Shown here in pieces: positions 1 through 64,000 of a DNA stretch of 64,000 nucleotides. This stretch comes from Arthrobacter sp. H16F315. Lineage in GTDB: Bacteria; Actinomycetota; Actinomycetes; Actinomycetales; Micrococcaceae. The stretch covers positions 1,612,001-1,676,000 of the forward strand of contig NZ_JAMXSS010000002.1 of the NCBI RefSeq assembly GCF_024124825.1, in the 5' to 3' direction. Every line of letters starts with the position of its first letter. The first letter of the stretch is position 1. The translations under genes and the position numbers were made by a program. The notes under the pieces were generated by a model. That model was not told where the DNA came from and searched no databases. It worked only from the letters and a program-made list of their open reading frames with translations.

Positions 1-1090
1 CCCTCCACCTTCCCGAGGTTTCTGACCTCGTTGCCGGAGCCGAATCCGCCATATTCGTAGATGGGGGAGCTCACCACCGGCTGGCTGGTCTGGGACACAC
101 CCATCAGGTCAAGGTTGTCCTTGTACTCCTCAATGCTGCATGTGCCGTTGGCGAACGAACCATCGGCGTTGCTGGCAGTGTCCACTGCCCCGTCCGCGCA
201 CCGAAGCCGGTTGGCATGCATCAGCCCCAGTACGTGGCCGAATTCGTGGGTCAGCACGCTCCTGGTCAGGGCGGCGGGGACCGGCATGATGACGCGTCCG
301 CTCGTCCCGCTGTAGCTCCAGCCCGCGCCATAGGCTCCGTCGGAGAGGGTGGGGGAGGAACGAAGACGACGAGTGCCGTGTAGTCACTCGGGGCCCACCC
401 GATTTCACCGACAATCGTGTTCATCATTGATGAATAGCTTTGCGTGGAGGTTGCCCGGCTCGACCTGTTTTCGACCGAGGCGACGCTCATGGACAGCCTG
501 CCGTTCGACATGGCTTGCCAGTAGGTGCTGCTGGTGCCGATGGCGGCGCGGGCGTCCGCCTCCGGGATCGCCGCTTTCCGGTCCGCGAGCTGGACCATAA
601 CCAGCCTTACCTTGATGTCCCCGCTCCGGGCGAGGGAATAGGCCTCGGTCGCCGCCTTTGCCGGTGCTGCCCCCTTCAGGCCCGGTGTCGGAGCAACCCC
701 GACCGGCTCGCTGGATGTGGGGTTGCTGCCGCCGAGTACTTCAGTGAACAACGGTTCCGGAGTTGTCACGGTCTGCGACTCGACCGTCGGAGGGGAAGCC
801 GTTGTCGCGGCCGGACGGGGCGTCTGGGCCGGCGCGGCAGTCGCCGAGGGGGAGCTGGCAGTCGAGGGCGCGGTGCTGGACGCAGGACTCGGGGCGGCAG
901 TCGGCTCGGCCGTGGTTGCCGCACCCGGGGAAGCAGCCGCGGTTGGCGTCGCCACGGGAGCGGGATCTGCGAGGGCAGTCGGGAGCGGCACGGCGGTCAG
1001 CGTGGCAAGGGTAACGAATAGCGCCACCAGCAGCGCCGTCGTCTTCCGTATTAGATTCAATTGGAGACTTTCATGAGACTGCCGCCGCAC
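1..1090 (-). pseudogene. Secreted zinc metalloprotease, frameshifted and cut by the left edge
   Basis: The N-terminus has a basic stretch followed by a hydrophobic core ending in ALADPAP, a plausible Sec signal peptide, then about 90 residues rich in Pro, Ala, Thr and Ser that look like a linker. The globular part includes YWQAMSNGRLSM. Near 351-355 the reading frame shifts; one extra base in the G5 run (C5 on the coding strand) would join it to a frame carrying HEFGHVLGLMH, the HExxHxxGxxH zinc motif of metzincins. That second frame stays open to position 1, so the C-terminus is outside the window. Start is uncertain: GTG at 1090 lacks a clear ribosome site and an in-frame TTG lies about 30 bases downstream. 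Role inferred: exported protease. The break may be real or a sequencing error. Confidence 0.7.
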
Positions 1091-1110
1091 TGAACGCTCA
1101 GCGAGACGGC

Positions 1111-1134
1111 CGGGAGACCGGGAGACCGGGAGAC
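1111..1134. repeat. Three tandem copies of an 8-bp unit
   Basis: CGGGAGAC occurs three times head to tail between the putative promoter and start of the metalloprotease, so copy number would change leader length. No other gene is visible in 1091-1258. Confidence 0.75.
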
Positions 1135-1140
1135 GAGGTC

Positions 1141-1146
1141 AGTCTA
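1141..1146 (-). promoter_or_regulatory. Putative -10 box of the metalloprotease gene
   Basis: TAGACT on the minus strand, the same hexamer seen before many genes in this window, lies about 50 bases upstream of the GTG start. No convincing -35 was found. Confidence 0.4.
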
Positions 1147-1258
1147 CGGACGGCGTGGACCAGGAAACGGCAACTTGCACCAAAATTTCGCCTAAAGTAG
1201 CGAATCGTTGCCTAATCCTGAGCCAGGGCAGGGGAATGCCTTCCTCGGCCCGGGGTCG

Positions 1259-2479
1259 CTATTGCGCTAGTTCAAGCTCCAGGGCGTTCGCCTCGACGTA
1301 GTCCAGGGCGTGCCGGACGGCGCCGACACTAACAATCGAGCCGCCGAGGGGCGAGACGGTAACGCGTGGGGGAGTGGCCGTGAACCGGGGGAGCAGTTCG
1401 GTGATCCGCGGCAGCAGCACCCCGGCGGATTCAGCGACCGCGCCCCCGATCACCACCTGTTCGGGGTTGATAAAGCTCGCCACGGAGGCAATGACCCGGG
1501 CCATCCGGTCACAAATCCGGTCCAGGATGGCCTGCGCCGCAGCATCCCCGGCGGCGGCATCCTGAAAGACACGACGCGCACTCACCGTGACCCCGGACCC
1601 GGACCCGGACCCGGACCCGGACCCGGACCCGGACCCGGACCCGGAGCCGCCCTCGGCGGCGGACCATTGCCGGGCCAGGCTGGCGATGCCGTCGCTGGAG
1701 CCGACGCCCTCCACAAGGTCCAGGTAGCCCATTTCTCCGGCCGCTCCGCTGCGGCCATGGAGCAGCCGCCCGGACTCCAGCACCCCTGCTCCCAACCGTT
1801 CCCCGGCCAGCAGCACCACCAGGTCATCGACGCCGGCGCCTGAACCCCGCCATCGTTCACCGAGCGCGGCAAGGTTCGCGTCGTTCTCCAGCAAAACCGT
1901 CCAGCCGTGCAGCTCGTGCAGCGCGGAACGGAGACCGACGTCGAACAGGCTCCAGAACTGCTGGTTCACCAGCACCCTGCCGTCACGGTCCACCGGTGCG
2001 GCGATTCCAGCCCCTACGGCCAGTACCTGTTCCGGGCTCGTCCCCGCGGCCGCCAGAGCGCGGCGGCAGGCATGGTCGACGATGCCGATCCGTTCCTCGG
2101 CGGGGATGTCGGCGGCCCGAAAACTCTGGCTGGAGCGTCCGAGCACCGTCCCGCGGAGGTCCGCGACGGCCGCGGTGGTGGTGGCTGCGCCGATATCCAG
2201 GCCCAGGACAAAACCAGCCCGAGAATTGAGCTCGAAGCGTCGGGCGGGGCGGCCTTTGCGGGGGTTTGCGGGTTGTTCCGCACCGCGGGCGTCCACTTCG
2301 CTGATCCAGCCGCGCCGTATCAGGTCTTCGCAGACGGCAATGACGGATGCCCGCGTCAGCCCGGTCCGGGCCATCAGCTCTGTCCCCGTGGCTACCTCCG
2401 TCGCGCGGATGACGCCGAGCACGGACTTTGCGTTAACCCGGCGCAGCAGCTGGGGGGTGGCGGCGGCAGTCGGCTGCAA
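1259..2479 (-). CDS. ROK family transcriptional regulator
   Basis: The 406-residue protein has an N-terminal winged-helix DNA-binding region (about residues 10-60, with ELMARTGLTRASVIAV as the helix-turn-helix) followed by a ROK sugar-kinase fold. GLDIGAATTTAAVADL is the phosphate-binding start of the kinase fold and LLENDANLAALGE carries its conserved Asn-Asp pair. The usual CxCGxxGC zinc motif is absent; the equivalent stretch reads GEMGYLDLVEGVGSSDG. About ten Gly-Ser pairs interrupt the kinase fold near residue 280, encoded by a hexanucleotide repeat. Start is TTG with an AGAGG ribosome site. The gene is divergent from a GH13 glucosidase/aldo-keto reductase operon, so it is most likely that operon's sugar-responsive repressor or activator. 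The ligand is unknown. Confidence 0.9.
   Translation of the reverse strand: MQPTAAATPQLLRRVNAKSVLGVIRATEVATGTELMARTGLTRASVIAVCEDLIRRGWISEVDARGAEQPANPRKGRPARRFELNSRAGFVLGLDIGAATTTAAVADLRGTVLGRSSQSFRAADIPAEERIGIVDHACRRALAAAGTSPEQVLAVGAGIAAPVDRDGRVLVNQQFWSLFDVGLRSALHELHGWTVLLENDANLAALGERWRGSGAGVDDLVVLLAGERLGAGVLESGRLLHGRSGAAGEMGYLDLVEGVGSSDGIASLARQWSAAEGGSGSGSGSGSGSGSGSGSGVTVSARRVFQDAAAGDAAAQAILDRICDRMARVIASVASFINPEQVVIGGAVAESAGVLLPRITELLPRFTATPPRVTVSPLGGSIVSVGAVRHALDYVEANALELELAQ
1595..1642. repeat. Hexanucleotide microsatellite, 8 perfect GGACCC units
   Basis: Eight uninterrupted copies of ggaccc, with degenerate copies at each end, lie in frame within the ROK gene. On the coding strand each unit is GGG TCC, Gly-Ser, so a change in copy number lengthens or shortens the Gly-Ser stretch without shifting the frame. 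Confidence 0.95.
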
Positions 2480-2482
2480 ATC

Positions 2483-2511
2483 TTGACCTCTTCCGGATCC
2501 GGACCCATAAT
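2483..2511 (+). promoter_or_regulatory. Promoter of the glucosidase operon
   Basis: TTGACC and CATAAT are separated by 17 bases in the divergent intergenic region. The predicted transcript starts near 2518, about 65 bases before the TTG start of the glucosidase gene. Confidence 0.6.
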
Positions 2512-2526
2512 TGTTCAGGCAATATA

Positions 2527-2543
2527 TTTAGCTTGTATCTAAA
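2527..2543. promoter_or_regulatory. Candidate operator, TTTAG-N7-CTAAA
   Basis: A perfect 5-bp inverted repeat with a 7-base spacer lies just downstream of the predicted glucosidase transcription start, in an AT-rich patch that stands out from its surroundings. AT-rich TTTAG/CTAAA half-sites resemble operators of XylR-type ROK repressors. Binding by the adjacent ROK protein is inferred. Confidence 0.5.
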
Positions 2544-2581
2544 TTACCAGAACCCGTTCCGAGCCCCGGAGGATAACCCCC

Positions 2582-4288
2582 TTGTCCAATACCGCCACGC
2601 TGGCAACCCTGTCCGGTTCCGAACTCGCCGCCGACCCCAACTGGTGGCGCCAAGCATCCGTGTACCAGATCTACCCGCGCAGCTTTGCGGACTCCAACGG
2701 CGATGGCCTGGGTGACATCAAGGGCATCACGGCCAAGGTTCCGTACCTGAAAGAACTCGGGATCGACGCCGTCTGGCTCTCCCCGTTCTACCCCTCGGCA
2801 CTGGCCGACGGCGGCTACGACGTCGACGACTACCGCGACGTTGACCCCAAGCTCGGCACGCTGGCGGACTTCGACGAAATGTCTGCGGCGCTGCACGCCG
2901 CCGGCATTAAGTTGATCGCGGACATCGTCCCGAACCATTCCTCCAACCGGCACGAATGGTTCAAAGAGGCCCTGGCAGCTCCGCGCGGCTCCGACGCCCG
3001 GGAGCGCTACATCTTTCGTGACGGTGCGGGCGAAAACGGCGAGATCCCGCCGTCGGACTGGGAATCCGTCTTCGGCGGGCCGGCCTGGGAACGCATCACC
3101 GAGCCGGACGGCACCCCCGGGCAGTGGTACATGCACATCTTCGCCAAGGAACAGCCGGACCTTAACTGGGCCAACCGCGAGATCCGCGACGATTTCCTCA
3201 AGACCCTGCGTTTTTGGTCCGACCGCGGTGTGGACGGCTTCCGCGTCGACGTGGCCCACGCCCTGACCAAGGACCTCACCGAGCCGTTGCTGTCCAAGGT
3301 CGAGTTGAGTGAGGCCAACAGTGGAATTGACGGCTTCGATGACGGATCGCACCCGTTCTGGGACCGCGACGAGGTCCACGAGATCTACGTCGAATGGCGC
3401 GAGGTCTTCAACGAATACAATCCTCCCCGCACCGCCGTGGCCGAAGCCTGGGTCCATGCCAGCCGCCGCGGCCGCTACGCCAGCCCCGAGGGCCTGGGCC
3501 AGGCGTTCAACTTCGACCTGCTCCAGGCCGACTTCGACGCCGACGAGTTCCATGAAATCATCACCCGCAACCTCGCCGAAGCCACCGAATCCGGTGCCTC
3601 CTCGACGTGGGTGTTCTCCAACCACGACGTCGTCCGGCACGCCACCCGCTACGGACTGCCCCAGGGCGGCGGCAAGCACGCCAAGGGCCAGGACGGCAAG
3701 GGCTGGCTGCTGGCCGGCGCCCCGGCCGGGGAACTCGACGTCGAGCTTGGACTGCGCCGCGCCCGCGCCGCCACACAGCTGATGCTGGCGCTGCCGGGCT
3801 CCGCGTACCTGTACCAGGGCGAGGAGCTCGGACTGCAGGAAGTGGGGGACATCCCCGATTCGGAACGCCAGGACCCCACCTTCTTCCGGAACAAGGGCGT
3901 GGAGGTCGGCCGCGACGGCTGCCGCGTGCCACTGCCGTGGACCGCCGAGGGCACCTCCTTCGGCTTCGGCGACGGCGGCGCGCACCTGCCGCAGCCGGCG
4001 TGGTTCAGCCGTTACGCCGTCGCAGCCGAGGACGGTGTGGAAGGTTCCACCCTTGAGTTCTACCGCCGGGCCTTGAAGCTGCGCCGTGAACTGCAGACTT
4101 CGGAGGAACTGGAATGGCTCGAAACCGGCAACGCCCGTGTCCTGCACTTCCGCCGCCCCGGCGGCTGGCAGGTCGTCACCAACTTCGGCGACGAGCCCGT
4201 TGAACTTCCGGCCGGGACGGTCCTGCTCAGCAGCGGGCCGCTCGAGGGGAATCTCCTGCCGGGCAGCACTACCGCCTGGCTGCGGTGA
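2582..4288 (+). CDS. GH13 alpha-glucosidase (oligo-1,6-glucosidase/trehalose-type)
   Basis: The 568-residue enzyme hydrolyses terminal alpha-glucosidic bonds of short oligosaccharides, probably in the cytoplasm since no signal peptide is seen. All four GH13 regions are present: DIVPNHSS (about residues 114-121), GFRVDVAH with nucleophile Asp223, AVAEAWV with acid/base Glu288, and FSNHD with Asp349. WWRQASVYQIYPRSFADSNG is the usual N-terminus of the oligo-1,6-glucosidase/alpha-glucosidase subgroup. The start is TTG, placed about 8 bases after GGAGGA. It is first in an operon with an aldo/keto reductase (4-bp overlap) and divergent from a ROK regulator. Exact substrate (maltose, isomaltose, sucrose) cannot be told from sequence. 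Confidence 0.92.
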   Translation: MSNTATLATLSGSELAADPNWWRQASVYQIYPRSFADSNGDGLGDIKGITAKVPYLKELGIDAVWLSPFYPSALADGGYDVDDYRDVDPKLGTLADFDEMSAALHAAGIKLIADIVPNHSSNRHEWFKEALAAPRGSDARERYIFRDGAGENGEIPPSDWESVFGGPAWERITEPDGTPGQWYMHIFAKEQPDLNWANREIRDDFLKTLRFWSDRGVDGFRVDVAHALTKDLTEPLLSKVELSEANSGIDGFDDGSHPFWDRDEVHEIYVEWREVFNEYNPPRTAVAEAWVHASRRGRYASPEGLGQAFNFDLLQADFDADEFHEIITRNLAEATESGASSTWVFSNHDVVRHATRYGLPQGGGKHAKGQDGKGWLLAGAPAGELDVELGLRRARAATQLMLALPGSAYLYQGEELGLQEVGDIPDSERQDPTFFRNKGVEVGRDGCRVPLPWTAEGTSFGFGDGGAHLPQPAWFSRYAVAAEDGVEGSTLEFYRRALKLRRELQTSEELEWLETGNARVLHFRRPGGWQVVTNFGDEPVELPAGTVLLSSGPLEGNLLPGSTTAWLR

Positions 4289-5265
4289 GCTCCCGGGACG
4301 GAAGCGCGGCAGCAGATCGTAGCGGCCAAGAGCTGATCTACGGCTGCATGGGCCTGGGCGGCAGCTGGTCTCCGGAACCGTACGCGTCCGCCGACGTGGA
4401 CGAGGCGGCGCAGGCCGTGGACGCTGCCCTTGAGGTTGGCATCACCTTGTTCGATCATGCCGACATCTACCGTGGCGGCAAGTCCGAGGCCGTGTTCGGC
4501 GAGGTGCTGGCGCAGACCCCGGGGCTGCGGAACCGGATCCGGCTGCAGACCAAGTGCGGGATCCGGCTCAACGAGCAGGGTCTTGAGGCGTACTACGACC
4601 TGAGCCGGGTCGGGATCCTGACGAGAGTCAATGAAAGCCTCTCCCGGCTCCGGACGGACTACGTGGACGTGCTGATGCTGCACCGCCCCGATCCGCTGAT
4701 GGACCCCGCCGAGGTGGCCTCCGCCGTCGGCCAGTTGATGGCCGAAGGCAAGGTCCGGGCCGTGGCGGTATCCAATATGTCCGGGGCGCAGATCGAGGTC
4801 CTGCAGGACCGGCTCGAAACCCCGGTCATCGCCAACCAGTTGGAGATGAGCCTGCACCAACGCGCCTGGCTGGAGAGTACGGTACTGGTCAACCATGCCG
4901 AAGGAGCGGACTACAGCTTCCCGCACGGCACGGTGGAACACTGCGGCCGGCACGGCATCGCCCTGCAGGCCTACGGTTCGCTGGCCCGGGGGCTCTACAC
5001 CGGAGCACCGGCCACAACGCCGTCGCCGGCGGAGGAAGCAACCAGCTATCTGGTGGCCGAGCTGGCCGCCCGGAAGGGCGTCGCCGGGGAATCGATCGTG
5101 CTGGGCTGGCTGATGAAGCACCCTGCCGGGATTGCCCCGGTGATCGGGACTGCGAAGCCGCAACGCATCCGGGCCTGTGCTGATGCCGCAGCAGTGGCCG
5201 CTGGCATGACCCGGGCCGAGTGGTACCGGCTGTGGGTGACGGCCCGCGGCAGTAACATCCCGTAA
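4285..5265 (+). CDS. Aldo/keto reductase
   Basis: The 326-residue NAD(P)H-dependent oxidoreductase reduces aldehydes or ketones, probably including sugars. The catalytic tetrad is visible as Asp57 and Tyr62 (FDHADIY), Lys90 (QTKCG) and His133 (LMLHRPDP). It resembles the YdhF-type AKR branch. The GTG start overlaps the glucosidase stop as GTGA, so the two genes are very probably translationally coupled and share the ROK-linked promoter. A role in processing sugars released by the glucosidase is inferred from context. Confidence 0.9.
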   Translation: MSSRDGSAAADRSGQELIYGCMGLGGSWSPEPYASADVDEAAQAVDAALEVGITLFDHADIYRGGKSEAVFGEVLAQTPGLRNRIRLQTKCGIRLNEQGLEAYYDLSRVGILTRVNESLSRLRTDYVDVLMLHRPDPLMDPAEVASAVGQLMAEGKVRAVAVSNMSGAQIEVLQDRLETPVIANQLEMSLHQRAWLESTVLVNHAEGADYSFPHGTVEHCGRHGIALQAYGSLARGLYTGAPATTPSPAEEATSYLVAELAARKGVAGESIVLGWLMKHPAGIAPVIGTAKPQRIRACADAAAVAAGMTRAEWYRLWVTARGSNIP

Positions 5266-5356
5266 CTGGTGGCAGTAACGTCCCGTAGCTTGTGACTTTG
5301 CTCGTATTGGTCCGTCTCGAAGGCGGAATACTTGGCTGGGGACAGCCTCGAACGGA

Positions 5357-5362
5357 TAGCGT
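5357..5362 (+). promoter_or_regulatory. -10 box positioned for leaderless transcript (lyase gene)
   Basis: TAGCGT is followed by exactly 6 bases and then the ATG at 5369, so the first transcribed base would be the A of the start codon. No ribosome site precedes the ATG. Confidence 0.55.
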
Positions 5363-5368
5363 AGACCC

Positions 5369-6232
5369 ATGACTTCCACCACCACCGCCGGGACTGTCCG
5401 GCCCCAACGCAACATTCCAGCTGAAATCGCCCGCTCCTGGCTGCTGGTCAACGCTATGAAACCCGAACTCTTCGACCCGTCGGCCGTTTCCCGCGCGGAC
5501 GCCATCATCCTGGACATCGAGGATGCGGTGGACCCGTCCCAGAAGGATGCCGCCCGCGGCCACGTCGTGGACTGGCTGACTGCCGGCGGCAGTGCCTGGG
5601 TCCGGGTGAACGACGCAACCAGCCCGTTCTGGGCCGACGATCTGGCCGGTCTCCGGGGTACCCCGGGCCTGCTCGGTGTGATGCTGGCCAAGACCGAGTC
5701 CGCGGACCAGGTCACCGAAAGCTTCCACCGGATGGACGGCAAAACGCCGGTCATCGCGCTCGTCGAGTCTGCCGTGGGCATCGAGGAAGCCAACAACATC
5801 GCCAAGGCCCAGGGCGCTTTCCGCCTCGCGTTTGGCTCCGGCGACTTCCGCCGCGACACGGGTATGGCGGCCACCCCTGAGGCGATGGCCTACCCGCGGG
5901 CCAAGCTGGTCGTGGCAAGCCGGGTCGGGAACCTGCCTGGCCCCATCGACGGCCCCACTGTCGGCACCAACCACCCGATCCTGCGCGAACAGACCGGGAT
6001 CACGGTGATGATGGGCATGACTGGCAAGCTCTGCCTCGCCGTCGATCAGACCAACGTCATCAACGAGGTCATCAGCCCCACGCCGTCGGATGTCGCCTGG
6101 GCCACCGACTTCATGGCCGACTTCGAGGCCAGCGGCCGCGTCATCCGCGACGGCTCGGACCTCCCGCGCCTGGGCCGCGCTGAGAAGATCATGAAGCTCG
6201 CGGTAGCCTTTGGGGTGCAGCCGGCCGTCTAG
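5369..6232 (+). CDS. HpcH/HpaI aldolase/citrate lyase (CitE-like) protein
   Basis: The 287-residue protein belongs to the CitE/malyl-CoA lyase TIM-barrel family, which cleaves or forms C-C bonds of acyl-CoA or dicarboxylate substrates using a divalent metal. Visible family signatures are ADAIILDIEDAVDP near residue 50, with metal-binding acidic residues, the loop VIALVESAVGIEEA and the segment FGSGDFRRD. No citrate lyase alpha or gamma subunit is nearby, so it is not part of a citrate lyase complex; stand-alone CitE-like enzymes in actinobacteria have diverse substrates. It appears to be a single-gene unit with its own promoter and a downstream terminator. Confidence 0.88.
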   Translation: MTSTTTAGTVRPQRNIPAEIARSWLLVNAMKPELFDPSAVSRADAIILDIEDAVDPSQKDAARGHVVDWLTAGGSAWVRVNDATSPFWADDLAGLRGTPGLLGVMLAKTESADQVTESFHRMDGKTPVIALVESAVGIEEANNIAKAQGAFRLAFGSGDFRRDTGMAATPEAMAYPRAKLVVASRVGNLPGPIDGPTVGTNHPILREQTGITVMMGMTGKLCLAVDQTNVINEVISPTPSDVAWATDFMADFEASGRVIRDGSDLPRLGRAEKIMKLAVAFGVQPAV

Positions 6233-6247
6233 GCAATCGGACCGAGC

Positions 6248-6291
6248 AGACCCCGTGACCGATCCCCGTTATCTGGTCCGCGGGGTCTTTT
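6248..6291 (+). terminator. Rho-independent terminator after the CitE-like gene
   Basis: An 8-bp stem, AGACCCCG/CGGGGTCT, with a long loop is followed by TTTT and lies 16 bases after the stop codon. Confidence 0.6.
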
Positions 6292-6355
6292 GGGAAACCG
6301 AACCGGGGACGGCCCGCACTCCGGCCGCGGGAGCCCGGGTCTGCGCCCGGCCCGG

Positions 6356-6361
6356 TAGACT
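6356..6361 (+). promoter_or_regulatory. -10 box positioned for leaderless transcript (small membrane gene)
   Basis: TAGACT plus 6 bases leads directly into the GTG at 6368, with no ribosome site between. Confidence 0.6.
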
Positions 6362-6367
6362 GGCGCG

Positions 6368-6592
6368 GTGCTGAAAGAATTCTGGGAGTCCGCGCCAACC
6401 ACGTACAAGGTGCTGGTTTTCAGTGCCATGGCTCTGCTTGGCGTGGGCATAGTCCTGAACCTGATCGGCAACAGCACCGGCAACGAGCCCCTGGCGGTCT
6501 CCTCCCTTGCCGTGATCGGATTGGGCCTGATCCTGCATCTTGCCGGCATTGTGGTCCGCGGCCAGGCGATCCGGAAAAACCTCAAACGATAG
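6368..6592 (+). CDS. Small two-helix membrane protein, unknown function
   Basis: The 74-residue protein has two predicted membrane segments (about residues 14-34 and 43-63) joined by a short polar loop, NSTGNE, and ends in a basic tail RGQAIRKNLKR that should face the cytoplasm. Its 3' end overlaps the convergent SulP gene by 11 bases. No enzymatic motif is seen and I do not recognise a named family. Existence is supported by the leaderless-type promoter and typical high-GC codon use. Confidence 0.75.
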   Translation: MLKEFWESAPTTYKVLVFSAMALLGVGIVLNLIGNSTGNEPLAVSSLAVIGLGLILHLAGIVVRGQAIRKNLKR

Positions 6593-8243
6593 CGGCGGCA
6601 TTCCGTTGGACGTGGCTGCGGGCGTGCGCCACAGCCTCGGGCAGCGACGTGAACAGGTGTTTGTGGTGGCGCAGCGAGCGAATGACCCCGACGTTGGTTA
6701 CGAGCTCCAGGTGTTGGGGCTGGACGCCCTTCAAGAGGACTGTCACGCCGCGAAGTTCGAGCGCGGAGATGACCTCCACCAGCGTGTGAGCACCTGTAGC
6801 GTCGAGCATCCGTACCTGCGAAAGCCGGATGATGGCCACCTGAATGTCCTTGACTTGGCTGATTTCCTGCAGGACCCGTTCCGCGGCGCCGAAGAACATG
6901 GCCCCGTCCAGCCTGAAGATGGCGATGTGCTCGTCCCCGTCCTCTGGGGGTGCCGGAATCTGCTCGCGCTTCACCCCGCTGAGCGAGGCGAATTTCCGCA
7001 GTGTGAAGAGGGCGGCGGCGACCAGGCCGATCTCGATGGCCACAATGAGGTCGAAGGCCACTGTAATAACGGCGGTCAGGACGAACACAAAAGCGTCGGC
7101 GCGGGTGGAGCGCAGGATGGCGGTGACCGTGTGCCGTGACACCATCCGGCTGGCCGTCACCATCAGGATCCCGGCCAGGACCGCCAGCGGGATCTTCCCG
7201 ACCAAAGCGGCCGCCGCATAGATGATGGCCAGGAGCACCAAGGCGTGCACGATCGCGGAGAGCCTCGTTTTGGCTCCCGAGCGGACGTTGACAGCGGTCC
7301 GGGCGATGGCGCCCGTGGCAGGCATGCCGCCGAAGAACGCGGCCGCAATAGAGGCGAGTCCCTGGCCCATCAGCTCGCGGTCCGGGCTGTAAACCCCGGA
7401 GGGCCGGCCGTCGGGGCCCACCATGCCGGCGGCTACCCGGGCGGAGAGCAGGGACTCGATGGCGGCCAGCATTGCGATGGATACTGCGGGCATCAGCAAC
7501 GAGCCCAGCGCGGCCGGGTTCAGCGCCGGGAGCGAGGGTGCGGGCAAGGAATGCGGCAGGGCGCCGATCCGCGGAATCTGCAGTTGCAGTACTTCAGCGG
7601 CGACGGTGGCCAGAAGTACAGCGATCAGGCTTGCGGGCAGCGCCTTGTTCAGTTTCGGCAGAAGCAGCATCACGGCGGCGACGCCGGCGACGACGGCCAG
7701 CGTCTGCACGACGGTGGGCACCGTGGCCAGGGAGGCGCTCTCGAAAGCAGCCAGCACGGTATTGTGCCCTGGTATTGCCTGCGTGCCCGTGGCGAGCGGC
7801 ACCTGCTGAAGGAAAATAATGGCAGCGATGCCGAGCGTGAACCCCTCGACCACCGGCCACGGGATGAAAGCCACGGCCCGGCCCAGTCCGCTTAAGCCCA
7901 GGATCACCACCAGCAGTCCGGCCAGCAGGGAGACCAGGGCAATGCTGCCGGCGCCGTTGGCGGCAACAACCGGGGCCAGCACCACAACCATCGCGCCGGT
8001 GGGGCCGGAGACCTGGACGTGGGAGCCGCCCATGACCGCGGCCACCAGCCCGGCCACAACGGCGGTGATGAGTCCGGCCTCGGCGCCGACGCCCGAGCTC
8101 ACTCCGAAGGCCAAGGCCAGCGGCAAGGCGACGATGCCCACGGTGATTCCCGCCAACAGATCCGTCTTCCAGGACGAACGCAGCCCCGCATAGTCCCGGC
8201 GGGACGGCAGGAACCGGCTGAGCTGGTTCAGTGCGGCGCTCAT
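6582..8243 (-). CDS. SulP family anion permease with STAS domain
   Basis: The 553-residue protein is a SulP (SLC26-like) transporter for sulfate, bicarbonate or a related anion in the cytoplasmic membrane. The N-terminal motif WKTDLLAGITVGIVALPLAL and the segment HVQVSGPTGAM are characteristic of the family, followed by many membrane helices to about residue 400. The C-terminal STAS domain (about 430-535) contains MLDATGAHTLVEV; its switch position carries Ala-Thr rather than the more usual Ser-Thr. The ATG overlaps the upstream ArsR-like regulator stop as ATGA, so the pair is one operon. Anion choice cannot be read from sequence. Confidence 0.92.
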   Translation of the reverse strand: MSAALNQLSRFLPSRRDYAGLRSSWKTDLLAGITVGIVALPLALAFGVSSGVGAEAGLITAVVAGLVAAVMGGSHVQVSGPTGAMVVVLAPVVAANGAGSIALVSLLAGLLVVILGLSGLGRAVAFIPWPVVEGFTLGIAAIIFLQQVPLATGTQAIPGHNTVLAAFESASLATVPTVVQTLAVVAGVAAVMLLLPKLNKALPASLIAVLLATVAAEVLQLQIPRIGALPHSLPAPSLPALNPAALGSLLMPAVSIAMLAAIESLLSARVAAGMVGPDGRPSGVYSPDRELMGQGLASIAAAFFGGMPATGAIARTAVNVRSGAKTRLSAIVHALVLLAIIYAAAALVGKIPLAVLAGILMVTASRMVSRHTVTAILRSTRADAFVFVLTAVITVAFDLIVAIEIGLVAAALFTLRKFASLSGVKREQIPAPPEDGDEHIAIFRLDGAMFFGAAERVLQEISQVKDIQVAIIRLSQVRMLDATGAHTLVEVISALELRGVTVLLKGVQPQHLELVTNVGVIRSLRHHKHLFTSLPEAVAHARSHVQRNAAAIV

Positions 8244-8617
8244 GAAGTGGGACTCTTCAGATGCTCGCTGGGAAGTGTCTGCGCGAGTCTAAGCTGTTCG
8301 TTGGAACCGGCCAGGCTGTCGAGCAGGAACGCCCGGGCAATGGCCAGGAGCTCGGCGATCTTTGGATGGGCCAGCCGGTAGGTCACGGCGTTGGCGGTTC
8401 GGGTGGAAGTCACCACCCCATGCCTGCGCAGCGTAGCGAGGTGCTGGGACAGGTGGGATGCCTCAAGCCCCGTCTCGGCCAGCAGGTAGCTGACGGGAGC
8501 CGAGTTATCCGGTGCAGCCGAGAGCAGTTCGAGCACGCGGATCCGCGCCGGGTGGGCGAGGGCCTTGAACAGGTTCGCCTTGATCTCGTAGAGAGGGGTT
8601 TGCGCCGGTGAAATCAT
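8240..8617 (-). CDS. ArsR/SmtB-type winged-helix regulator
   Basis: The 125-residue protein has the ArsR dimer/winged-helix fold: LFKALAHPARIRVLELLS is the typical N-terminal helix and ETGLEASHLSQHLATLRRHG the recognition helix region, followed by a wing with VTYRLAHP. It contains no cysteine, so it is not a thiol-based arsenic or cadmium sensor of the classical type. It is translationally coupled (ATGA) to the SulP permease, which it most likely regulates. I chose ATG 8617 because the open frame further upstream runs through two inverted repeats that look like its own operator; an ATG pair at about 8701 is the alternative start. Confidence 0.85.
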   Translation of the reverse strand: MISPAQTPLYEIKANLFKALAHPARIRVLELLSAAPDNSAPVSYLLAETGLEASHLSQHLATLRRHGVVTSTRTANAVTYRLAHPKIAELLAIARAFLLDSLAGSNEQLRLAQTLPSEHLKSPTS

Positions 8618-8671
8618 TGCTGCCTGTGCTTTCTTGTCGGCGCGGATCCGGCGGGCGGACTTAGCCGAGGA

Positions 8672-8700
8672 CATCAGTTGATGACTTGATGTTTTCATCA
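8672..8700. promoter_or_regulatory. Two adjacent inverted repeats, candidate ArsR-family operator
   Basis: CATCA-GT-TGATG (8672-8683) and TGATG-TTTT-CATCA (8687-8700) share the same half-site and lie upstream of the preferred start of the regulator gene. Such paired dyads suit dimeric ArsR-type repressors. Autoregulation is inferred. Confidence 0.5.
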
Positions 8701-8763
8701 TACCGCAATTGTTGTCTCTGTGCAGCTTCATGTCTTCGACGCGGTCCACCCGTGGCCTGACGC

Positions 8764-8769
8764 TAGGCT
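8764..8769 (+). promoter_or_regulatory. -10 box positioned for leaderless transcript (dehydratase operon)
   Basis: TAGGCT is followed by 7 bases and the ATG at 8777. The upstream strand carries the ArsR-like gene in the opposite direction. Confidence 0.55.
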
Positions 8770-8776
8770 GGAACCC

Positions 8777-9250
8777 ATGACTATCAATCCGGATCTGCAG
8801 GGACGCAACTACCCTGCCCAAGAGGTGTACGACGTCGGCCGCGAGAAAATCCGCGAGTTCGCCCGCGCGGTCAAGGCCACCCACCCCGCCCACTTTGATG
8901 TGGATGCGGCCAAAGCCCTGGGTCACAGCGACCTGGTGGCGCCGCCTACCTTCGCGATCATTGTCGCCCAACGGGCCGACGCCCAGCTGGTCGAAGACCC
9001 GGACTCCGGCATCGACTTCTCCCGGGTGGTCCACGCGGACCAGCGGTTCGTCCACCACCGGCCAATCTTTGCCGGGGACAGGCTCGTGGCAGAACTGCAC
9101 GTCGACGGCGTTCGTGCCATGGGCGGGGGAGCCATGATCACTACGCGGTCGGAAATTTTCGCCCTTGCCCCGGTGGACGGCGCCGCAACGGAGCGGGAAG
9201 CCGTGGCCACCGCCACCTCCTCCATCCTGGTCCGCGGAGAGGGACAGTAG
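8777..9250 (+). CDS. FAS1-like dehydratase domain protein (UPF0336/HadA-like)
   Basis: The 157-residue protein is a single hot-dog fold of the MaoC-like dehydratase N-terminal type, related to the mycobacterial HadA/UPF0336 group. The central segment GHSDLVAPPTFAIIV and VVHADQRFVHHRPIFAGDRL are typical of this group. Alone it lacks the hydratase His/Asp motif, which is supplied by the neighbouring subunit, so the two probably form a heterodimeric (R)-specific enoyl/3-hydroxyacyl hydratase. It is followed after 2 bases by that second subunit. Confidence 0.85.
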   Translation: MTINPDLQGRNYPAQEVYDVGREKIREFARAVKATHPAHFDVDAAKALGHSDLVAPPTFAIIVAQRADAQLVEDPDSGIDFSRVVHADQRFVHHRPIFAGDRLVAELHVDGVRAMGGGAMITTRSEIFALAPVDGAATEREAVATATSSILVRGEGQ

Positions 9251-9252
9251 AC

Positions 9253-9690
9253 ATGACACCCATACTCACAGAGCTCGCGGTCGGCCAGAACATCGGCAGC
9301 CGCCACATCGAGATCTCCCGCACGGACCTGGTTAAGTACGCCGGCGCGTCCGGTGACTTCAACCCCATTCACTGGAACGAGGCCTTCGCTACGGGCGTGG
9401 GATTGCCTGGTGTCATTGCGCACGGGATGTTCACCATGGGCTCTGTCGTCCAGCTCGTCACCGACTGGTCCGGCGACCCCGCCGCAGTCGTGGATTTCCA
9501 GACCCGGTTCACCAAGCCGGTCCCGGTGTCAGACACCACAGGCACGGCAGCGGCCGGCGCCGTGCTCGAAATCAGCGGCGCTATCGGGGCGATCGACGCC
9601 GACGCAGGCACCGCCCGGGTAGACCTCACTGTTATTTCGGCCGGCCAGAAAGTACTGATGAAGGCCCAAGCCGTCGTCAGACTGGCGTAG
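9253..9690 (+). CDS. MaoC family dehydratase (HadB-like catalytic subunit)
   Basis: The 145-residue hot-dog protein carries the hydratase signature YAGASGDFNPIHWNEAFA (about residues 29-46) with the catalytic Asp-x4-His pair, followed by GVIAHGMFTMG. It should hydrate enoyl-thioesters or dehydrate 3-hydroxyacyl-thioesters together with the preceding subunit. The pair followed by murB is a recurrent actinobacterial arrangement. Here an MFS gene lies between them. Substrate chain length and physiological pathway are not evident. Confidence 0.87.
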   Translation: MTPILTELAVGQNIGSRHIEISRTDLVKYAGASGDFNPIHWNEAFATGVGLPGVIAHGMFTMGSVVQLVTDWSGDPAAVVDFQTRFTKPVPVSDTTGTAAAGAVLEISGAIGAIDADAGTARVDLTVISAGQKVLMKAQAVVRLA

Positions 9691-9705
9691 GCGCATGGCG
9701 ACGCC

Positions 9706-10995
9706 GTGAACGTGCGCACAGGCCAGGCGGCGGAGGTCACGCACTGGCGCAACGCAGTTGTTGTTGCGTACGCGGTCAGCGGCATCTCATTCGCCACCTG
9801 GGTGTCCCGGCTGCCGGCCATCCGCGACGGACTGGACCTCACCCCGGGAAATGTGGGGCTGCTGCTGCTGTGCCTGACCCTGGGCTCCTTTATCTCCGTC
9901 TCCGCGTCCGGGCTGATCGTGCTGCGGTTCGGGTCGAAGCAGACCATCCGGATTGGCAGCATCATGGTGGGCTCCGGTCTGGTGCTCGCAGGCCTGGGAA
10001 CCTCCATCCTGGTCAATCCGCTCGTTGTCGCCGCGGGGCTGGCCATCATCGGCCTCGGCACAGCGAGCTGGAACACGGCCTCCAACGTCGAGGGTGCTGC
10101 TGTCGAACGCGCCGTCCGCCGGCACATTATGCCCCGGCTGCATGGTGCCTTCAGCCTGGGGACCGTCGCCGGCGCCGGCACGGGTGCCTGGGCGGCGGGG
10201 GCCGGTGTGCCCGTGTTCTGGCACTTCGCCGGTGTGGGGCTGCTGGTGGCCGGCTCCGTGGCCACCGCCGCCTTTTGGTTCCGCGCGGACAGTACCCCGA
10301 TCGAGCCCGGCCAGGGCTTCACGCCGGCCACACCGGACACCTTCGATGACCCTTCCACCGGGCCGATACCCCTCATCAGGCTTGAGGCGGACCGGCCCGA
10401 GGCTCCGCTGGACAACAAACGCCAGATCGCCCAGGCCTGGCGGGACCGCCGGACCCTTCTGCTGGGTGTGCTTGTGCTGGGGCTCGCTCTCGCGGAGGGC
10501 GCGGCCGGGGACTGGGTGGCCCTGGCGCTCGCCGATGGCCACGGCCAGTCCGACGCCGCGGGTGCCGCCGGCTACGGGCTTTTTGTTACGTTTATGACGG
10601 TGGGACGCTTTGCCGGCACCGTGGTCCTGGACCGCTTTGGCCGTGTCCCGGTGATGCGCTGGTGCGCGGCCCTGGCGGTGCTGGGCCTGGGTTTGTTCGT
10701 CTTCGCGCCGGCGCCGTGGGTGGCCTACGTGGCCTTGGCGGTCTGGGGACTGGGCGCCTCGTTGGGCTTCCCGGTGGGCATGTCCGCCGCCGCCGACGAT
10801 CCCCTCAAGGCGGCCGCCCGGGTTTCCGTGGTCTCCACGATCGGTTACGGCGCTTTCCTCTGCGGGCCCCCGTTGCTGGGCTTGCTCGCGGAACACGTTG
10901 GCATCCTGCACTCCCTGCTGGCCGTGATGGTGATGCTGGCGGTCAGCTTCCTGCTCTCCCCGGTGGCCCGGAAGGTCGAGCAGCGACCTGCTTAG
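9706..10995 (+). CDS. Major facilitator superfamily transporter
   Basis: The 429-residue protein has about twelve membrane segments, with a cytoplasmic loop around residues 195-250 that is Pro- and Asp-rich. FATWVSRLPAIRDGL near the N-terminus and the paired halves resemble the YbjJ-type MFS branch. Start is taken as GTG 9706, 15 bases after the preceding stop. No substrate can be assigned; drug or sugar export is typical for relatives. Confidence 0.87.
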   Translation: MNVRTGQAAEVTHWRNAVVVAYAVSGISFATWVSRLPAIRDGLDLTPGNVGLLLLCLTLGSFISVSASGLIVLRFGSKQTIRIGSIMVGSGLVLAGLGTSILVNPLVVAAGLAIIGLGTASWNTASNVEGAAVERAVRRHIMPRLHGAFSLGTVAGAGTGAWAAGAGVPVFWHFAGVGLLVAGSVATAAFWFRADSTPIEPGQGFTPATPDTFDDPSTGPIPLIRLEADRPEAPLDNKRQIAQAWRDRRTLLLGVLVLGLALAEGAAGDWVALALADGHGQSDAAGAAGYGLFVTFMTVGRFAGTVVLDRFGRVPVMRWCAALAVLGLGLFVFAPAPWVAYVALAVWGLGASLGFPVGMSAAADDPLKAAARVSVVSTIGYGAFLCGPPLLGLLAEHVGILHSLLAVMVMLAVSFLLSPVARKVEQRPA

Positions 10996-11016
10996 GGGAC
11001 TCCGGCCATACCCGGC

Positions 11017-11022
11017 TAGGCT
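11017..11022 (+). promoter_or_regulatory. -10 box positioned for leaderless transcript (murB)
   Basis: TAGGCT, 6 bases, then the GTG at 11029. This gives murB its own promoter independent of the MFS gene. Confidence 0.6.
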
Positions 11023-11028
11023 GGTCAG

Positions 11029-12093
11029 GTGACCCAGACATTGCTCTCCGCCCTAACCACGGCCGCCGTCGGTGGCCCCGCCGGCACCCTGATCGAGGCC
11101 CGCACCGAGGCCGAAATCATCGAGGCCGTCCGCTCAGCGGATGCTGCCGGTGAGCCATTGCTGATCCTCGGGGGCGGCTCCAACCTGCTCGTGTCCGACG
11201 ACGGGTTCCCCGGCACCGTAGTGAAGATCGCCTCGGAAGGGCTCACGGTCAACGCGGAGGACTCCTGCGGCGGCGTCGCCGTCGTCGTCCAGGCCGGCCA
11301 CAACTGGGATGCCCTCGTGGAACACGCCGTGCTGCACGCCTGGTCCGGGATCGAAGCGCTCGCAGGGATACCGGGCGCCACAGGCGCCACCCCGGTCCAG
11401 AACGTCGGTGCCTACGGCGCGGACGTTTCCCAGACCATCGCCGCCGTCCGGACCTGGGACCGGCAACGTCAGGCCGTGCAGACCTTCACCAACTCGGAGT
11501 TGAAGTTCGGCTACCGCGATTCGATCCTGAAACAAACCACTGTCAACGGCTCCCCGCGCTATGTGGTGCTAACCGTCGAGTTCCAACTGCCGCTAGGGCG
11601 GATGAGCGCCCCCATCCGCTACGCCGAGCTCGCCCGCGCCCTGGGCGTCGAGGTGGGCCAGCGGGCCTATTCCAACGATGTCCGCCGTGAGGTGCGCCGG
11701 CTCAGGGCGGCTAAGGGCATGGTGTGGGACGCCGCGGACCGGGACACGTACTCCACCGGATCCTTCTTCACAAACCCGATGGTGCCGGCAGCCGTAGCCG
11801 CCGCGCTGCCGGGGGACGCGCCGCGCTACCCCGGTGCCGACGGGCTGACCAAGCTCTCGGCAGCCTGGCTGATCGACCGGTCCGGTTACGGCAAGGGCTT
11901 CGGGCTGGAGCCGGACAGCGTTTCCGGCGGCCGGGCTTCGCTGTCCACCAAACACACCCTGGCGATCACCAACAGAGGAACGGCAAGCACCGCGGACCTG
12001 CTCGCGATCGCCCGCGAAGTGCGCCGCGGCGTCGTCGAACGCTTTGGGATTGAACTGCATCCGGAACCGCTGCTGATCGGCGTGGAGCTCTAA
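11029..12093 (+). CDS. murB: UDP-N-acetylmuramate dehydrogenase MurB
   Basis: The 354-residue flavoenzyme reduces UDP-GlcNAc-enolpyruvate to UDP-MurNAc with NADPH, the second committed step of peptidoglycan precursor synthesis in the cytoplasm. The FAD-binding segment GGGSNLLVSDDGFPG lies near residue 45, GIEALAGIPGATGATPVQNVG contributes to the flavin site, and YSTGSFFTNPM carries the serine acting as proton donor. Length and the extended C-terminal domain fit the actinobacterial type. It is preceded by a leaderless-type -10 box. Confidence 0.96.
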   Translation: MTQTLLSALTTAAVGGPAGTLIEARTEAEIIEAVRSADAAGEPLLILGGGSNLLVSDDGFPGTVVKIASEGLTVNAEDSCGGVAVVVQAGHNWDALVEHAVLHAWSGIEALAGIPGATGATPVQNVGAYGADVSQTIAAVRTWDRQRQAVQTFTNSELKFGYRDSILKQTTVNGSPRYVVLTVEFQLPLGRMSAPIRYAELARALGVEVGQRAYSNDVRREVRRLRAAKGMVWDAADRDTYSTGSFFTNPMVPAAVAAALPGDAPRYPGADGLTKLSAAWLIDRSGYGKGFGLEPDSVSGGRASLSTKHTLAITNRGTASTADLLAIAREVRRGVVERFGIELHPEPLLIGVEL

Positions 12094-12141
12094 AATCCTG
12101 GACCCGAGGGGTCCCTCGCGGATCGGGTCTGGCGCCGCCGA

Positions 12142-12621
12142 TCAGTTCCGGCTGCGGCGCCCGACGACCCGGCTGAACAACATAAACGTGAAGCCTGAGG
12201 CGGCGGCACCCTGGAAGAAGACCTGGCAAAACGCCACGGACTGGTCGCTGGGACCGCTGCGGAGCAGGAAACCGGCGCAAGCGAAGACTACCGCCCCTGC
12301 CAGCAGGGCCAGCGAACCGAGCAGGAAACTCTGCACGGTATCGGGGAATTCACCGGGGCCGCGGCCGTCCGGGGAATCACTGCCGCCGTGCGCCGGATAA
12401 CGCGGCTGGAGAGATGCTGCCGTCACGAAGCTGGCCACCGCCACCGCCATGGCGACCACGGATACCAGCTGCATGGTGCTCATCAGCGGCGAGAGCCGGG
12501 TCCCGCTGGCAATGGCAACGGTGAGTCCGGCGGTCATGCCGGCAGCGCTGGAAGCCCAGCCCAGCAGGGCCAGCCGCCGGCTCAGGGGCCGCAGCAGCGG
12601 CCACATCTCACTCAAGGTCAT
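12142..12621 (-). CDS. Four-helix membrane protein, unknown function
   Basis: The 159-residue protein has four predicted membrane segments arranged as two pairs, separated by a hydrophilic loop rich in Gly, Asp and Pro (about residues 75-92), and ends in a basic RRSRN tail. No known domain is recognised. It is convergent with murB. A GC hairpin at 12100-12114 (GGACCC/GGGTCC) lies between them but lacks a T tract. A TACCCT box sits 6 bases before its ATG. Confidence 0.75.
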   Translation of the reverse strand: MTLSEMWPLLRPLSRRLALLGWASSAAGMTAGLTVAIASGTRLSPLMSTMQLVSVVAMAVAVASFVTAASLQPRYPAHGGSDSPDGRGPGEFPDTVQSFLLGSLALLAGAVVFACAGFLLRSGPSDQSVAFCQVFFQGAAASGFTFMLFSRVVGRRSRN

Positions 12622-12627
12622 CCATCA

Positions 12628-12633
12628 AGGGTA
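12628..12633 (-). promoter_or_regulatory. -10 box positioned for leaderless transcript (membrane protein)
   Basis: TACCCT on the minus strand, 6 bases, then the ATG at 12621. Confidence 0.45.
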
Positions 12634-12678
12634 GGGAATCCGGCTGGAAGGCGGCTGGGAACGTCCCGGCAGTCGTCC

Positions 12679-12684
12679 TAGCAT
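12679..12684 (+). promoter_or_regulatory. -10 box positioned for leaderless transcript (winged-helix gene)
   Basis: TAGCAT is followed by 7 bases and the ATG at 12692. Confidence 0.45.
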
Positions 12685-12691
12685 GGGGTGT

Positions 12692-13797
12692 ATGAGAGCA
12701 CCGGGGCCTTACCGGCTGAACAGGGGGACCATGGGCCGGCTGCGCCTGGCCTCGCAGGGGCTGGCCGGGGCCGGATTCAGCAGCATTGCGGCGGCCGTGG
12801 GCTCGATGGCGGCGATGCAGGCGCAGGACATGCACTCAGTCCTCTGGGCGATTGGCCAGCGGGTGCCGGGCTCCCTCGTGGGCGATGTCCGCGACGCCCT
12901 GGACCGGGGGAGATCGTCCGCTCCTGGCCGATGCGCGGCACCTTGCACGTGCTGGCCCCCGAAGACCTGAAGTGGGTGCTGGCCATTACCTCCGATCGGC
13001 TGATCCGCGGCCTGGCCGGGCGGCACAGGGAGCTCCGCATCTCGGCTGCGGATGTCGACGCCGCAGCCGGAACCGCGCTCCAGCTGGTCTCCGGCGGTGC
13101 AGCCGCGAGCCGGAGCGAACTGTTCCAGGCCTTTGAACTCGCTGGCCAGTCCACGGCTGGCCAGCGCGGCATTCACCTGCTCGGCGCCCTCTGCCAGCGG
13201 GCCGTGCTGGTGCAGGGACCGCTGGCCGGCAACCAGCAGCTGGTGGTGGCTTTTGACGACTGGATCACAGGGTCGCGGAGCCTGGACCGGGCCGAGGGCA
13301 TCGCCGAGTGGCTGCTGCGGTACCTGCGCAGCCACGGCCCCGCCACCGAGCGTGACTTCTCCTGGTGGGCGGGCATCCCGCTCGCCGAGGTCCGGGCAGC
13401 ACTGGCCGACGTCAAGGGCCAGCTGGTGGAGCTGGACTTCGAGGGGACCAGCTACTGGCTCTCCCCGGAGGCGGCGGCATTGCTCGACGACGGTGTCCCC
13501 GGTGCGCGCACGGTGCTCGCGCTGCCGGGCTTTGATGAGTTCCTGCTCGGCTACACCGACCGGTCGCTGGTGTTGCCGCCGGAGCATGCGAACAAGATTG
13601 TGCCGGGCGGCAACGGCGTGTTCAAGAAGACCATTGTGGCCGGCGGACGGATCGTCGGCACCTGGGGTGTGACCGGCAGTGGCAGGGCCTCGGCCGCCGT
13701 ACCCGAGCCGTTCGACGATGTTAACGGGCTGCGGCCTGCGGCGCAAAAGTCCTTTGAGCTGCAGGCCGCGAAATACCGGAGATTCCTCGGCGCCTGA
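12692..13797 (+). pseudogene. AlkZ/YcaQ-like winged-helix protein, frameshifted
   Basis: The two frames join to a HTH_42 (AlkZ/YcaQ) protein of about 368 residues. The first frame, from ATG 12692, holds LRLASQGLAG and the motif MQAQDMHSVLWAIGQRVPG; the second, from about 12910, continues EIVRSWPMRGTLHVLAPEDL to the end. A single missing G in the G5 run at 12906-12910 explains the break (DRG then GEIVRSW). Members of this family are DNA glycosylases that excise alkylated bases or unhook interstrand crosslinks; the Gln-Ala-Gln here matches the Gln-x-Gln catalytic motif of the AlkZ-like branch. If the frameshift is real the protein is lost; if it is an error the gene encodes a genotoxin-resistance glycosylase. 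Confidence 0.75.
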
Positions 13798-13809
13798 ACC
13801 GGGGTGCGC

Positions 13810-14952
13810 CTAGAGGTTGCCGGTGGCGATGGTGAGCATACGCCGCAGCGGTTCGGCAGCGCCCCACAGCAGTTGGTCACCGACGGTGAACGCGCTGACG
13901 TACTGCGGGCCCATCTCCATCTTCCGGATCCGGCCCACCGGAATGTTCAGCGTTCCGGATGCCGCCACCGGGGTGAGGTCTGCCATCGAGGCGTCCTTGG
14001 TGTTGGGCACCACGGTGGCCCACTCGTTGTCAGCAGCGAGGAGATTCTCGATCTCCGCGACGGTGAGGTCCTCGCGGAGCTTCAGCGTCAGGGCCTGGGA
14101 GTGCGAGCGCATGGCCCCGATCCGGACGCACAGCCCGTCCATGATGATGTGCTCATCGCCGGAAGTACCAAGGATCTTGTTGGTCTCCACGCCGGCCTTC
14201 CACTCTTCCTTGGACTGGCCGTTGCCGAGGTCCGCGTCGATCCACGGGATCAGGGAGCCGGCCAGCGGTACCCCGAACTGGCTCGCGTCAATGTTGTTGC
14301 GCTGGTGCGCCAGGACCTTGCGGTCGATCTCCAGGATGGCCGACGCCGGGTCGTCCAGTTCCGTGCTGACCTCGGCGTTGAGTGTGCCGAACTGACTGAG
14401 GAGCTCGCGCATGTGCCGGGCGCCGCCGCCGGACGCCGCCTGGTAGGTCATCGAGGTGCCCCACTCGACGAGCCCGTTTTTGAACAGCCCGCCGAGGCCC
14501 ATCAGCATGCAGGAGACCGTGCAGTTGCCGCCGATGTAGTCCTTCACGCCGCCGGAGAGGCCGGCGTCGATCACGTCGCGGTTGATCGGGTCCAGCACGA
14601 TGATCGAGTCGTCGTTCATCCGCAGGGTGGAGGCGGCATCGATCCAGAGACCGTCCCAGCCGCGGTCACGCAGCGCACCGTGGACCTGTTTGGTGTAGTC
14701 GCCGCCCTGGGCAGTCACGATGATGGGCAGCTTCGCGAGTGTGTCGACGTCGAACGCGTCCTCGAGGGTGCCGGCATCGCCCCCGGCGGGACCGGCCAAG
14801 GATGGGGCCGCCCCTCCCGCGTTCGAGGTGGAGAAGAAGACCGGGTTGATGGTGGCGAAGTCGCCCTCGTCCTGCATACGCTGCATCAGGACGGAGCCGA
14901 CCATGCCACGCCAACCGACCAGTCCAACGGACGGGGTAGCTGCTGTAGTCAT
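13810..14952 (-). CDS. asd: Aspartate-semialdehyde dehydrogenase
   Basis: The 380-residue enzyme makes aspartate semialdehyde from aspartyl phosphate with NADPH, feeding lysine, diaminopimelate, threonine and methionine synthesis. [18 protein letters not shown] is the nucleotide-binding N-terminus and [10 protein letters not shown] contains the catalytic cysteine; [14 protein letters not shown] and [16 protein letters not shown] are also present. These segments and the length match the enterobacterial (gamma) type, not the roughly 345-residue type usual in actinobacteria. It is a single-gene unit with TAAACT 6 bases before the ATG. Confidence 0.95.
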
Positions 14953-14958
14953 TGGCCC

Positions 14959-14964
14959 AGTTTA
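14959..14964 (-). promoter_or_regulatory. -10 box positioned for leaderless transcript (asd)
   Basis: TAAACT on the minus strand, 6 bases, then the ATG at 14952. Confidence 0.55.
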
Positions 14965-15018
14965 GGCTTTGCCGGCGCCGGGGCGCAGTCGGTTACGTCA
15001 TCGCGTCCCGGGCCGGGA

Positions 15019-15420
15019 TCACCCAAGGGGCCGGGGAAGGTTGCGGACCGTGCGCAATTTCTCCGCCCGGCGCTCCTTGGCGTAGCTCGTCCAGGCGACC
15101 AGCGGCACCAGCACTCCCACCGGGATGGTCCACCAGATGTCACCGAGAATCTCCCAAGTGCCGTCAATCGCAATCCGGGCCAGGCCGTAGGCGACACCGC
15201 CGGCGAAGAGCGAGGCCAGGACGGCGAGGAAGAGCAGGCCGCCGGAGGAGCTGACGGGTTTGACCAGCCCATGGCCGTCATCCTTGCGGACTCCGTACTC
15301 GTCCGGGGTGTAAGCGATCAGTTCGCCGTTCGCGGCCCGGCGGTGGATCCGGCCGTCTTCCCCGGTCCGGGCTCCCGTGTAGCCAGGTTCCGGTGGTACG
15401 TCCGAACTACGCCTGGCCAC
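15019..15420 (-). CDS. Two-helix membrane protein in WXG100 cassette
   Basis: The 133-residue product has a hydrophilic N-terminal half (GYTGARTGEDGRIHRRAANG) and two predicted membrane segments in the C-terminal half, ending in a basic tail. I chose GTG 15420 because GAGGT precedes it by about 6 bases and it overlaps the end of the upstream gene by 14 bases, indicating coupling. It is last of a three-gene operon that begins with a WXG100-domain protein. Function unknown; a membrane partner or immunity-like role is only a guess from position. Confidence 0.7.
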   Translation of the reverse strand: MARRSSDVPPEPGYTGARTGEDGRIHRRAANGELIAYTPDEYGVRKDDGHGLVKPVSSSGGLLFLAVLASLFAGGVAYGLARIAIDGTWEILGDIWWTIPVGVLVPLVAWTSYAKERRAEKLRTVRNLPRPLG

Positions 15421-16060
15421 GGGACACCTCAATGGCCCGGAGCAGTCCGCCGTCGTCCAGGCCTTCGGTTTCCGCGACCTTGTCCTGGGTGAAGTCGGGG
15501 ACTCCGGTCGTCCACGAACCTTCCTCGCGCCGGACCAGCAGGTGCTGCTCGGTATCGAGAGTCTTGAACACGAGATAGGCAGAGCCTCCGGCATTCTGCT
15601 CGACGTGCTGGCGGACCAGGCGGAGCGTCGCTTCGGCAGAGCCGATGCTGGTGTCCTGGGCGAAGACGAACCAGGTGCCCAGCAGCCGCGGCTGCAGCAT
15701 GAGGGCCACTCCGGGGGCCTCGATCAGGACCACGTTGTCCATCGCGTCCCCGGTCAGCAGGGATACTTCGGTCCAGCGGGTTGCCTGCCCCAGGGCCGTG
15801 GCCACCGCGGACGCGACACCGTTGACTCCGAGGTCACCGTCATCATCAATGGTGGCCAGGTCCCGCGCCATCAGGGACGATGCGCCTGCCGTGGACAGGG
15901 TGAGATCATCCACCATGTCTTGGGCGCGGAAAACGCTAACCGAACGGTCCCTCGCCGGCCCCTCGAAGACGTTGAGCAAATAGGCAAACTCGCCCACGCC
16001 GAAGCCGATGACGTCGATGCCGAGCCGCGGCTCCTGCTGTGTCTGATCCTGAACGCTCAT
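15407..16060 (-). CDS. Uncharacterised protein between WXG100 gene and membrane gene
   Basis: The 217-residue soluble protein is acidic and predicted to be mixed alpha/beta, with no signal peptide or membrane segment. It starts with LGIDVIGFGVGEFAYLLN and ends with EGSWTTGVPDFTQDKVAETEGL. I do not recognise a family. It follows the WXG100 gene by 9 bases with a GGAG ribosome site and overlaps the next gene. Its size and position resemble EspG-type chaperones or immunity proteins of type VII effectors, but no sequence motif confirms this. Confidence 0.7.
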   Translation of the reverse strand: MSVQDQTQQEPRLGIDVIGFGVGEFAYLLNVFEGPARDRSVSVFRAQDMVDDLTLSTAGASSLMARDLATIDDDGDLGVNGVASAVATALGQATRWTEVSLLTGDAMDNVVLIEAPGVALMLQPRLLGTWFVFAQDTSIGSAEATLRLVRQHVEQNAGGSAYLVFKTLDTEQHLLVRREEGSWTTGVPDFTQDKVAETEGLDDGGLLRAIEVSRGQA

Positions 16061-16069
16061 GTGAGTCTC

Positions 16070-17164
16070 CTAATCCCCGAAGCCGAAGAACTTGGCCACG
16101 GACTTTCCGGCGTCTTTGACGTTATCCGCGGCATCGCTGACGAACTTGCCCGGATCCTGGACCGCGTTGACAATTCCTTCGCCGACGTTTTTGCCGACGC
16201 TGCTGATCGTGTCCCAGTTCTCGTAGATGGCTATTCCCACGCTGGCAACCTGGCAGACGGTCCCGGCGGGCGGCGGCAAAAAGCAACCGACCCCGAGGAG
16301 TCCCTTGCCGGCGCTGGCCATCCCGCCCTTGACGTCGCCATCGGCGAAACTCCGCACTGAGTCGACGGCGCTGAAGCCGACGCCGGCCCAGCCGAGGCCC
16401 CTCGCGAGGCCGGACTTCCCCAGCCACTCCAGCTTGGTGCCGGCACCAAGCCACGGCTTCTCTGCGAAGACCTTTTCGAATTTGCCCAGCGGCCCAACAT
16501 ACTTGTCCAGGTTCCGCAGCGAGACGATGTCTGAGGCTTTGTCGACAGCGGCGAGGCCCCGATTTGTTGCTGCGGAACTTTTCAGCAGCTTATCCAGGGC
16601 CGGGTTGCTGATCAGGCGGTGCGGGGCGAAACCGGGACCGCCGATCCGGTGCTTGCCCTGCACAAAGGACTTGACGAAGTCCGCGCGCTGGTTTTTCAGT
16701 ACCCAGCCGAACTGGCCGGCATGCTTGGCGAGGGTTAGCGGTGCCTTGAGGTATTTCTGGATCTGCATCCCGGCCCTGATGCCGCCAATGCCGCCGGCGA
16801 CTGCACCGCCGAGCAGCGGCCCGATGCCACCGCCGTTGCTGCTGCCGTGGCTGCCGCCGAGCGGACCGGGCCCGCCGCCGGCCCCGGCGGCGGTAACACT
16901 GGCCTTCTCCTGCTGGTCGGCGTGGGTCAACAGCCGCTTGGACTCCTCCTTGAGGGCTTGGGCGGTCCTCTGGATCAGGGCACGGTGGCTGCCGTTCCAC
17001 TCGGAGGTGAAGCGGGCGCCGTCGGCGCCCTTCCAGGACGTGTTGCCGTTGATTGCCGACGTCAGCGTGCTCGACTGCCGGAGCAGCGTTTCGGACGTCT
17101 TGCCGAACTGTTGTGCGAGCGTGCGCAACTGGGCGACGTCGGCGCCCCACAAGTTTCCTGCCAT
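16070..17164 (-). CDS. WXG100-domain secreted protein, likely type VII substrate
   Basis: The first about 100 residues form a helical hairpin of the WXG100 type: LRTLAQQFGKTSETLLRQSS, then NTSWKGADGARFTSEW with the Trp-x-Gly turn, then a second helix with RTAQALKEESKRLL. A Gly/Ser/Pro-rich linker (about 95-135) follows, then a hydrophobic Gly-rich segment GGAVAGGIGGIRAGMQ and a C-terminal domain with KGGMASAGKGLLGVG. At 364 residues it is far longer than ESAT-6 proteins, so it is an effector-like fusion. No ESX ATPase or membrane component is in the window. A strong GGGGGAG ribosome site and a TAGGCT box precede it. Activity of the C-terminal part is unknown. Confidence 0.8.
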   Translation of the reverse strand: MAGNLWGADVAQLRTLAQQFGKTSETLLRQSSTLTSAINGNTSWKGADGARFTSEWNGSHRALIQRTAQALKEESKRLLTHADQQEKASVTAAGAGGGPGPLGGSHGSSNGGGIGPLLGGAVAGGIGGIRAGMQIQKYLKAPLTLAKHAGQFGWVLKNQRADFVKSFVQGKHRIGGPGFAPHRLISNPALDKLLKSSAATNRGLAAVDKASDIVSLRNLDKYVGPLGKFEKVFAEKPWLGAGTKLEWLGKSGLARGLGWAGVGFSAVDSVRSFADGDVKGGMASAGKGLLGVGCFLPPPAGTVCQVASVGIAIYENWDTISSVGKNVGEGIVNAVQDPGKFVSDAADNVKDAGKSVAKFFGFGD

Positions 17165-17188
17165 CGCGGCTCCCCCTCTTCGTGCATC

Positions 17189-17194
17189 AGCCTA
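17189..17194 (-). promoter_or_regulatory. -10 box of the WXG100 operon
   Basis: TAGGCT on the minus strand lies 24 bases before the ATG at 17164, leaving a short leader that includes the ribosome site. Confidence 0.5.
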
Positions 17195-17324
17195 ACCGGC
17201 TGCGACCGGGACCTGGTGTATTCCGGCGTGTGTATCCAACCGGCACCAATCTAACCGCAACACTCGTGCGCGGCGATGGGGTGTTCTCCCCATCAGGTCC
17301 CGGCCGGCGTCGGGGGCCCGGCCG

Positions 17325-17543
17325 CTAGTCGCCCTGTCGCTCCGTGAGCAGGGTCTGCTTGCGTCTGCGCAGGACAAAAAATGCCCCGAAGGCAAAGGCC
17401 TGGGTGACCACCACGAGCACGATAGCACCGGCAATCTTGTCCCCGCCCAGGATCATGGTCAGCCCCACGACAGCGGACAGCAGCGCGAGCAGCGGGAGAA
17501 GCATGTAGCCGAGGACAAAAAGGAGTTCGGGTTTCGTCAGCAT
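17325..17543 (-). CDS. Small two-helix membrane protein downstream of folA
   Basis: The 72-residue protein has two predicted membrane segments (about 7-31 and 37-57) and a basic C-terminal tail RRRKQTLL. A GGAGG site in the end of folA precedes the ATG by about 9 bases, and it starts 3 bases after the folA stop, so it is the last gene of the thyA-folA operon. Function unknown. Confidence 0.72.
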   Translation of the reverse strand: MLTKPELLFVLGYMLLPLLALLSAVVGLTMILGGDKIAGAIVLVVVTQAFAFGAFFVLRRRKQTLLTERQGD

Positions 17544-17546
17544 CGC

Positions 17547-18134
17547 TTAGGCCTCCGTCCGGCGCCACACGTTGATGCGGTAGCGGGCGCCGTTGGTGGC
17601 GGTCTCCCAGCCGTCGGCCGGCAGGCTTCCGTCCAAGGTCCAGTCGTACCCGAGCTCGGGGGCGAAGGTGTCGCCCTCCGTGCTGGCGTCGATCGTGGTG
17701 ATAACGGCGACATCGGCGAGGTCCATGGACTGCGCGTAGATGTTGCCGCCGCCGACGATCCAGACCATGTTGTTGCCCGGCGCGAACTGGGACTCAAGGA
17801 GTGCATCGTCCAGTGAGGCGACGGCGATGGCGCCCGCCGCGGACGGAGTTTCGCCCCAGCCGCGCTGGCGGGTGATAACAATATTGGTCCGCCCGGGCAG
17901 CGGGCGGTACTTGTCCGGAAAGGATTCCCATGTCTTCCGGCCCATGATGACGGGGTGACCTGTCGTGAGCCGGGTGAAGTGTGCCATGTCCTCGGGCAGG
18001 CGCCACGGCATGCCGCCGTCCTGGCCGATGACACCGGTACTGGTTTGGGCCCACACCACGCCGAGCCCGGTGAGGGCTGCCAGCCTGGCGGAAAAATCCG
18101 CGGGCTGCGCGGTCTGTATATTGTCGTCGCTCAT
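17547..18134 (-). CDS. folA: Dihydrofolate reductase
   Basis: The 195-residue enzyme reduces dihydrofolate to tetrahydrofolate with NADPH, regenerating the cofactor used up by thymidylate synthase. [20 protein letters not shown] is the N-terminal substrate loop, LPEDMAHF holds the catalytic acidic residue, [14 protein letters not shown] binds NADPH and [10 protein letters not shown] is the conserved C-terminal loop. The first about 20 residues are an extension relative to most homologs. Its ATG overlaps the thyA stop as ATGA. Confidence 0.96.
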
Positions 18135-18934
18135 ACGGCTATTGGGGCCTTAATCGTCGGGTGGTGCCGGTATCCGACCACTTCGAAATCATCGAGGGTG
18201 TAGTCGAAGATGGACTCCGGCTTACGGGTGAACGCCAGCTGCGGGTAGTCATAGGGCGTGCGGGTGAGCTGCTTGAGAACCTGGTCCATGTGGTTGTCGT
18301 AGACGTGGACGTCGCCGCCGGTCCAGACAAATTCGCCCGGTTCCAGGCCGGTCTGCTGGGCGATCATGCAGGTGAGCAGGGCATACGAGGCGATGTTAAA
18401 CGGCACACCCAGGAAGGTGTCCGCGGAACGCTGGTAGAGCTGGCAGGAGAGTTTGCCGTCGGCCACGTAGAACTGGAAGAACGCGTGGCACGGCGGGAGA
18501 GCCATGTCTTTGAGCTCGGCGACGTTCCAGGCGGAGACGATGTGCCGGCGCGAGTCCGGGTCGGTTTTGAGGTTCGCGATTAGTTCGGCGATCTGGTCGA
18601 TGTGGCCGCCGTCGGGAGTCGGCCAGGAGCGCCACTGGACGCCGTAGACCGGCCCGAGTTCGCCGTCGGCGTCGGCCCATTCGTTCCAGATGGTGACACC
18701 CTGGTCCTGCATCCACTTCACATTCGTGTCCCCGCGGAGGAACCACAGCAGCTCGACCGCGACGGACTTGAAGTGCACGCGTTTGGTGGTGACCAGGGGG
18801 AAGCTTTTGCTCAGGTCGAAGCGCATCTGGCGGCCGAACACACTCAAGGTGCCGGTGCCGGTCCGGTCAGATTTGTGCGTGCCGTGCTCGATGACATCGC
18901 GCAGCAAGTCTTCATAGGGTGTTGGGATGCTCAC
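18131..18934 (-). CDS. thyA: Thymidylate synthase
   Basis: The 267-residue enzyme methylates dUMP to dTMP using methylene-tetrahydrofolate. The catalytic cysteine is in [13 protein letters not shown], and [17 protein letters not shown] and [19 protein letters not shown] are family landmarks. Length matches the E. coli-type enzyme. It is the first gene of the thyA-folA-small membrane protein operon, preceded by TAGACT and 6 bases, so probably translated from a leaderless mRNA starting at GTG. Confidence 0.97.
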
Positions 18935-18940
18935 GTTCCC

Positions 18941-18946
18941 AGTCTA
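18941..18946 (-). promoter_or_regulatory. -10 box positioned for leaderless transcript (thyA)
   Basis: TAGACT on the minus strand, 6 bases, then the GTG at 18934. Confidence 0.6.
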
Positions 18947-19008
18947 CTGAGAAGTCGCCGCAGGTCCTTATCCGTCGTGCCGGCATTACCGGCGGCAGGT
19001 CACACGGC

Positions 19009-19986
19009 TTAGTCGTCGAAGGGCCTGAACCGCTCGACGGCGACCACTTTGTCCCCGCTGTGGTGCGCCACATGGCACACCACAATCTCGCCGGGGGCCA
19101 GGAACGGTTCCTCGTCCGGGAGCTGGGCGCGCAACCGGGAACCCATGTGCTTTCCGAGCTGGGCGAACACAGTAGGCAGCGCCGGGCGGTGGGTACACAG
19201 CGCCACGGCCCGCTGTTTGTCAAAGAGGCCTTCGACGGCGGCGGCAGTTTTGTGCGGGTGGCGGCCGTGACGGTGTTCCGTGAGGGCTTCATTAAGCTTT
19301 ACTTTCGCATCCGAAGCCTTGGCGTAAGGGGCGATGGTGGCCACACACCTCAACCACGGGCTGGAAACTATCCGCAGTGGTTTCCATGCCTGCAGGAGCC
19401 GGCCCACCGCCTGCGCCTGCCGCATCCCGGTGGCGGCCAGCGGCCTGTCCCCTTCGGCTTTGGACCATGAGGAGCGCGGTTTGGCCTTGGCATGGCGCAC
19501 GACCAGCAGCGGCCAGGTCTTCAGCTCACCCCGGGAATGGGCGCCCGCCAGATGCTCAAGCGGGGCGATGTCGCTCGGGTTGCTCAGCAGCGTGGCTGCC
19601 TTCTCCGGCGAGCACCACATCACGCTGTCCACTTCCTTGCCGTCCGGCCGGAGCGCGGCGCCGTCGACGTCGACGGCCCAATAATGGACCACCTTCAGTC
19701 CGGCGGGGACGTGATAGTGGATGGCGGGCAGGGGGATGCCCAGCGGCGCCGTCAGCCCGATTTCCTCCTCGACCTCCCGGGCTGCACATTCGGGTACGGT
19801 CTCGCCCGGGTCGATCTTGCCTTTGGGCCAGGACCAGTCGTCATAGCGCGGGCGGTGGATCAGCAGGACCTGAAGCTGGCCTTTGTCACCCGGGGTGACG
19901 CGCCAGGGCAGGGCGCCCGCCGCCACCACGGCAATTGCGTCGCCGGGATGGTCGCTCTGGTCGGCAACCGGTGTATCGCTACTCAA
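19009..19986 (-). CDS. MutT1-like Nudix hydrolase fused to histidine phosphatase
   Basis: The N-terminal half (about residues 15-150) is a Nudix domain; the Nudix box begins GKIDPGETVPECAA and ends with REVEEEIGL. The C-terminal half is a histidine phosphatase with LLVVRHAKAK as the RHG-type active site and a second His in LCTHRPALP. This is the architecture of mycobacterial MutT1, which hydrolyses 8-oxo-(d)GTP and diadenosine polyphosphates. The TTG start at 19986 follows AGGGG overlapping the ppk stop, 11 bases away. Adjacency to ppk is also seen in mycobacteria and supports the name. Role: sanitising oxidised nucleotides. Confidence 0.9.
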   Translation of the reverse strand: MSSDTPVADQSDHPGDAIAVVAAGALPWRVTPGDKGQLQVLLIHRPRYDDWSWPKGKIDPGETVPECAAREVEEEIGLTAPLGIPLPAIHYHVPAGLKVVHYWAVDVDGAALRPDGKEVDSVMWCSPEKAATLLSNPSDIAPLEHLAGAHSRGELKTWPLLVVRHAKAKPRSSWSKAEGDRPLAATGMRQAQAVGRLLQAWKPLRIVSSPWLRCVATIAPYAKASDAKVKLNEALTEHRHGRHPHKTAAAVEGLFDKQRAVALCTHRPALPTVFAQLGKHMGSRLRAQLPDEEPFLAPGEIVVCHVAHHSGDKVVAVERFRPFDD

Positions 19987-19997
19987 TGCCAGAGCCC

Positions 19998-22205
19998 CTA
20001 CCGCAGCCCGGAGGTGCGCTGCCGCGAGCGGGAATTGAGCAGCCAGGACTGAATGTCGCCGAGGTCCTGACCGTCTTCGGCGAGATGGTGGCGGGTCCAC
20101 TCCGCCTGGTTGTTGAGGTGCCAGCTGGCGGTGCCAGGATCCATGTAGCGGCGCAGCAGATCCATCACGTACGTTGTGTCGTCCCCGCTGGTTAGCTGAA
20201 CCAGGGCCTCGACGCGGCGGTCAAGGTTCCGGTGCATCATGTCCGCTGAACCGATGTAGACCACCGGATCCCCGCCGTTTGCGAAGGCGAAAACGCGGGA
20301 GTGCTCCAGGAAGCGGCCCAGCACGGACCGGACAGTGATGTTCTCGCTCAGCCCGGGCACCCCCGGCCGCAGCGAGCAGATGCCGCGGACGATGATGTCC
20401 ACCGGGACCCCGGCCTGGGACGCCCGGTAGAGGGAATCAATGATTGCTTCGTCCACGATCGAGTTGACCTTGATCTGGACCCGGGCGGCGAGGCCCGCGC
20501 GGGCGTTGCGGATCTCTGTTTCGATCCGGTCGATGAGTCCTGAACGGACCGAGCGCGGTGCCACCAGAAGCCGCTTGAACGTCGATTTCGGAGCGTAGCC
20601 GGAGAGCTGGTTGAAGAGCTTGGAGAGGTCCTCGCCTACCTGCTCATTGGCGGTGAGGAGACCGAGGTCCTCGTAGTAGCGGGCCGTGCGGGGATGGTAA
20701 TTGCCGGTGCCGATGTGGCAATACCGGCGGAGTCCGTCCACTTCCTGGCGCACCACGAGGGACAGCTTGCAGTGCGTCTTGAGCCCCACGATGCCGTAGA
20801 CCACGTGGACACCGGCCTGCTCGAGCTTCCGGGCCCAGGAGATGTTGGCCTGCTCGTCGAAGCGGGCCTTGATCTCGACCAGGGCCAGCACCTGCTTGCC
20901 TGCCTCGGCGGCGTCGATCAGGGCGTCAACGATCGGGGAGTCGCCCGAGGTGCGGTAGAGGGTCTGTTTGATGGCCTGGACCTTGGGGTCCGACGCCGCC
21001 TGTTCCAGGAACGCCTGCACCGAGGTGGAGAACGAGTCGTAGGGGTGGTGCAGCAGGATGTCGCGGCGCCGCATGGCCGCAAAGACATTCGCCGCCTTGG
21101 ACGTTTCCGATTCGTTGAGGTACCGGGAGGTGTGCGGGACATGCTTGGGGTAGTGCAGGTCAGCCCGATCTATTCCGGCGATGACCGAGAGGCCCCGGAG
21201 ATCCAAGGGGGCCGGAACCGAATAGACCTCGGATTCCTCGACGCCCAGTTCGCGGATCAGCAACGCACGGATGTTCGGGTTGATGTCGGTGGTGACTTCG
21301 AGCCGGACCGGCGGGCCGAAGCGGCGGCGCAGCAGTTCTTTCTCGAGGGCCTGCAGCAGGTTTTCGGCGTCGTCCTCTTCGACCTCGACGTCTTCGTTTC
21401 GGGTGACGCGGAAGGTGTGGTGTTCGAGCACCTCCATGCCGGCAAAGAGCTGGTCCAGATGGACGGCGATGACTTCCTCGAGAGCGATGAAGCGTGCCAC
21501 CCGGCCCGGCACCGAGCCGGCGCGCGGTCCGTCAATCGAGATCAGCCGGGGGAGCTGGTCCGGGACCTTGAGGCGGGCGAAGAGCTCCTTGTCGCTGACC
21601 GGGTTGCGGACCACGACGGCGAGGTTCAGGGAAAGTCCGGAAATGTAGGGGAAGGGGTGGGCGGGGTCCACGGCCAGCGGGGTCAGGATCGGGAAGACCT
21701 TCTCCGCGAACATGGCGCTGAGCTGGTCCTTGGCCTGGGAGTCGAGCTCATCCCAGTGCATCAGGTGGATGTGCTCGTAGGCCAGGGCCGGGCGGATCTG
21801 CTCGGCATAGACGTTGGCGTGGCGCTGCTGCAGCCTGTGGGCCTCGTCGCCGATCTGCTCGAGGACCTGCATCGGGCTGAGGCCGGCGGGAGACGGGACA
21901 GCGAGCCCGGTGGCGATCCGGCGCTTCAGCCCGGCGACGCGGACCATAAAGAACTCGTCCAGGTTGGACGCGAAGATGGAGAGGAAGCTGACGCGTTCCA
22001 GCAGGTGGAGGTTGGGGTCTTCGGCGAGTTCCAGGACACGGGCGTTGAAAGAAAGCCAGCTCAGCTCGCGGTCCAGGAAGCGGTCGGGGCTGAAATCACC
22101 CTCCGGCTCCAGATTGGGCGCAAATTCGGGAATGTCGATCCGGTCTTGGGTGGCACGTGAGGCAGGCACTTCGGAGGAACCGAACCGGGCACGCGCCGGC
22201 CGCAC
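19998..22205 (-). CDS. ppk: Polyphosphate kinase 1
   Basis: The enzyme reversibly polymerises ATP gamma-phosphates to polyphosphate. [19 protein letters not shown] is the conserved N-terminus, and [20 protein letters not shown] holds the phospho-histidine region, followed by the second phospholipase-D-like half. In this frame the first start is GTG 22205 (735 residues, GGAGA 5 bases upstream). A better ribosome site and an ATG lie at 22261 in another frame; one extra base in the T5 run at 22206-22210 would add about 19 residues and join them. So the true N-terminus is either short or hidden by an indel. The gene precedes mutT1. Confidence 0.92.
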
Positions 22206-22375
22206 TTTTTCTCCGACGTGGCGCCCTCGGACGTGGCCGTCCGGGCAGATTCCCGTTGCATGGTCTCTCCTATTGCTGGCGCGATTTGCTTCAACCTTAC
22301 AAGCATTCACCGCGCGGTCAGCTTTCGAGGAGCCCAGATTTCCACGGGGTGAACGCGTGATGTCCGCCGATTGGA

Positions 22376-23359
22376 TTACCGCCCTTGCAGCGGCGCGTAC
22401 ATCACGTCGACGTCCCAGCGGGTGAAGCCCAGGCGCCGGTACAACGAGACGGCAGGAACGTTGTCCGCGTCGACGTAGAGCATCACTGCGTGCAGGCCCT
22501 GACGCTGCAGATATCCGATGCCGGCGACTGTCAGAGCCTTGCCCAGCCCGGTGCCCTGCGCTTCGGGTGCCACGCCCACCACGTAGACCTCGCCGATAGC
22601 GGGGTGGTCGCCGTGCCGGGGGTGCACCTTGGTCCAGTGGAAGCCGAGGATCCGGTCCGAGGAATCGACGGCCAGCAGGAAACCGGTCGGATCGAACCAC
22701 TGTTCGGCCATCCTCGCGTCGAGATCTGCCCGCGTCATGTTTCCCTGCTCCGGATGGTGCGCGAAAGCGGCCCGGTTCGCGGCGAGCCAGCGGTCCTCAT
22801 CCCGCGCCGGGACGAAGGCACGAAGGGTGACACCGTCCGGCAGGGGAATCTCGGGCAGCTCCGCGGCCGTGCTGGTGAGGCGCATCTTCCACAGTTCCCG
22901 GACCGGTCCGTAACCGTAGCGTGCGGCGAGGTCGGCAGCGGCTTCGTGGTTGCCGTGGGACCAGGCCTTCAGGCCAGCAAAGCCGCGGGTGCTCCGGAGC
23001 TCGCCGACCAGCCGGTCCGCCACGCCTTGGTTGCGGTAGCTGGGGTGGACGGCGATTTCCAGGACACCGATGCCGTCCGGTTCCTCGATGACGACGGCGA
23101 CCCCGGCGAGATCCCGTGCCGTCGCCGGGTCGGACCCCTCATCGGGGCTGTACAGGGCGAGTGTCAGGGCCGTTGTGGTGCCGACGCTCCCACCGGTATC
23201 CGCGGCGCGCAGCGTCACGAGGGTCTGTTCGGACAGCGGGGGATTGCCGTCGGATTCCTCCGCGGCGGCCGCGAGGGCCGTGACGTCCTTCAGCAGCTGC
23301 GGATCCGCAGCTCCTTTGGCGGCGAGGACGGGCCAGTTTTCAGGATGCGCAGGACTCAT
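22376..23359 (-). CDS. mshD: Mycothiol synthase
   Basis: The 327-residue protein has two GNAT domains in tandem; it acetylates Cys-GlcN-Ins, the last step of mycothiol synthesis, the main low-molecular-weight thiol of actinobacteria. The N-terminal domain contains [17 protein letters not shown] and the active C-terminal domain [19 protein letters not shown] followed by [20 protein letters not shown], the MshD signature. Neighbouring glnR is also found next to mshD in other actinobacteria. TAGCCT lies 6 bases before the ATG. Confidence 0.95.
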
Positions 23360-23365
23360 GGTGCA

Positions 23366-23371
23366 AGGCTA
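23366..23371 (-). promoter_or_regulatory. -10 box positioned for leaderless transcript (mshD)
   Basis: TAGCCT on the minus strand, 6 bases, then the ATG at 23359. Confidence 0.55.
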
Positions 23372-23397
23372 TACGGTGGCGCCGGGCAGGGCGGATT

Positions 23398-23426
23398 TTG
23401 TCGATTCGGGAACTTCTACGTATAGT
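23398..23426 (+). promoter_or_regulatory. Strong intergenic promoter upstream of candidate small RNA
   Basis: TTGTCG and TATAGT are separated by 17 bases and point away from mshD into a region without an obvious protein gene. Predicted start near 23433. Confidence 0.6.
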
Positions 23427-23432
23427 CGTTAA

Positions 23433-23582
23433 GTCATCCGGTGCCTGGTCGGGAAGTATTCCCGGTTCGGTCAGCGCAGATGCGAGGGGGATCCACCACT
23501 GGGGTGGCCTCGATACGTTCGACCCGTATGTCCTCCACTGGTTAGCAGAAAGCCCCGGACTGATGTCCGGGGCTTTCTGCGT
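23433..23582 (+). ncRNA. Candidate structured small RNA between mshD and glnR
   Basis: A region of about 150 bases begins just after a good promoter and ends at a perfect 14-bp terminator hairpin. Inside are three more hairpins: CGGGAA-GTA-TTCCCG (23450-23464), a stem CGAGG/CCTCG enclosing CCACC/GGTGG (23483-23512), and ATACG/CGTAT with a 7-base loop (23513-23529). A 21-codon ORF (23480-23545) is present but has no ribosome site. I do not recognise an Rfam family. It is divergent from mshD and converges on glnR, so a trans-acting RNA or an antisense influence on glnR mRNA are both possible. Confidence 0.5.
23547..23578. terminator. Intrinsic terminator hairpin, probably shared with glnR
   Basis: AGAAAGCCCCGGAC pairs perfectly with its reverse complement across a TGAT loop. 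It ends the candidate small RNA on the plus strand and lies 59 bases beyond the glnR stop on the minus strand, so it may act in both directions. Confidence 0.8.
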
Positions 23583-23636
23583 CTGCGCTGGTGCGTCCTC
23601 GGGCTGCCGCAGGCGCTGGCCGTCGGCGCTGCCGGG

Positions 23637-24335
23637 TCAGGCCCCGGTGAGTTCTTCCTCCGGGTGCCGGACCAGGGTCAGGCGGTAGCCGACGTTGCGG
23701 ACCGTGCTGATCAGGTTCTCGTGGTCGGCACCGAGCTTCGCCCGCAGCCGCCGGACGTGGACGTCCACGGTGCGGGTGCCGCCGTAGTAGTCGTAGCCCC
23801 AGACCTCGGTCAGCAGTTGCTGGCGGGTGAAGACCCGGCCGGGGTGCTGGGCCAGGTATTTGAGCAGTTCAAATTCCTTGAATGTCAGGTTCAGCGGAGC
23901 GCCGTTGACGCGGGCCGTGTAGCTGGCCTCATCGATCACGACGCCGGCGGCCCGGATTTCGGCGGGGGCATCGTCCTGGTCCGGGACGGCCCGGGCGATG
24001 CCAAGGCGGATGCGGGCTTCGACTTCTGCGGGCCCGGCCGACTCGAGAACGATGTCATCGACGGCCCAGGCAGAGGAGACGGCGGCCATGCCGCCCTCGG
24101 TCAGTATCAACATCAGCGGGGCGCTCAGGCCGGTGGCCTTGAGCAGTTGGGTCAGGGAGCGCGCGCCGACGAGGTCTTTGCGGGCGTCGAGCAGGACGAT
24201 GTCGCAAGGGTCCGTCTCCAGGAGGGCTGTCGGCTCGGCGGGGAGAATGTGGACCCGGTGGTTCAGTAATTCCAGCGCAGGCAGGACGTCCACCGATGAG
24301 CCGGTGCTGTTCGTCAGTAGCAGGATGTGCGACAT
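23637..24335 (-). CDS. glnR: GlnR-type orphan response regulator
   Basis: The 232-residue protein has an atypical receiver domain ([20 protein letters not shown], then [21 protein letters not shown]) and a C-terminal OmpR/PhoB winged helix with [18 protein letters not shown] and [15 protein letters not shown]. The receiver sequence closely follows actinobacterial GlnR, the regulator of nitrogen assimilation (glnA, amtB and others) that works without a partner kinase; no histidine kinase is adjacent here. GGAGGAAAC precedes the ATG. A TATACT box lies about 50 bases upstream. Adjacency to mshD matches other actinobacteria. Confidence 0.9.
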
Positions 24336-24386
24336 GTTTCCTCCAAGGGGTGTCCGCGCATCGTTGGGCGTCTGTAGCTGAGTTCG

Positions 24387-24392
24387 AGTATA
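24387..24392 (-). promoter_or_regulatory. -10 box of glnR
   Basis: TATACT on the minus strand, with a leader of about 45 bases that includes a GGAGG ribosome site. The rest of 24336-24603 holds no recognisable gene. Confidence 0.45.
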
Positions 24393-24603
24393 CCCAAACG
24401 CACCTTTCCGGACATGCTTTCGTCACCTTCGTCCGGTTCATTTGCGACACAAAACGGTCGTATAAGGCAGGATTGATCCGTCGGGCCCGCAGCCCGGCGA
24501 CGTTGATCAGCTCGATTGGGGGTCCGCAGGTGCGCGAAAGTACGACCACGACCGGGAAGACGATCGGAAGACGGATGACGGATATAAAGATGTCGGGTGA
24601 GCA

Positions 24604-25338
24604 GTGAAAACCTGGATCATCGGCATTATCGGCTTGGCCGGACTCGCCGCGATAGTCGGCGCATCGTACATCTCGCCGGCGGCGCTTCTGGCCGTGGCAG
24701 TGATCGCCGCCGCCGCCGTCGGAGTCGGCTGGCCGCATTTCCTGGGCATCCCGGCCAAAAAGACCCTTGCTGTCCTGATCGGGTTGCCCGGCGTCGGCGC
24801 CGCCGTTGCCGCGACGTACCTTCCCGGCCCGGGTTTCCTTGACTGGACGCCATCGTTTATGGCGGCCGGCGTGATGGCGGTCTTTGTGATGCAGCTGATC
24901 CGCGGGACCGGCCAGGCGCAGCGCCTGGAGTCCACGCTCGGTTCCAGCGCCGGTGTTTTGCTCTCCTGCCTGGGCGCAGGCTGGATCGCGTGCTCCCGAT
25001 TCAACGGCGTCCGTGAAATGCTTCTGGTCGCGGCAATCAGCGCTGCGATTGCCCTGCTGGCCGGCCTGATCCGCTGGCCGGACAGGGTTGTGGCGCCGCT
25101 GGGCATCGTCGGTGCAGGGCTGGCCGGGCCGCTCGCGGGCCTCGTCTTTTCCGACATCGCGGTGCTGCCGGCCGCGGTCGTTGGGGTGGTGGTGGGCGCC
25201 GTGCTGATGAGTTTCCGCCGCCTGGTGATCCTTCGCGGCGAATCCCTCAGCTTTGCGGCGGCCCTCGGAATGGGGCTGGGCCCGGTCTCCGCCGTCGGTT
25301 CGCTGGCTTACTTCATAGACAAACTACTCATCTACTAA
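24604..25338 (+). CDS. Polytopic membrane protein, unknown function
   Basis: The 244-residue protein has seven or eight predicted membrane segments starting at residue 2, with a short cytoplasmic stretch RGTGQAQRLES in the middle. No known domain is recognised. Start is GTG 24604; a TATAAA box lies about 16 bases upstream, giving a very short leader. It is followed 17 bases later by a 37-residue membrane protein with its own -10 box. Confidence 0.78.
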   Translation: MKTWIIGIIGLAGLAAIVGASYISPAALLAVAVIAAAAVGVGWPHFLGIPAKKTLAVLIGLPGVGAAVAATYLPGPGFLDWTPSFMAAGVMAVFVMQLIRGTGQAQRLESTLGSSAGVLLSCLGAGWIACSRFNGVREMLLVAAISAAIALLAGLIRWPDRVVAPLGIVGAGLAGPLAGLVFSDIAVLPAAVVGVVVGAVLMSFRRLVILRGESLSFAAALGMGLGPVSAVGSLAYFIDKLLIY

Positions 25339-25343
25339 CGCGC

Positions 25344-25349
25344 TAGGAT
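25344..25349 (+). promoter_or_regulatory. -10 box positioned for leaderless transcript (37-residue protein)
   Basis: TAGGAT, 6 bases, then the ATG at 25356. Confidence 0.5.
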
Positions 25350-25355
25350 GGCATC

Positions 25356-25469
25356 ATGTCCGTACTTGCATTTGAAATCTTCTTCCTTGTACTGCTCGGC
25401 GTTGCCAGCGTGGCCATGGCGTGGTTTGCCGGCTTTGTTGTGTACCGCCTCTTCAAGGGCCAGAAGTAG
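25356..25469 (+). CDS. 37-residue single-helix membrane protein
   Basis: ATG to TAG encodes MSVLAFEIFFLVLLGVASVA, continuing as a single hydrophobic helix, and ends VVYRLFKGQK, a basic tail that should stay in the cytoplasm. The leaderless-type -10 box fixes the start. Function unknown; small size and basic tail fit a regulatory microprotein or subunit of a membrane complex. Confidence 0.65.
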   Translation: MSVLAFEIFFLVLLGVASVAMAWFAGFVVYRLFKGQK

Positions 25470-25512
25470 ACACCAGAACCACTAGCCGTCTTCGTTTCCA
25501 GGGGTAGCTGCT

Positions 25513-26127
25513 GTGCCGATTGAAATACCGACCGATCTGACACCCGAAATCGTTCCGCTGTCCTGGCTCATAGGTGAGTGGGAGGGCGACGGCAGGCTGG
25601 GCGCCGGGGAAGAGGATTCCGAGCACTTCCGGCAACACGTGTCCTTCACCCACAACGGCCTGCCGTACCTGCAGTACCGGGCCGAGAGCTGGCTGACCGA
25701 CGACGCCGGCACCACCTTGCGTCCGCTCACTGTCGAAACGGGGTTTTGGGCCCTGGAACGCAAACAGCGCGAGGAGGATGGCGGCCCCGGGCTGATCCCG
25801 GCGGACATCGTTCCCGTGCTCAAGAGCGCCGACGAAGTCGAGGCCCTGCGCAACAACGACGGCGGCTTCGATATCTCAGTCTCGATCTCCCATCCCGGCG
25901 GGATTTCCGAGTTGTACTACGGCCAAATCAAGGGCCCGCAGATCCAGCTCAGCACCGACATGGTGATGCGCGGCAGCCACTCCAAGGAGTACACCGCCGC
26001 GACCCGGATCTTTGGCCTGGTGGAAGGCAACCTGCTGTGGCGCTGGGACGTGGCCTCGGGCAAGGGATCTGCGGGGGGAAGCGGCCTGGCGGCGCACGCA
26101 TCCGCCATCCTGCACAAAGTGAGCTGA
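25513..26127 (+). CDS. Nitrobindin-like (FABP/UPF0678) heme-binding protein
   Basis: The 204-residue protein is a ten-stranded beta-barrel of the THAP4-C/nitrobindin family. WLIGEWEGDG near residue 20 is the GxWxGxG signature, and the C-terminal AHASAILHKVS supplies the histidine expected to ligate heme. Mycobacterial relatives bind ferric heme and scavenge nitric oxide or isomerise peroxynitrite; that is inferred here. GTG start after AGGGG. It lies next to the mshD/glnR block, as nitrobindin does in Mycobacterium. Confidence 0.85.
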   Translation: MPIEIPTDLTPEIVPLSWLIGEWEGDGRLGAGEEDSEHFRQHVSFTHNGLPYLQYRAESWLTDDAGTTLRPLTVETGFWALERKQREEDGGPGLIPADIVPVLKSADEVEALRNNDGGFDISVSISHPGGISELYYGQIKGPQIQLSTDMVMRGSHSKEYTAATRIFGLVEGNLLWRWDVASGKGSAGGSGLAAHASAILHKVS

Positions 26128-26218
26128 TCGGCGGCGCACGGTGCGTGCCGGCGGAAAAGCCCGGCTTTGATCTCTCACTGATAGTCAGTTGTCCGGAACG
26201 ACCGCAGGGAGCATCACA

Positions 26219-26943
26219 GTGAATGCCATACCCAAAACAACTGCCGATTTCAGCGACCTGAGGGCCGTGTATTTCAACGGCACCCTCAAGAGGTCCCCGA
26301 GACCTCCAATACGCAGGGCCTGATTGACGTCAGCCGCGCCATCATGGAGAAACACGGCGTCAGCACCCGGGTGATCCGGACGGTGGACCACGACATCGCC
26401 AGCGGCGTCTATCCGGACATGCGCGAGCATGGCTGGCTGACCGATGAGTGGCCGGAACTGTATCCGGCTGTCCGGGACGCGGACATTGTGGTGCTGGCCG
26501 GACCCATCTGGCTCGGCGACAACTCCTCGCAGACGAAGAAGTTGATTGAGCGGCTCTACGCGCACTCGGGCGAGCTGAACGAGCAGGGCCAGTGGGCGTT
26601 CTACCCCAAGGTCGGCGGCTGCCTCATCACCGGAAACGAGGATGGGATCAAGCATTGCGCCATGAACGTCCTCTACAGCCTCCAGCACGTCGGCTTCACC
26701 ATCCCGCCGCAGGCCGACGCCGGCTGGATAGGTGCCGTGGGACCGGGTCCGAGCTACCTTGACGAAGGCTCCGGCGGTCCGGAAAGTGACTTCACCAACC
26801 GCAACACCACCTTCATGACCTGGAACCTGCTGCATCTGGCACGGATCCTCAAGGATGCAGGCGGCATTCCTGCCTACGGGAACCTGCCCGAGGCCTGGAA
26901 GGCCGGCACCAGGTTTGACTTCGAAAATCCGGAATACCGCTAA
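26219..26943 (+). pseudogene. Flavodoxin/NADPH-FMN reductase family protein, frameshifted
   Basis: The first frame starts at GTG 26219 after AGGGAG and holds LRAVYFNGTLKRSP, a flavin-phosphate-binding loop, but stops at once out of frame. One missing base in the C4 run at 26295-26298 would restore SPETSNTQGLIDVSRAIMEKHG and the rest, which stays open to 26943. The remainder contains DADIVVLAGPIWLGDNSSQ and FYPKVGGCLITGNEDG, typical of flavodoxin-like NAD(P)H:quinone/FMN reductases. Total would be about 241 residues. Downstream start ATG 26344 would lack the flavin-phosphate loop, so that short form is unlikely to work. Confidence 0.75.
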
Positions 26944-26965
26944 GCATTGAGGACTTCTACTACAT

Positions 26966-28048
26966 ATGACTACCAAAAGCCCCCTGTTGGAGCGACCCGG
27001 CGCCGTCGAGGCCGTCGGGGCTGATGCCGGCGTCGCCTCCCACTACGGCGAACCGCTGCGCGAACAGCGGGCGCTGGCTGCCGGGACCGCCCTTGTGGAT
27101 CTGTCCCACCGCGGCGTCGTCACCGTTGCCGGGCCGGACCGGCTGAGCTGGCTTAACACGCTCTCCTCCCAGCAGCTGACCACCCTTGGGCCGGGGCAGT
27201 CCAGTGAACTGCTGCTGCTCAGCGTGCAGGGCCGGATCGAATTCGACGCACGGGTCGTGGACGACGGCGCCACGACCTGGCTGATCGTCGAGGCGGCCGA
27301 GGCCGCGCCGCTGGCCGAGTGGCTGAACAAAATGAAGTTTATGCTCCGGGTCGAGATCATCGACGCATCCGCGGACTGGGCCGTGCTGGGTACCACCCGC
27401 CGGGTACCTGAGTTCTCCGGCCTGCTGGTCTGGGAAGACCCGTGGCCCCATGTCGGCGCCGGCGGCTACTCGTACGCGGTGGTGGGGGAGGATTCCCACC
27501 CGGGGCTCGAACGGCCCTGGTTCGAGTACCTCGTCCCGGCCGGGGAACTTGAAGCCACCGTCGGGGCACGCCCGCTCGCGGGGGTCTGGGCGGCCGAAGC
27601 GCTGCGCATCGCAGCGTGGCGGCCCCCCTGGGGCGCCGAAACCGACGACCGGACCATCCCACACGAACTCGACCTGCTCCGCACCGCCGTGCACCTGAAC
27701 AAAGGCTGCTACAAGGGCCAGGAAACAGTGGCCCGGGTGCACAACCTGGGACACCCGCCGCGCCGGCTGGTGTTCCTGCAGCTCGACGGATCGCAGCACA
27801 CCATGCCCGCCGTCGGCAGCGAAGTGCGCGCCGGTGAGCGCAAGGTGGGCACCGTCACCTCCGTAGCCCAGCACTATGAAATGGGGCCGGTGGCCCTGGC
27901 CGTGGTCAAACGCTCGGTCGCGCCGGAGGACGTGCTGACAGTACTTGACGGTGAAGAGCCCTACACCGCGGCGCAGGAACTTATTGTGGCTCCCGACGCC
28001 GGACAGGTTGTGGGGCGGCAAACCGGTTTCCTGCGGGGGACTCGATGA
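26966..28048 (+). CDS. ygfZ: YgfZ/GcvT folate-binding protein
   Basis: The 360-residue protein belongs to the YgfZ family, folate-binding proteins related to GcvT that help assemble or maintain iron-sulfur enzymes, including the tRNA methylthiolase MiaB. The invariant signature KGCYKGQETVARVHN lies near residue 245. The N-terminal GcvT fold begins around VDLSHRGVVTVAGPDRLSWL. GAGGAC precedes the ATG. The stop overlaps the ATG of the next gene (ATGA), so the two are coupled. Confidence 0.9.
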   Translation: MTTKSPLLERPGAVEAVGADAGVASHYGEPLREQRALAAGTALVDLSHRGVVTVAGPDRLSWLNTLSSQQLTTLGPGQSSELLLLSVQGRIEFDARVVDDGATTWLIVEAAEAAPLAEWLNKMKFMLRVEIIDASADWAVLGTTRRVPEFSGLLVWEDPWPHVGAGGYSYAVVGEDSHPGLERPWFEYLVPAGELEATVGARPLAGVWAAEALRIAAWRPPWGAETDDRTIPHELDLLRTAVHLNKGCYKGQETVARVHNLGHPPRRLVFLQLDGSQHTMPAVGSEVRAGERKVGTVTSVAQHYEMGPVALAVVKRSVAPEDVLTVLDGEEPYTAAQELIVAPDAGQVVGRQTGFLRGTR

Positions 28049-28440
28049 CTGAGGGAAGCTCCGTGCCTGACGAAGAGACCCTGGCGCTGGCACACAGACT
28101 TTTTGACGCTGCCCGGCAGGGTGACTCCGCCACACTTGGCAGCTACCTCGCCGCCGGAGTCCCGGCCGGCCTAACGAACACGGCGGGGGATTCCTTGCTG
28201 ATGCTTGCGGCATACCACGGACACGCCGACGCCGTCCGGCTCATCCTGGCGCACGGCGGAGACGCGAACACCGCCAACGACCGAGGCCAGACGCCGCTGG
28301 CAGGGGCCGTGTTCAAAGGCTACACGGAGGTGTCCCGGGTGCTGGTCGACGCCGGGGCTGACCCCGACGCCGGGACGCCATCGGCCCGGGCGGCCGCGCA
28401 AATGTTCGAACGCAACGACATCCTGGCACTGCTGGGCTGA
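28045..28440 (+). CDS. Ankyrin-repeat protein
   Basis: The 131-residue protein has about three ankyrin repeats; TAGDSLLMLAAYHGHADAVR, then DRGQTPLAGAVFKGYTEVSR, are classical units with TPL and GH/GY turns. It probably acts as a small protein-protein interaction module in the cytoplasm. It is translationally coupled to ygfZ. Partner unknown. Confidence 0.85.
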   Translation: MTEGSSVPDEETLALAHRLFDAARQGDSATLGSYLAAGVPAGLTNTAGDSLLMLAAYHGHADAVRLILAHGGDANTANDRGQTPLAGAVFKGYTEVSRVLVDAGADPDAGTPSARAAAQMFERNDILALLG

Positions 28441-28476
28441 TCCGGTTCCCGGGATTCCGCAGCACAGTTGCGCCCA

Positions 28477-28508
28477 TATACTCCATGTGGAATAGTCGTG
28501 CTGGAATA
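28477..28508 (+). promoter_or_regulatory. Possible promoter and repeat element before the PadR gene
   Basis: TATACT (28477-28482) lies upstream of two direct copies of TGGAATA (28488 and 28502, 14 bases apart) within the leader of the PadR-like regulator. This is a candidate autoregulatory site; no -35 is clear. Confidence 0.3.
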
Positions 28509-28552
28509 ACATTTCGAACGCACCGGCCGCCATTACCAAAGGACCCCGCACC

Positions 28553-29116
28553 ATGCCTCGAGCCGCGCCGCTGACACCACTGGGCGTTGCCGCACTCTCC
28601 CTGCTCGCAGAAGAACCGATGCATCCCTACGAGATGTACCAGCTCCTGGTGGCCCGGCATGAGGACCGTTTGGTAAAGGTCCGTCCGGGAACGCTTTATC
28701 ACGCAGTCGGGCGGCTTGAAGAGCAGGGGCTGGTGGCCGCGACCGGAACCGACCGTGAAGGCAACCGCCCGGAACGCACCACCTACGAGATTTCCGGGGC
28801 GGGCCGGGAGGCTTTGAGCCTGCGGCTGCAGGACATGCTCGCTACTGCCGTCAACGAATATCCGTCCTTCCCGATGGCCGTCTCGGAGGCGTACAACCTG
28901 CCTGCCGGCGTCGTGATCGAACTGCTCGACCGGCGCCTCGTCGGGCTCCGGGAGCAGCTCGACTTCCTCTCCGCGGCGCAAGAACGGGTCCGGGCGCAGC
29001 AGGTCGACCGCAAGTACTGGATCGACATGGAGTACCAGCAGGTCATGCTGCGCGCAGAGACCGGCTGGATCCGGAGCCTCCAGGAGGAGCTCGGAACGGG
29101 CCAGCTGACCTGGTAG
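28553..29116 (+). CDS. PadR family transcriptional regulator
   Basis: The 187-residue protein has the PadR winged helix at its N-terminus (LSLLAEEPMHPYEMYQLL, then VRPGTLYHAVGRLEEQGLV) followed by a helical dimerisation domain with coiled-coil character (about 130-185). PadR proteins repress drug- or phenolic-responsive operons, and this gene lies 71 bases upstream of a DHA2-type drug exporter in the same direction. Control of that exporter is inferred. Confidence 0.92.
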   Translation: MPRAAPLTPLGVAALSLLAEEPMHPYEMYQLLVARHEDRLVKVRPGTLYHAVGRLEEQGLVAATGTDREGNRPERTTYEISGAGREALSLRLQDMLATAVNEYPSFPMAVSEAYNLPAGVVIELLDRRLVGLREQLDFLSAAQERVRAQQVDRKYWIDMEYQQVMLRAETGWIRSLQEELGTGQLTW

Positions 29117-29187
29117 CCACCCCGGCTCTGCCTTCGACGAATAATTTCAGACATCCCCAGGCACCACCACCAGTACTTAGGAACCAC

Positions 29188-30681
29188 ATGGAAACTGTAG
29201 CCAGGCCGTGGCCGGCACTCTGGTCCCTCGTTATCGGGTTCTTTATGATCCTGATCGACACCACCATCGTCTCGGTGGCCAACCCCCGCATTATGGAAGG
29301 CCTGAACGCGGACATCAACTCGGTAATCTGGGTGACCAGCGCCTACCTGCTCGCCTACGCGGTGCCGCTGCTGATCACCGGCCGGCTGGGCGACCGCTTC
29401 GGCCCCAAGAAGCTCTACCTGACCGGCCTGGTCGTCTTCACGCTGGCCTCCCTTTGGTGCGGTCTCTCCGGCGACGTCCAGATGCTGATCGTGGCCCGGG
29501 TGTTCCAGGGCTTCGGCGCCGCACTCATGACACCCCAGACCATGGCGGTGATCACCCGGATCTTCGCACCGGACCGGCGGGGTGCCGCGATGGGCGTCTG
29601 GGGCGCCACCGCAGGCATCGCGACCCTCGTCGGCCCGATCCTCGGCGGCGTCCTCGTCGACGGCCTGGGCTGGGAATGGATCTTCTTTATTAACGTTCCG
29701 GTTGGCATCGTCGGGTTTGTCCTGGCGGTGCGGTACGTGCCGGCCCTGAGCACCCACCCGCACAAGTTCGACATCCCCGGTGTAGTGCTCAGCGCCGTCG
29801 GATTGTTCCTGCTGGTATTCGGCATCCAGGAAGGTGAGACGTTCGACTGGGGGACTATCACCGGGCCCATTACGGTATGGGGCCTTATCATCTCGGGAAT
29901 CGCCGTCCTGGTGGTCTTCGTTGTGTGGCAAAAGATCAACAAGGGCGAGCCGCTGCTGCCGCTGTCCCTCTTCAAGGACCGGAACTTCTCGCTCGCGAAC
30001 ATCAGCATCACCACCGTCGGCTTTACCGTCACGGCCTTCACCCTGCCGCTGATCTTCTACTACCAGATTGTCCGCGGGCTGACGCCCACCCAGTCTGCCC
30101 TGATGATGGTTCCGATGGCCGTGATCGCTGGTGGCCTGGCACCCGTCGTCGGGAAGATTATCGACAGGGTCAATCCGAAGTACATCACCGCCACAAGTTT
30201 GGTTCTGATGTCCGTGGCGCTGTTCTGGAATTCCTCCCTGATGCACCCGGACACGCCGATCTGGCTGTTCCTGCTGCCGAGCGCTGTGCTGGGCTTCGCT
30301 AACGCCGGAATCTGGGCGCCCCTTAGTTCGACCGCCACCCGCAACCTGCCGCCCCGCCAGGCCGGTGCCGGATCCGGGGTCTACAACACCACCCGGCAGA
30401 TTGGGGCCGTCCTCGGCAGCGCTGCCATTGCAGTGCTCATTCAGTCCCGCCTGGCATCGGAGCTGCCGGCAGCTCCCGCCGGCGCCAGCCCGATGGCATT
30501 TGGCGGCACCCTGCCTGAGGCCCTGCGCGAGGGATTCTCGACGGCGATGGGCCAGTCCATTATGCTTCCCGCTGCCGTGATTCTGCTCGGCGCGGCGGTG
30601 GCGCTGTTCTTCGCGAAGCCCCAGCCGGTTCAGGGCTGGGGCAGGCCGGCAACCGCTCCGGCGGGGGGCTGCGTCAGATGA
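29188..30681 (+). CDS. MFS exporter, DHA2 family (EmrB/QacA type)
   Basis: The 497-residue protein has 14 predicted membrane segments, as in the DHA2 proton antiporter family that exports drugs and other amphiphiles. Landmarks are FFMILIDTTIVSVANPRIM in helix 1, LITGRLGDRFGPKKLYL (motif A) and WGATAGIATLVGPILGG (motif C of antiporters). TAGGAA precedes the ATG. It sits directly downstream of a PadR regulator. Substrate unknown. Confidence 0.93.
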   Translation: METVARPWPALWSLVIGFFMILIDTTIVSVANPRIMEGLNADINSVIWVTSAYLLAYAVPLLITGRLGDRFGPKKLYLTGLVVFTLASLWCGLSGDVQMLIVARVFQGFGAALMTPQTMAVITRIFAPDRRGAAMGVWGATAGIATLVGPILGGVLVDGLGWEWIFFINVPVGIVGFVLAVRYVPALSTHPHKFDIPGVVLSAVGLFLLVFGIQEGETFDWGTITGPITVWGLIISGIAVLVVFVVWQKINKGEPLLPLSLFKDRNFSLANISITTVGFTVTAFTLPLIFYYQIVRGLTPTQSALMMVPMAVIAGGLAPVVGKIIDRVNPKYITATSLVLMSVALFWNSSLMHPDTPIWLFLLPSAVLGFANAGIWAPLSSTATRNLPPRQAGAGSGVYNTTRQIGAVLGSAAIAVLIQSRLASELPAAPAGASPMAFGGTLPEALREGFSTAMGQSIMLPAAVILLGAAVALFFAKPQPVQGWGRPATAPAGGCVR

Positions 30682-30731
30682 GCAGGCGCCGGCAAAGCAG
30701 CGCTAACGCTCCAACCCCGGCGGCTTCCGGA

Positions 30732-31442
30732 TCAGCCCAGCAGCACGCTGGTCTGGATGCCGCCGGCGGCCAGACCCAGGCTGCGGGCGATGGCCAGTGC
30801 GCCCTTGTTGCTGACCTCGGCACACCACTGCAGCGTCAGCCCCGAGGCGAGTGCCTCATGCGCCGCGATGGAGGCCGCCAGTGATCCCAGCCCCCGGCGG
30901 CGCCAGTCCGGGGCGACCAGCACCCCCATCTGGGCCAGGATGCCTTCCCACTCGGTGTAGGCACCGCAGGCCACCGGGGTCTTGCGGCCGTCTTCCACAT
31001 GCATGATGGTGAAACGGTGCTCAAGGTCCGCGAGGCCTACTTCGTTGACGTCATCCGGCGGGCAGGCGGTTTCCAGCTCGACAGCTTCCGGGCTGCCCGG
31101 CGAGACGGTGAGCTCCTCAGCGGGTTGTTGCAGGGGCAGATCATCGGCGAAGAACAGTGCCGTGGCGCCGAGACCGTGGCCTCCGTGCTCCCGGGTGAGG
31201 GCGAGCAGCGTGCCGTGTTGGGCCAGCTCCCCGTCGGATAGCCCCCTGGCGGCGTCCAGCACCCATTGGGGTCCCACGAATGCGGAATTGCCGAACAGCC
31301 GGACAAACCGGACGGCGCGGGCCGAGTCGTCTGCCCGCGTGATGCGTTCGCCCGCCGCAGCCGCAAACGCGCCGTCGTCCAGACCCAGGGAACGGGCCCA
31401 CGCGAGCTGGATGATGTCGACGGAACCGGGCTCAAGTGTCAT
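30732..31442 (-). CDS. GNAT family N-acetyltransferase
   Basis: The 236-residue protein has one GNAT domain in its C-terminal half, with the acetyl-CoA site MGVLVAPDWRRRGLGSLAAS, and an N-terminal half of about 110 residues without a recognised fold. The end, LQWCAEVSNKGALAIARSLG, is the usual strand-helix tail of the fold. Substrate unknown. TAGGGT lies 6 bases before the ATG. It is convergent with the MFS exporter. Confidence 0.82.
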   Translation of the reverse strand: MTLEPGSVDIIQLAWARSLGLDDGAFAAAAGERITRADDSARAVRFVRLFGNSAFVGPQWVLDAARGLSDGELAQHGTLLALTREHGGHGLGATALFFADDLPLQQPAEELTVSPGSPEAVELETACPPDDVNEVGLADLEHRFTIMHVEDGRKTPVACGAYTEWEGILAQMGVLVAPDWRRRGLGSLAASIAAHEALASGLTLQWCAEVSNKGALAIARSLGLAAGGIQTSVLLG

Positions 31443-31448
31443 GACTCC

Positions 31449-31454
31449 ACCCTA
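31449..31454 (-). promoter_or_regulatory. -10 box positioned for leaderless transcript (GNAT gene)
   Basis: TAGGGT on the minus strand, 6 bases, then the ATG at 31442. Confidence 0.5.
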
Positions 31455-31480
31455 CCCACCGGCGTGCCGGGCCCGGGGGC

Positions 31481-32506
31481 CTAACCGAAGAGGACCGCGG
31501 CCTCGTCGTAGCGGTACTGCGGGACGGTCTTGAGGTTACCGAGCGCGGCGTCGAAGCCTACATGGACGATGTCGGTGCCGTTCAGGGACACCATGGTGCC
31601 CCAGCGCGCTTCGACGACCGAATCGATCGCGGCCATGCCCAGCCGGGTCGCCAGGACACGGTCGAATGCGGTGGGAACACCGCCGCGCTGGATGTGGCCC
31701 AGGACGGTCGCACGGGTTTCGATGCCGGTCATGGCTTCCAGTTCGGGGGCCAGCCTTTCCGAGATCCCGCCAAGGCGCGGACGTCCGAAGGTGTCCAGCC
31801 CGCGTTCGGAATGCGGCGTTTCCTGGTCATCCGGGACGAAGCCCTCGGCCACGACGATGAGCGGCGCGCGGCCACGGTCCCGAGCCGAGACAACCCAGTC
31901 GGCGATCTGCTTCATCGAGGCTTTCTGCTCCGGGATCAGGATGGCGTGGGCGCCCGAGGCCATGCCGGCGTGCAGGGCGATCCAGCCCACGTGGCGTCCC
32001 ATCACTTCGGCGATCATGCAACGGTGGTGGGACTCGCCGGTGGTCCGCAGCCGGTCGATCGCCTCGGTGGCAATTTCGACGGCGGTGTCGAAGCCGAAGG
32101 TGTAGTCCGTGGCGTCGAGATCGTTGTCGACGGTCTTGGGAACGCCCACGATCTTCAGGCCGGCGTCGGTGAGGCGTTTGGCGGCCGCCAGCGTGCCTTC
32201 CCCGCCGATGGCGATGAGGGCGTCGATGCCCAACCGGTCCATATTGGCCTTGATCACCTCGGGCCCGCCGTTGTTTTCAAAAGGGTTGGTCCGGGAGGTC
32301 CCCAGGATGGTCCCGCCTTGTTTGGCGATGCCGCGGACCATGCTGCGGGGGATATCGATGGTGTCTGCTTCGACGACGCCACGCCAGCCGTCCAGGAACC
32401 CCACGAACTCGTGACCGTGCACGGCGATGCCCTTCAGGACGGCGCCTCGGATGACGGCGTTCAGTCCCGGGCAGTCGCCGCCACTGGTGAGGATTCCAAT
32501 TTTCAT
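31481..32506 (-). CDS. pfkA: 6-phosphofructokinase
   Basis: The 341-residue enzyme phosphorylates fructose 6-phosphate in glycolysis. MKIGILTSGGDCPGLNAVI is the nucleotide-binding start, IAIGGEGTLAAAKRL carries Gly at the position that separates ATP-users (Gly) from pyrophosphate-users (Asp), and VPKTVDNDLDAT holds the catalytic Asp. EVMGRHVGWIAL and LGHIQRGGVPTAFDR are also conserved. So ATP is the likely phosphate donor; PKTVDND rather than PGTIDND is usual for actinobacterial enzymes. ATG 32506 is chosen; a TTG 12 bases upstream is an alternative. Confidence 0.94.
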   Translation of the reverse strand: MKIGILTSGGDCPGLNAVIRGAVLKGIAVHGHEFVGFLDGWRGVVEADTIDIPRSMVRGIAKQGGTILGTSRTNPFENNGGPEVIKANMDRLGIDALIAIGGEGTLAAAKRLTDAGLKIVGVPKTVDNDLDATDYTFGFDTAVEIATEAIDRLRTTGESHHRCMIAEVMGRHVGWIALHAGMASGAHAILIPEQKASMKQIADWVVSARDRGRAPLIVVAEGFVPDDQETPHSERGLDTFGRPRLGGISERLAPELEAMTGIETRATVLGHIQRGGVPTAFDRVLATRLGMAAIDSVVEARWGTMVSLNGTDIVHVGFDAALGNLKTVPQYRYDEAAVLFG

Positions 32507-32567
32507 GTCTCGGCTCAAATCCTGGTTCGTAGGTTTTCAGGAAGAGCGCCACGCTGAGCTCACCTAG

Positions 32568-32573
32568 AGTCTA
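32568..32573 (-). promoter_or_regulatory. -10 box of pfkA
   Basis: TAGACT on the minus strand, giving a leader of about 55 bases. The element lies in a near-palindrome CTAGAGTCTAG. Confidence 0.5.
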
Positions 32574-32614
32574 GTGGCGCCTGTGGGGCAGGACACAACC
32601 TGTGACTGCGGGAA

Positions 32615-32642
32615 AGTGCCCCGGCCGGTCGGCCGGGGCACT
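32615..32642. terminator. Terminator hairpin downstream of the PspC cluster
   Basis: A 13-bp perfect stem beginning AGTGCCCCGGCCG with a 2-base loop lies just after the stop of the PspC gene on the minus strand and upstream of pfkA. Confidence 0.75.
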
Positions 32643-32664
32643 GCGTTTCCTCGCGGGGACGGCG

Positions 32665-32919
32665 TCAGGGACGGCCCGAGCGCTTGGCGAGGAACGTCTC
32701 AAGGACGACGGCGTTCCGCTGGTCCGGGAGGAGAAGCCAGGCCGCAAGATAAAGTACAAAAGCCGGTCCAGGCAGCAGCGCGACCAACAAAAAGGCGATC
32801 CGGACAAACGCAACATCCACGTTCAGTTTGGCGGCGATGCCTCCGCAGACTCCGCCCAACCAACGCTGCGGGCCGCGCTTGAGGCCGAGGCCCCTGACGG
32901 TGCTGAAGAATTTTTCCAT
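32665..32919 (-). CDS. Short PspC-domain membrane protein
   Basis: The 84-residue protein is essentially one PspC domain: RWLGGVCGGIAAKLNVDVAFVR, then a membrane segment IAFLLVALLPGPAFVLYLAA and WLLLPDQ. PspC domains sense or respond to envelope stress. GGAAG lies upstream of the ATG. It is the last of three genes (with the 93-residue and the large PspC protein) divergent from a PspC-containing histidine kinase, which strongly suggests a joint regulon. Confidence 0.88.
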   Translation of the reverse strand: MEKFFSTVRGLGLKRGPQRWLGGVCGGIAAKLNVDVAFVRIAFLLVALLPGPAFVLYLAAWLLLPDQRNAVVLETFLAKRSGRP

Positions 32920-32922
32920 GGT

Positions 32923-33204
32923 TCAAGACTTCCTTGTCGGGGTAGCTTTGTCACGTCCGCGCGATGAGAGCAGCCCGCCGACGACGAGTGCGGCTCCGGC
33001 GCCAATCATCAGGCCGATCACCACGTAGCTGCCGTTGAGCGACACGAGGCGCAGCTCGGAAACGATGATAAGTGCGGCCAGCGCCATCACTATCAAGCCC
33101 CAGACGATGGTGCCCACGCGGGGCGGTGATTCCACCTGCGGCTCCCGTCCTCCCGGCGCCGGCGGGGCTGCCGGGCTGCCGGCCGGTGCGTCATAGCTGC
33201 TCAT
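32923..33204 (-). CDS. Two-helix membrane protein of the PspC cluster
   Basis: The 93-residue protein has a Pro/Ala-rich N-terminal tail (about 30 residues), two predicted membrane segments (about 33-50 and 60-80) and a basic C-terminus SSRGRDKATPTRKS. It starts 1 base after the large PspC protein's stop and ends 3 bases before the short PspC gene, so all three are cotranscribed. Function unknown. Confidence 0.78.
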   Translation of the reverse strand: MSSYDAPAGSPAAPPAPGGREPQVESPPRVGTIVWGLIVMALAALIIVSELRLVSLNGSYVVIGLMIGAGAALVVGGLLSSRGRDKATPTRKS

Positions 33205-33205
33205 G

Positions 33206-34730
33206 TCAATTACCTTCCTTGATGGTGACGTTGCTGAAGGTGCCGTCTATCTTGACGATCAGGGTCGCCCCCGGCCTTTCGGTGTTGTAATCGATCTGCC
33301 GAGTGGTCATGCCACTGTGATTCTGGTTGCCCTCATTGAGGTTGCCCATGGTCATGTCTGCCTGGATTTCCACCGGAACGGTGTCCGGGATGACCACCGT
33401 GAGGTTGCTTGCGGTCGCGTCGACAGGGACCACAAGGTCGGTTTTCAACGGAGGGTTGAGCGAGAGCCCGGTCAGGTCCACGGTTCCGGTGCCGGCCGTG
33501 ATGTCGAAGCCTCCCAGTGCCTGCTCGATGCTCACCGGTGACCAGTCCGCATTCTGCGGACGGAAGCGGTCGCCGTTGGGCAACACATTGAAGATTCCGC
33601 CGACGACCAGGGCGAGCGCTGCTAAGAAGCCGAGGCTGCCCGGAGGTGCGGCCCCTGAGACCGGCGATAAGGATGCCGAGACCCAGGACCACGGCGGCGC
33701 TGGCCCAGATAACGGCGCTGCCGGAGGTACCGAGGTTGATGAGGTTCGCGACGTCGAGGATCTTGATACCGCCGCCCACCAGCAGGGCAAGGCCGGCTGT
33801 CACCGCGACGGCGGGAGTGCCCGGGCCGAGCTTCCGTGGTTTGCCCGGCTGGACCGGCCCGGGCACCGGCTGGTAGCCGCCACCGGACGGGCGTGTTGTA
33901 CCCGGCGGTTGTGGTGCGCCCCAGCCCGGTGCCGGCAGCGTTGGCTCGCCGTTGTGGGCCGGTGTTTCCGAGGCCCCGTAGCCGGTTGCGGCGAAGGGGG
34001 CCGCCCCTGCCGGTACCGCGGGCGTTGCCTGCTTTGGCGGGTAGGCGGGGTGGACCGCCGGGCCACCGTCCGGATGGCCAGCGGACAGGGCGGTGGCTCC
34101 GTTCCGGGACTTGTTGCGGTGCGTGAGGTAGTAGATGAGGTAGATGGCGCCGCCGACCCAAAATACTGTCCAAAGGAATGGGCCAGCGCCGTAGCGGTCC
34201 CAGCCCCAGGCGCCGCTGCCCAGGCTGGGGAAGCCGACGACCGTGGTGATCAGTGCCCCGGTCATGCCCGATGACCAGCGGCCCGCGGCGGCTTCCTGCA
34301 GATGGATGCGCCCGTCCGGTTCGGGCAGGAGTGCCCACGCGATGCCGTAGAGCAGGACGCCGACGCCGGCGAAGATTGCCAGCACTATCAGGATGCCGCG
34401 GACAATCAACGGGTCGACGCCGAAGTGCCGGGCAATGCCACTTGCCACTCCGCCGACCCAGCGCTCGCGGCCTCGGTGGATGCCGTGGCTCCGGATCCAG
34501 TCGAAGAAATCCTGCGGCGGGCTGGCGGCCGGCGGAGGCGTTGGCCCGTAGTCGTAAGGCGGCGGCGGCGGGTTGCCTGCCCCGGAACCGGCCGAATCCC
34601 CCAGCGGCACGGTCGCGGAGACGTTAGCGGCAGTGGCGGCAGAGGTGTCCGCGGCCGGTGCCGCAGGGTCTTCGGCGGCACCGCCTGCAGGGGCGTTTCC
34701 TTCATCGGGGTGCTCAGGGTGCGGATTCAT
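33206..34730 (-). pseudogene. Large PspC-domain envelope-stress protein, frameshifted
   Basis: The N-terminal part (frame starting at ATG 34730) has an acidic/Pro-rich tail, a PspC domain (RWVGGVASGIARHFGVDPLI, then membrane helix and WALLPEPDG), a second membrane segment and a long Pro/Gly linker. At 33639-33641 a CCC appears where CC is expected; removing one base joins LRGRTSG to SLGFLAALALVVGGIFNVLP and a C-terminal beta-rich domain resembling the cell-wall-antibiotic-response (LiaF/DUF4097-like) fold. Intact length would be about 507 residues. It is divergent from the PspC histidine kinase. The break may be an artefact because neighbours are intact. Confidence 0.75.
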
Positions 34731-34854
34731 ACTTCGATCCTGCCGTCCGCCACGATTCCGCTCTACTGGGGAACACCCTGAACTGCCCCTGAGTCGACCC
34801 CGGTTCGGGCCGGAAACACGGCAGGGAAACCCTGATCCGTGTTTGGATTGCCTT

Positions 34855-36162
34855 ATGACAACAGCCGCTTCCCGCCCGCCGCTGGTCCGCGGCAGCGACC
34901 GGGTGATCGCCGGGGTCTGCGCCGGCCTCGCCGGGCATCTGGGCTGGCCGGTGCGGATGATCCGGATCGGTATGGCGGTTGCCGCGCTCGCCGGCGGTGC
35001 CGGGGTGGCGTTCTACGCCTGGCTTTGGATCATGGTTCCCACCGCTGATGAAAGCGCCAGGCGCAGCGCCCGCCAGCCGGTGTCGCCCATTGCTCCCGCT
35101 GTGAGTGTGCCGGACGGGGAGTTTCCAGCCGGGTGGTGGCGCGGCAGGATCACCGGAATGCGCTACGGCAAGGAGATCCTGCTTGGGTCGGGCCTGCTGC
35201 TGGCCGCCGGCATCCTGATCGCCCGTCTGCTCGGCGTTGACATTCCGCTCGGGACCCTCGTCCCGGTCGCGGCCATCCTGTGCGGCGCGGCCATCGCCTG
35301 GATGCAATTGGATGAAACCCGCCGGGCAGGCCTTGTGGACAAGACCAAAGCGGACCAGGCCGGCGGCTGGGCACGTCTTGCGGCCGGGCTGGCACTTGTT
35401 GTCACCGGCGTCCTGGTTATGGTGTCCGGCTCCGGGTCGTGGGAACAAACCTGGCTTGCGCTGCTGGCCTCGGTGGCGGTGCTCGGGGGCGTGGCGCTGG
35501 TCCTCCTGCCCTGGGGGCTGAAGTTCTGGCGGGACCTGGAGGCGGAGCGGGCCGGGCGGGTCCGCGCCACCGAACGGGCCGAGATTGCCGCCCACCTCCA
35601 CGACTCCGTGCTGCAGACCCTGGCCCTGATCCAGCGGCGGGCCGGCAACGAGACCGACGTCGTCCGGCTTGCCCGGGCCCAGGAACGCGAGTTGAGGGGC
35701 TGGCTGTACCGGGATCCGGGCCGGGAATCCGGTCAGTTGTCCGAGCGTATTAAGGCCGCCGCGGCGGACGTGGAGGACGCCCTGGGCCGCGCGGTCGAAG
35801 TGGTCTCGGTGGGGGACTGCGCCATGGCCGAACGCCACGAGGCGCTCGTCCAGGCCGCCCGAGAGGCGATGCTGAACGCTGCCCGGCACGGCGGCGGCGC
35901 CGTGTCCGTGTATCTGGAGGTCGCCGACGACGCGGCGGAGGTCTTCGTGAAGGACCGCGGTCCCGGCTTCGACCCGGACGCCGTCCCTGCTGACCGGCTG
36001 GGGGTCCGTGAATCGATTATCGGCCGGATGAACCGCCACGGCGGCACCGCTACTATCAGCAGCAACGAAGACGGCACCGAGGTGCGGCTGAGGCTTCCGT
36101 TGGCGGCGGGAGCAGCCACGGGCGCTGCCGCCGCCAACGGCAACGGAGAGGCAACACAGTGA
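34855..36162 (+). CDS. PspC-domain sensor histidine kinase
   Basis: The 435-residue kinase starts with a PspC domain (LVRGSDRVIAGVCAGLAGHLG, followed by a membrane segment) and further predicted membrane helices to about residue 225. The kinase core is the HisKA_3 type of NarL-family partners: ERAEIAAHLHDSVLQTLALI with the phosphorylated His, and an ATPase domain with EAMLNAARHGG and KDRGPGFDPDAVP. I chose ATG 34855 although the frame is open upstream, since PspC homologs start there. The stop overlaps the response regulator start (GTGA). It probably senses envelope stress and controls the divergent PspC operon. Confidence 0.93.
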   Translation: MTTAASRPPLVRGSDRVIAGVCAGLAGHLGWPVRMIRIGMAVAALAGGAGVAFYAWLWIMVPTADESARRSARQPVSPIAPAVSVPDGEFPAGWWRGRITGMRYGKEILLGSGLLLAAGILIARLLGVDIPLGTLVPVAAILCGAAIAWMQLDETRRAGLVDKTKADQAGGWARLAAGLALVVTGVLVMVSGSGSWEQTWLALLASVAVLGGVALVLLPWGLKFWRDLEAERAGRVRATERAEIAAHLHDSVLQTLALIQRRAGNETDVVRLARAQERELRGWLYRDPGRESGQLSERIKAAAADVEDALGRAVEVVSVGDCAMAERHEALVQAAREAMLNAARHGGGAVSVYLEVADDAAEVFVKDRGPGFDPDAVPADRLGVRESIIGRMNRHGGTATISSNEDGTEVRLRLPLAAGAATGAAAANGNGEATQ

Positions 36163-36834
36163 GCATTAAGCGGGGGGGAAGGTCCCGGACCGGGGATCCG
36201 GGTAGTAATTGTGGACGATCATGCCATCTTCAGGTCCGGCCTGAAAGCTGACCTGGACCCGAACATTGTCGTCGCCGGCGAGGCTGGGACGGTGGAAGAA
36301 GCCATCGCCGTGATCGCGGCGGTGCGTCCCGACGTGGTGCTCCTGGATGTCCATCTGCCCGGCGGGCTCGGTGGCGGCGGCCGAGAGGTGCTGGCCGGTT
36401 CAGCTCCCTTGCTGGGCAGTACCCGGTTCCTGGCCCTGAGCGTCTCGGACGCGGCGGAGGATGTTGTGTCGGTGATCCGGGCCGGGGCCCGCGGCTACGT
36501 CACCAAAACCATCTCCGGGAAGGAAATTTCCGACGCCGTGCGCCGGGTGGCGGGTGGCGACGCCGTCTTCTCGCCCCGGTTGGCCGGCTTTGTGCTCGAT
36601 GCTTTCGGCACCGCCCCGGCCGACATTGCCGACGACGAACTGGACAGGCTCTCAGCCCGCGAGCTCGAAGTGATGCGGCTCATCGCCCGGGGCTACAGCT
36701 ACAAGGAAGTCGCGAGGGAACTGTTCATCTCGATCAAGACAGTGGAAACGCACGTCTCGGCCGTGCTGCGCAAGCTCCAGCTCTCCAACCGGCACGAACT
36801 CACCCGCTGGGCCGCCGAGCGCAGGCTCCTCTAA
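36159..36834 (+). pseudogene. LuxR/NarL-type response regulator, frameshifted at the N-terminus
   Basis: GTG 36159 overlaps the kinase stop and begins MSIKRG, but a G7 run at 36172-36178 throws the frame. With six Gs the frame reads on as GEGPGPGIRVVIVDDHAIFRSGLKAD, restoring beta-strand 1 of the receiver; without this, the only start is GTG 36211, which loses that strand. The receiver has phospho-acceptor Asp in VVLLDVHLPGGLGG and the output is a LuxR helix-turn-helix (SARELEVMRLIARGYSYKEV, then VETHVSAVLRKL). It is the partner of the PspC kinase. I treat the extra G as a probable sequencing error. Confidence 0.85.
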
Positions 36835-36847
36835 TCCCACAAACCGG

Positions 36848-36923
36848 ACGCTCCCGCAGTTCGGGCGGGTTGACGGCGAACGCTCCCGCAGTTTCGGCGG
36901 GTTGACGGCGAACGCTCCCGCAG
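36848..36923. repeat. 32-bp tandem repeat, about 2.4 units, after the response regulator
   Basis: ACGCTCCCGCAG recurs at 36848, 36880 and 36912, exactly 32 bases apart, with GCGGGTTGACGGCGA conserved between copies. An inverted copy of the core at 36937-36948 turns the last unit into a hairpin. Confidence 0.85.
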
Positions 36924-36950
36924 CGGCCGGCATCGGCTGCGGGAGCGTTC
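36910..36950. terminator. Terminator hairpin built from the tandem repeat
   Basis: GAACGCTCCCGCAG pairs perfectly over 14 bp with its reverse complement across a 13-base loop, between the convergent response regulator and aminotransferase genes. No T tract follows on the plus strand. Confidence 0.6.
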
Positions 36951-36983
36951 GTGATTCGCCCGCCGGAAGTGCGGGAGGGTTGT

Positions 36984-38201
36984 TTACTTGGCTTGGCCGA
37001 GGAAGTCCTGCAGGCGGGCGACGCCTGTGGCGAGGTCCTCATCGCCCAGGGCGTAGGAGAGGCGTAGGTACCCGGAGGGCCCAAAGGCCTCACCCGGAAC
37101 CACAGCCACTTCCACCTCATCGAGGATCAGGGCCGCCAGCTCCGCGGACGTGGACGGCCGGACGGGGCCGTTAGCGGACGGCAATTCCTTGCCAAGCAGG
37201 GCACGGACGTCCGCGTAGACGTAGAAGGCACCTTTCGGCGTCGGGCAATCCACGCCCTCGATGGCGTTCAGTCCGGCCACGATGGCTTTGCGGCGCCGGT
37301 CGAAGGCGAGCTTCATCTCGTCGACGGCGCTCAGCGGACCGGACACCGCGGCGAGGGCCGCAACCTGCGGGATGTTGGAGACGTTCGACGTGGCATGCGA
37401 CTGCAGGTTCGTGGCGGCCTTGATGACGTCGGCGGGGCCGATCATCCACCCGACGCGCCAGCCTGTCATGGCATACGTCTTAGCCACGCCGTTGAGGATG
37501 ACCACCCGGTCGCCCAGTTCAGGGACGGCCGTGGCAATCGAGGTGAATGGCACCCCGTCGTAGGTCAGGTGCTCGTAGATCTCGTCCGTGACCACCCAGA
37601 GTCCCTTGGCGGCTGCCCACTGGCCGATCTCCCGGACCTGTTCCGGCGAGTACACGGCGCCGGTGGGGTTGGAAGGGGACACAAAAAGAAGTATTTTCGT
37701 GCGGTCCGTAACTGCCGCTTCCAGCTGCTCCACGGTAACCAGGTATTCCTGCTCCGGTCCGGCGAAGACCTCGACCGGGACGCCGCCCGCGAGCCGGATG
37801 GCCTCCGGGTAGGTCGTCCAGAACGGAGTCGGGACAATCACCTCGTCGCCCGGGTCCAGCAGCGTGGCGAAGGTGTTGTAAACGGCTTGTTTGCCGCCGT
37901 TGGTGACGAGCACCTGGGACGCCTCTGCCCGGTAGCCGGAATCGCGGAACGTCTTGTCCGCGATAGCCTGCCGCAGCTCCGGCAGGCCGGCGGCCGGGGA
38001 GTACCGGTGGTACTTGGGCTGGCTGGCGGCTTCGATGGCCGCCTGCACAATGTAGTCGGGGGTCGGGAAGTCCGGCTCCCCGGCGCCGAAACCGATGACC
38101 GGCCGGCCAGCCGCCTTCAACGCCTTCGCCTTGGCATCAACAGCCAATGTGGCGGATTCGGCTATGGCGGAAATACGCTGTGAAATGCGGGCGGCAGGCA
38201 T
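36984..38201 (-). CDS. Aspartate-type aminotransferase, PLP-dependent class I
   Basis: The 405-residue enzyme transfers amino groups, most likely between aspartate and 2-oxoglutarate. The PLP lysine is in [30 protein letters not shown] binds the cofactor and the substrate arginine lies in [24 protein letters not shown] is the N-terminal substrate loop of the I-gamma/aspC-like class of Gram-positive bacteria. It is a single-gene unit. The 298 bases upstream (38202-38499) hold no other gene apart from the tRNA operon promoter. Confidence 0.92.
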
Positions 38202-38385
38202 CGCGGGTCCATTTCTTTGCTTGCAGCTTCGGCGGCTGCGGGTGGGATTCGACGGAATCTACTCTATGCTGTTCATCGGATCGTCAGAGGTGCCCGTGCG
38301 GAAATATGACTGCAGCGTGGCAAGTCGTGGACGCGGCTTTTTTGCTTAGCTGCTCCCGCCGGGACGGACGGTCCGGAGGGGCCGG

Positions 38386-38415
38386 TTCGACGTAGACGCA
38401 GTTGTTGCGTAGACT
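38386..38415 (+). promoter_or_regulatory. Promoter of the tRNA-Trp-secE-nusG unit
   Basis: TTCGAC, 18 bases, then TAGACT; predicted transcription start about 78 bases before the mature tRNA. Confidence 0.5.
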
Positions 38416-38499
38416 GGTTCTCCGGTGTTGAAAACACGACGATGGCCTGCGCCTCAGCGAAGTCTGGGGAAACAGGTCGGGGGCTTGTTTTTGATCCAT

Positions 38500-38572
38500 A
38501 GGGTAGTGGCGCAATTGGTAGCGCAGCGGTCTCCAAAACCGCAGGTTGCAGGTTCGAGTCCTGTCTGCCCTG
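38500..38572 (+). tRNA. tRNA-Trp (anticodon CCA)
   Basis: A complete 73-base cloverleaf: acceptor AGGGTAG/CTGCCCT (one U-G pair), D arm, anticodon stem GCGGT/ACCGC with loop CTCCAAA (CCA at 38533-38535), T arm GCAGG/CCTGT with TTCGAGT, and discriminator G as expected for Trp. The 3' CCA is not encoded. tRNA-Trp directly before secE-nusG is a common actinobacterial arrangement. Confidence 0.97.
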
Positions 38573-38650
38573 CGCAAGCTGTTCCGGTTTCTCCGGAACA
38601 AGCGCAGCAACCATGGTTCAGTTCAGGGCCGGGTATCCGACATTGCGAGG

Positions 38651-38935
38651 ATGAGTGAGATCCAGGTGACCGAAACGGCTGCAGGCAGCTCCAGTGGCCG
38701 CCCCGCCAAGAATGCCCCCAAGGCAGGTTTCTTCGCTCGGATCGCGCTTTTTGTCCGCCAGGTCATCGGCGAACTGAAGAAGGTTGTCGCACCGACCCGC
38801 AAGGAACTGATCAACTACACGCTTGTGGTGCTGGTGTTCGTCGTCATTATGATGCTCATCGCCACAGTGCTGGATCTGGCCTTCGGGGTCGGCGTGGGCT
38901 GGGTCTTCGGCGGCACAGGCCCCACGGACCGCTAA
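38651..38935 (+). CDS. secE: Preprotein translocase subunit SecE
   Basis: The 94-residue protein has a hydrophilic N-terminal tail, the SecE amphipathic segment VRQVIGELKKVVAPTRKELINY and one C-terminal membrane helix (about 62-80), as in single-helix SecE proteins. It clamps SecY in the translocon. ATG 38651 is chosen because the open frame upstream runs into the tRNA gene; the ribosome site (GAGG) is very close. It lies between tRNA-Trp and nusG. Confidence 0.93.
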   Translation: MSEIQVTETAAGSSSGRPAKNAPKAGFFARIALFVRQVIGELKKVVAPTRKELINYTLVVLVFVVIMMLIATVLDLAFGVGVGWVFGGTGPTDR

Positions 38936-39049
38936 GGCGACCGGTCCGCAGACTTCGTGGCTTACCCCGGGATTCCGGCGGTTCTGCGGGGTGTGCGGAA
39001 TTGAGTCATTTAAATAGGCATGTTAGGCAATGAGGAAGCAGGAGACCAA

Positions 39050-39919
39050 GTGTCTGAGCAGGAGCTCGAGGTAACTGAGACTGAGCTGGATAAGAGCCAG
39101 GACGCCGCGGTGGAAACCGGGGAACTGTCCGAGGCCGCGTCTGCTGCGCCCGCATCCGACGTCGCTGACGAGGCCGCTGACACAGCAGAAGCCGGGGAAG
39201 CCGCCGCGGAAGAGTCTGCTGAGGCGGACTCGGACGAGGCAGCCGTTGCCGGCGACGAAGCAGCCGGATCCGATGACGAATCGGCCGACGCGCTGGCAGC
39301 TGCTGCGGCCGCTGCAGAGGTTGACCCGGCCGACGAGTTCAAGGCCAAGCTGCGCCGCCAGGAAGGTGACTGGTTCGTCATCCACTCCTACGCAGGCTAC
39401 GAGAACCGCGTCAAGGCCAACCTTGAGACCCGCATCCAGACCCTGGACATGGAAGACTACATCTTCGAAATCCAGGTTCCGATGGAGGAAGTCGTTGAGA
39501 TCAAGAACGCTCAGCGCAAGGTGATCAACCGCGTCCGGATCCCCGGCTACGTCCTGGTCCGGATGGACCTGACGGATGCCTCCTGGGGCGCCGTCCGCCA
39601 CACCCCGGGGGTTACCGGATTTGTGGGCAACGCCCACAACCCGGTCCCGCTGCGCCTCGATGAGGTCTTCTCCATGCTCGCGCCGGTCTTCGAAGAAGAG
39701 CAGGCCGAGAAGGGCAAGCCCATCAAGCACGCTGCGGCGCAGATCGACGTCGACTTCGAGGTCGGCGAGTCGGTCATCGTCAAGGAGGGCCCCTTCGAGA
39801 CCCTCCCGGCCACCATCTCCGAAATCAAGGTGGACTCCCAGACCCTGGTGGTGCTGGTTTCCATCTTCGAGCGCGAGACGCCGGTCACGCTGGCTTTCAA
39901 CCAGGTCAGCAAGATCTAG
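39050..39919 (+). CDS. nusG: Transcription termination/antitermination protein NusG
   Basis: The 289-residue protein has an N-terminal acidic tail of about 100 residues rich in Glu, Asp and Ala, followed by the NusG NTD ([19 protein letters not shown], then [19 protein letters not shown]) that binds RNA polymerase, and the KOW domain ([20 protein letters not shown]). The long acidic extension is typical of high-GC actinobacteria. The GTG start at 39050 follows AGGAG by 7 bases. It couples transcription to Rho and translation. Confidence 0.95.
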
Positions 39920-40049
39920 CTGTTCCCACAGAATTCGTCCCGGGCTGCCCGCTTTAGCAGCCAGGGGCGGCCGGCCGCCTCGCCATGGCGGCCACCAAGC
40001 TGCGGCACGCTCCTGTGTCCCAGGAAGTAATTGAGAGAAGGACCCTACA

Positions 40050-40481
40050 TTGGCTCCCAAGAAGAAGGTCACCGGCCTCATCAAGCTGCAGATCCAGGCA
40101 GGTGCCGCTAACCCGGCCCCGCCGATCGGTCCTGCGCTTGGCCAGCACGGTGTCAACATCATGGAATTCTGCAAGGCGTACAACGCTGCGACGGAAGCCC
40201 AGCGCGGCAACGTTATTCCGGTTGAAATCACGGTCTACGAGGACCGTTCATTCACGTTCATCACCAAAACCCCGCCGGCTGCAGAGCTCATCAAAAAGGC
40301 TGCAGGCGTCGCCAAGGGTTCGCCTACCCCGCACACCGTCAAGGTTGCGAAGCTTACCCAGGCCCAGGTCAACGAGATCGCCACCACCAAGATGGAAGAC
40401 CTCAACGCCACCAGCCTTGAAGGCGCCGCGAAGATCATCGCCGGCACCGCCCGCTCCATGGGTATCACCGTCGAAGGCTAA
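40050..40481 (+). CDS. rplK: 50S ribosomal protein L11
   Basis: The 143-residue protein has the N-terminal domain with [25 protein letters not shown], where Pro residues form the thiostrepton site, and the rRNA-binding C-terminal domain ending [13 protein letters not shown] is the start, with GAGAGAAGGA upstream. It lies 130 bases after nusG and precedes rplA. Confidence 0.97.
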
Positions 40482-40622
40482 ATGCCTTTACCGCCGGGCA
40501 ACCGGCACCACCTAAACATTTGAATGTTGGAAACCCGGCACGGATTATCGAGCCGGCGTCCCAACTGTGGCAGGGCCCAGCGCGGTCCGCAGACCACAAC
40601 TGCACAAGGAGAAATAAGCAGC

Positions 40623-41330
40623 ATGGCAAAGCGCAGCAAAGCATATGAGGCAGCCGCAGCCAAGATCGACGCGGAGAAGTTCTACGCGCCGTTCGAGGCA
40701 GTGACGCTGGCCAAGGACACCAACCCGTCCAAGTTCGACGCCACCGTTGAGGTCGCTTTCCGCCTGGGTGTTGACCCTCGCAAGGCCGACCAGATGGTCC
40801 GCGGCACCGTTATCCTGCCGCACGGCACGGGTAAGACAGCCCGCGTCCTGGTCTTCGCAACGGGCGACAAGGCTGAGGCAGCAATCGCAGCCGGCGCCGA
40901 CTTCGTTGGTTCCGATGACCTGATCGAAAAGATCGCAGCCGGCTGGACCGACTTCGACGCCGCCGTCGCCACCCCTGACCTCATGGGCAAGGTTGGCCGC
41001 CTCGGTAAGGTCCTGGGTCCGCGTAACCTGATGCCGAACCCGAAGACCGGCACCGTGACCGCTGACGTCGCCAAGGCCGTCAACGACATCAAGGGCGGCA
41101 AGATCGACTTCCGCGTCGACAAGCACTCCAACCTGCACTTCATCATCGGCAAGGTTTCGTTCGACGCCCTCAAGCTGGCCGAGAACTACGCCGCCGCTCT
41201 GGAGGAAGTTCTTCGCCTCAAGCCGTCCGCTTCCAAGGGCCGGTACATCCAGAAGGCTACCGTCGCCACCACGTTTGGCCCGGGCATCTCGGTTGACCCC
41301 AACGTCACCAAGGTCCTGACCGAGGTCTAG
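40623..41330 (+). CDS. rplA: 50S ribosomal protein L1
   Basis: The 235-residue protein contains the L1 signature [19 protein letters not shown] and [19 protein letters not shown]1 forms the mobile stalk near the E site. ATG 40623 follows an AAGGAGAA ribosome site. It is the last gene of the rplK-rplA unit, ended by a strong terminator. Confidence 0.97.
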
Positions 41331-41356
41331 TCCTCACCAGCCTTACAGCACACGAC

Positions 41357-41392
41357 GGAAAGACCGTCCCGCATCCGCGGGGCGGTCTTTCC
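41357..41392 (+). terminator. Rho-independent terminator after rplA
   Basis: A 16-bp stem (one G-U pair) from GGAAAGACCG to CGGTCTTTCC with a 4-base loop ends in a T-rich 3' arm, 27 bases after the rplA stop. Confidence 0.9.
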
Positions 41393-41539
41393 TGCATTCC
41401 GCGACGAACGGCCAGGGCCCGGTGCGCGTCGCTGGTGGACAGGTATTGATGGAACAGCGGCCCAAAGCGGCATATGCTGGCCGTGGTTGCCCGGTCATCG
41501 CCGGGTTTCCGGCACGCACGGATGGCAGAACCGCTGGGG

Positions 41540-42661
41540 ATGATGGCCGCAATGGCAAATGAAGTACGGATTGAACAGCTGTGGATCCCCGATTCGCTCG
41601 ACGGGTCGGACGCCTCCGACTTTGTTGCCGCCGTCGAAGTGGGACGCAAGGTGCGAATGCAGACTTGGGGCAGTGATGATCTTGCCTACTTGCCGCAGGA
41701 AAAACTGCTCGAAATGGCGGACCCGTACGAGCGCCAGGTCATTCTCGTGGCCAAGGTGAGCGGGGAAATCGTCGGTACTGTGGACATTGCGCTGCCGCTC
41801 GCGGACAACCTCGACCTGGCCGAATTCGCCCTCGACATCCTGCCTGAATTCCAAGGACGGGGCGTGGGCCGGCAACTGCTTGAAGCCGCGGAGCACTTCG
41901 CCCGCGACGAGGGCAGGCACACCATCCTGGTCGACACGAACCATCCGAGTTCCTCGCTCGGTGACAGCGAAGCCGGGCAACTCGTGCCGGGCACGGGCTT
42001 CGGGTTCGTCCCGGGCAACAGCCGCGAAGTCGAGTTCGCCCGCCACAGCGGCTATGCCCTGCAGCACATCGAGCAATTCAGTGCCTGCGCGCTGCCGCTT
42101 GACGGCAAGCTCGTGGCGGAGCTGGGAACCGAGGCCGAGGAGGCCAACGCCGGACGCTACCGCCTGCACCATTGGACGGACCGGTGCCCGGAGCAGTGGC
42201 TTGAGGCCGTCGCGGCACTGGAAAACAACGCGGGCGAAGACGGCGTGCCCGGGGTCGACGATTCAAGCATGGTGTTCGACGGCGGAATCCTCCGGCAAGC
42301 GGAAGATGTCGCCATTGCGCAGGGCCGCCGGACAGTGGTCACCGCCGTCGAGCGCCTGGGCAGCGGTGACCTGGTCGGACTGACCACGATCAGCGTCCTG
42401 GCACTGCGGCCCGACGTGGTCTTCCAAGATGACACAGTCGTCCTCCCGGAGCACCGCGGCAACAAACTGGGTCTGCTGATCAAGGTCGCCAACATGGAGC
42501 GGCTCTCCGAACAGTTCCCGGACGCCCGGGTGCTGTACACCTGGAACGCACCGGAAAACCGTTACCTGCTCACGGTCAACCAACAGCTGGGATTCACCAC
42601 CGCAGGAGTCACCGGGATCTGGCAGAAGGAACTCCCGGATTTGGGCCCCAGCAACAGCTGA
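41540..42661 (+). CDS. Double-GNAT N-acetyltransferase between rplA and rplJ
   Basis: The protein of about 373 residues has an N-terminal GNAT domain with ILPEFQGRGVGRQLLEAAEHF and a second, degenerate half with TVVLPEHRGNKLGLLIKVA, a layout similar to other two-domain GNATs of actinobacteria. Substrate unknown. Start is uncertain: ATGs at 41540, 41543, 41552 and 41474 are in frame, none with a good ribosome site. It has the ribosomal operons on both sides but is separated from rplA by a terminator and from rplJ by the L10 leader promoter. Confidence 0.8.
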   Translation: MMAAMANEVRIEQLWIPDSLDGSDASDFVAAVEVGRKVRMQTWGSDDLAYLPQEKLLEMADPYERQVILVAKVSGEIVGTVDIALPLADNLDLAEFALDILPEFQGRGVGRQLLEAAEHFARDEGRHTILVDTNHPSSSLGDSEAGQLVPGTGFGFVPGNSREVEFARHSGYALQHIEQFSACALPLDGKLVAELGTEAEEANAGRYRLHHWTDRCPEQWLEAVAALENNAGEDGVPGVDDSSMVFDGGILRQAEDVAIAQGRRTVVTAVERLGSGDLVGLTTISVLALRPDVVFQDDTVVLPEHRGNKLGLLIKVANMERLSEQFPDARVLYTWNAPENRYLLTVNQQLGFTTAGVTGIWQKELPDLGPSNS

Positions 42662-42680
42662 ACCGCCCGACGGCGCCGAT

Positions 42681-42710
42681 TTGGAGCAAGGGCCAGGTCT
42701 CGCGTAGGCT
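42681..42710 (+). promoter_or_regulatory. Promoter of rplJ-rplL
   Basis: TTGGAG, 18 bases, then TAGGCT, at the very end of the intergenic space after the GNAT gene. Predicted start near 42717. Confidence 0.6.
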
Positions 42711-42716
42711 AGGGGG

Positions 42717-42969
42717 ACCAAAGACCGTCGGTTGTTGGACATTCACTCTCCCAAGCAAGGCTCACTTCTGCAGCCGCGCCGGGAGAGCCAGTGAATCTCC
42801 AGACGAAGGACCCTGAACATAGGGCGGCCGGCGCAGGTGAACGAAGCAAAGCTCCGCAGTCATGGACTGCGTAGAGACAAGCCCCGTGCATCTGCGCGGG
42901 GCGTTTTTAGTTTTTAGCTCTTTTGAGCGGGGACCGGGAACTACCGGCTCTATCCCCGGAAGGAGGGTT
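42717..42969 (+). ncRNA. L10-type ribosomal protein leader
   Basis: About 250 bases of structured 5' untranslated RNA precede rplJ. In bacteria this leader binds L10(L12)4 for feedback control. Here it holds several GC-rich helices and the hairpin at 42881-42902 followed by TTTTT, which looks like an attenuator. Confidence 0.75.
42881..42908 (+). terminator. Attenuator hairpin in the L10 leader
   Basis: GCCCCG/CGGGGC stem with a 10-base loop followed by GTTTTT, about 60 bases before rplJ. This position suggests conditional termination of the rplJL transcript. Confidence 0.75.
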
Positions 42970-43572
42970 ATGGCAACGCCTAGCAAGGTTTCAGCAGTAG
43001 CTGAGATCACAAACGATTTCAAGGAATCGAACGCCGCTGTCCTGACCGAATACCGCGGGCTCACCGTTGCACAGCTCAAGCAGCTGCGTGTTTCTCTCGG
43101 CCAGGACACCAAGTTCTCGGTCGTCAAGAACACCCTGACCGCCCTTGCAGCCAAGGAAGCCGGTGTCGAAGCATTCGACGGCCAGCTCGCCGGCCCCACT
43201 GCAATCGCGTTTATCAAGGGTGACGCAGTTGCCGCTGCCAAGAGCCTGACGGATTTTGCCAAGGCCAACAAGCAGCTGGTTATCAAGACCGGTTACTTCG
43301 AGGGCAAGGCACTGAACGCCAGCGAGGTAGCTGCCCTGGCAGCACTCGAGTCCCGCGAGCGCCAGCTTGCCATGGTTGCAGGCATCCTCAAGGCTCCTGC
43401 TGCCGCCGCTGCACGCACCATCGATGCTCTGCGCCTCAAGCTTGAAGAAGCGAACGGTGCCCCGGCCGAAGCCGAAGCGCCCGCCGCTGACGAAGCTCCG
43501 GCCGAAGCTCCCGCAGATGCAGCAGTAGAGACCGAAGCTCCGGCTGACGCCGCAGCCCCCGAAGAGAACTAA
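42970..43572 (+). CDS. rplJ: 50S ribosomal protein L10
   Basis: The 200-residue protein starts at ATG 42970 after AGGAGGG, and contains SNAAVLTEYRGLTVAQLKQL and KGDAVAAAKSLTDFAK of L10, with a C-terminal tail rich in Ala, Glu and Pro that is longer than in E. coli. L10 anchors L7/L12 dimers on the stalk and autoregulates through the leader. It is followed by rplL after 77 bases. Confidence 0.97.
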   Translation: MATPSKVSAVAEITNDFKESNAAVLTEYRGLTVAQLKQLRVSLGQDTKFSVVKNTLTALAAKEAGVEAFDGQLAGPTAIAFIKGDAVAAAKSLTDFAKANKQLVIKTGYFEGKALNASEVAALAALESRERQLAMVAGILKAPAAAAARTIDALRLKLEEANGAPAEAEAPAADEAPAEAPADAAVETEAPADAAAPEEN

Positions 43573-43649
43573 CTCTCTTTCAAACCAGACTCCGGTGCGA
43601 AGGCGAGCCCCCGGGCTGCCGAGCACCACTATAGGAAGGACGCCACACC

Positions 43650-44024
43650 ATGGCGAAGCTCACCAACGAAGAGCTCATTGAAGCTTTCAAGGAACTGACC
43701 ATCATCGAGCTCTCTGAGTTCGTTAAGCTCTTCGAAGAGACCTTCGAAGTTACGGCCGCTGCCGTTGCCGTTGCTGGCCCCGCTGCCGGTGGTGCTGCAG
43801 AAGAAGAAGAGCAGACCGCATTCGACGTCATCCTGGAGCACCCGGGCGACAAGAAGATTGCAGTCATCAAGGAAGTTCGCGCCATCACTTCGCTGGGCCT
43901 CAAGGAAGCCAAGGACGTTGTTGACAGCGCACCGAAGGCCATCCTCGAAGGTGTCACCAAGGAAGCTGCCGAGAAGGCTGTTGCCCAGCTCGAAGAAGCC
44001 GGTGCCCGCGTTACCCTCAAGTAA
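43650..44024 (+). CDS. rplL: 50S ribosomal protein L7/L12
   Basis: The 124-residue protein has the dimerising N-terminal helix region ([20 protein letters not shown]), an Ala/Gly-rich hinge and the globular C-terminus ([20 protein letters not shown]) that recruits translation GTPases. AGGAAGG precedes the ATG. It is followed by a strong terminator. Confidence 0.97.
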
Positions 44025-44073
44025 CCCGCCGCTTCAGGACCTGGCCGGGAACCTCGTGTTCCCGTTCCGCTCG

Positions 44074-44107
44074 GGAAACCCCGCACACCCCGGTGTGCGG
44101 GGTTTCC
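44074..44107 (+). terminator. Rho-independent terminator after rplL
   Basis: A 16-bp perfect stem from GGAAACCCCG to CGGGGTTTCC with a 2-base apex; stem arm ends in TTTCC. Confidence 0.9.
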
Positions 44108-44238
44108 TGCGTTCCGGGCGGACAACAACGGCAGGTGAACTTCCCAAAGAGTTTGTGGAATCCATGTTCTCCCGCGTGAATGCGCGCCTAGACTGTGGCT
44201 TTGTGCCAACAGGCCGCCAACGCTGAGGAGTCCCCACA

Positions 44239-46071
44239 ATGACCGATCCCCACCACTCGCTTTCGCGCCGGACCATGCTCACTGCAGCCCTGGTGGGCGG
44301 CAGCGCGGCCGCTGCGACCCTGTCCGGCGCCCCGGCCGCCCAGGCCGCCCCCGCAGCGGGCCGGAAGACGTTCAACCTGACGGTGCTTGGCACCACCGAT
44401 CTGCACAACAACGTCTTCAACTGGGATTACTTCAAGAACGTCCCCTATGCGGATACCGCAGGAAACAAGATCGGCATCGCGCAGGCGGCCACCCTGATCA
44501 AGGCGATGCGGGACGAACGGGGAGCGTCGAACACGCTTACCGTCGACGCGGGCGACACCATCCAGGGCACACCCCTGGCCTACTATTTCGCCAAGATCAG
44601 CCCCATCTCGGCGACGGTCACCCATCCCATGGCGTTGGCCATGAACGCGGTGGGTTACGACGCCGTTGGCCTGGGAAACCACGAGTTCAACTACGGCATC
44701 CCGCTGCTGCGGACCTGGGAAAGCCAGCTGAACTTCCCACTGCTTGGCGCCAACGTCCACGACGCCACTACCGGCAAACGCGCCTTTACACCCTACGTAC
44801 TCAAGCGCGTGAAAACGAACAACGGCTGGCTGACCGTGGGCCTGATTGGCTTTGTCACCCCCGGCTGCGCCCTCTGGGACCGCGACAACGTCCAGGGAAA
44901 GCTGGATTTCAACGGCATCGTGGAGGAAGCCAAGACGGTTATCCCGCAGCTCAAGGCAGCCGGAGCCGACGTTGTTATCGTCACCAGCCACTCGGGCGCA
45001 ACCCCGGGGTCGTCCTACGGCGATGCGCTGCCGTTCCCGGAGAACGCCTCCACGCTGCTGGCCGAAGAGGTCCCCGGCATCGACGCTATCCTGGTCGGGC
45101 ACGCGCACCTGGAAATCCCGGAACGTTTTGTCACCAACAAGGCCACCGGCAGGCAGGTACTGCTGACGGAGCCGCTGAAGTGGGGCATGCGCGTGGCTGT
45201 AATGGACTTGGAAGTGGCCAAGGACAAAGGCCGGTGGACGGTCACCGCCGCTCACTCGCACTTGCTGGACGCCAAGACGGTCGATGCCGATCCCGCCGTA
45301 GTGCACGCCGTCCAGGCAGGGCACGAGGCGACTGTCAAGTACGTCAACGAAGTCATCGGCACGTCCACGGCCCCGCTGAACACCGCCACCGCTTGCTGGG
45401 AGGACTCGGCGGCCATCGATGCCATCAACCATGTCCAGGCCAGCACCATCAAGGCCGAACTGGCCGGCGGCCCGTCCGCCGGATTGCCGGTGCTCTCCAT
45501 CGCTGCGGCCTTCTCCCGCTCGGTGGACGTCAAAGCCGGGCCGCTGACCATCCGGGACGTTGCCGGGCTGTACATCTTCGACAACACGCTGCTCTCCGTC
45601 AAGGTCACCGGGGCCCAGGTCCGGGACTACCTGGAGTGGTCCGCGCGGTACTTCAAGCCGGTCTTCAGCAGCCCGGCACGCGCCGCCGACGTTACCAACG
45701 CTGCCACCGCGATGGCGCCGGGCGGGACGCCGGACTACAACTACGACGTTGTCTACGGTCTTGACGCAGCACTGAACTACGAGATCGACCTTGCCAAACC
45801 GGTGGGGGAGCGGATCACCGGTCTGCGCTACGGTGGCGAGGTCCTTCGGCGGGACCAGGAATTCGCGCTGGCCATCAACAACTACCGGCAAAGCGGCGGC
45901 GGAAACTTCCCGGCAGTCATGGCGGCTCCGGTGCTCTCCAACAGCCAGCAGGAGATCCGGCAGCGGATTATCGACTACGTTGTGGATCACGGCACCCTGG
46001 ACGTTTCCGTGTTCAGCCAGGACAACTGGCGGCTGACCGTCAACGGCGCGGCACTCACCGTCACCGCCTAG
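44239..46071 (+). CDS. Exported 5'-nucleotidase/2',3'-cyclic phosphodiesterase
   Basis: The 610-residue enzyme has a Tat signal (SRRTMLTAALVGGSAAAATL, cleavage after AQA) and should act outside the membrane. The metallophosphatase half carries the metal ligands DLHNN, DAGDTIQG, GNHEFNYG, SHSGA and GHAHLE; the C-terminal half is the nucleotidase substrate-binding domain with TIRDVAGLYIFDNTL. It salvages phosphate and nucleosides from extracellular nucleotides. TAGACT lies about 48 bases upstream of the ATG, with a GAGGAG ribosome site. Confidence 0.92.
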   Translation: MTDPHHSLSRRTMLTAALVGGSAAAATLSGAPAAQAAPAAGRKTFNLTVLGTTDLHNNVFNWDYFKNVPYADTAGNKIGIAQAATLIKAMRDERGASNTLTVDAGDTIQGTPLAYYFAKISPISATVTHPMALAMNAVGYDAVGLGNHEFNYGIPLLRTWESQLNFPLLGANVHDATTGKRAFTPYVLKRVKTNNGWLTVGLIGFVTPGCALWDRDNVQGKLDFNGIVEEAKTVIPQLKAAGADVVIVTSHSGATPGSSYGDALPFPENASTLLAEEVPGIDAILVGHAHLEIPERFVTNKATGRQVLLTEPLKWGMRVAVMDLEVAKDKGRWTVTAAHSHLLDAKTVDADPAVVHAVQAGHEATVKYVNEVIGTSTAPLNTATACWEDSAAIDAINHVQASTIKAELAGGPSAGLPVLSIAAAFSRSVDVKAGPLTIRDVAGLYIFDNTLLSVKVTGAQVRDYLEWSARYFKPVFSSPARAADVTNAATAMAPGGTPDYNYDVVYGLDAALNYEIDLAKPVGERITGLRYGGEVLRRDQEFALAINNYRQSGGGNFPAVMAAPVLSNSQQEIRQRIIDYVVDHGTLDVSVFSQDNWRLTVNGAALTVTA

Positions 46072-46074
46072 CCG

Positions 46075-46092
46075 GCCCGGGTTAACCCGGGC
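46075..46092. terminator. Perfect 18-bp palindrome after the 5'-nucleotidase gene
   Basis: GCCCGGGTTAACCCGGGC reads the same on both strands and begins 4 bases after the stop codon, between convergent genes. Termination is likely but no T tract follows. Confidence 0.55.
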
Positions 46093-46134
46093 GATTTAAC
46101 CCGGACAGGCTAGATGCCGCGCCGGCACGTGCCG

Positions 46135-46668
46135 TCACGTGCCGCGCCGCGCCGCGGCATGCTGTCCGTTCGGTTCGGAGATGTCCGCGACCACGGCGTC
46201 GAGGGCGGCGGCCAAGGCATCGGCGTCCACAAACGCGCTGTAGCCATGCTCGCCCGCACCCAGGGCAATCCTGCGCCCGGTGATGCTGCGGTCCACATAG
46301 ACCGGCCATGGCCTGGTACTTCCCAGCGGGGTGATCGTGCCGCGTTCATAGCCGGTGGCGCCCAGGGCGACCTCCGCGGTGGGAAGGGACAGTTTGTTGA
46401 CACCAAGCAGCGCGCGCAGCTTGGGCCAGGAAATCTGCCGGTCGCCCGGGATGAGCGCAAAGAGGAAGCTGCCGTTCTTATGTTTGACCACAAGGGACTT
46501 CACGATATCTGCGGGCTGGATTCCGAGGATCCCGGCGGCCTCCTCGAGGCTTTTCGCGGCTTGGCGTTCCACCAGCCGAACGCTGAGGCCACGGGCGGCG
46601 GCGTCCGCCAGGAACCGTTCCCGGCCGGTGCCGGCACCAGCGTCCGCCGCCGCGCCTGGTTCGGTCAT
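46135..46668 (-). CDS. YbaK/EbsC-type aminoacyl-tRNA deacylase
   Basis: The 177-residue protein belongs to the YbaK/ProX-like superfamily; IVKSLVVKHKNGSFLFALI contains the conserved Lys region and VALGATGYERGTITPLGS the substrate pocket. YbaK hydrolyses Cys-tRNA(Pro) to keep translation accurate. ATG 46668 is chosen; GTG 46683 is an alternative in the same frame. It lies 20 bases downstream of the thiolase gene in the same direction, so the two are probably cotranscribed. Confidence 0.87.
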   Translation of the reverse strand: MTEPGAAADAGAGTGRERFLADAAARGLSVRLVERQAAKSLEEAAGILGIQPADIVKSLVVKHKNGSFLFALIPGDRQISWPKLRALLGVNKLSLPTAEVALGATGYERGTITPLGSTRPWPVYVDRSITGRRIALGAGEHGYSAFVDADALAAALDAVVADISEPNGQHAAARRGT

Positions 46669-46688
46669 GGTGGGCTCATTCACCGAAC

Positions 46689-47888
46689 TCAGTCGCGGAA
46701 CAGCAGGAGCGCTTCGCCCTGGCCTCCGCCGCCGCACAGCGACACGGCAGCCTTGCCGCTGCCTCTCCGCTTCAGCTCGTGCGCCGCATGCAGGGCCAAG
46801 CGGGCGCCGGAGGCGCCGATCGGGTGGCCCAGTGCGATCGCGCCGCCGTGGATGTTGCACTGCGCCAGCGGGTAGCCGAGGTCCTTGAGCGACTGCACGG
46901 CCACCGAACCGAAAGCCTCGTTGATCTCGATGAAGTCCAGGTCCGCGGCAGACCAGCCGGCTTTCTGCAGCGCGCTGGCAATCGCGTTGGCGGGCTGGGA
47001 GTGCAGCGAGTTGTCCGGGCCGGCCACCTGCCCGGGCTTGCCGACGACGGCCAGGTACTCAAGGCCGTTCTCTTCGGCAAACTTCCGTGACGAGAGCACG
47101 AGGGCGGAGGCGCCGTCGGACAGGGGGGAGGAATTGCCCGCCGTGATGGTGCCGTCGGTGACGAACGCCGCCCGCAGGCCCGCCAGCGAGCCGACAGTTG
47201 TGTCCGGCCGGATGCCCTCGTCCGAGGCCAGGACAATCGGCTCGCCCTTGCGCTGCTTGACGCTGATGGGGGCGATTTCGCCGTCGAACACACCGTCCTT
47301 GGCGGCCCGCGCGGCGCGCTGGTGGGACGCTGCCGCCACTTCGTCCTGGGAGCTGCGGTCAATGCCCAGCGAGAGGTTCTTGGTCTCGGTGGACAGACCC
47401 ATGGATTGCCCGTCGAAAGCGTCGGTCAATCCGTCGTGCGCTGCAACATCGAGGGCCTGGATGGAGCCGTAGGTCCAGCCCTGCCGGGAACCGGGGAGGA
47501 TGTGCGGCGCGCGGGACATCGACTCCTGGCCGCCGGCCATAACGACGGCGGCGTCGCCGCTGCGGATCATTCGGGCCGCGTCGATGACGGCAGTGAGCCC
47601 GGACAGGCAGACCTTGTTGATGGTCACGCTGGGAACGTTCCAGCCGATTCCGGCCGCGATGGCGCTCTGCCGTGCAGGGTTCTGGCCCGCGCCGGCCTGC
47701 AGCACCTGGCCCATGATGACAGAGTCCACCTGCTCGGCCTTTACACCGCTGGCGGCCAGGGCCGCCCGGATGGCGTGTGCGCCGAGTTCTACGGCCGTGA
47801 AACTTGCGAGCTGGCCGTTGAGGCGCCCCTGGGGGGTGCGGGCGGCGGCGAGGATGACAACATCATTGTTGTCTGCAGAGTGGCTCAT
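46689..47888 (-). CDS. Acetyl-CoA C-acyltransferase (thiolase)
   Basis: The 399-residue enzyme condenses or cleaves acyl-CoA in fatty-acid or acetoacetyl-CoA metabolism. The nucleophilic cysteine is in INKVCLSGLTAV, the catalytic His in GGAIALGHPIGASGARL and the second Cys in SLCGGGGQG. ATG 47888 follows a GGAAGAGA ribosome site. It is divergent from the rpoB operon. Substrate length cannot be told. Confidence 0.93.
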   Translation of the reverse strand: MSHSADNNDVVILAAARTPQGRLNGQLASFTAVELGAHAIRAALAASGVKAEQVDSVIMGQVLQAGAGQNPARQSAIAAGIGWNVPSVTINKVCLSGLTAVIDAARMIRSGDAAVVMAGGQESMSRAPHILPGSRQGWTYGSIQALDVAAHDGLTDAFDGQSMGLSTETKNLSLGIDRSSQDEVAAASHQRAARAAKDGVFDGEIAPISVKQRKGEPIVLASDEGIRPDTTVGSLAGLRAAFVTDGTITAGNSSPLSDGASALVLSSRKFAEENGLEYLAVVGKPGQVAGPDNSLHSQPANAIASALQKAGWSAADLDFIEINEAFGSVAVQSLKDLGYPLAQCNIHGGAIALGHPIGASGARLALHAAHELKRRGSGKAAVSLCGGGGQGEALLLFRD

Positions 47889-48007
47889 GGTTGTCTCTTC
47901 CAATCGTGAACGTTGTACAGCAAGGCTATCGTGACCCCAGTCACGGGGCCATCCGGCGGCCTGTGGCACAGGGTGTGGACACCCCAGCCGGGAGCCGGGT
48001 CCAGTGC

Positions 48008-48036
48008 TTGCAATCGCGGGCGAAGTGGGGTAGACA
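48008..48036 (+). promoter_or_regulatory. Putative rpoB promoter
   Basis: TTGCAA, 17 bases, then TAGACA. It leaves a leader of about 237 bases before rpoB. The 391-base gap 47889-48279 otherwise holds only leader sequence. Confidence 0.5.
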
Positions 48037-48206
48037 AGTAGGTTGCTTTGCCGTATCGTAGATATTTGCGTCTTCCCTGTTTACCTTCAGCCTTCATATA
48101 GCGGTGGGCTTAGCCTGGCAGCTGCGCCATCATTGTGCCGTCTACAACGTGCACCACCATGGCCAGCGCGGGTCCCGGGTCATATAGCGGAACCGGACTG
48201 GTAGCA

Positions 48207-48225
48207 CTGCGGAGTCACTCCGCAG
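48207..48225 (+). promoter_or_regulatory. Hairpin in the rpoB leader
   Basis: CTGCGGAG/CTCCGCAG with a 3-base loop, 55 bases before the TTG start; possible leader control element or processing site. No T tract follows. Confidence 0.5.
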
Positions 48226-48279
48226 GGTGCATAACGGGGGAGATCTGAAAACGCCTGAAGGTCTGTGGAAGGATCCCTC

Positions 48280-51798
<3,519 letters not shown>

Positions 51799-51899
51799 CA
51801 GGCGTCCGACGGCGGGTGGTCACCATCCGCCGTCGGCACCTCCCTCTTCCCGTAACCCAAGACTTCAGAATTTAGAGAACAAGAGAGAACAGGGACCAT

Positions 51900-55799
<3,900 letters not shown>

Positions 55800-55827
55800 G
55801 CCGCGAGTTCGACGTCGGGCCCCGTCA

Positions 55828-55863
55828 CCGCTCCGCCTAACAGCGGAGCGGAGGCGGGCCTTT
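55828..55863 (+). terminator. Rho-independent terminator after rpoC
   Basis: CCGCTCCGC/GCGGAGCGG stem with a 6-base loop, then a GC-rich tail ending in TTT. Confidence 0.7.
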
Positions 55864-55904
55864 CCGTTGGCTGGGTTCGATTAAGGGCTGGCAGCGGGCC
55901 GTGT

Positions 55905-55910
55905 TAGACT
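55905..55910 (+). promoter_or_regulatory. -10 box of the str operon (rpsL)
   Basis: TAGACT lies about 280 bases before rpsL; no clear -35. The interval 55911-56193 is leader RNA with an AT-rich start; I see no protein gene in it. Confidence 0.5.
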
Positions 55911-56193
55911 TGAAACTAATTGTTATTGTGGCAGTGGATGAGTGCGCCGGTTATAGCTGAAAGGCTGGACCAGGACGACGTTTCCGGTTTGCAGGGTTCT
56001 TGTGCAACGTATGCCACATTTTCGCATGCCTAGGGGCAAAGGTGGACATTAGTCCGCGGATCCCGGCGTGCGGTCCGACTATTAAGGCTTCGCCTCAGCT
56101 GCTCTGGAGAGAACTTCAAAGCTCGAGCGGCGGGGCGCAGCGACAAGAGAGCGGCCGCCAACGGCCGCTCCGGATAAAACGGAGAACACGAGA

Positions 56194-56568
56194 GTGCCTA
56201 CGATTAACCAGCTGGTCCGCAAGGGCCGCACGCCTAAGGTCAAGAAGACCAAGGCCCCCGCGCTTAACGGCAGCCCGATGCGCCGCGGTGTTTGCACCCG
56301 CGTCTACACAACAACCCCGAAGAAGCCGAACTCGGCTCTGCGTAAGGTTGCACGTGTCCGCCTCAACGGTGGCGTTGAAGTTACCGCCTACATCCCCGGC
56401 GTGGGCCACAACCTGCAGGAGCACTCCATTGTGCTCGTCCGTGGTGGTCGCGTTAAGGACCTTCCGGGTGTCCGCTACAAGATCGTCCGTGGTGCCCTCG
56501 ATACCCAGGGTGTCAAGAACCGTAAGCAGGCTCGTAGCCGCTACGGCGCAAAGATGGAGAAGAAGTAA
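56194..56568 (+). CDS. rpsL: 30S ribosomal protein S12
   Basis: The 124-residue protein is part of the decoding centre. [18 protein letters not shown] and [16 protein letters not shown] carry the two lysines whose mutation gives streptomycin resistance; both are present, so a sensitive allele is expected. Start is GTG with a GGAGAA site. It ends 1 base before the rpsG start. Confidence 0.98.
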
Positions 56569-56569
56569 T

Positions 56570-57040
56570 ATGCCTCGCAAGGGTCCGGCCCCCAAGCGGC
56601 CGCTAGTTCTAGATCCCGTTTACGGCTCCCCGCTGGTCACCCAGCTGATCAACAAGGTGCTCGTTGATGGCAAGAAGTCCACCGCAGAGCGTATCGTTTA
56701 CGGTGCACTCGAAGGTGCTCGTGCCAAGTCCGGCGGCGACCCGGTTGCAGCCCTCAAGAAGGCCATGGAGAACGTCAAGCCTTCCCTCGAGGTCCGCTCC
56801 CGCCGCGTCGGTGGCGCTACCTACCAGGTTCCGGTTGAGGTCAAGCCGGGCCGCTCCACCGCCCTCGCCCTGCGCTGGCTGGTTGGGTACTCCAAGGCCC
56901 GCCGCGAGAAGACGATGACCGAGCGCCTCCAGAACGAGATTCTGGATGCCTCCAACGGTCTCGGTGCCGCTGTGAAGCGCCGCGAAGACACCCACAAGAT
57001 GGCCGAGTCCAACAAGGCCTTCGCACACTACCGCTGGTAA
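56570..57040 (+). CDS. rpsG: 30S ribosomal protein S7
   Basis: The 156-residue protein starts [20 protein letters not shown] and contains [20 protein letters not shown] and [16 protein letters not shown] of S7, which nucleates assembly of the 30S head. ATG overlaps the region of the rpsL stop by a single-base gap, so both are coupled. A hairpin follows before fusA. Confidence 0.98.
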
Positions 57041-57052
57041 TACTTCCCGGAC

Positions 57053-57078
57053 GCCGCCGGCTCAACCGAGCCGGCGGC
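57053..57078 (+). other. Perfect hairpin between rpsG and fusA
   Basis: GCCGCCGGCTC/GAGCCGGCGGC, 11-bp stem with AACC loop, no T tract, 13 bases after the rpsG stop. Likely an RNA processing or pausing site within the operon. Confidence 0.6.
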
Positions 57079-57109
57079 GGACGTGCAGTCCATCCGAAAG
57101 GGAGACACC

Positions 57110-59224
57110 GTGGCACAGGACGTGCTTACTGACCTTAGCAAGGTCCGCAATATCGGCATTATGGCCCACATTGATGCCGGCAAGACCACTACTACCGAGC
57201 GCATCCTGTTCTACACAGGTGTGAACCACAAAATCGGCGAAACGCACGACGGCGCTTCGACGACTGACTGGATGGAACAGGAAAAGGAACGCGGCATTAC
57301 CATCACGTCTGCCGCCGTGACCTGCTTCTGGGAAAACAACCAGATCAACATCATTGACACCCCCGGGCACGTTGACTTCACTGTTGAGGTGGAGCGCTCC
57401 TTGCGCGTCCTCGACGGTGCCGTTGCCGTGTTCGATGGCAAGGAAGGTGTGGAGCCGCAGTCTGAGACTGTCTGGCGCCAGGCGGACAAGTACAACGTCC
57501 CGCGCATCTGCTTCGTCAACAAGATGGACAAGCTCGGTGCTGATTTCTACTTCACCGTAGATACCATCATCAGCCGCCTCGGCGCCAAGCCGCTGGTTAT
57601 GCAGCTGCCGATCGGCGCCGAGAACGACTTCGTCGGCGTCGTCGACCTGCTCTACATGCGCGCACTGGTGTGGCCCGGCGACTCCAAGGGTGACGTCACC
57701 ATGGGTGCCAAGTACGAGATCCGCGAGATCCCGGCGGACCTCCAGGAAAAGGCCGAGGAGTACCGCGCAACGCTCGTTGAGACCGTAGCGGAGTCCTCCG
57801 AAGAGCTGATGGAGAAGTACCTCGAAGGTGAAGAAATCACCACCGATGAACTCAAGGCCGGCATCCGAAAGATGACGATCAACTCCGAGCTGTACCCGGT
57901 CTTCTGCGGCTCCGCGTTCAAGAACCGCGGCGTCCAGCCGATGCTCGATGCCGTGGTGGACTACCTGCCGAACCCGCTCGACGTCCCGCCGATGATCGGT
58001 CACGATCCCCGCGACGAAGAGAAGGAACTGACGCGCAAACCGTCTTCCGAGGAGCCGTTCTCGGCTCTGGCGTTCAAGATCGCCACGCACCCGTTCTTCG
58101 GTCAGCTCACCTTCATTCGCGTGTACTCCGGTCACGTGGAGGCAGGCTCCCAGGTGGTCAACTCCACCAAGGGCAAGAAGGAGCGCATCGGCAAGCTGTT
58201 CCAGATGCACGCCAACAAGGAAATGCCCGTTGAGGGCGCTACCGCCGGCCACATCTACGCAGCGATCGGTCTGAAGGACACCACCACGGGCGACACCCTG
58301 TGTGATTCTTCGAACCAGATCGTCCTGGAGTCCATGAGCTTCCCGGAGCCCGTGATCTCTGTCGCGATCGAGCCGAACACCAAGGGCGACCAGGAGAAGC
58401 TTTCCACGGCCATCCAGAAGCTCTCCGCTGAGGACCCGACCTTCCAGGTCTCCCTCAACGAGGACACGGGCCAGACCATCATCGCCGGCATGGGCGAACT
58501 CCACCTGGATATCCTGGTGGACCGCATGCGCCGCGAATTCAAGGTCGAGGCGAACGTGGGCAAGCCCCAGGTCGCTTACCGCGAAACCATCAAGCGTGCT
58601 GTGGAGCGTCACGACTACACACACAAGAAGCAGACCGGTGGTTCGGGCCAGTTCGCTAAGATCCAGATTGCGATCGAGCCGCTGGACACGTCCGAGGGCG
58701 AGATGTACGAGTTCTCGAACAAGGTCACCGGCGGCCGCATTCCGCGCGAATACATTCCCTCGGTTGACGCTGGCATCCAGTCTGCGCTGAACGACGGCGT
58801 CCTGGCCGGCTACCCGGTTGTCGGCATCAAGGCCACGCTGATTGACGGCGCGTACCACGACGTTGACTCCTCGGAAATGGCGTTCAAGATCGCCGGGCGG
58901 ATGGCTTTCAAGGAAGCTGCACGCAAGGCGAACCCCGTTCTGCTCGAACCGCTGATGGATGTAGAGGTCCGCACCCCTGAGGAATACATGGGTGAAGTTA
59001 TCGGTGACCTCAACTCCCGCCGCGGCCAGATGCAGTCCATGGAAGACGCGCAGGGTGTCAAGGTCATCCGCGCGCACGTCCCGCTGTCCGGCATGTTCGG
59101 CTACATCGGTGACCTGCGCTCGAAGACCCAGGGCCGTGCTGTGTACTCCATGACGTTCAACAGCTACGCCGAGGTCCCGAAGGCAGTCGCCGACGAGATC
59201 ATCCAGAAGAACCGCGGCGAGTAG
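57110..59224 (+). CDS. fusA: Elongation factor G
   Basis: The 704-residue GTPase drives ribosomal translocation. G1 is [16 protein letters not shown], followed by switch regions [15 protein letters not shown] and [19 protein letters not shown] (G4), and domain IV with [19 protein letters not shown] 57110 is chosen because AAGGGAG lies upstream and the extra upstream codons are not conserved. Intergenic hairpin precedes it; tuf follows after 242 bases. Confidence 0.98.
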
Positions 59225-59392
59225 CCTCCGAGGCTTCCGCAGCAACAAACTCGGGTGCGTTTCCGGTTCCGGAAATTCACCTGGTGCAGGTGGCCGGCTT
59301 CGGCCCGCCGGACCGGCCACCAGCACCGACAGGCTCAAGGGACTAGTATTAGTTCCTGAATCTGCAATTTCATCAATCCAAAGCCCCCCAAG

Positions 59393-59398
59393 TAGACT
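59393..59398 (+). promoter_or_regulatory. -10 box of tuf
   Basis: TAGACT, with TTCATC 18 bases upstream as a weak -35, 68 bases before the tuf start. This gives tuf an extra promoter besides readthrough from fusA. Confidence 0.5.
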
Positions 59399-59466
59399 TA
59401 CTGAAGTTTCGCCGCGACAAGCGCGGTCGAAGGGTAAGTCATTTGAAAACGTTCTAGGAGGAACCT

Positions 59467-60657
59467 GTGGCAAAGGCAAAGTTCGAGCGGACTAAGCCGC
59501 ACGTTAACATCGGCACCATTGGTCACGTTGACCACGGTAAGACGACGTTGACGGCCGCGATTTCCAAGGTGCTGTACGACAAGTACCCGACTCTCAACGA
59601 GCAGCGCGACTTCGCGTCCATTGACTCTGCTCCCGAAGAGCGTCAGCGCGGCATTACCATCAACATCTCCCACGTTGAGTACCAGACCGAGAAGCGCCAC
59701 TACGCACACGTAGACGCTCCGGGTCACGCTGACTACATCAAGAACATGATCACCGGTGCCGCACAGATGGACGGTGCGATCCTTGTGGTTGCCGCCACTG
59801 ACGGCCCGATGGCTCAGACCCGCGAGCACGTTCTGCTGGCCCGCCAGGTTGGCGTTCCCTACCTGCTGGTCGCGCTGAACAAGTCGGACATGGTCGATGA
59901 CGAAGAGCTCCTCGACCTCGTCGAAATGGAAGTTCGCGAGCTGCTTTCGGCTCAGGGCTTCGATGGCGACAACGCCCCGGTTGTGCGCGTTTCCGGTCTG
60001 AAGGCCCTCGAAGGCGACCCGGTTTGGGTCAAGTCCGTCGAGGACCTTATGGAAGCTGTCGACGAGTCCGTTCCGGACCCCGTCCGTGACCGTGACAAGC
60101 CGTTCCTGATGCCGATCGAAGATGTCTTCACGATCACCGGCCGTGGCACCGTTGTTACGGGCCGCGCCGAGCGTGGAACCCTCGCCATCAACTCCGAGGT
60201 CGAGATCGTCGGCATCCGCCCGGTCCAGAAGACCACGGTGACCGGTATCGAGATGTTCCACAAGCAGCTCGACGAAGCATGGGCCGGCGAGAACTGTGGC
60301 CTCCTGCTTCGCGGTCTGAAGCGTGACGATGTTGAGCGTGGCCAGGTTGTCGTCAAGCCGGGTTCCATCACCCCGCACACCGACTTCGAGGCTAACGTCT
60401 ACATCCTCTCCAAGGACGAAGGCGGGCGTCACAACCCGTTCTACTCCAACTACCGCCCGCAGTTCTACTTCCGCACCACGGACGTAACCGGCGTCATCAC
60501 CCTGCCGGAAGGCACGGAAATGGTTATGCCCGGCGACAACACTGAAATGAGCGTTGCGCTCATCCAGCCCATCGCCATGGAAGACGGCCTCGGCTTCGCT
60601 ATCCGCGAAGGCGGCCGCACCGTTGGTTCGGGACGCGTTACCAAGATCCTCAAGTAA
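59467..60657 (+). CDS. tuf: Elongation factor Tu
   Basis: The 396-residue GTPase delivers aminoacyl-t[17 protein letters not shown] is G1, [20 protein letters not shown] follows, NKSDMVDD is G4 and the C-terminal domains carry [17 protein letters not shown]. Start is GTG after AGGAGGA. It has its own promoter and a very strong terminator. Confidence 0.98.
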
Positions 60658-60718
60658 TACTTGCTGATCCGAGTTAGTCGCTGACCGGTCCGGCCGCCTG
60701 ACGGCCGCCGTGAAGCAA

Positions 60719-60756
60719 GGAACAGCCCCGCTGCAGTGCAGCGGGGCTGTTCCTTT
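60719..60756 (+). terminator. Rho-independent terminator after tuf
   Basis: A 17-bp perfect stem starting GGAACAGCCCCGCTGCA with a 1-base apex, followed by TTT, 61 bases after the tuf stop. Confidence 0.95.
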
Positions 60757-60796
60757 AAGGTCCTGCTACCGTTGCAGGTGAAGAGAGGAGTCCGGC

Positions 60797-60922
60797 ATGG
60801 GATGGATCATTTTCCTCGTGGTTGTCCTCGCTGTCGTCGCGGGCGGCTTGTGGGCCAAGAGGTACTTCCGGCACGAAATCGAGCGGGCGAAGCGGATCGA
60901 CCGCGCCAACAAGCGCCAGTAG
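60797..60922 (+). CDS. 41-residue single-helix membrane protein
   Basis: ATG after AGAGGAG encodes one hydrophobic helix (MGWIIFLVVVLAVVAGGLWA) followed by an amphipathic basic tail with RHEIERAKRIDRANKRQ. It is independent of tuf because of the terminator between them. It is convergent with the beta-glucosidase gene, 13 bases away. Function unknown. Confidence 0.68.
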   Translation: MGWIIFLVVVLAVVAGGLWAKRYFRHEIERAKRIDRANKRQ

Positions 60923-60935
60923 CCGCACCGGTGGG

Positions 60936-62375
60936 CTAGGCCTCGGATCGACTTTTCCGGGCCCGGCTTAGTGCCTGATACCAGTAGAACGAGTCCTTGG
61001 GCGTGCGCTCCTGGGTGTCAAAATCCACGTGGATCAGGCCGAAGCGCTGGGAGTAGCCGGCGGCCCATTCAAAGTTGTCCATCAGGGTCCACACGTAGTA
61101 GCCAAGCAGCTCAACGTCCTCGGCGACGCCGCCAGGGGCGGTGGCATCCAGGGCATGGCCCAGATGGGCCGCGATGTACGCGATCCGGTCCGCATCCGCT
61201 ATGGCGCCGGAGACGTGGTCGGGCTCCGGAAAGCTGGCGCCGCTTTCGGTGATATACAGCGGGGGCAGCGCTGCTCCATAGCGGTCTTTCAGCTCACGGA
61301 GCAGCAGGCCCAGGTGCTTTGGTGCCACCGGCCAGCCAAAGCCCGTGGTCGGGTACTCCGGGAATGCCACCAGGTGGAAGGGCATCTTCAGCATGGCTTC
61401 CACGTTGCCCGCAGGGGTGTCGCCTTGGCCGCGTCCGGTCGCGACCTTCACCGGATAGTAATAGTTCAGCCCGTAAAAATCGAGGGGCTGGTGGATTGTC
61501 CGGAGGTCTTCGTCGGAGGCATTGCCGAGTGCGCGGAACCAGGGCCTCGCGATCAGCGGGACCTTCGGGTACCGCCCCAGGAGGATCGGATCCGCATAGA
61601 CCCGGTTAAGCACCAGGTCGAAGATGTCGGCAAGCATCCGGTCCGTGACCGACCGGCCGGCTGGCCGCACCGGGGAGTGCAGGTTGGTGACACCCACGGA
61701 GCCGGCGACTCCCTCGGCCCGCAGCGCCTGCACGGCGAGGCCGTGGCCCAGGAGCTGGTGGTGGACGGCGGGCAGGGAGTCGAAGAGCAGCTCCCGGCCG
61801 GGCGCGTGCACCCCCAGGGCGTAGCCGTTGAGCGTCACGGATGCCGGTTCGTTCAGCGTTACCCACTGTGTTACACGATCACCGAACCGGCGGCCGGCGG
61901 CCGCACTGTACTCCGCGAAGCGCTCCGCTGTGGAACGGTTCAGCCAGCCGCCCCGGTGTTCGAGCGGCAGCGGGGTGTCCCAATGGTACAAGGTCGCCAT
62001 CGGAGCGATGCCGGCCGCGAGCAGCTGGTCAATCAGCCGGTCGTAAAAGTCCAGCCCCTCGGTGTTGAACGGCCCGGACCCCTCCGGCTGGATGCGGGGC
62101 CAGGAGAGCGAGAAGCGGTAGGAGTCGACGCCGAGGGTGCGCATCAGCTCGACGTCTTCGGGAGTGCGGTTGTAGTGGTCGCAGGCGACGGCGGGGGAGT
62201 GGCCGTCCCGGATGCTGCCGGGTTTCTGAACGAAGGCGTCCCAGCCGGAGGGGCCGCGGCCGCCGGCGTCCAGCGAACCTTCGATCTGGAAGGCGGCCGA
62301 GGCAACGCCCAACAGGAAATCCGGGCTCAAGCGGTCGGCAAGAGCCTGCAGCGCCACAGCATCCTGCACGGTCAT
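60936..62375 (-). CDS. GH1 beta-glucosidase
   Basis: The 479-residue enzyme cleaves beta-glucosides or related aryl- or oligosaccharides in the cytoplasm. The acid/base Glu is in WVTLNEPASV and the nucleophile Glu in LYITESGA; FLLGVASAAFQIEGS is the N-terminal GH1 signature. ATG 62375 gives the usual length. An in-frame ATG at 62507, 10 bases after a TAGTAT box, would add a 44-residue Ala/Gly/Pro-rich tail. The gene interrupts the space between tuf and the S10 operon. Substrate unknown. Confidence 0.93.
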   Translation of the reverse strand: MTVQDAVALQALADRLSPDFLLGVASAAFQIEGSLDAGGRGPSGWDAFVQKPGSIRDGHSPAVACDHYNRTPEDVELMRTLGVDSYRFSLSWPRIQPEGSGPFNTEGLDFYDRLIDQLLAAGIAPMATLYHWDTPLPLEHRGGWLNRSTAERFAEYSAAAGRRFGDRVTQWVTLNEPASVTLNGYALGVHAPGRELLFDSLPAVHHQLLGHGLAVQALRAEGVAGSVGVTNLHSPVRPAGRSVTDRMLADIFDLVLNRVYADPILLGRYPKVPLIARPWFRALGNASDEDLRTIHQPLDFYGLNYYYPVKVATGRGQGDTPAGNVEAMLKMPFHLVAFPEYPTTGFGWPVAPKHLGLLLRELKDRYGAALPPLYITESGASFPEPDHVSGAIADADRIAYIAAHLGHALDATAPGGVAEDVELLGYYVWTLMDNFEWAAGYSQRFGLIHVDFDTQERTPKDSFYWYQALSRARKSRSEA

Positions 62376-62826
62376 CTGCCCATCATCCCCACGCTGCCGG
62401 CTGAAGGCAATGAGTGTCCATCCGTTCCGCCGTCGGCCGGGCTGGAAGACTGCCGCCGGCGCGGTGCCCGGACCGCCCGCTGCGGCTGCCGATTCGCTTC
62501 TGCCCATAAATTCCGGCATACTAGATGAGTTGTTCAAGCGCTCTTTCGCGTCCCGATCCGGATAATGCCGGGTGTCAGGGTCCAAGTAGGAGACCAAACA
62601 TAACCCACTCCCCATGGAACTGCGGATGTGTATGCGTGAAAAGCGCGACACGCCCGACCGCGGGGGTCGGTTACGCCGGCAGGTTGAGGAACCCGGATTT
62701 GTCCGGATTCAGCTTGTGCGGCGGGTGGTAGTTACGACTTCAATTGCCTCGGCAGCCACATGCAACACGCAAGTAAACAGAGCAGCCCTCACTGGAGCAG
62801 CACTAACTGAAAGAGAGTCAGGCGAC
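62376..62826. other. Divergent region between GH1 gene and S10 operon
   Basis: The 451 bases hold a minus-strand TAGTAT box (62518-62523) for the beta-glucosidase, and on the plus strand probable S10 leader RNA with hairpins at 62654-62670 (CCGACC/GGTCGG) and 62693-62706 (CCGGA/TCCGG). I see no other protein gene; a clear S10 promoter was not found. Confidence 0.4.
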
Positions 62827-63135
62827 ATGGCGGGACAAAAAATCCGCATCCGGCTGAAGTCATACGACCACGAGGTCATTGACGTTTCAGCACGGAAGAT
62901 CGTTGAGACGGTCACGCGCGCAGGCGCCACGGTAGTAGGCCCTGTGCCGCTGCCGACGGAGAAGAACATCTACTGCGTCATCCGCTCTCCGCACAAGTAC
63001 AAGGACAGCCGTGAGCACTTCGAAATGCGTACTCACAAGCGTCTGATCGACATCATCGACCCCACGCCCAAGGCTGTTGATTCGCTTATGCGTCTCGACC
63101 TGCCGGCCGACGTGAACATCGAAATCAAGCTCTAG
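62827..63135 (+). CDS. rpsJ: 30S ribosomal protein S10
   Basis: The 102-residue protein with [39 protein letters not shown] and the end [11 protein letters not shown] is S10, also the NusE partner in antitermination. ATG 62827 is the first start followed by conserved sequence. First gene of the S10 operon, with rplC 17 bases downstream. Confidence 0.98.
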
Positions 63136-63152
63136 GGAGGTGCTGAGAGACT

Positions 63153-63803
63153 ATGACCGCAACCCGTAACGTAAAGGGCCTGCTGGGCACGAAGCTCGGC
63201 ATGACCCAGGTCTGGGACGAGAACAACAAGCTCATCCCCGTCACTGTGGTCCAGGCTGACTCCAACGTCATCACGCAGCTGCGCAATGCAGACACTGATG
63301 GCTATGTCGCCGTTCAGATCGGCTACGGCCAGATCGATCCCCGCAAGGTCACCAAGCCGCTGGCTGGTCACTTTGAAAAGGCAGGCGTCACGCCTCGCCG
63401 CCACGTCGTCGAACTGCGCACTGCAGATGCTGACTCTTACGAGCTGGGCCAGGAGCTCTCCGTAGAGCTCTTCGAAGCCGGCCAGAAGATCGACGTCGTT
63501 GGCACCACCAAGGGTAAGGGCTTCGCCGGTGTAATGAAGCGTCACGGCTTCCACGGCGTTGGAGCTTCCCACGGTGCACACAAGAACCACCGTAAGCCCG
63601 GTTCCATCGGTGGCGCATCCACCCCGAGCCGCGTCTTCAAGGGCATGAAAATGGCCGGCCGCATGGGCGCCGTTCGTCACACCACGCTGAACCTCACGGT
63701 CCACGCGGTTGACGTCGAGAAGTCGCTGCTCCTGATCAAGGGCGCCGTCCCCGGCGCCCGCGGCCAGGTCGTACTCGTACGCACCGCCGTGAAGGGAGCC
63801 TAG
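63153..63803 (+). CDS. rplC: 50S ribosomal protein L3
   Basis: The 216-residue protein has [20 protein letters not shown] at the start and the internal loop with [13 protein letters not shown] and [18 protein letters not shown] that reaches the peptidyl-transferase centre. AGGGAGGT precedes the ATG. Second gene of the S10 operon. Confidence 0.98.
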
Positions 63804-63807
63804 TTCA

Positions 63808-64000
63808 ATGACTAGCACTGTCAAGGTTGACCTGCCTGCAGAGATCTTCGACGTACAGACCAACGTGCCGTTGCTGCACCAGGTCGTCGTTGCCCAGCTC
63901 GCTGCTGCTCGCCAGGGTACCCACAAGACCAAGACCCGCGCCGAGGTTTCCGGTGCAGGTCGCAAGCCGTTCAAGCAGAAGGGCACCGGCCGCGCCCGTC
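63808..64000 (+). CDS. rplD: 50S ribosomal protein L4, cut by the right edge
   Basis: The visible N-terminal 64 residues begin [20 protein letters not shown] and include [20 protein letters not shown] and GTGRAR, the L4 loop that enters the peptide exit tunnel. It starts 4 bases after rplC. L4 is often the feedback regulator of this operon. Confidence 0.96.

Follow-up and report, generated by a model that had tools for sequence, protein, structure and literature searches.

What kind of gene occupies the space between mshD and a regulator gene in the window, the whole 64-kb stretch of DNA analysed here? The first-pass annotation placed a structured small RNA of about 150 bases at this site, between a promoter and a terminator, and suggested a part for it in the nitrogen or redox network. 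The structured RNA is real: BLAST searches, first of 39 genomes and then of 197 sampled from Micrococcaceae, showed a conserved core of ∼57 nt in 61 of the latter, spread over 11 of 32 genera, and its hairpin and T-arm covary. The 150 bases fold strongly as a whole (23432 to 23581, −73.3 kcal/mol, z of −3.8), but the conserved unit is only a tRNA-like core at 23486 to 23538, which is almost certainly a conserved tRNA-like RNA that has no anticodon.

The elements around the core were largely as first described. The sigma-70-type promoter-like site predicted at 23398 to 23426 (+ strand), TTGTCG-17 nt-TATAGT, was the only one on the plus strand between 20000 and 27000 in a consensus scan, and both strands together held two such sites compared to 0.5 expected in shuffles. 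Among 137 distinct Micrococcaceae-type loci, a set that includes three with doubtful species labels (L113, L158, and L182), 49 had TATAGT upstream of the core at a distance of at most 150 bases, compared to 1.9 in letter shuffles, and 83 had a −10 sequence of the TANNNT type there, compared to 51 in shuffles. The predicted 5′ leader of the precursor runs from 23433, a start inferred from the −10 sequence, to 23485 (+). Comparison of the loci showed that leader and terminator differ among relatives, the leader in both sequence and length, and that the conserved part is the core alone; of the three internal hairpins claimed earlier, the first, in the leader, is not conserved, whereas the rest lie inside the core. 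The terminator hairpin at 23546 to 23579 (+) has the perfect stem that had been noted, although it is 15 bp long and not 14 bp (23546 to 23560 paired with 23565 to 23579 around a 4-nt loop; 16 bp with one extra pair). Because a separate T-run is absent, it was missed by the terminator scanner. It may also serve the convergent gene.

The divergent neighbor is mshD, encoding mycothiol synthase (22376 to 23359, − strand; NCBIfam TIGR03448, 353.6 bits compared to a cut-off of 163.1). The convergent neighbor (23637 to 24335, −) encodes an OmpR-type regulator that we take to be glnR from synteny, since all of its NCBIfam matches stay below cut-off and no equivalog cut-off is reached. The proposed nitrogen or redox role was not supported. 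No GlnR-box-like site matching at least seven of nine positions of the consensus was found in 23340 to 23480, and in tblastn searches neither mshD nor glnR was near the RNA in Arthrobacter cryoconiti, in 13 records from outside the family, or at the diverged and second copies, within the stretches examined. At Rfam gathering thresholds the sole match in the window was a tRNA at 38500 to 38572, and the RNA is absent from Rfam, in line with the earlier view of an undescribed RNA; of the subthreshold matches at the locus, the best is confined to the terminator and lies on the other strand. There was no Rfam tRNA match at the window core and no Rfam family for the RNA on 12 loci, and ARAGORN reported no tRNA or tmRNA either on the 20 RNA-bearing loci among 21 scanned or at the core in the window.

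The core (all +) begins with the 5′ strand of an acceptor stem, GGGGGAU (23486 to 23492), which is followed by a 5-bp D-arm-like hairpin, CCACC-ACUGG-GGUGG (23493 to 23507), a 5-nt linker (4 nt in rare cases), a T-arm of 5 bp whose loop fits UUCRANY, AUACG-UUCGACC-CGUAU (23513 to 23529), and, at 23530 to 23538, the 3′ acceptor strand GUCCUCC, the discriminator A73, and C74, as read from the comparison of loci. The hairpin is the only one between acceptor stem and T-arm and stands in place of both the D arm and the anticodon arm; an anticodon arm with a 7-nt loop is absent. From G1 to A73 the core measured 52 nt in 131 of the 137 loci, 53 nt in 4, and 51 nt in 2. C74 is present in all 137, and CCA is encoded in 55; in the window, C74 is followed by UG, so that CCA is not fully encoded.

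Covariation was examined in three alignments of chosen nonidentical copies (A1, A3, and A5, with 49, 47, and 24 sequences). The acceptor stem was paired in 49/49, 47/47, and 24/24 sequences, with G3:U70 and A73 invariant throughout. The A1 and A3 sets were picked with a pattern that fixes the acceptor letters, yet all 67 loci found by BLAST fitted that pattern, and the 24 sequences include 8 diverged homologues that were found by model and not by pattern. Since the stem varies by just one one-sided change, its pairing rests on the fit to tRNA and not on covariation. The D-arm-like hairpin, with an invariant GG at the end of its loop, has three pairs changed on both sides in each of the two larger alignments; the both-side-changed cells numbered 33 in each, compared to 12.6 and 10.1 in shuffles, and only these cells and the score exceeded the shuffles, whereas the number of both-side-changed pairs and the pair types did not. 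The T-arm covaries once the diverged homologues join, with three both-side-changed pairs and one unpaired cell in the 24-sequence alignment. In those eight homologues a T-arm of the CCAGG/CCUGG type replaces AUACG/CGUAU, the T-loops read UUCGAUU, UUCAAUU, UUCAAGC, or UUCAAGU, ACCA is encoded in seven, and the fifth hairpin pair is open in seven. The GG that ends the hairpin loop and the UUC of the T-loop, both invariant, could make a tRNA-like elbow contact.

The window core alone has an ordinary stability for its composition (z of −0.3), and the case is therefore carried by conservation and covariation. The energy of the tRNA-like fold, set beside the minimum, was −18.9 compared to −19.1 in the window, −20.3 compared to −21.5 in a Williamsia copy, and −20.6 compared to −20.7 in L261, and the two were equal in L258. 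Mean T-arm pair probabilities in single-sequence folding were 0.36 in the window, 0.04 in the Williamsia copy L101, 0.25 in L261, and 0.99 in L258; a UCGA/UCGA hairpin competes in the window core and in L101.

The RNA is found beyond the family as well. In 50 of the 61 RNA-positive Micrococcaceae genomes the loci were read, with one more later (L083), and all 50 fitted the core pattern. A pattern scan of GTDB species genomes, which requires the exact T-arm and so makes the invariance of its matches partly a product of construction, returned at least 117 stretches, from Micrococcaceae plus 13 records from 12 other genomes; the latter, among the matches listed, were Gordonia (5), Williamsia (5), one Rhodococcus metagenome-assembled genome, and one genome labeled Kitasatospora. 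This last (L126, K. arboriphila) carries a Williamsia-like cluster and is probably mislabeled or contaminated, although it is counted among the 12. L113 (labeled Vibrio cholerae), L158 (an Acidobacteria metagenome-assembled genome), and L182 (Sporosarcina) show the Micrococcaceae order mshD-RNA-glnR, and their labels are probably wrong or the result of contamination. Arthrobacter sp. Br18 (L166) has two RNA copies 746 bases apart with identical flanks, a local duplication. Covariance model R2 detected 9 RNA carriers in 298 Mycobacteriales genomes, 8 of them with diverged homologues. Under strict filters, which applied whenever a model search covered more than 40 genomes, model R1, built from Micrococcaceae only, gave no convincing extrafamily copy among 297 genomes from the order and 197 from the class; a permissive search of 22 RNA-negative genomes gave nothing above 22.6 bits. 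Weak matches outside the true copies (26 to 30 bits, or at most 22.6 bits) were not accepted as members. Five of them were inspected: four lacked the core (among L094 to L097 and L239), and L094 had both acceptor strands and no UUCRANY T-arm, in 80 nt. Viral contigs held nothing that matched the core pattern exactly, and there was no match to a Williamsia query on plasmids and none to the window core in phages.

In every Micrococcaceae locus that was read, the RNA is upstream of mshD and in the opposite orientation; the exceptions are A. cryoconiti and two stretches that end there. Outside this setting, the RNA stood beside at least one of three genes, for a truncated alanyl-tRNA synthetase (mini-AlaRS), an MprF-type lipid synthase, and an esterase, in 15 of 20 extrafamily or diverged genomes: in 12 of 12 pattern-scan genomes among the matches listed (Gordonia, Williamsia, Rhodococcus, and "Kitasatospora") and in 3 of 8 diverged, model-found genomes. 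The mini-AlaRS gene itself adjoined it in at least 7 of the 12, some of these stretches being short. For example, in Williamsia limnetica the RNA, esterase, synthase, and mini-AlaRS all fall within 7 kb; genome G872 has esterase, synthase, RNA, and mini-AlaRS, and in G716 a gap of ∼60 nt separates the end of the mini-AlaRS frame from the RNA that follows. A. cryoconiti, a member of the window's own family, has the order RNA, synthase, esterase. (The same A. cryoconiti stretch, L203, holds a SAM-IV riboswitch, RF00634, at 2147 to 2266 on the − strand with 82.5 bits; the frame downstream of it, 207 to 1511, −, resembles an O-acetylhomoserine sulfhydrylase by eye.) Against this pattern, none of the three genes came within ∼7 kb of four second RNA copies of Williamsia or of five of the diverged copies. 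The Williamsia second copies are L274, L276, L277, and L278, one of which (the same as L177) is beside genes for a luciferase-like and a GAF-ANTAR protein; the neighbors of some nonadjacent copies were mixed (ANTAR, luciferase-like, PTS, and GGDEF/EAL proteins) and offered no lead.

The truncated enzymes are recognizably alanyl-tRNA synthetases (two proteins score 349.9 and 338 bits with PF01411). Seven of them align with Escherichia coli AlaRS up to about residue 440. The proteins end at ∼460 to 500 residues, so that the editing and C-Ala domains are absent; two score 354 to 374 bits with the NCBIfam alaS models, below the cut-offs of 457 and 529. In E. coli AlaRS, N303 and D400 read G3:U70. 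The N303 equivalent is N in four of the seven and lost in three, and the D400 equivalent is D in five and E in two. The neighboring synthases match LPG_synthase_C (PF09924, 223 to 251 bits in three proteins), and in NCBIfam they match lysine-type MprF and LysX models, in each case with a score far under the cut-off; they are probably MprF-type aminoacyl-lipid synthases, with alanine as the putative amino acid. The window's genome has a single AlaRS, in an 898-codon frame, and no mini-AlaRS; it has one PF09924 protein with an esterase gene directly before it, away from the RNA.

Co-occurrence across genomes points the same way for the mini-enzyme. In a profile search of the same 298 Mycobacteriales genomes (E of 1e-100 or better), mini-AlaRS was found in 9 of 9 RNA-positive and 2 of 289 RNA-negative genomes (Fisher 1e-15, kinship ignored; the nine include the centre genome, and the eight diverged carriers may be close relatives), and in six of the nine carriers its gene and the RNA are at different places in the genome. 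In the two exceptions, G726 and G819, no RNA was detected within ∼9 kb of the mini-AlaRS gene or, with strict filters, genome-wide. In Micrococcaceae, with kinship again ignored, the esterase was present in 48 of 61 RNA-positive compared to 30 of 136 RNA-negative genomes, and PF09924 in 49 of 61 compared to 56 of 136. However, 10 of the 61 have neither, 7 of them from a single genus in which 10 genomes are RNA positive, which means that the acceptor may differ there, and 29 of the 136 RNA-negative genomes have both, which means that the synthase does not need the RNA. In two of eight stretches that have mini-AlaRS and no nearby RNA (L291 and L295), mini-AlaRS directly adjoins a PF09924 synthase, and in L296 the two are ∼5 kb apart; the two proteins may thus form a unit of their own.

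What was observed, then, is a conserved anticodon-less tRNA-like RNA with invariant G3:U70, A73, and C74 that adjoins and co-occurs with mini-AlaRS, synthase, and esterase. From these sequence comparisons, the RNA is very likely an alanine acceptor, and on balance we favor a dedicated alanine mini-tRNA gene for nonribosomal transfer of alanine, most probably to a membrane lipid. A lipid acceptor is likely in Mycobacteriales; in Micrococcaceae its chances are a little short of even, with cross-bridge synthesis as a serious rival. The gene would be a single-gene transcription unit, yielding a short precursor from the promoter at 23398 to 23426; RNase P would remove the 5′ leader, and the ∼53-nt core left by trimming would be completed to an A-CCA end. 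The core appears to keep what AlaRS needs, namely, the acceptor stem with G3:U70, A73, the T-arm, and a possible elbow, and it cannot decode because it has no anticodon arm. Charging with alanine would fall to the housekeeping AlaRS in the window's organism, whereas Gordonia, Williamsia, and relatives would use the dedicated mini-AlaRS. Most probably the alanine would then pass to a lipid through an AlaDAGS-like MprF-type synthase, encoded in a pair with the esterase, with alanyl-phosphatidylglycerol and alanyl-diacylglycerol as candidate products. A more specific form of this proposal has about even chances: the anticodon-less RNA and a mini-AlaRS devoid of editing and elbow-binding domains would be a dedicated operational-code pair, forming a separate charging line for lipid and perhaps cell wall, while Micrococcaceae kept the RNA without the mini-enzyme, as seen in the window's genome, and would charge it with the housekeeping enzyme.

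Precedents for these steps exist. An acceptor-stem microhelix can be charged by a viral AlaRS from which the editing and C-Ala domains are missing, and a G3:U70 minihelix by an Aquifex aeolicus AlaRS fragment consisting of the aminoacylation domain only, while the E. coli N461 fragment binds both tRNA-Ala and microhelix poorly (PMC10036535). AlaDAGS makes alanyl-diacylglycerol in Corynebacterium glutamicum, and a strain of it with both pesT and alaDAGS deleted is reported to lack the gene for alanyl-diacylglycerol and alanyl-phosphatidylglycerol synthesis; M. tuberculosis LysX carries its own lysyl-tRNA synthetase (PMC10580965). Counting against the proposal, loss of alaDAGS in Corynebacterium pseudotuberculosis left growth and resistance unaffected (PMC10580965).

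Other explanations were weighed against this one. The conserved block in the window coincides with a 21-codon open reading frame (23480 to 23545), but as a small protein gene this frame can be practically dismissed: of the 137 loci, 25 have an ATG at its place, 6 have the stop, and a single one keeps both; this, together with core lengths of 51 to 53 nt and compensatory variation, speaks for an RNA and bears out the earlier view that no protein is encoded. Hardly more probable is a nonfunctional tRNA-like decoy, for example, a substrate of RNase P or of the CCA enzyme that remains from a tRNA-Ala gene. An acceptor-T-arm minimum of the kind seen here does suit RNase P; however, the core is near-invariant across orders, covaries, has its own promoter and terminator, and co-occurs with mini-AlaRS. 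A regulatory RNA with a borrowed tRNA-like fold, acting, for example, as a sensor of alanine charging or as a CCUCC antisense that covers Shine-Dalgarno sequences, is improbable as well. GUCCUCC does not vary among the aligned sequences and would be able to base-pair with GGAGG, but CCUCC sits within the acceptor stem in the fold, T-loop variation is confined to UUCRANY, the bases after C74 vary with CCA encoded in many loci, and many neighbors of the RNA are alanine or lipid enzymes.

The alternative that deserves most weight, although we consider it unlikely, concerns the amino acid acceptor: in Micrococcaceae the alanyl mini-tRNA may mainly feed Fem-type ligases that build the peptidoglycan cross-bridge, lipid use being restricted to Mycobacteriales or secondary. 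Alanine occurs in the cross-bridge of many Micrococcaceae. FemAB was found in all 61 RNA-positive genomes, including the 10 without synthase and esterase, compared to 122 of 136 RNA-negative ones (Fisher 0.006, kinship ignored), but since it is nearly universal in the family (183 of 197 genomes), this association test is weak. Moreover, a FemAB protein from L224 had no relative on 130 RNA-bearing stretches, in a single-query search that other Fem subtypes may escape, and in A. cryoconiti it is the synthase and esterase that lie beside the RNA.

No description of such an RNA was found in the literature, as judged by titles and the openings of abstracts with partial coverage, preprints and most subscription papers lying outside it. 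If the proposal is true, this is a new RNA family in Actinobacteria, and the separation of lipid or wall amino acids from protein synthesis in bacteria becomes directly testable. Laboratory minihelices that are charged through the acceptor stem alone have been used to argue that an operational RNA code preceded the anticodon. Cells that encode such an RNA in a gene of its own, along with a mini-synthetase to match, would offer a living example.

Compared to known systems, the RNA shares general features with tRNA-Ala and minihelix-Ala (a 7-bp acceptor stem, G3:U70, A73, and a 5-bp T-arm with a UUCRANY loop; the host's own tRNA-Ala is not meant here) and, in many copies, a CCA end. Unlike tRNA-Ala, it has no anticodon arm, variable loop, or U8/A9 and has one hairpin for the D and anticodon arms, and unlike minihelices, which are laboratory constructs, it is a gene. 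The tRNA-like domain of tmRNA also combines an alanine-type acceptor end with the lack of an anticodon, but the RNA described here has no mRNA-like domain or tag and is ∼53 nt long compared to ∼350. Staphylococcal tRNA-Gly species used only for peptidoglycan are dedicated to nonribosomal transfer, as the RNA would be here, although they are full cloverleaves with an anticodon. The mini-AlaRS of Tupanvirus resembles the enzymes seen here in having no editing and C-Ala domains and, as proposed for them, in charging an acceptor-stem RNA; it is viral, charges ordinary tRNA-Ala, and has no partner mini-tRNA mentioned in the available text (PMC10036535). M. tuberculosis LysX is similar in that a lipid synthase has its own synthetase to supply the aminoacyl-tRNA, but there the synthetase is a fused LysRS, the amino acid is lysine, and the available text mentions no dedicated RNA (PMC10580965). 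A further parallel is the PesT-AlaDAGS pair of C. glutamicum, an esterase with an MprF-type synthase, likened by domain and pairing and not by sequence; neither a mini-tRNA nor a mini-AlaRS is mentioned for it in the available text (PMC10580965). The proposed system would work like tRNA-dependent lipid aminoacylation, yet with an anticodon-less RNA of its own.
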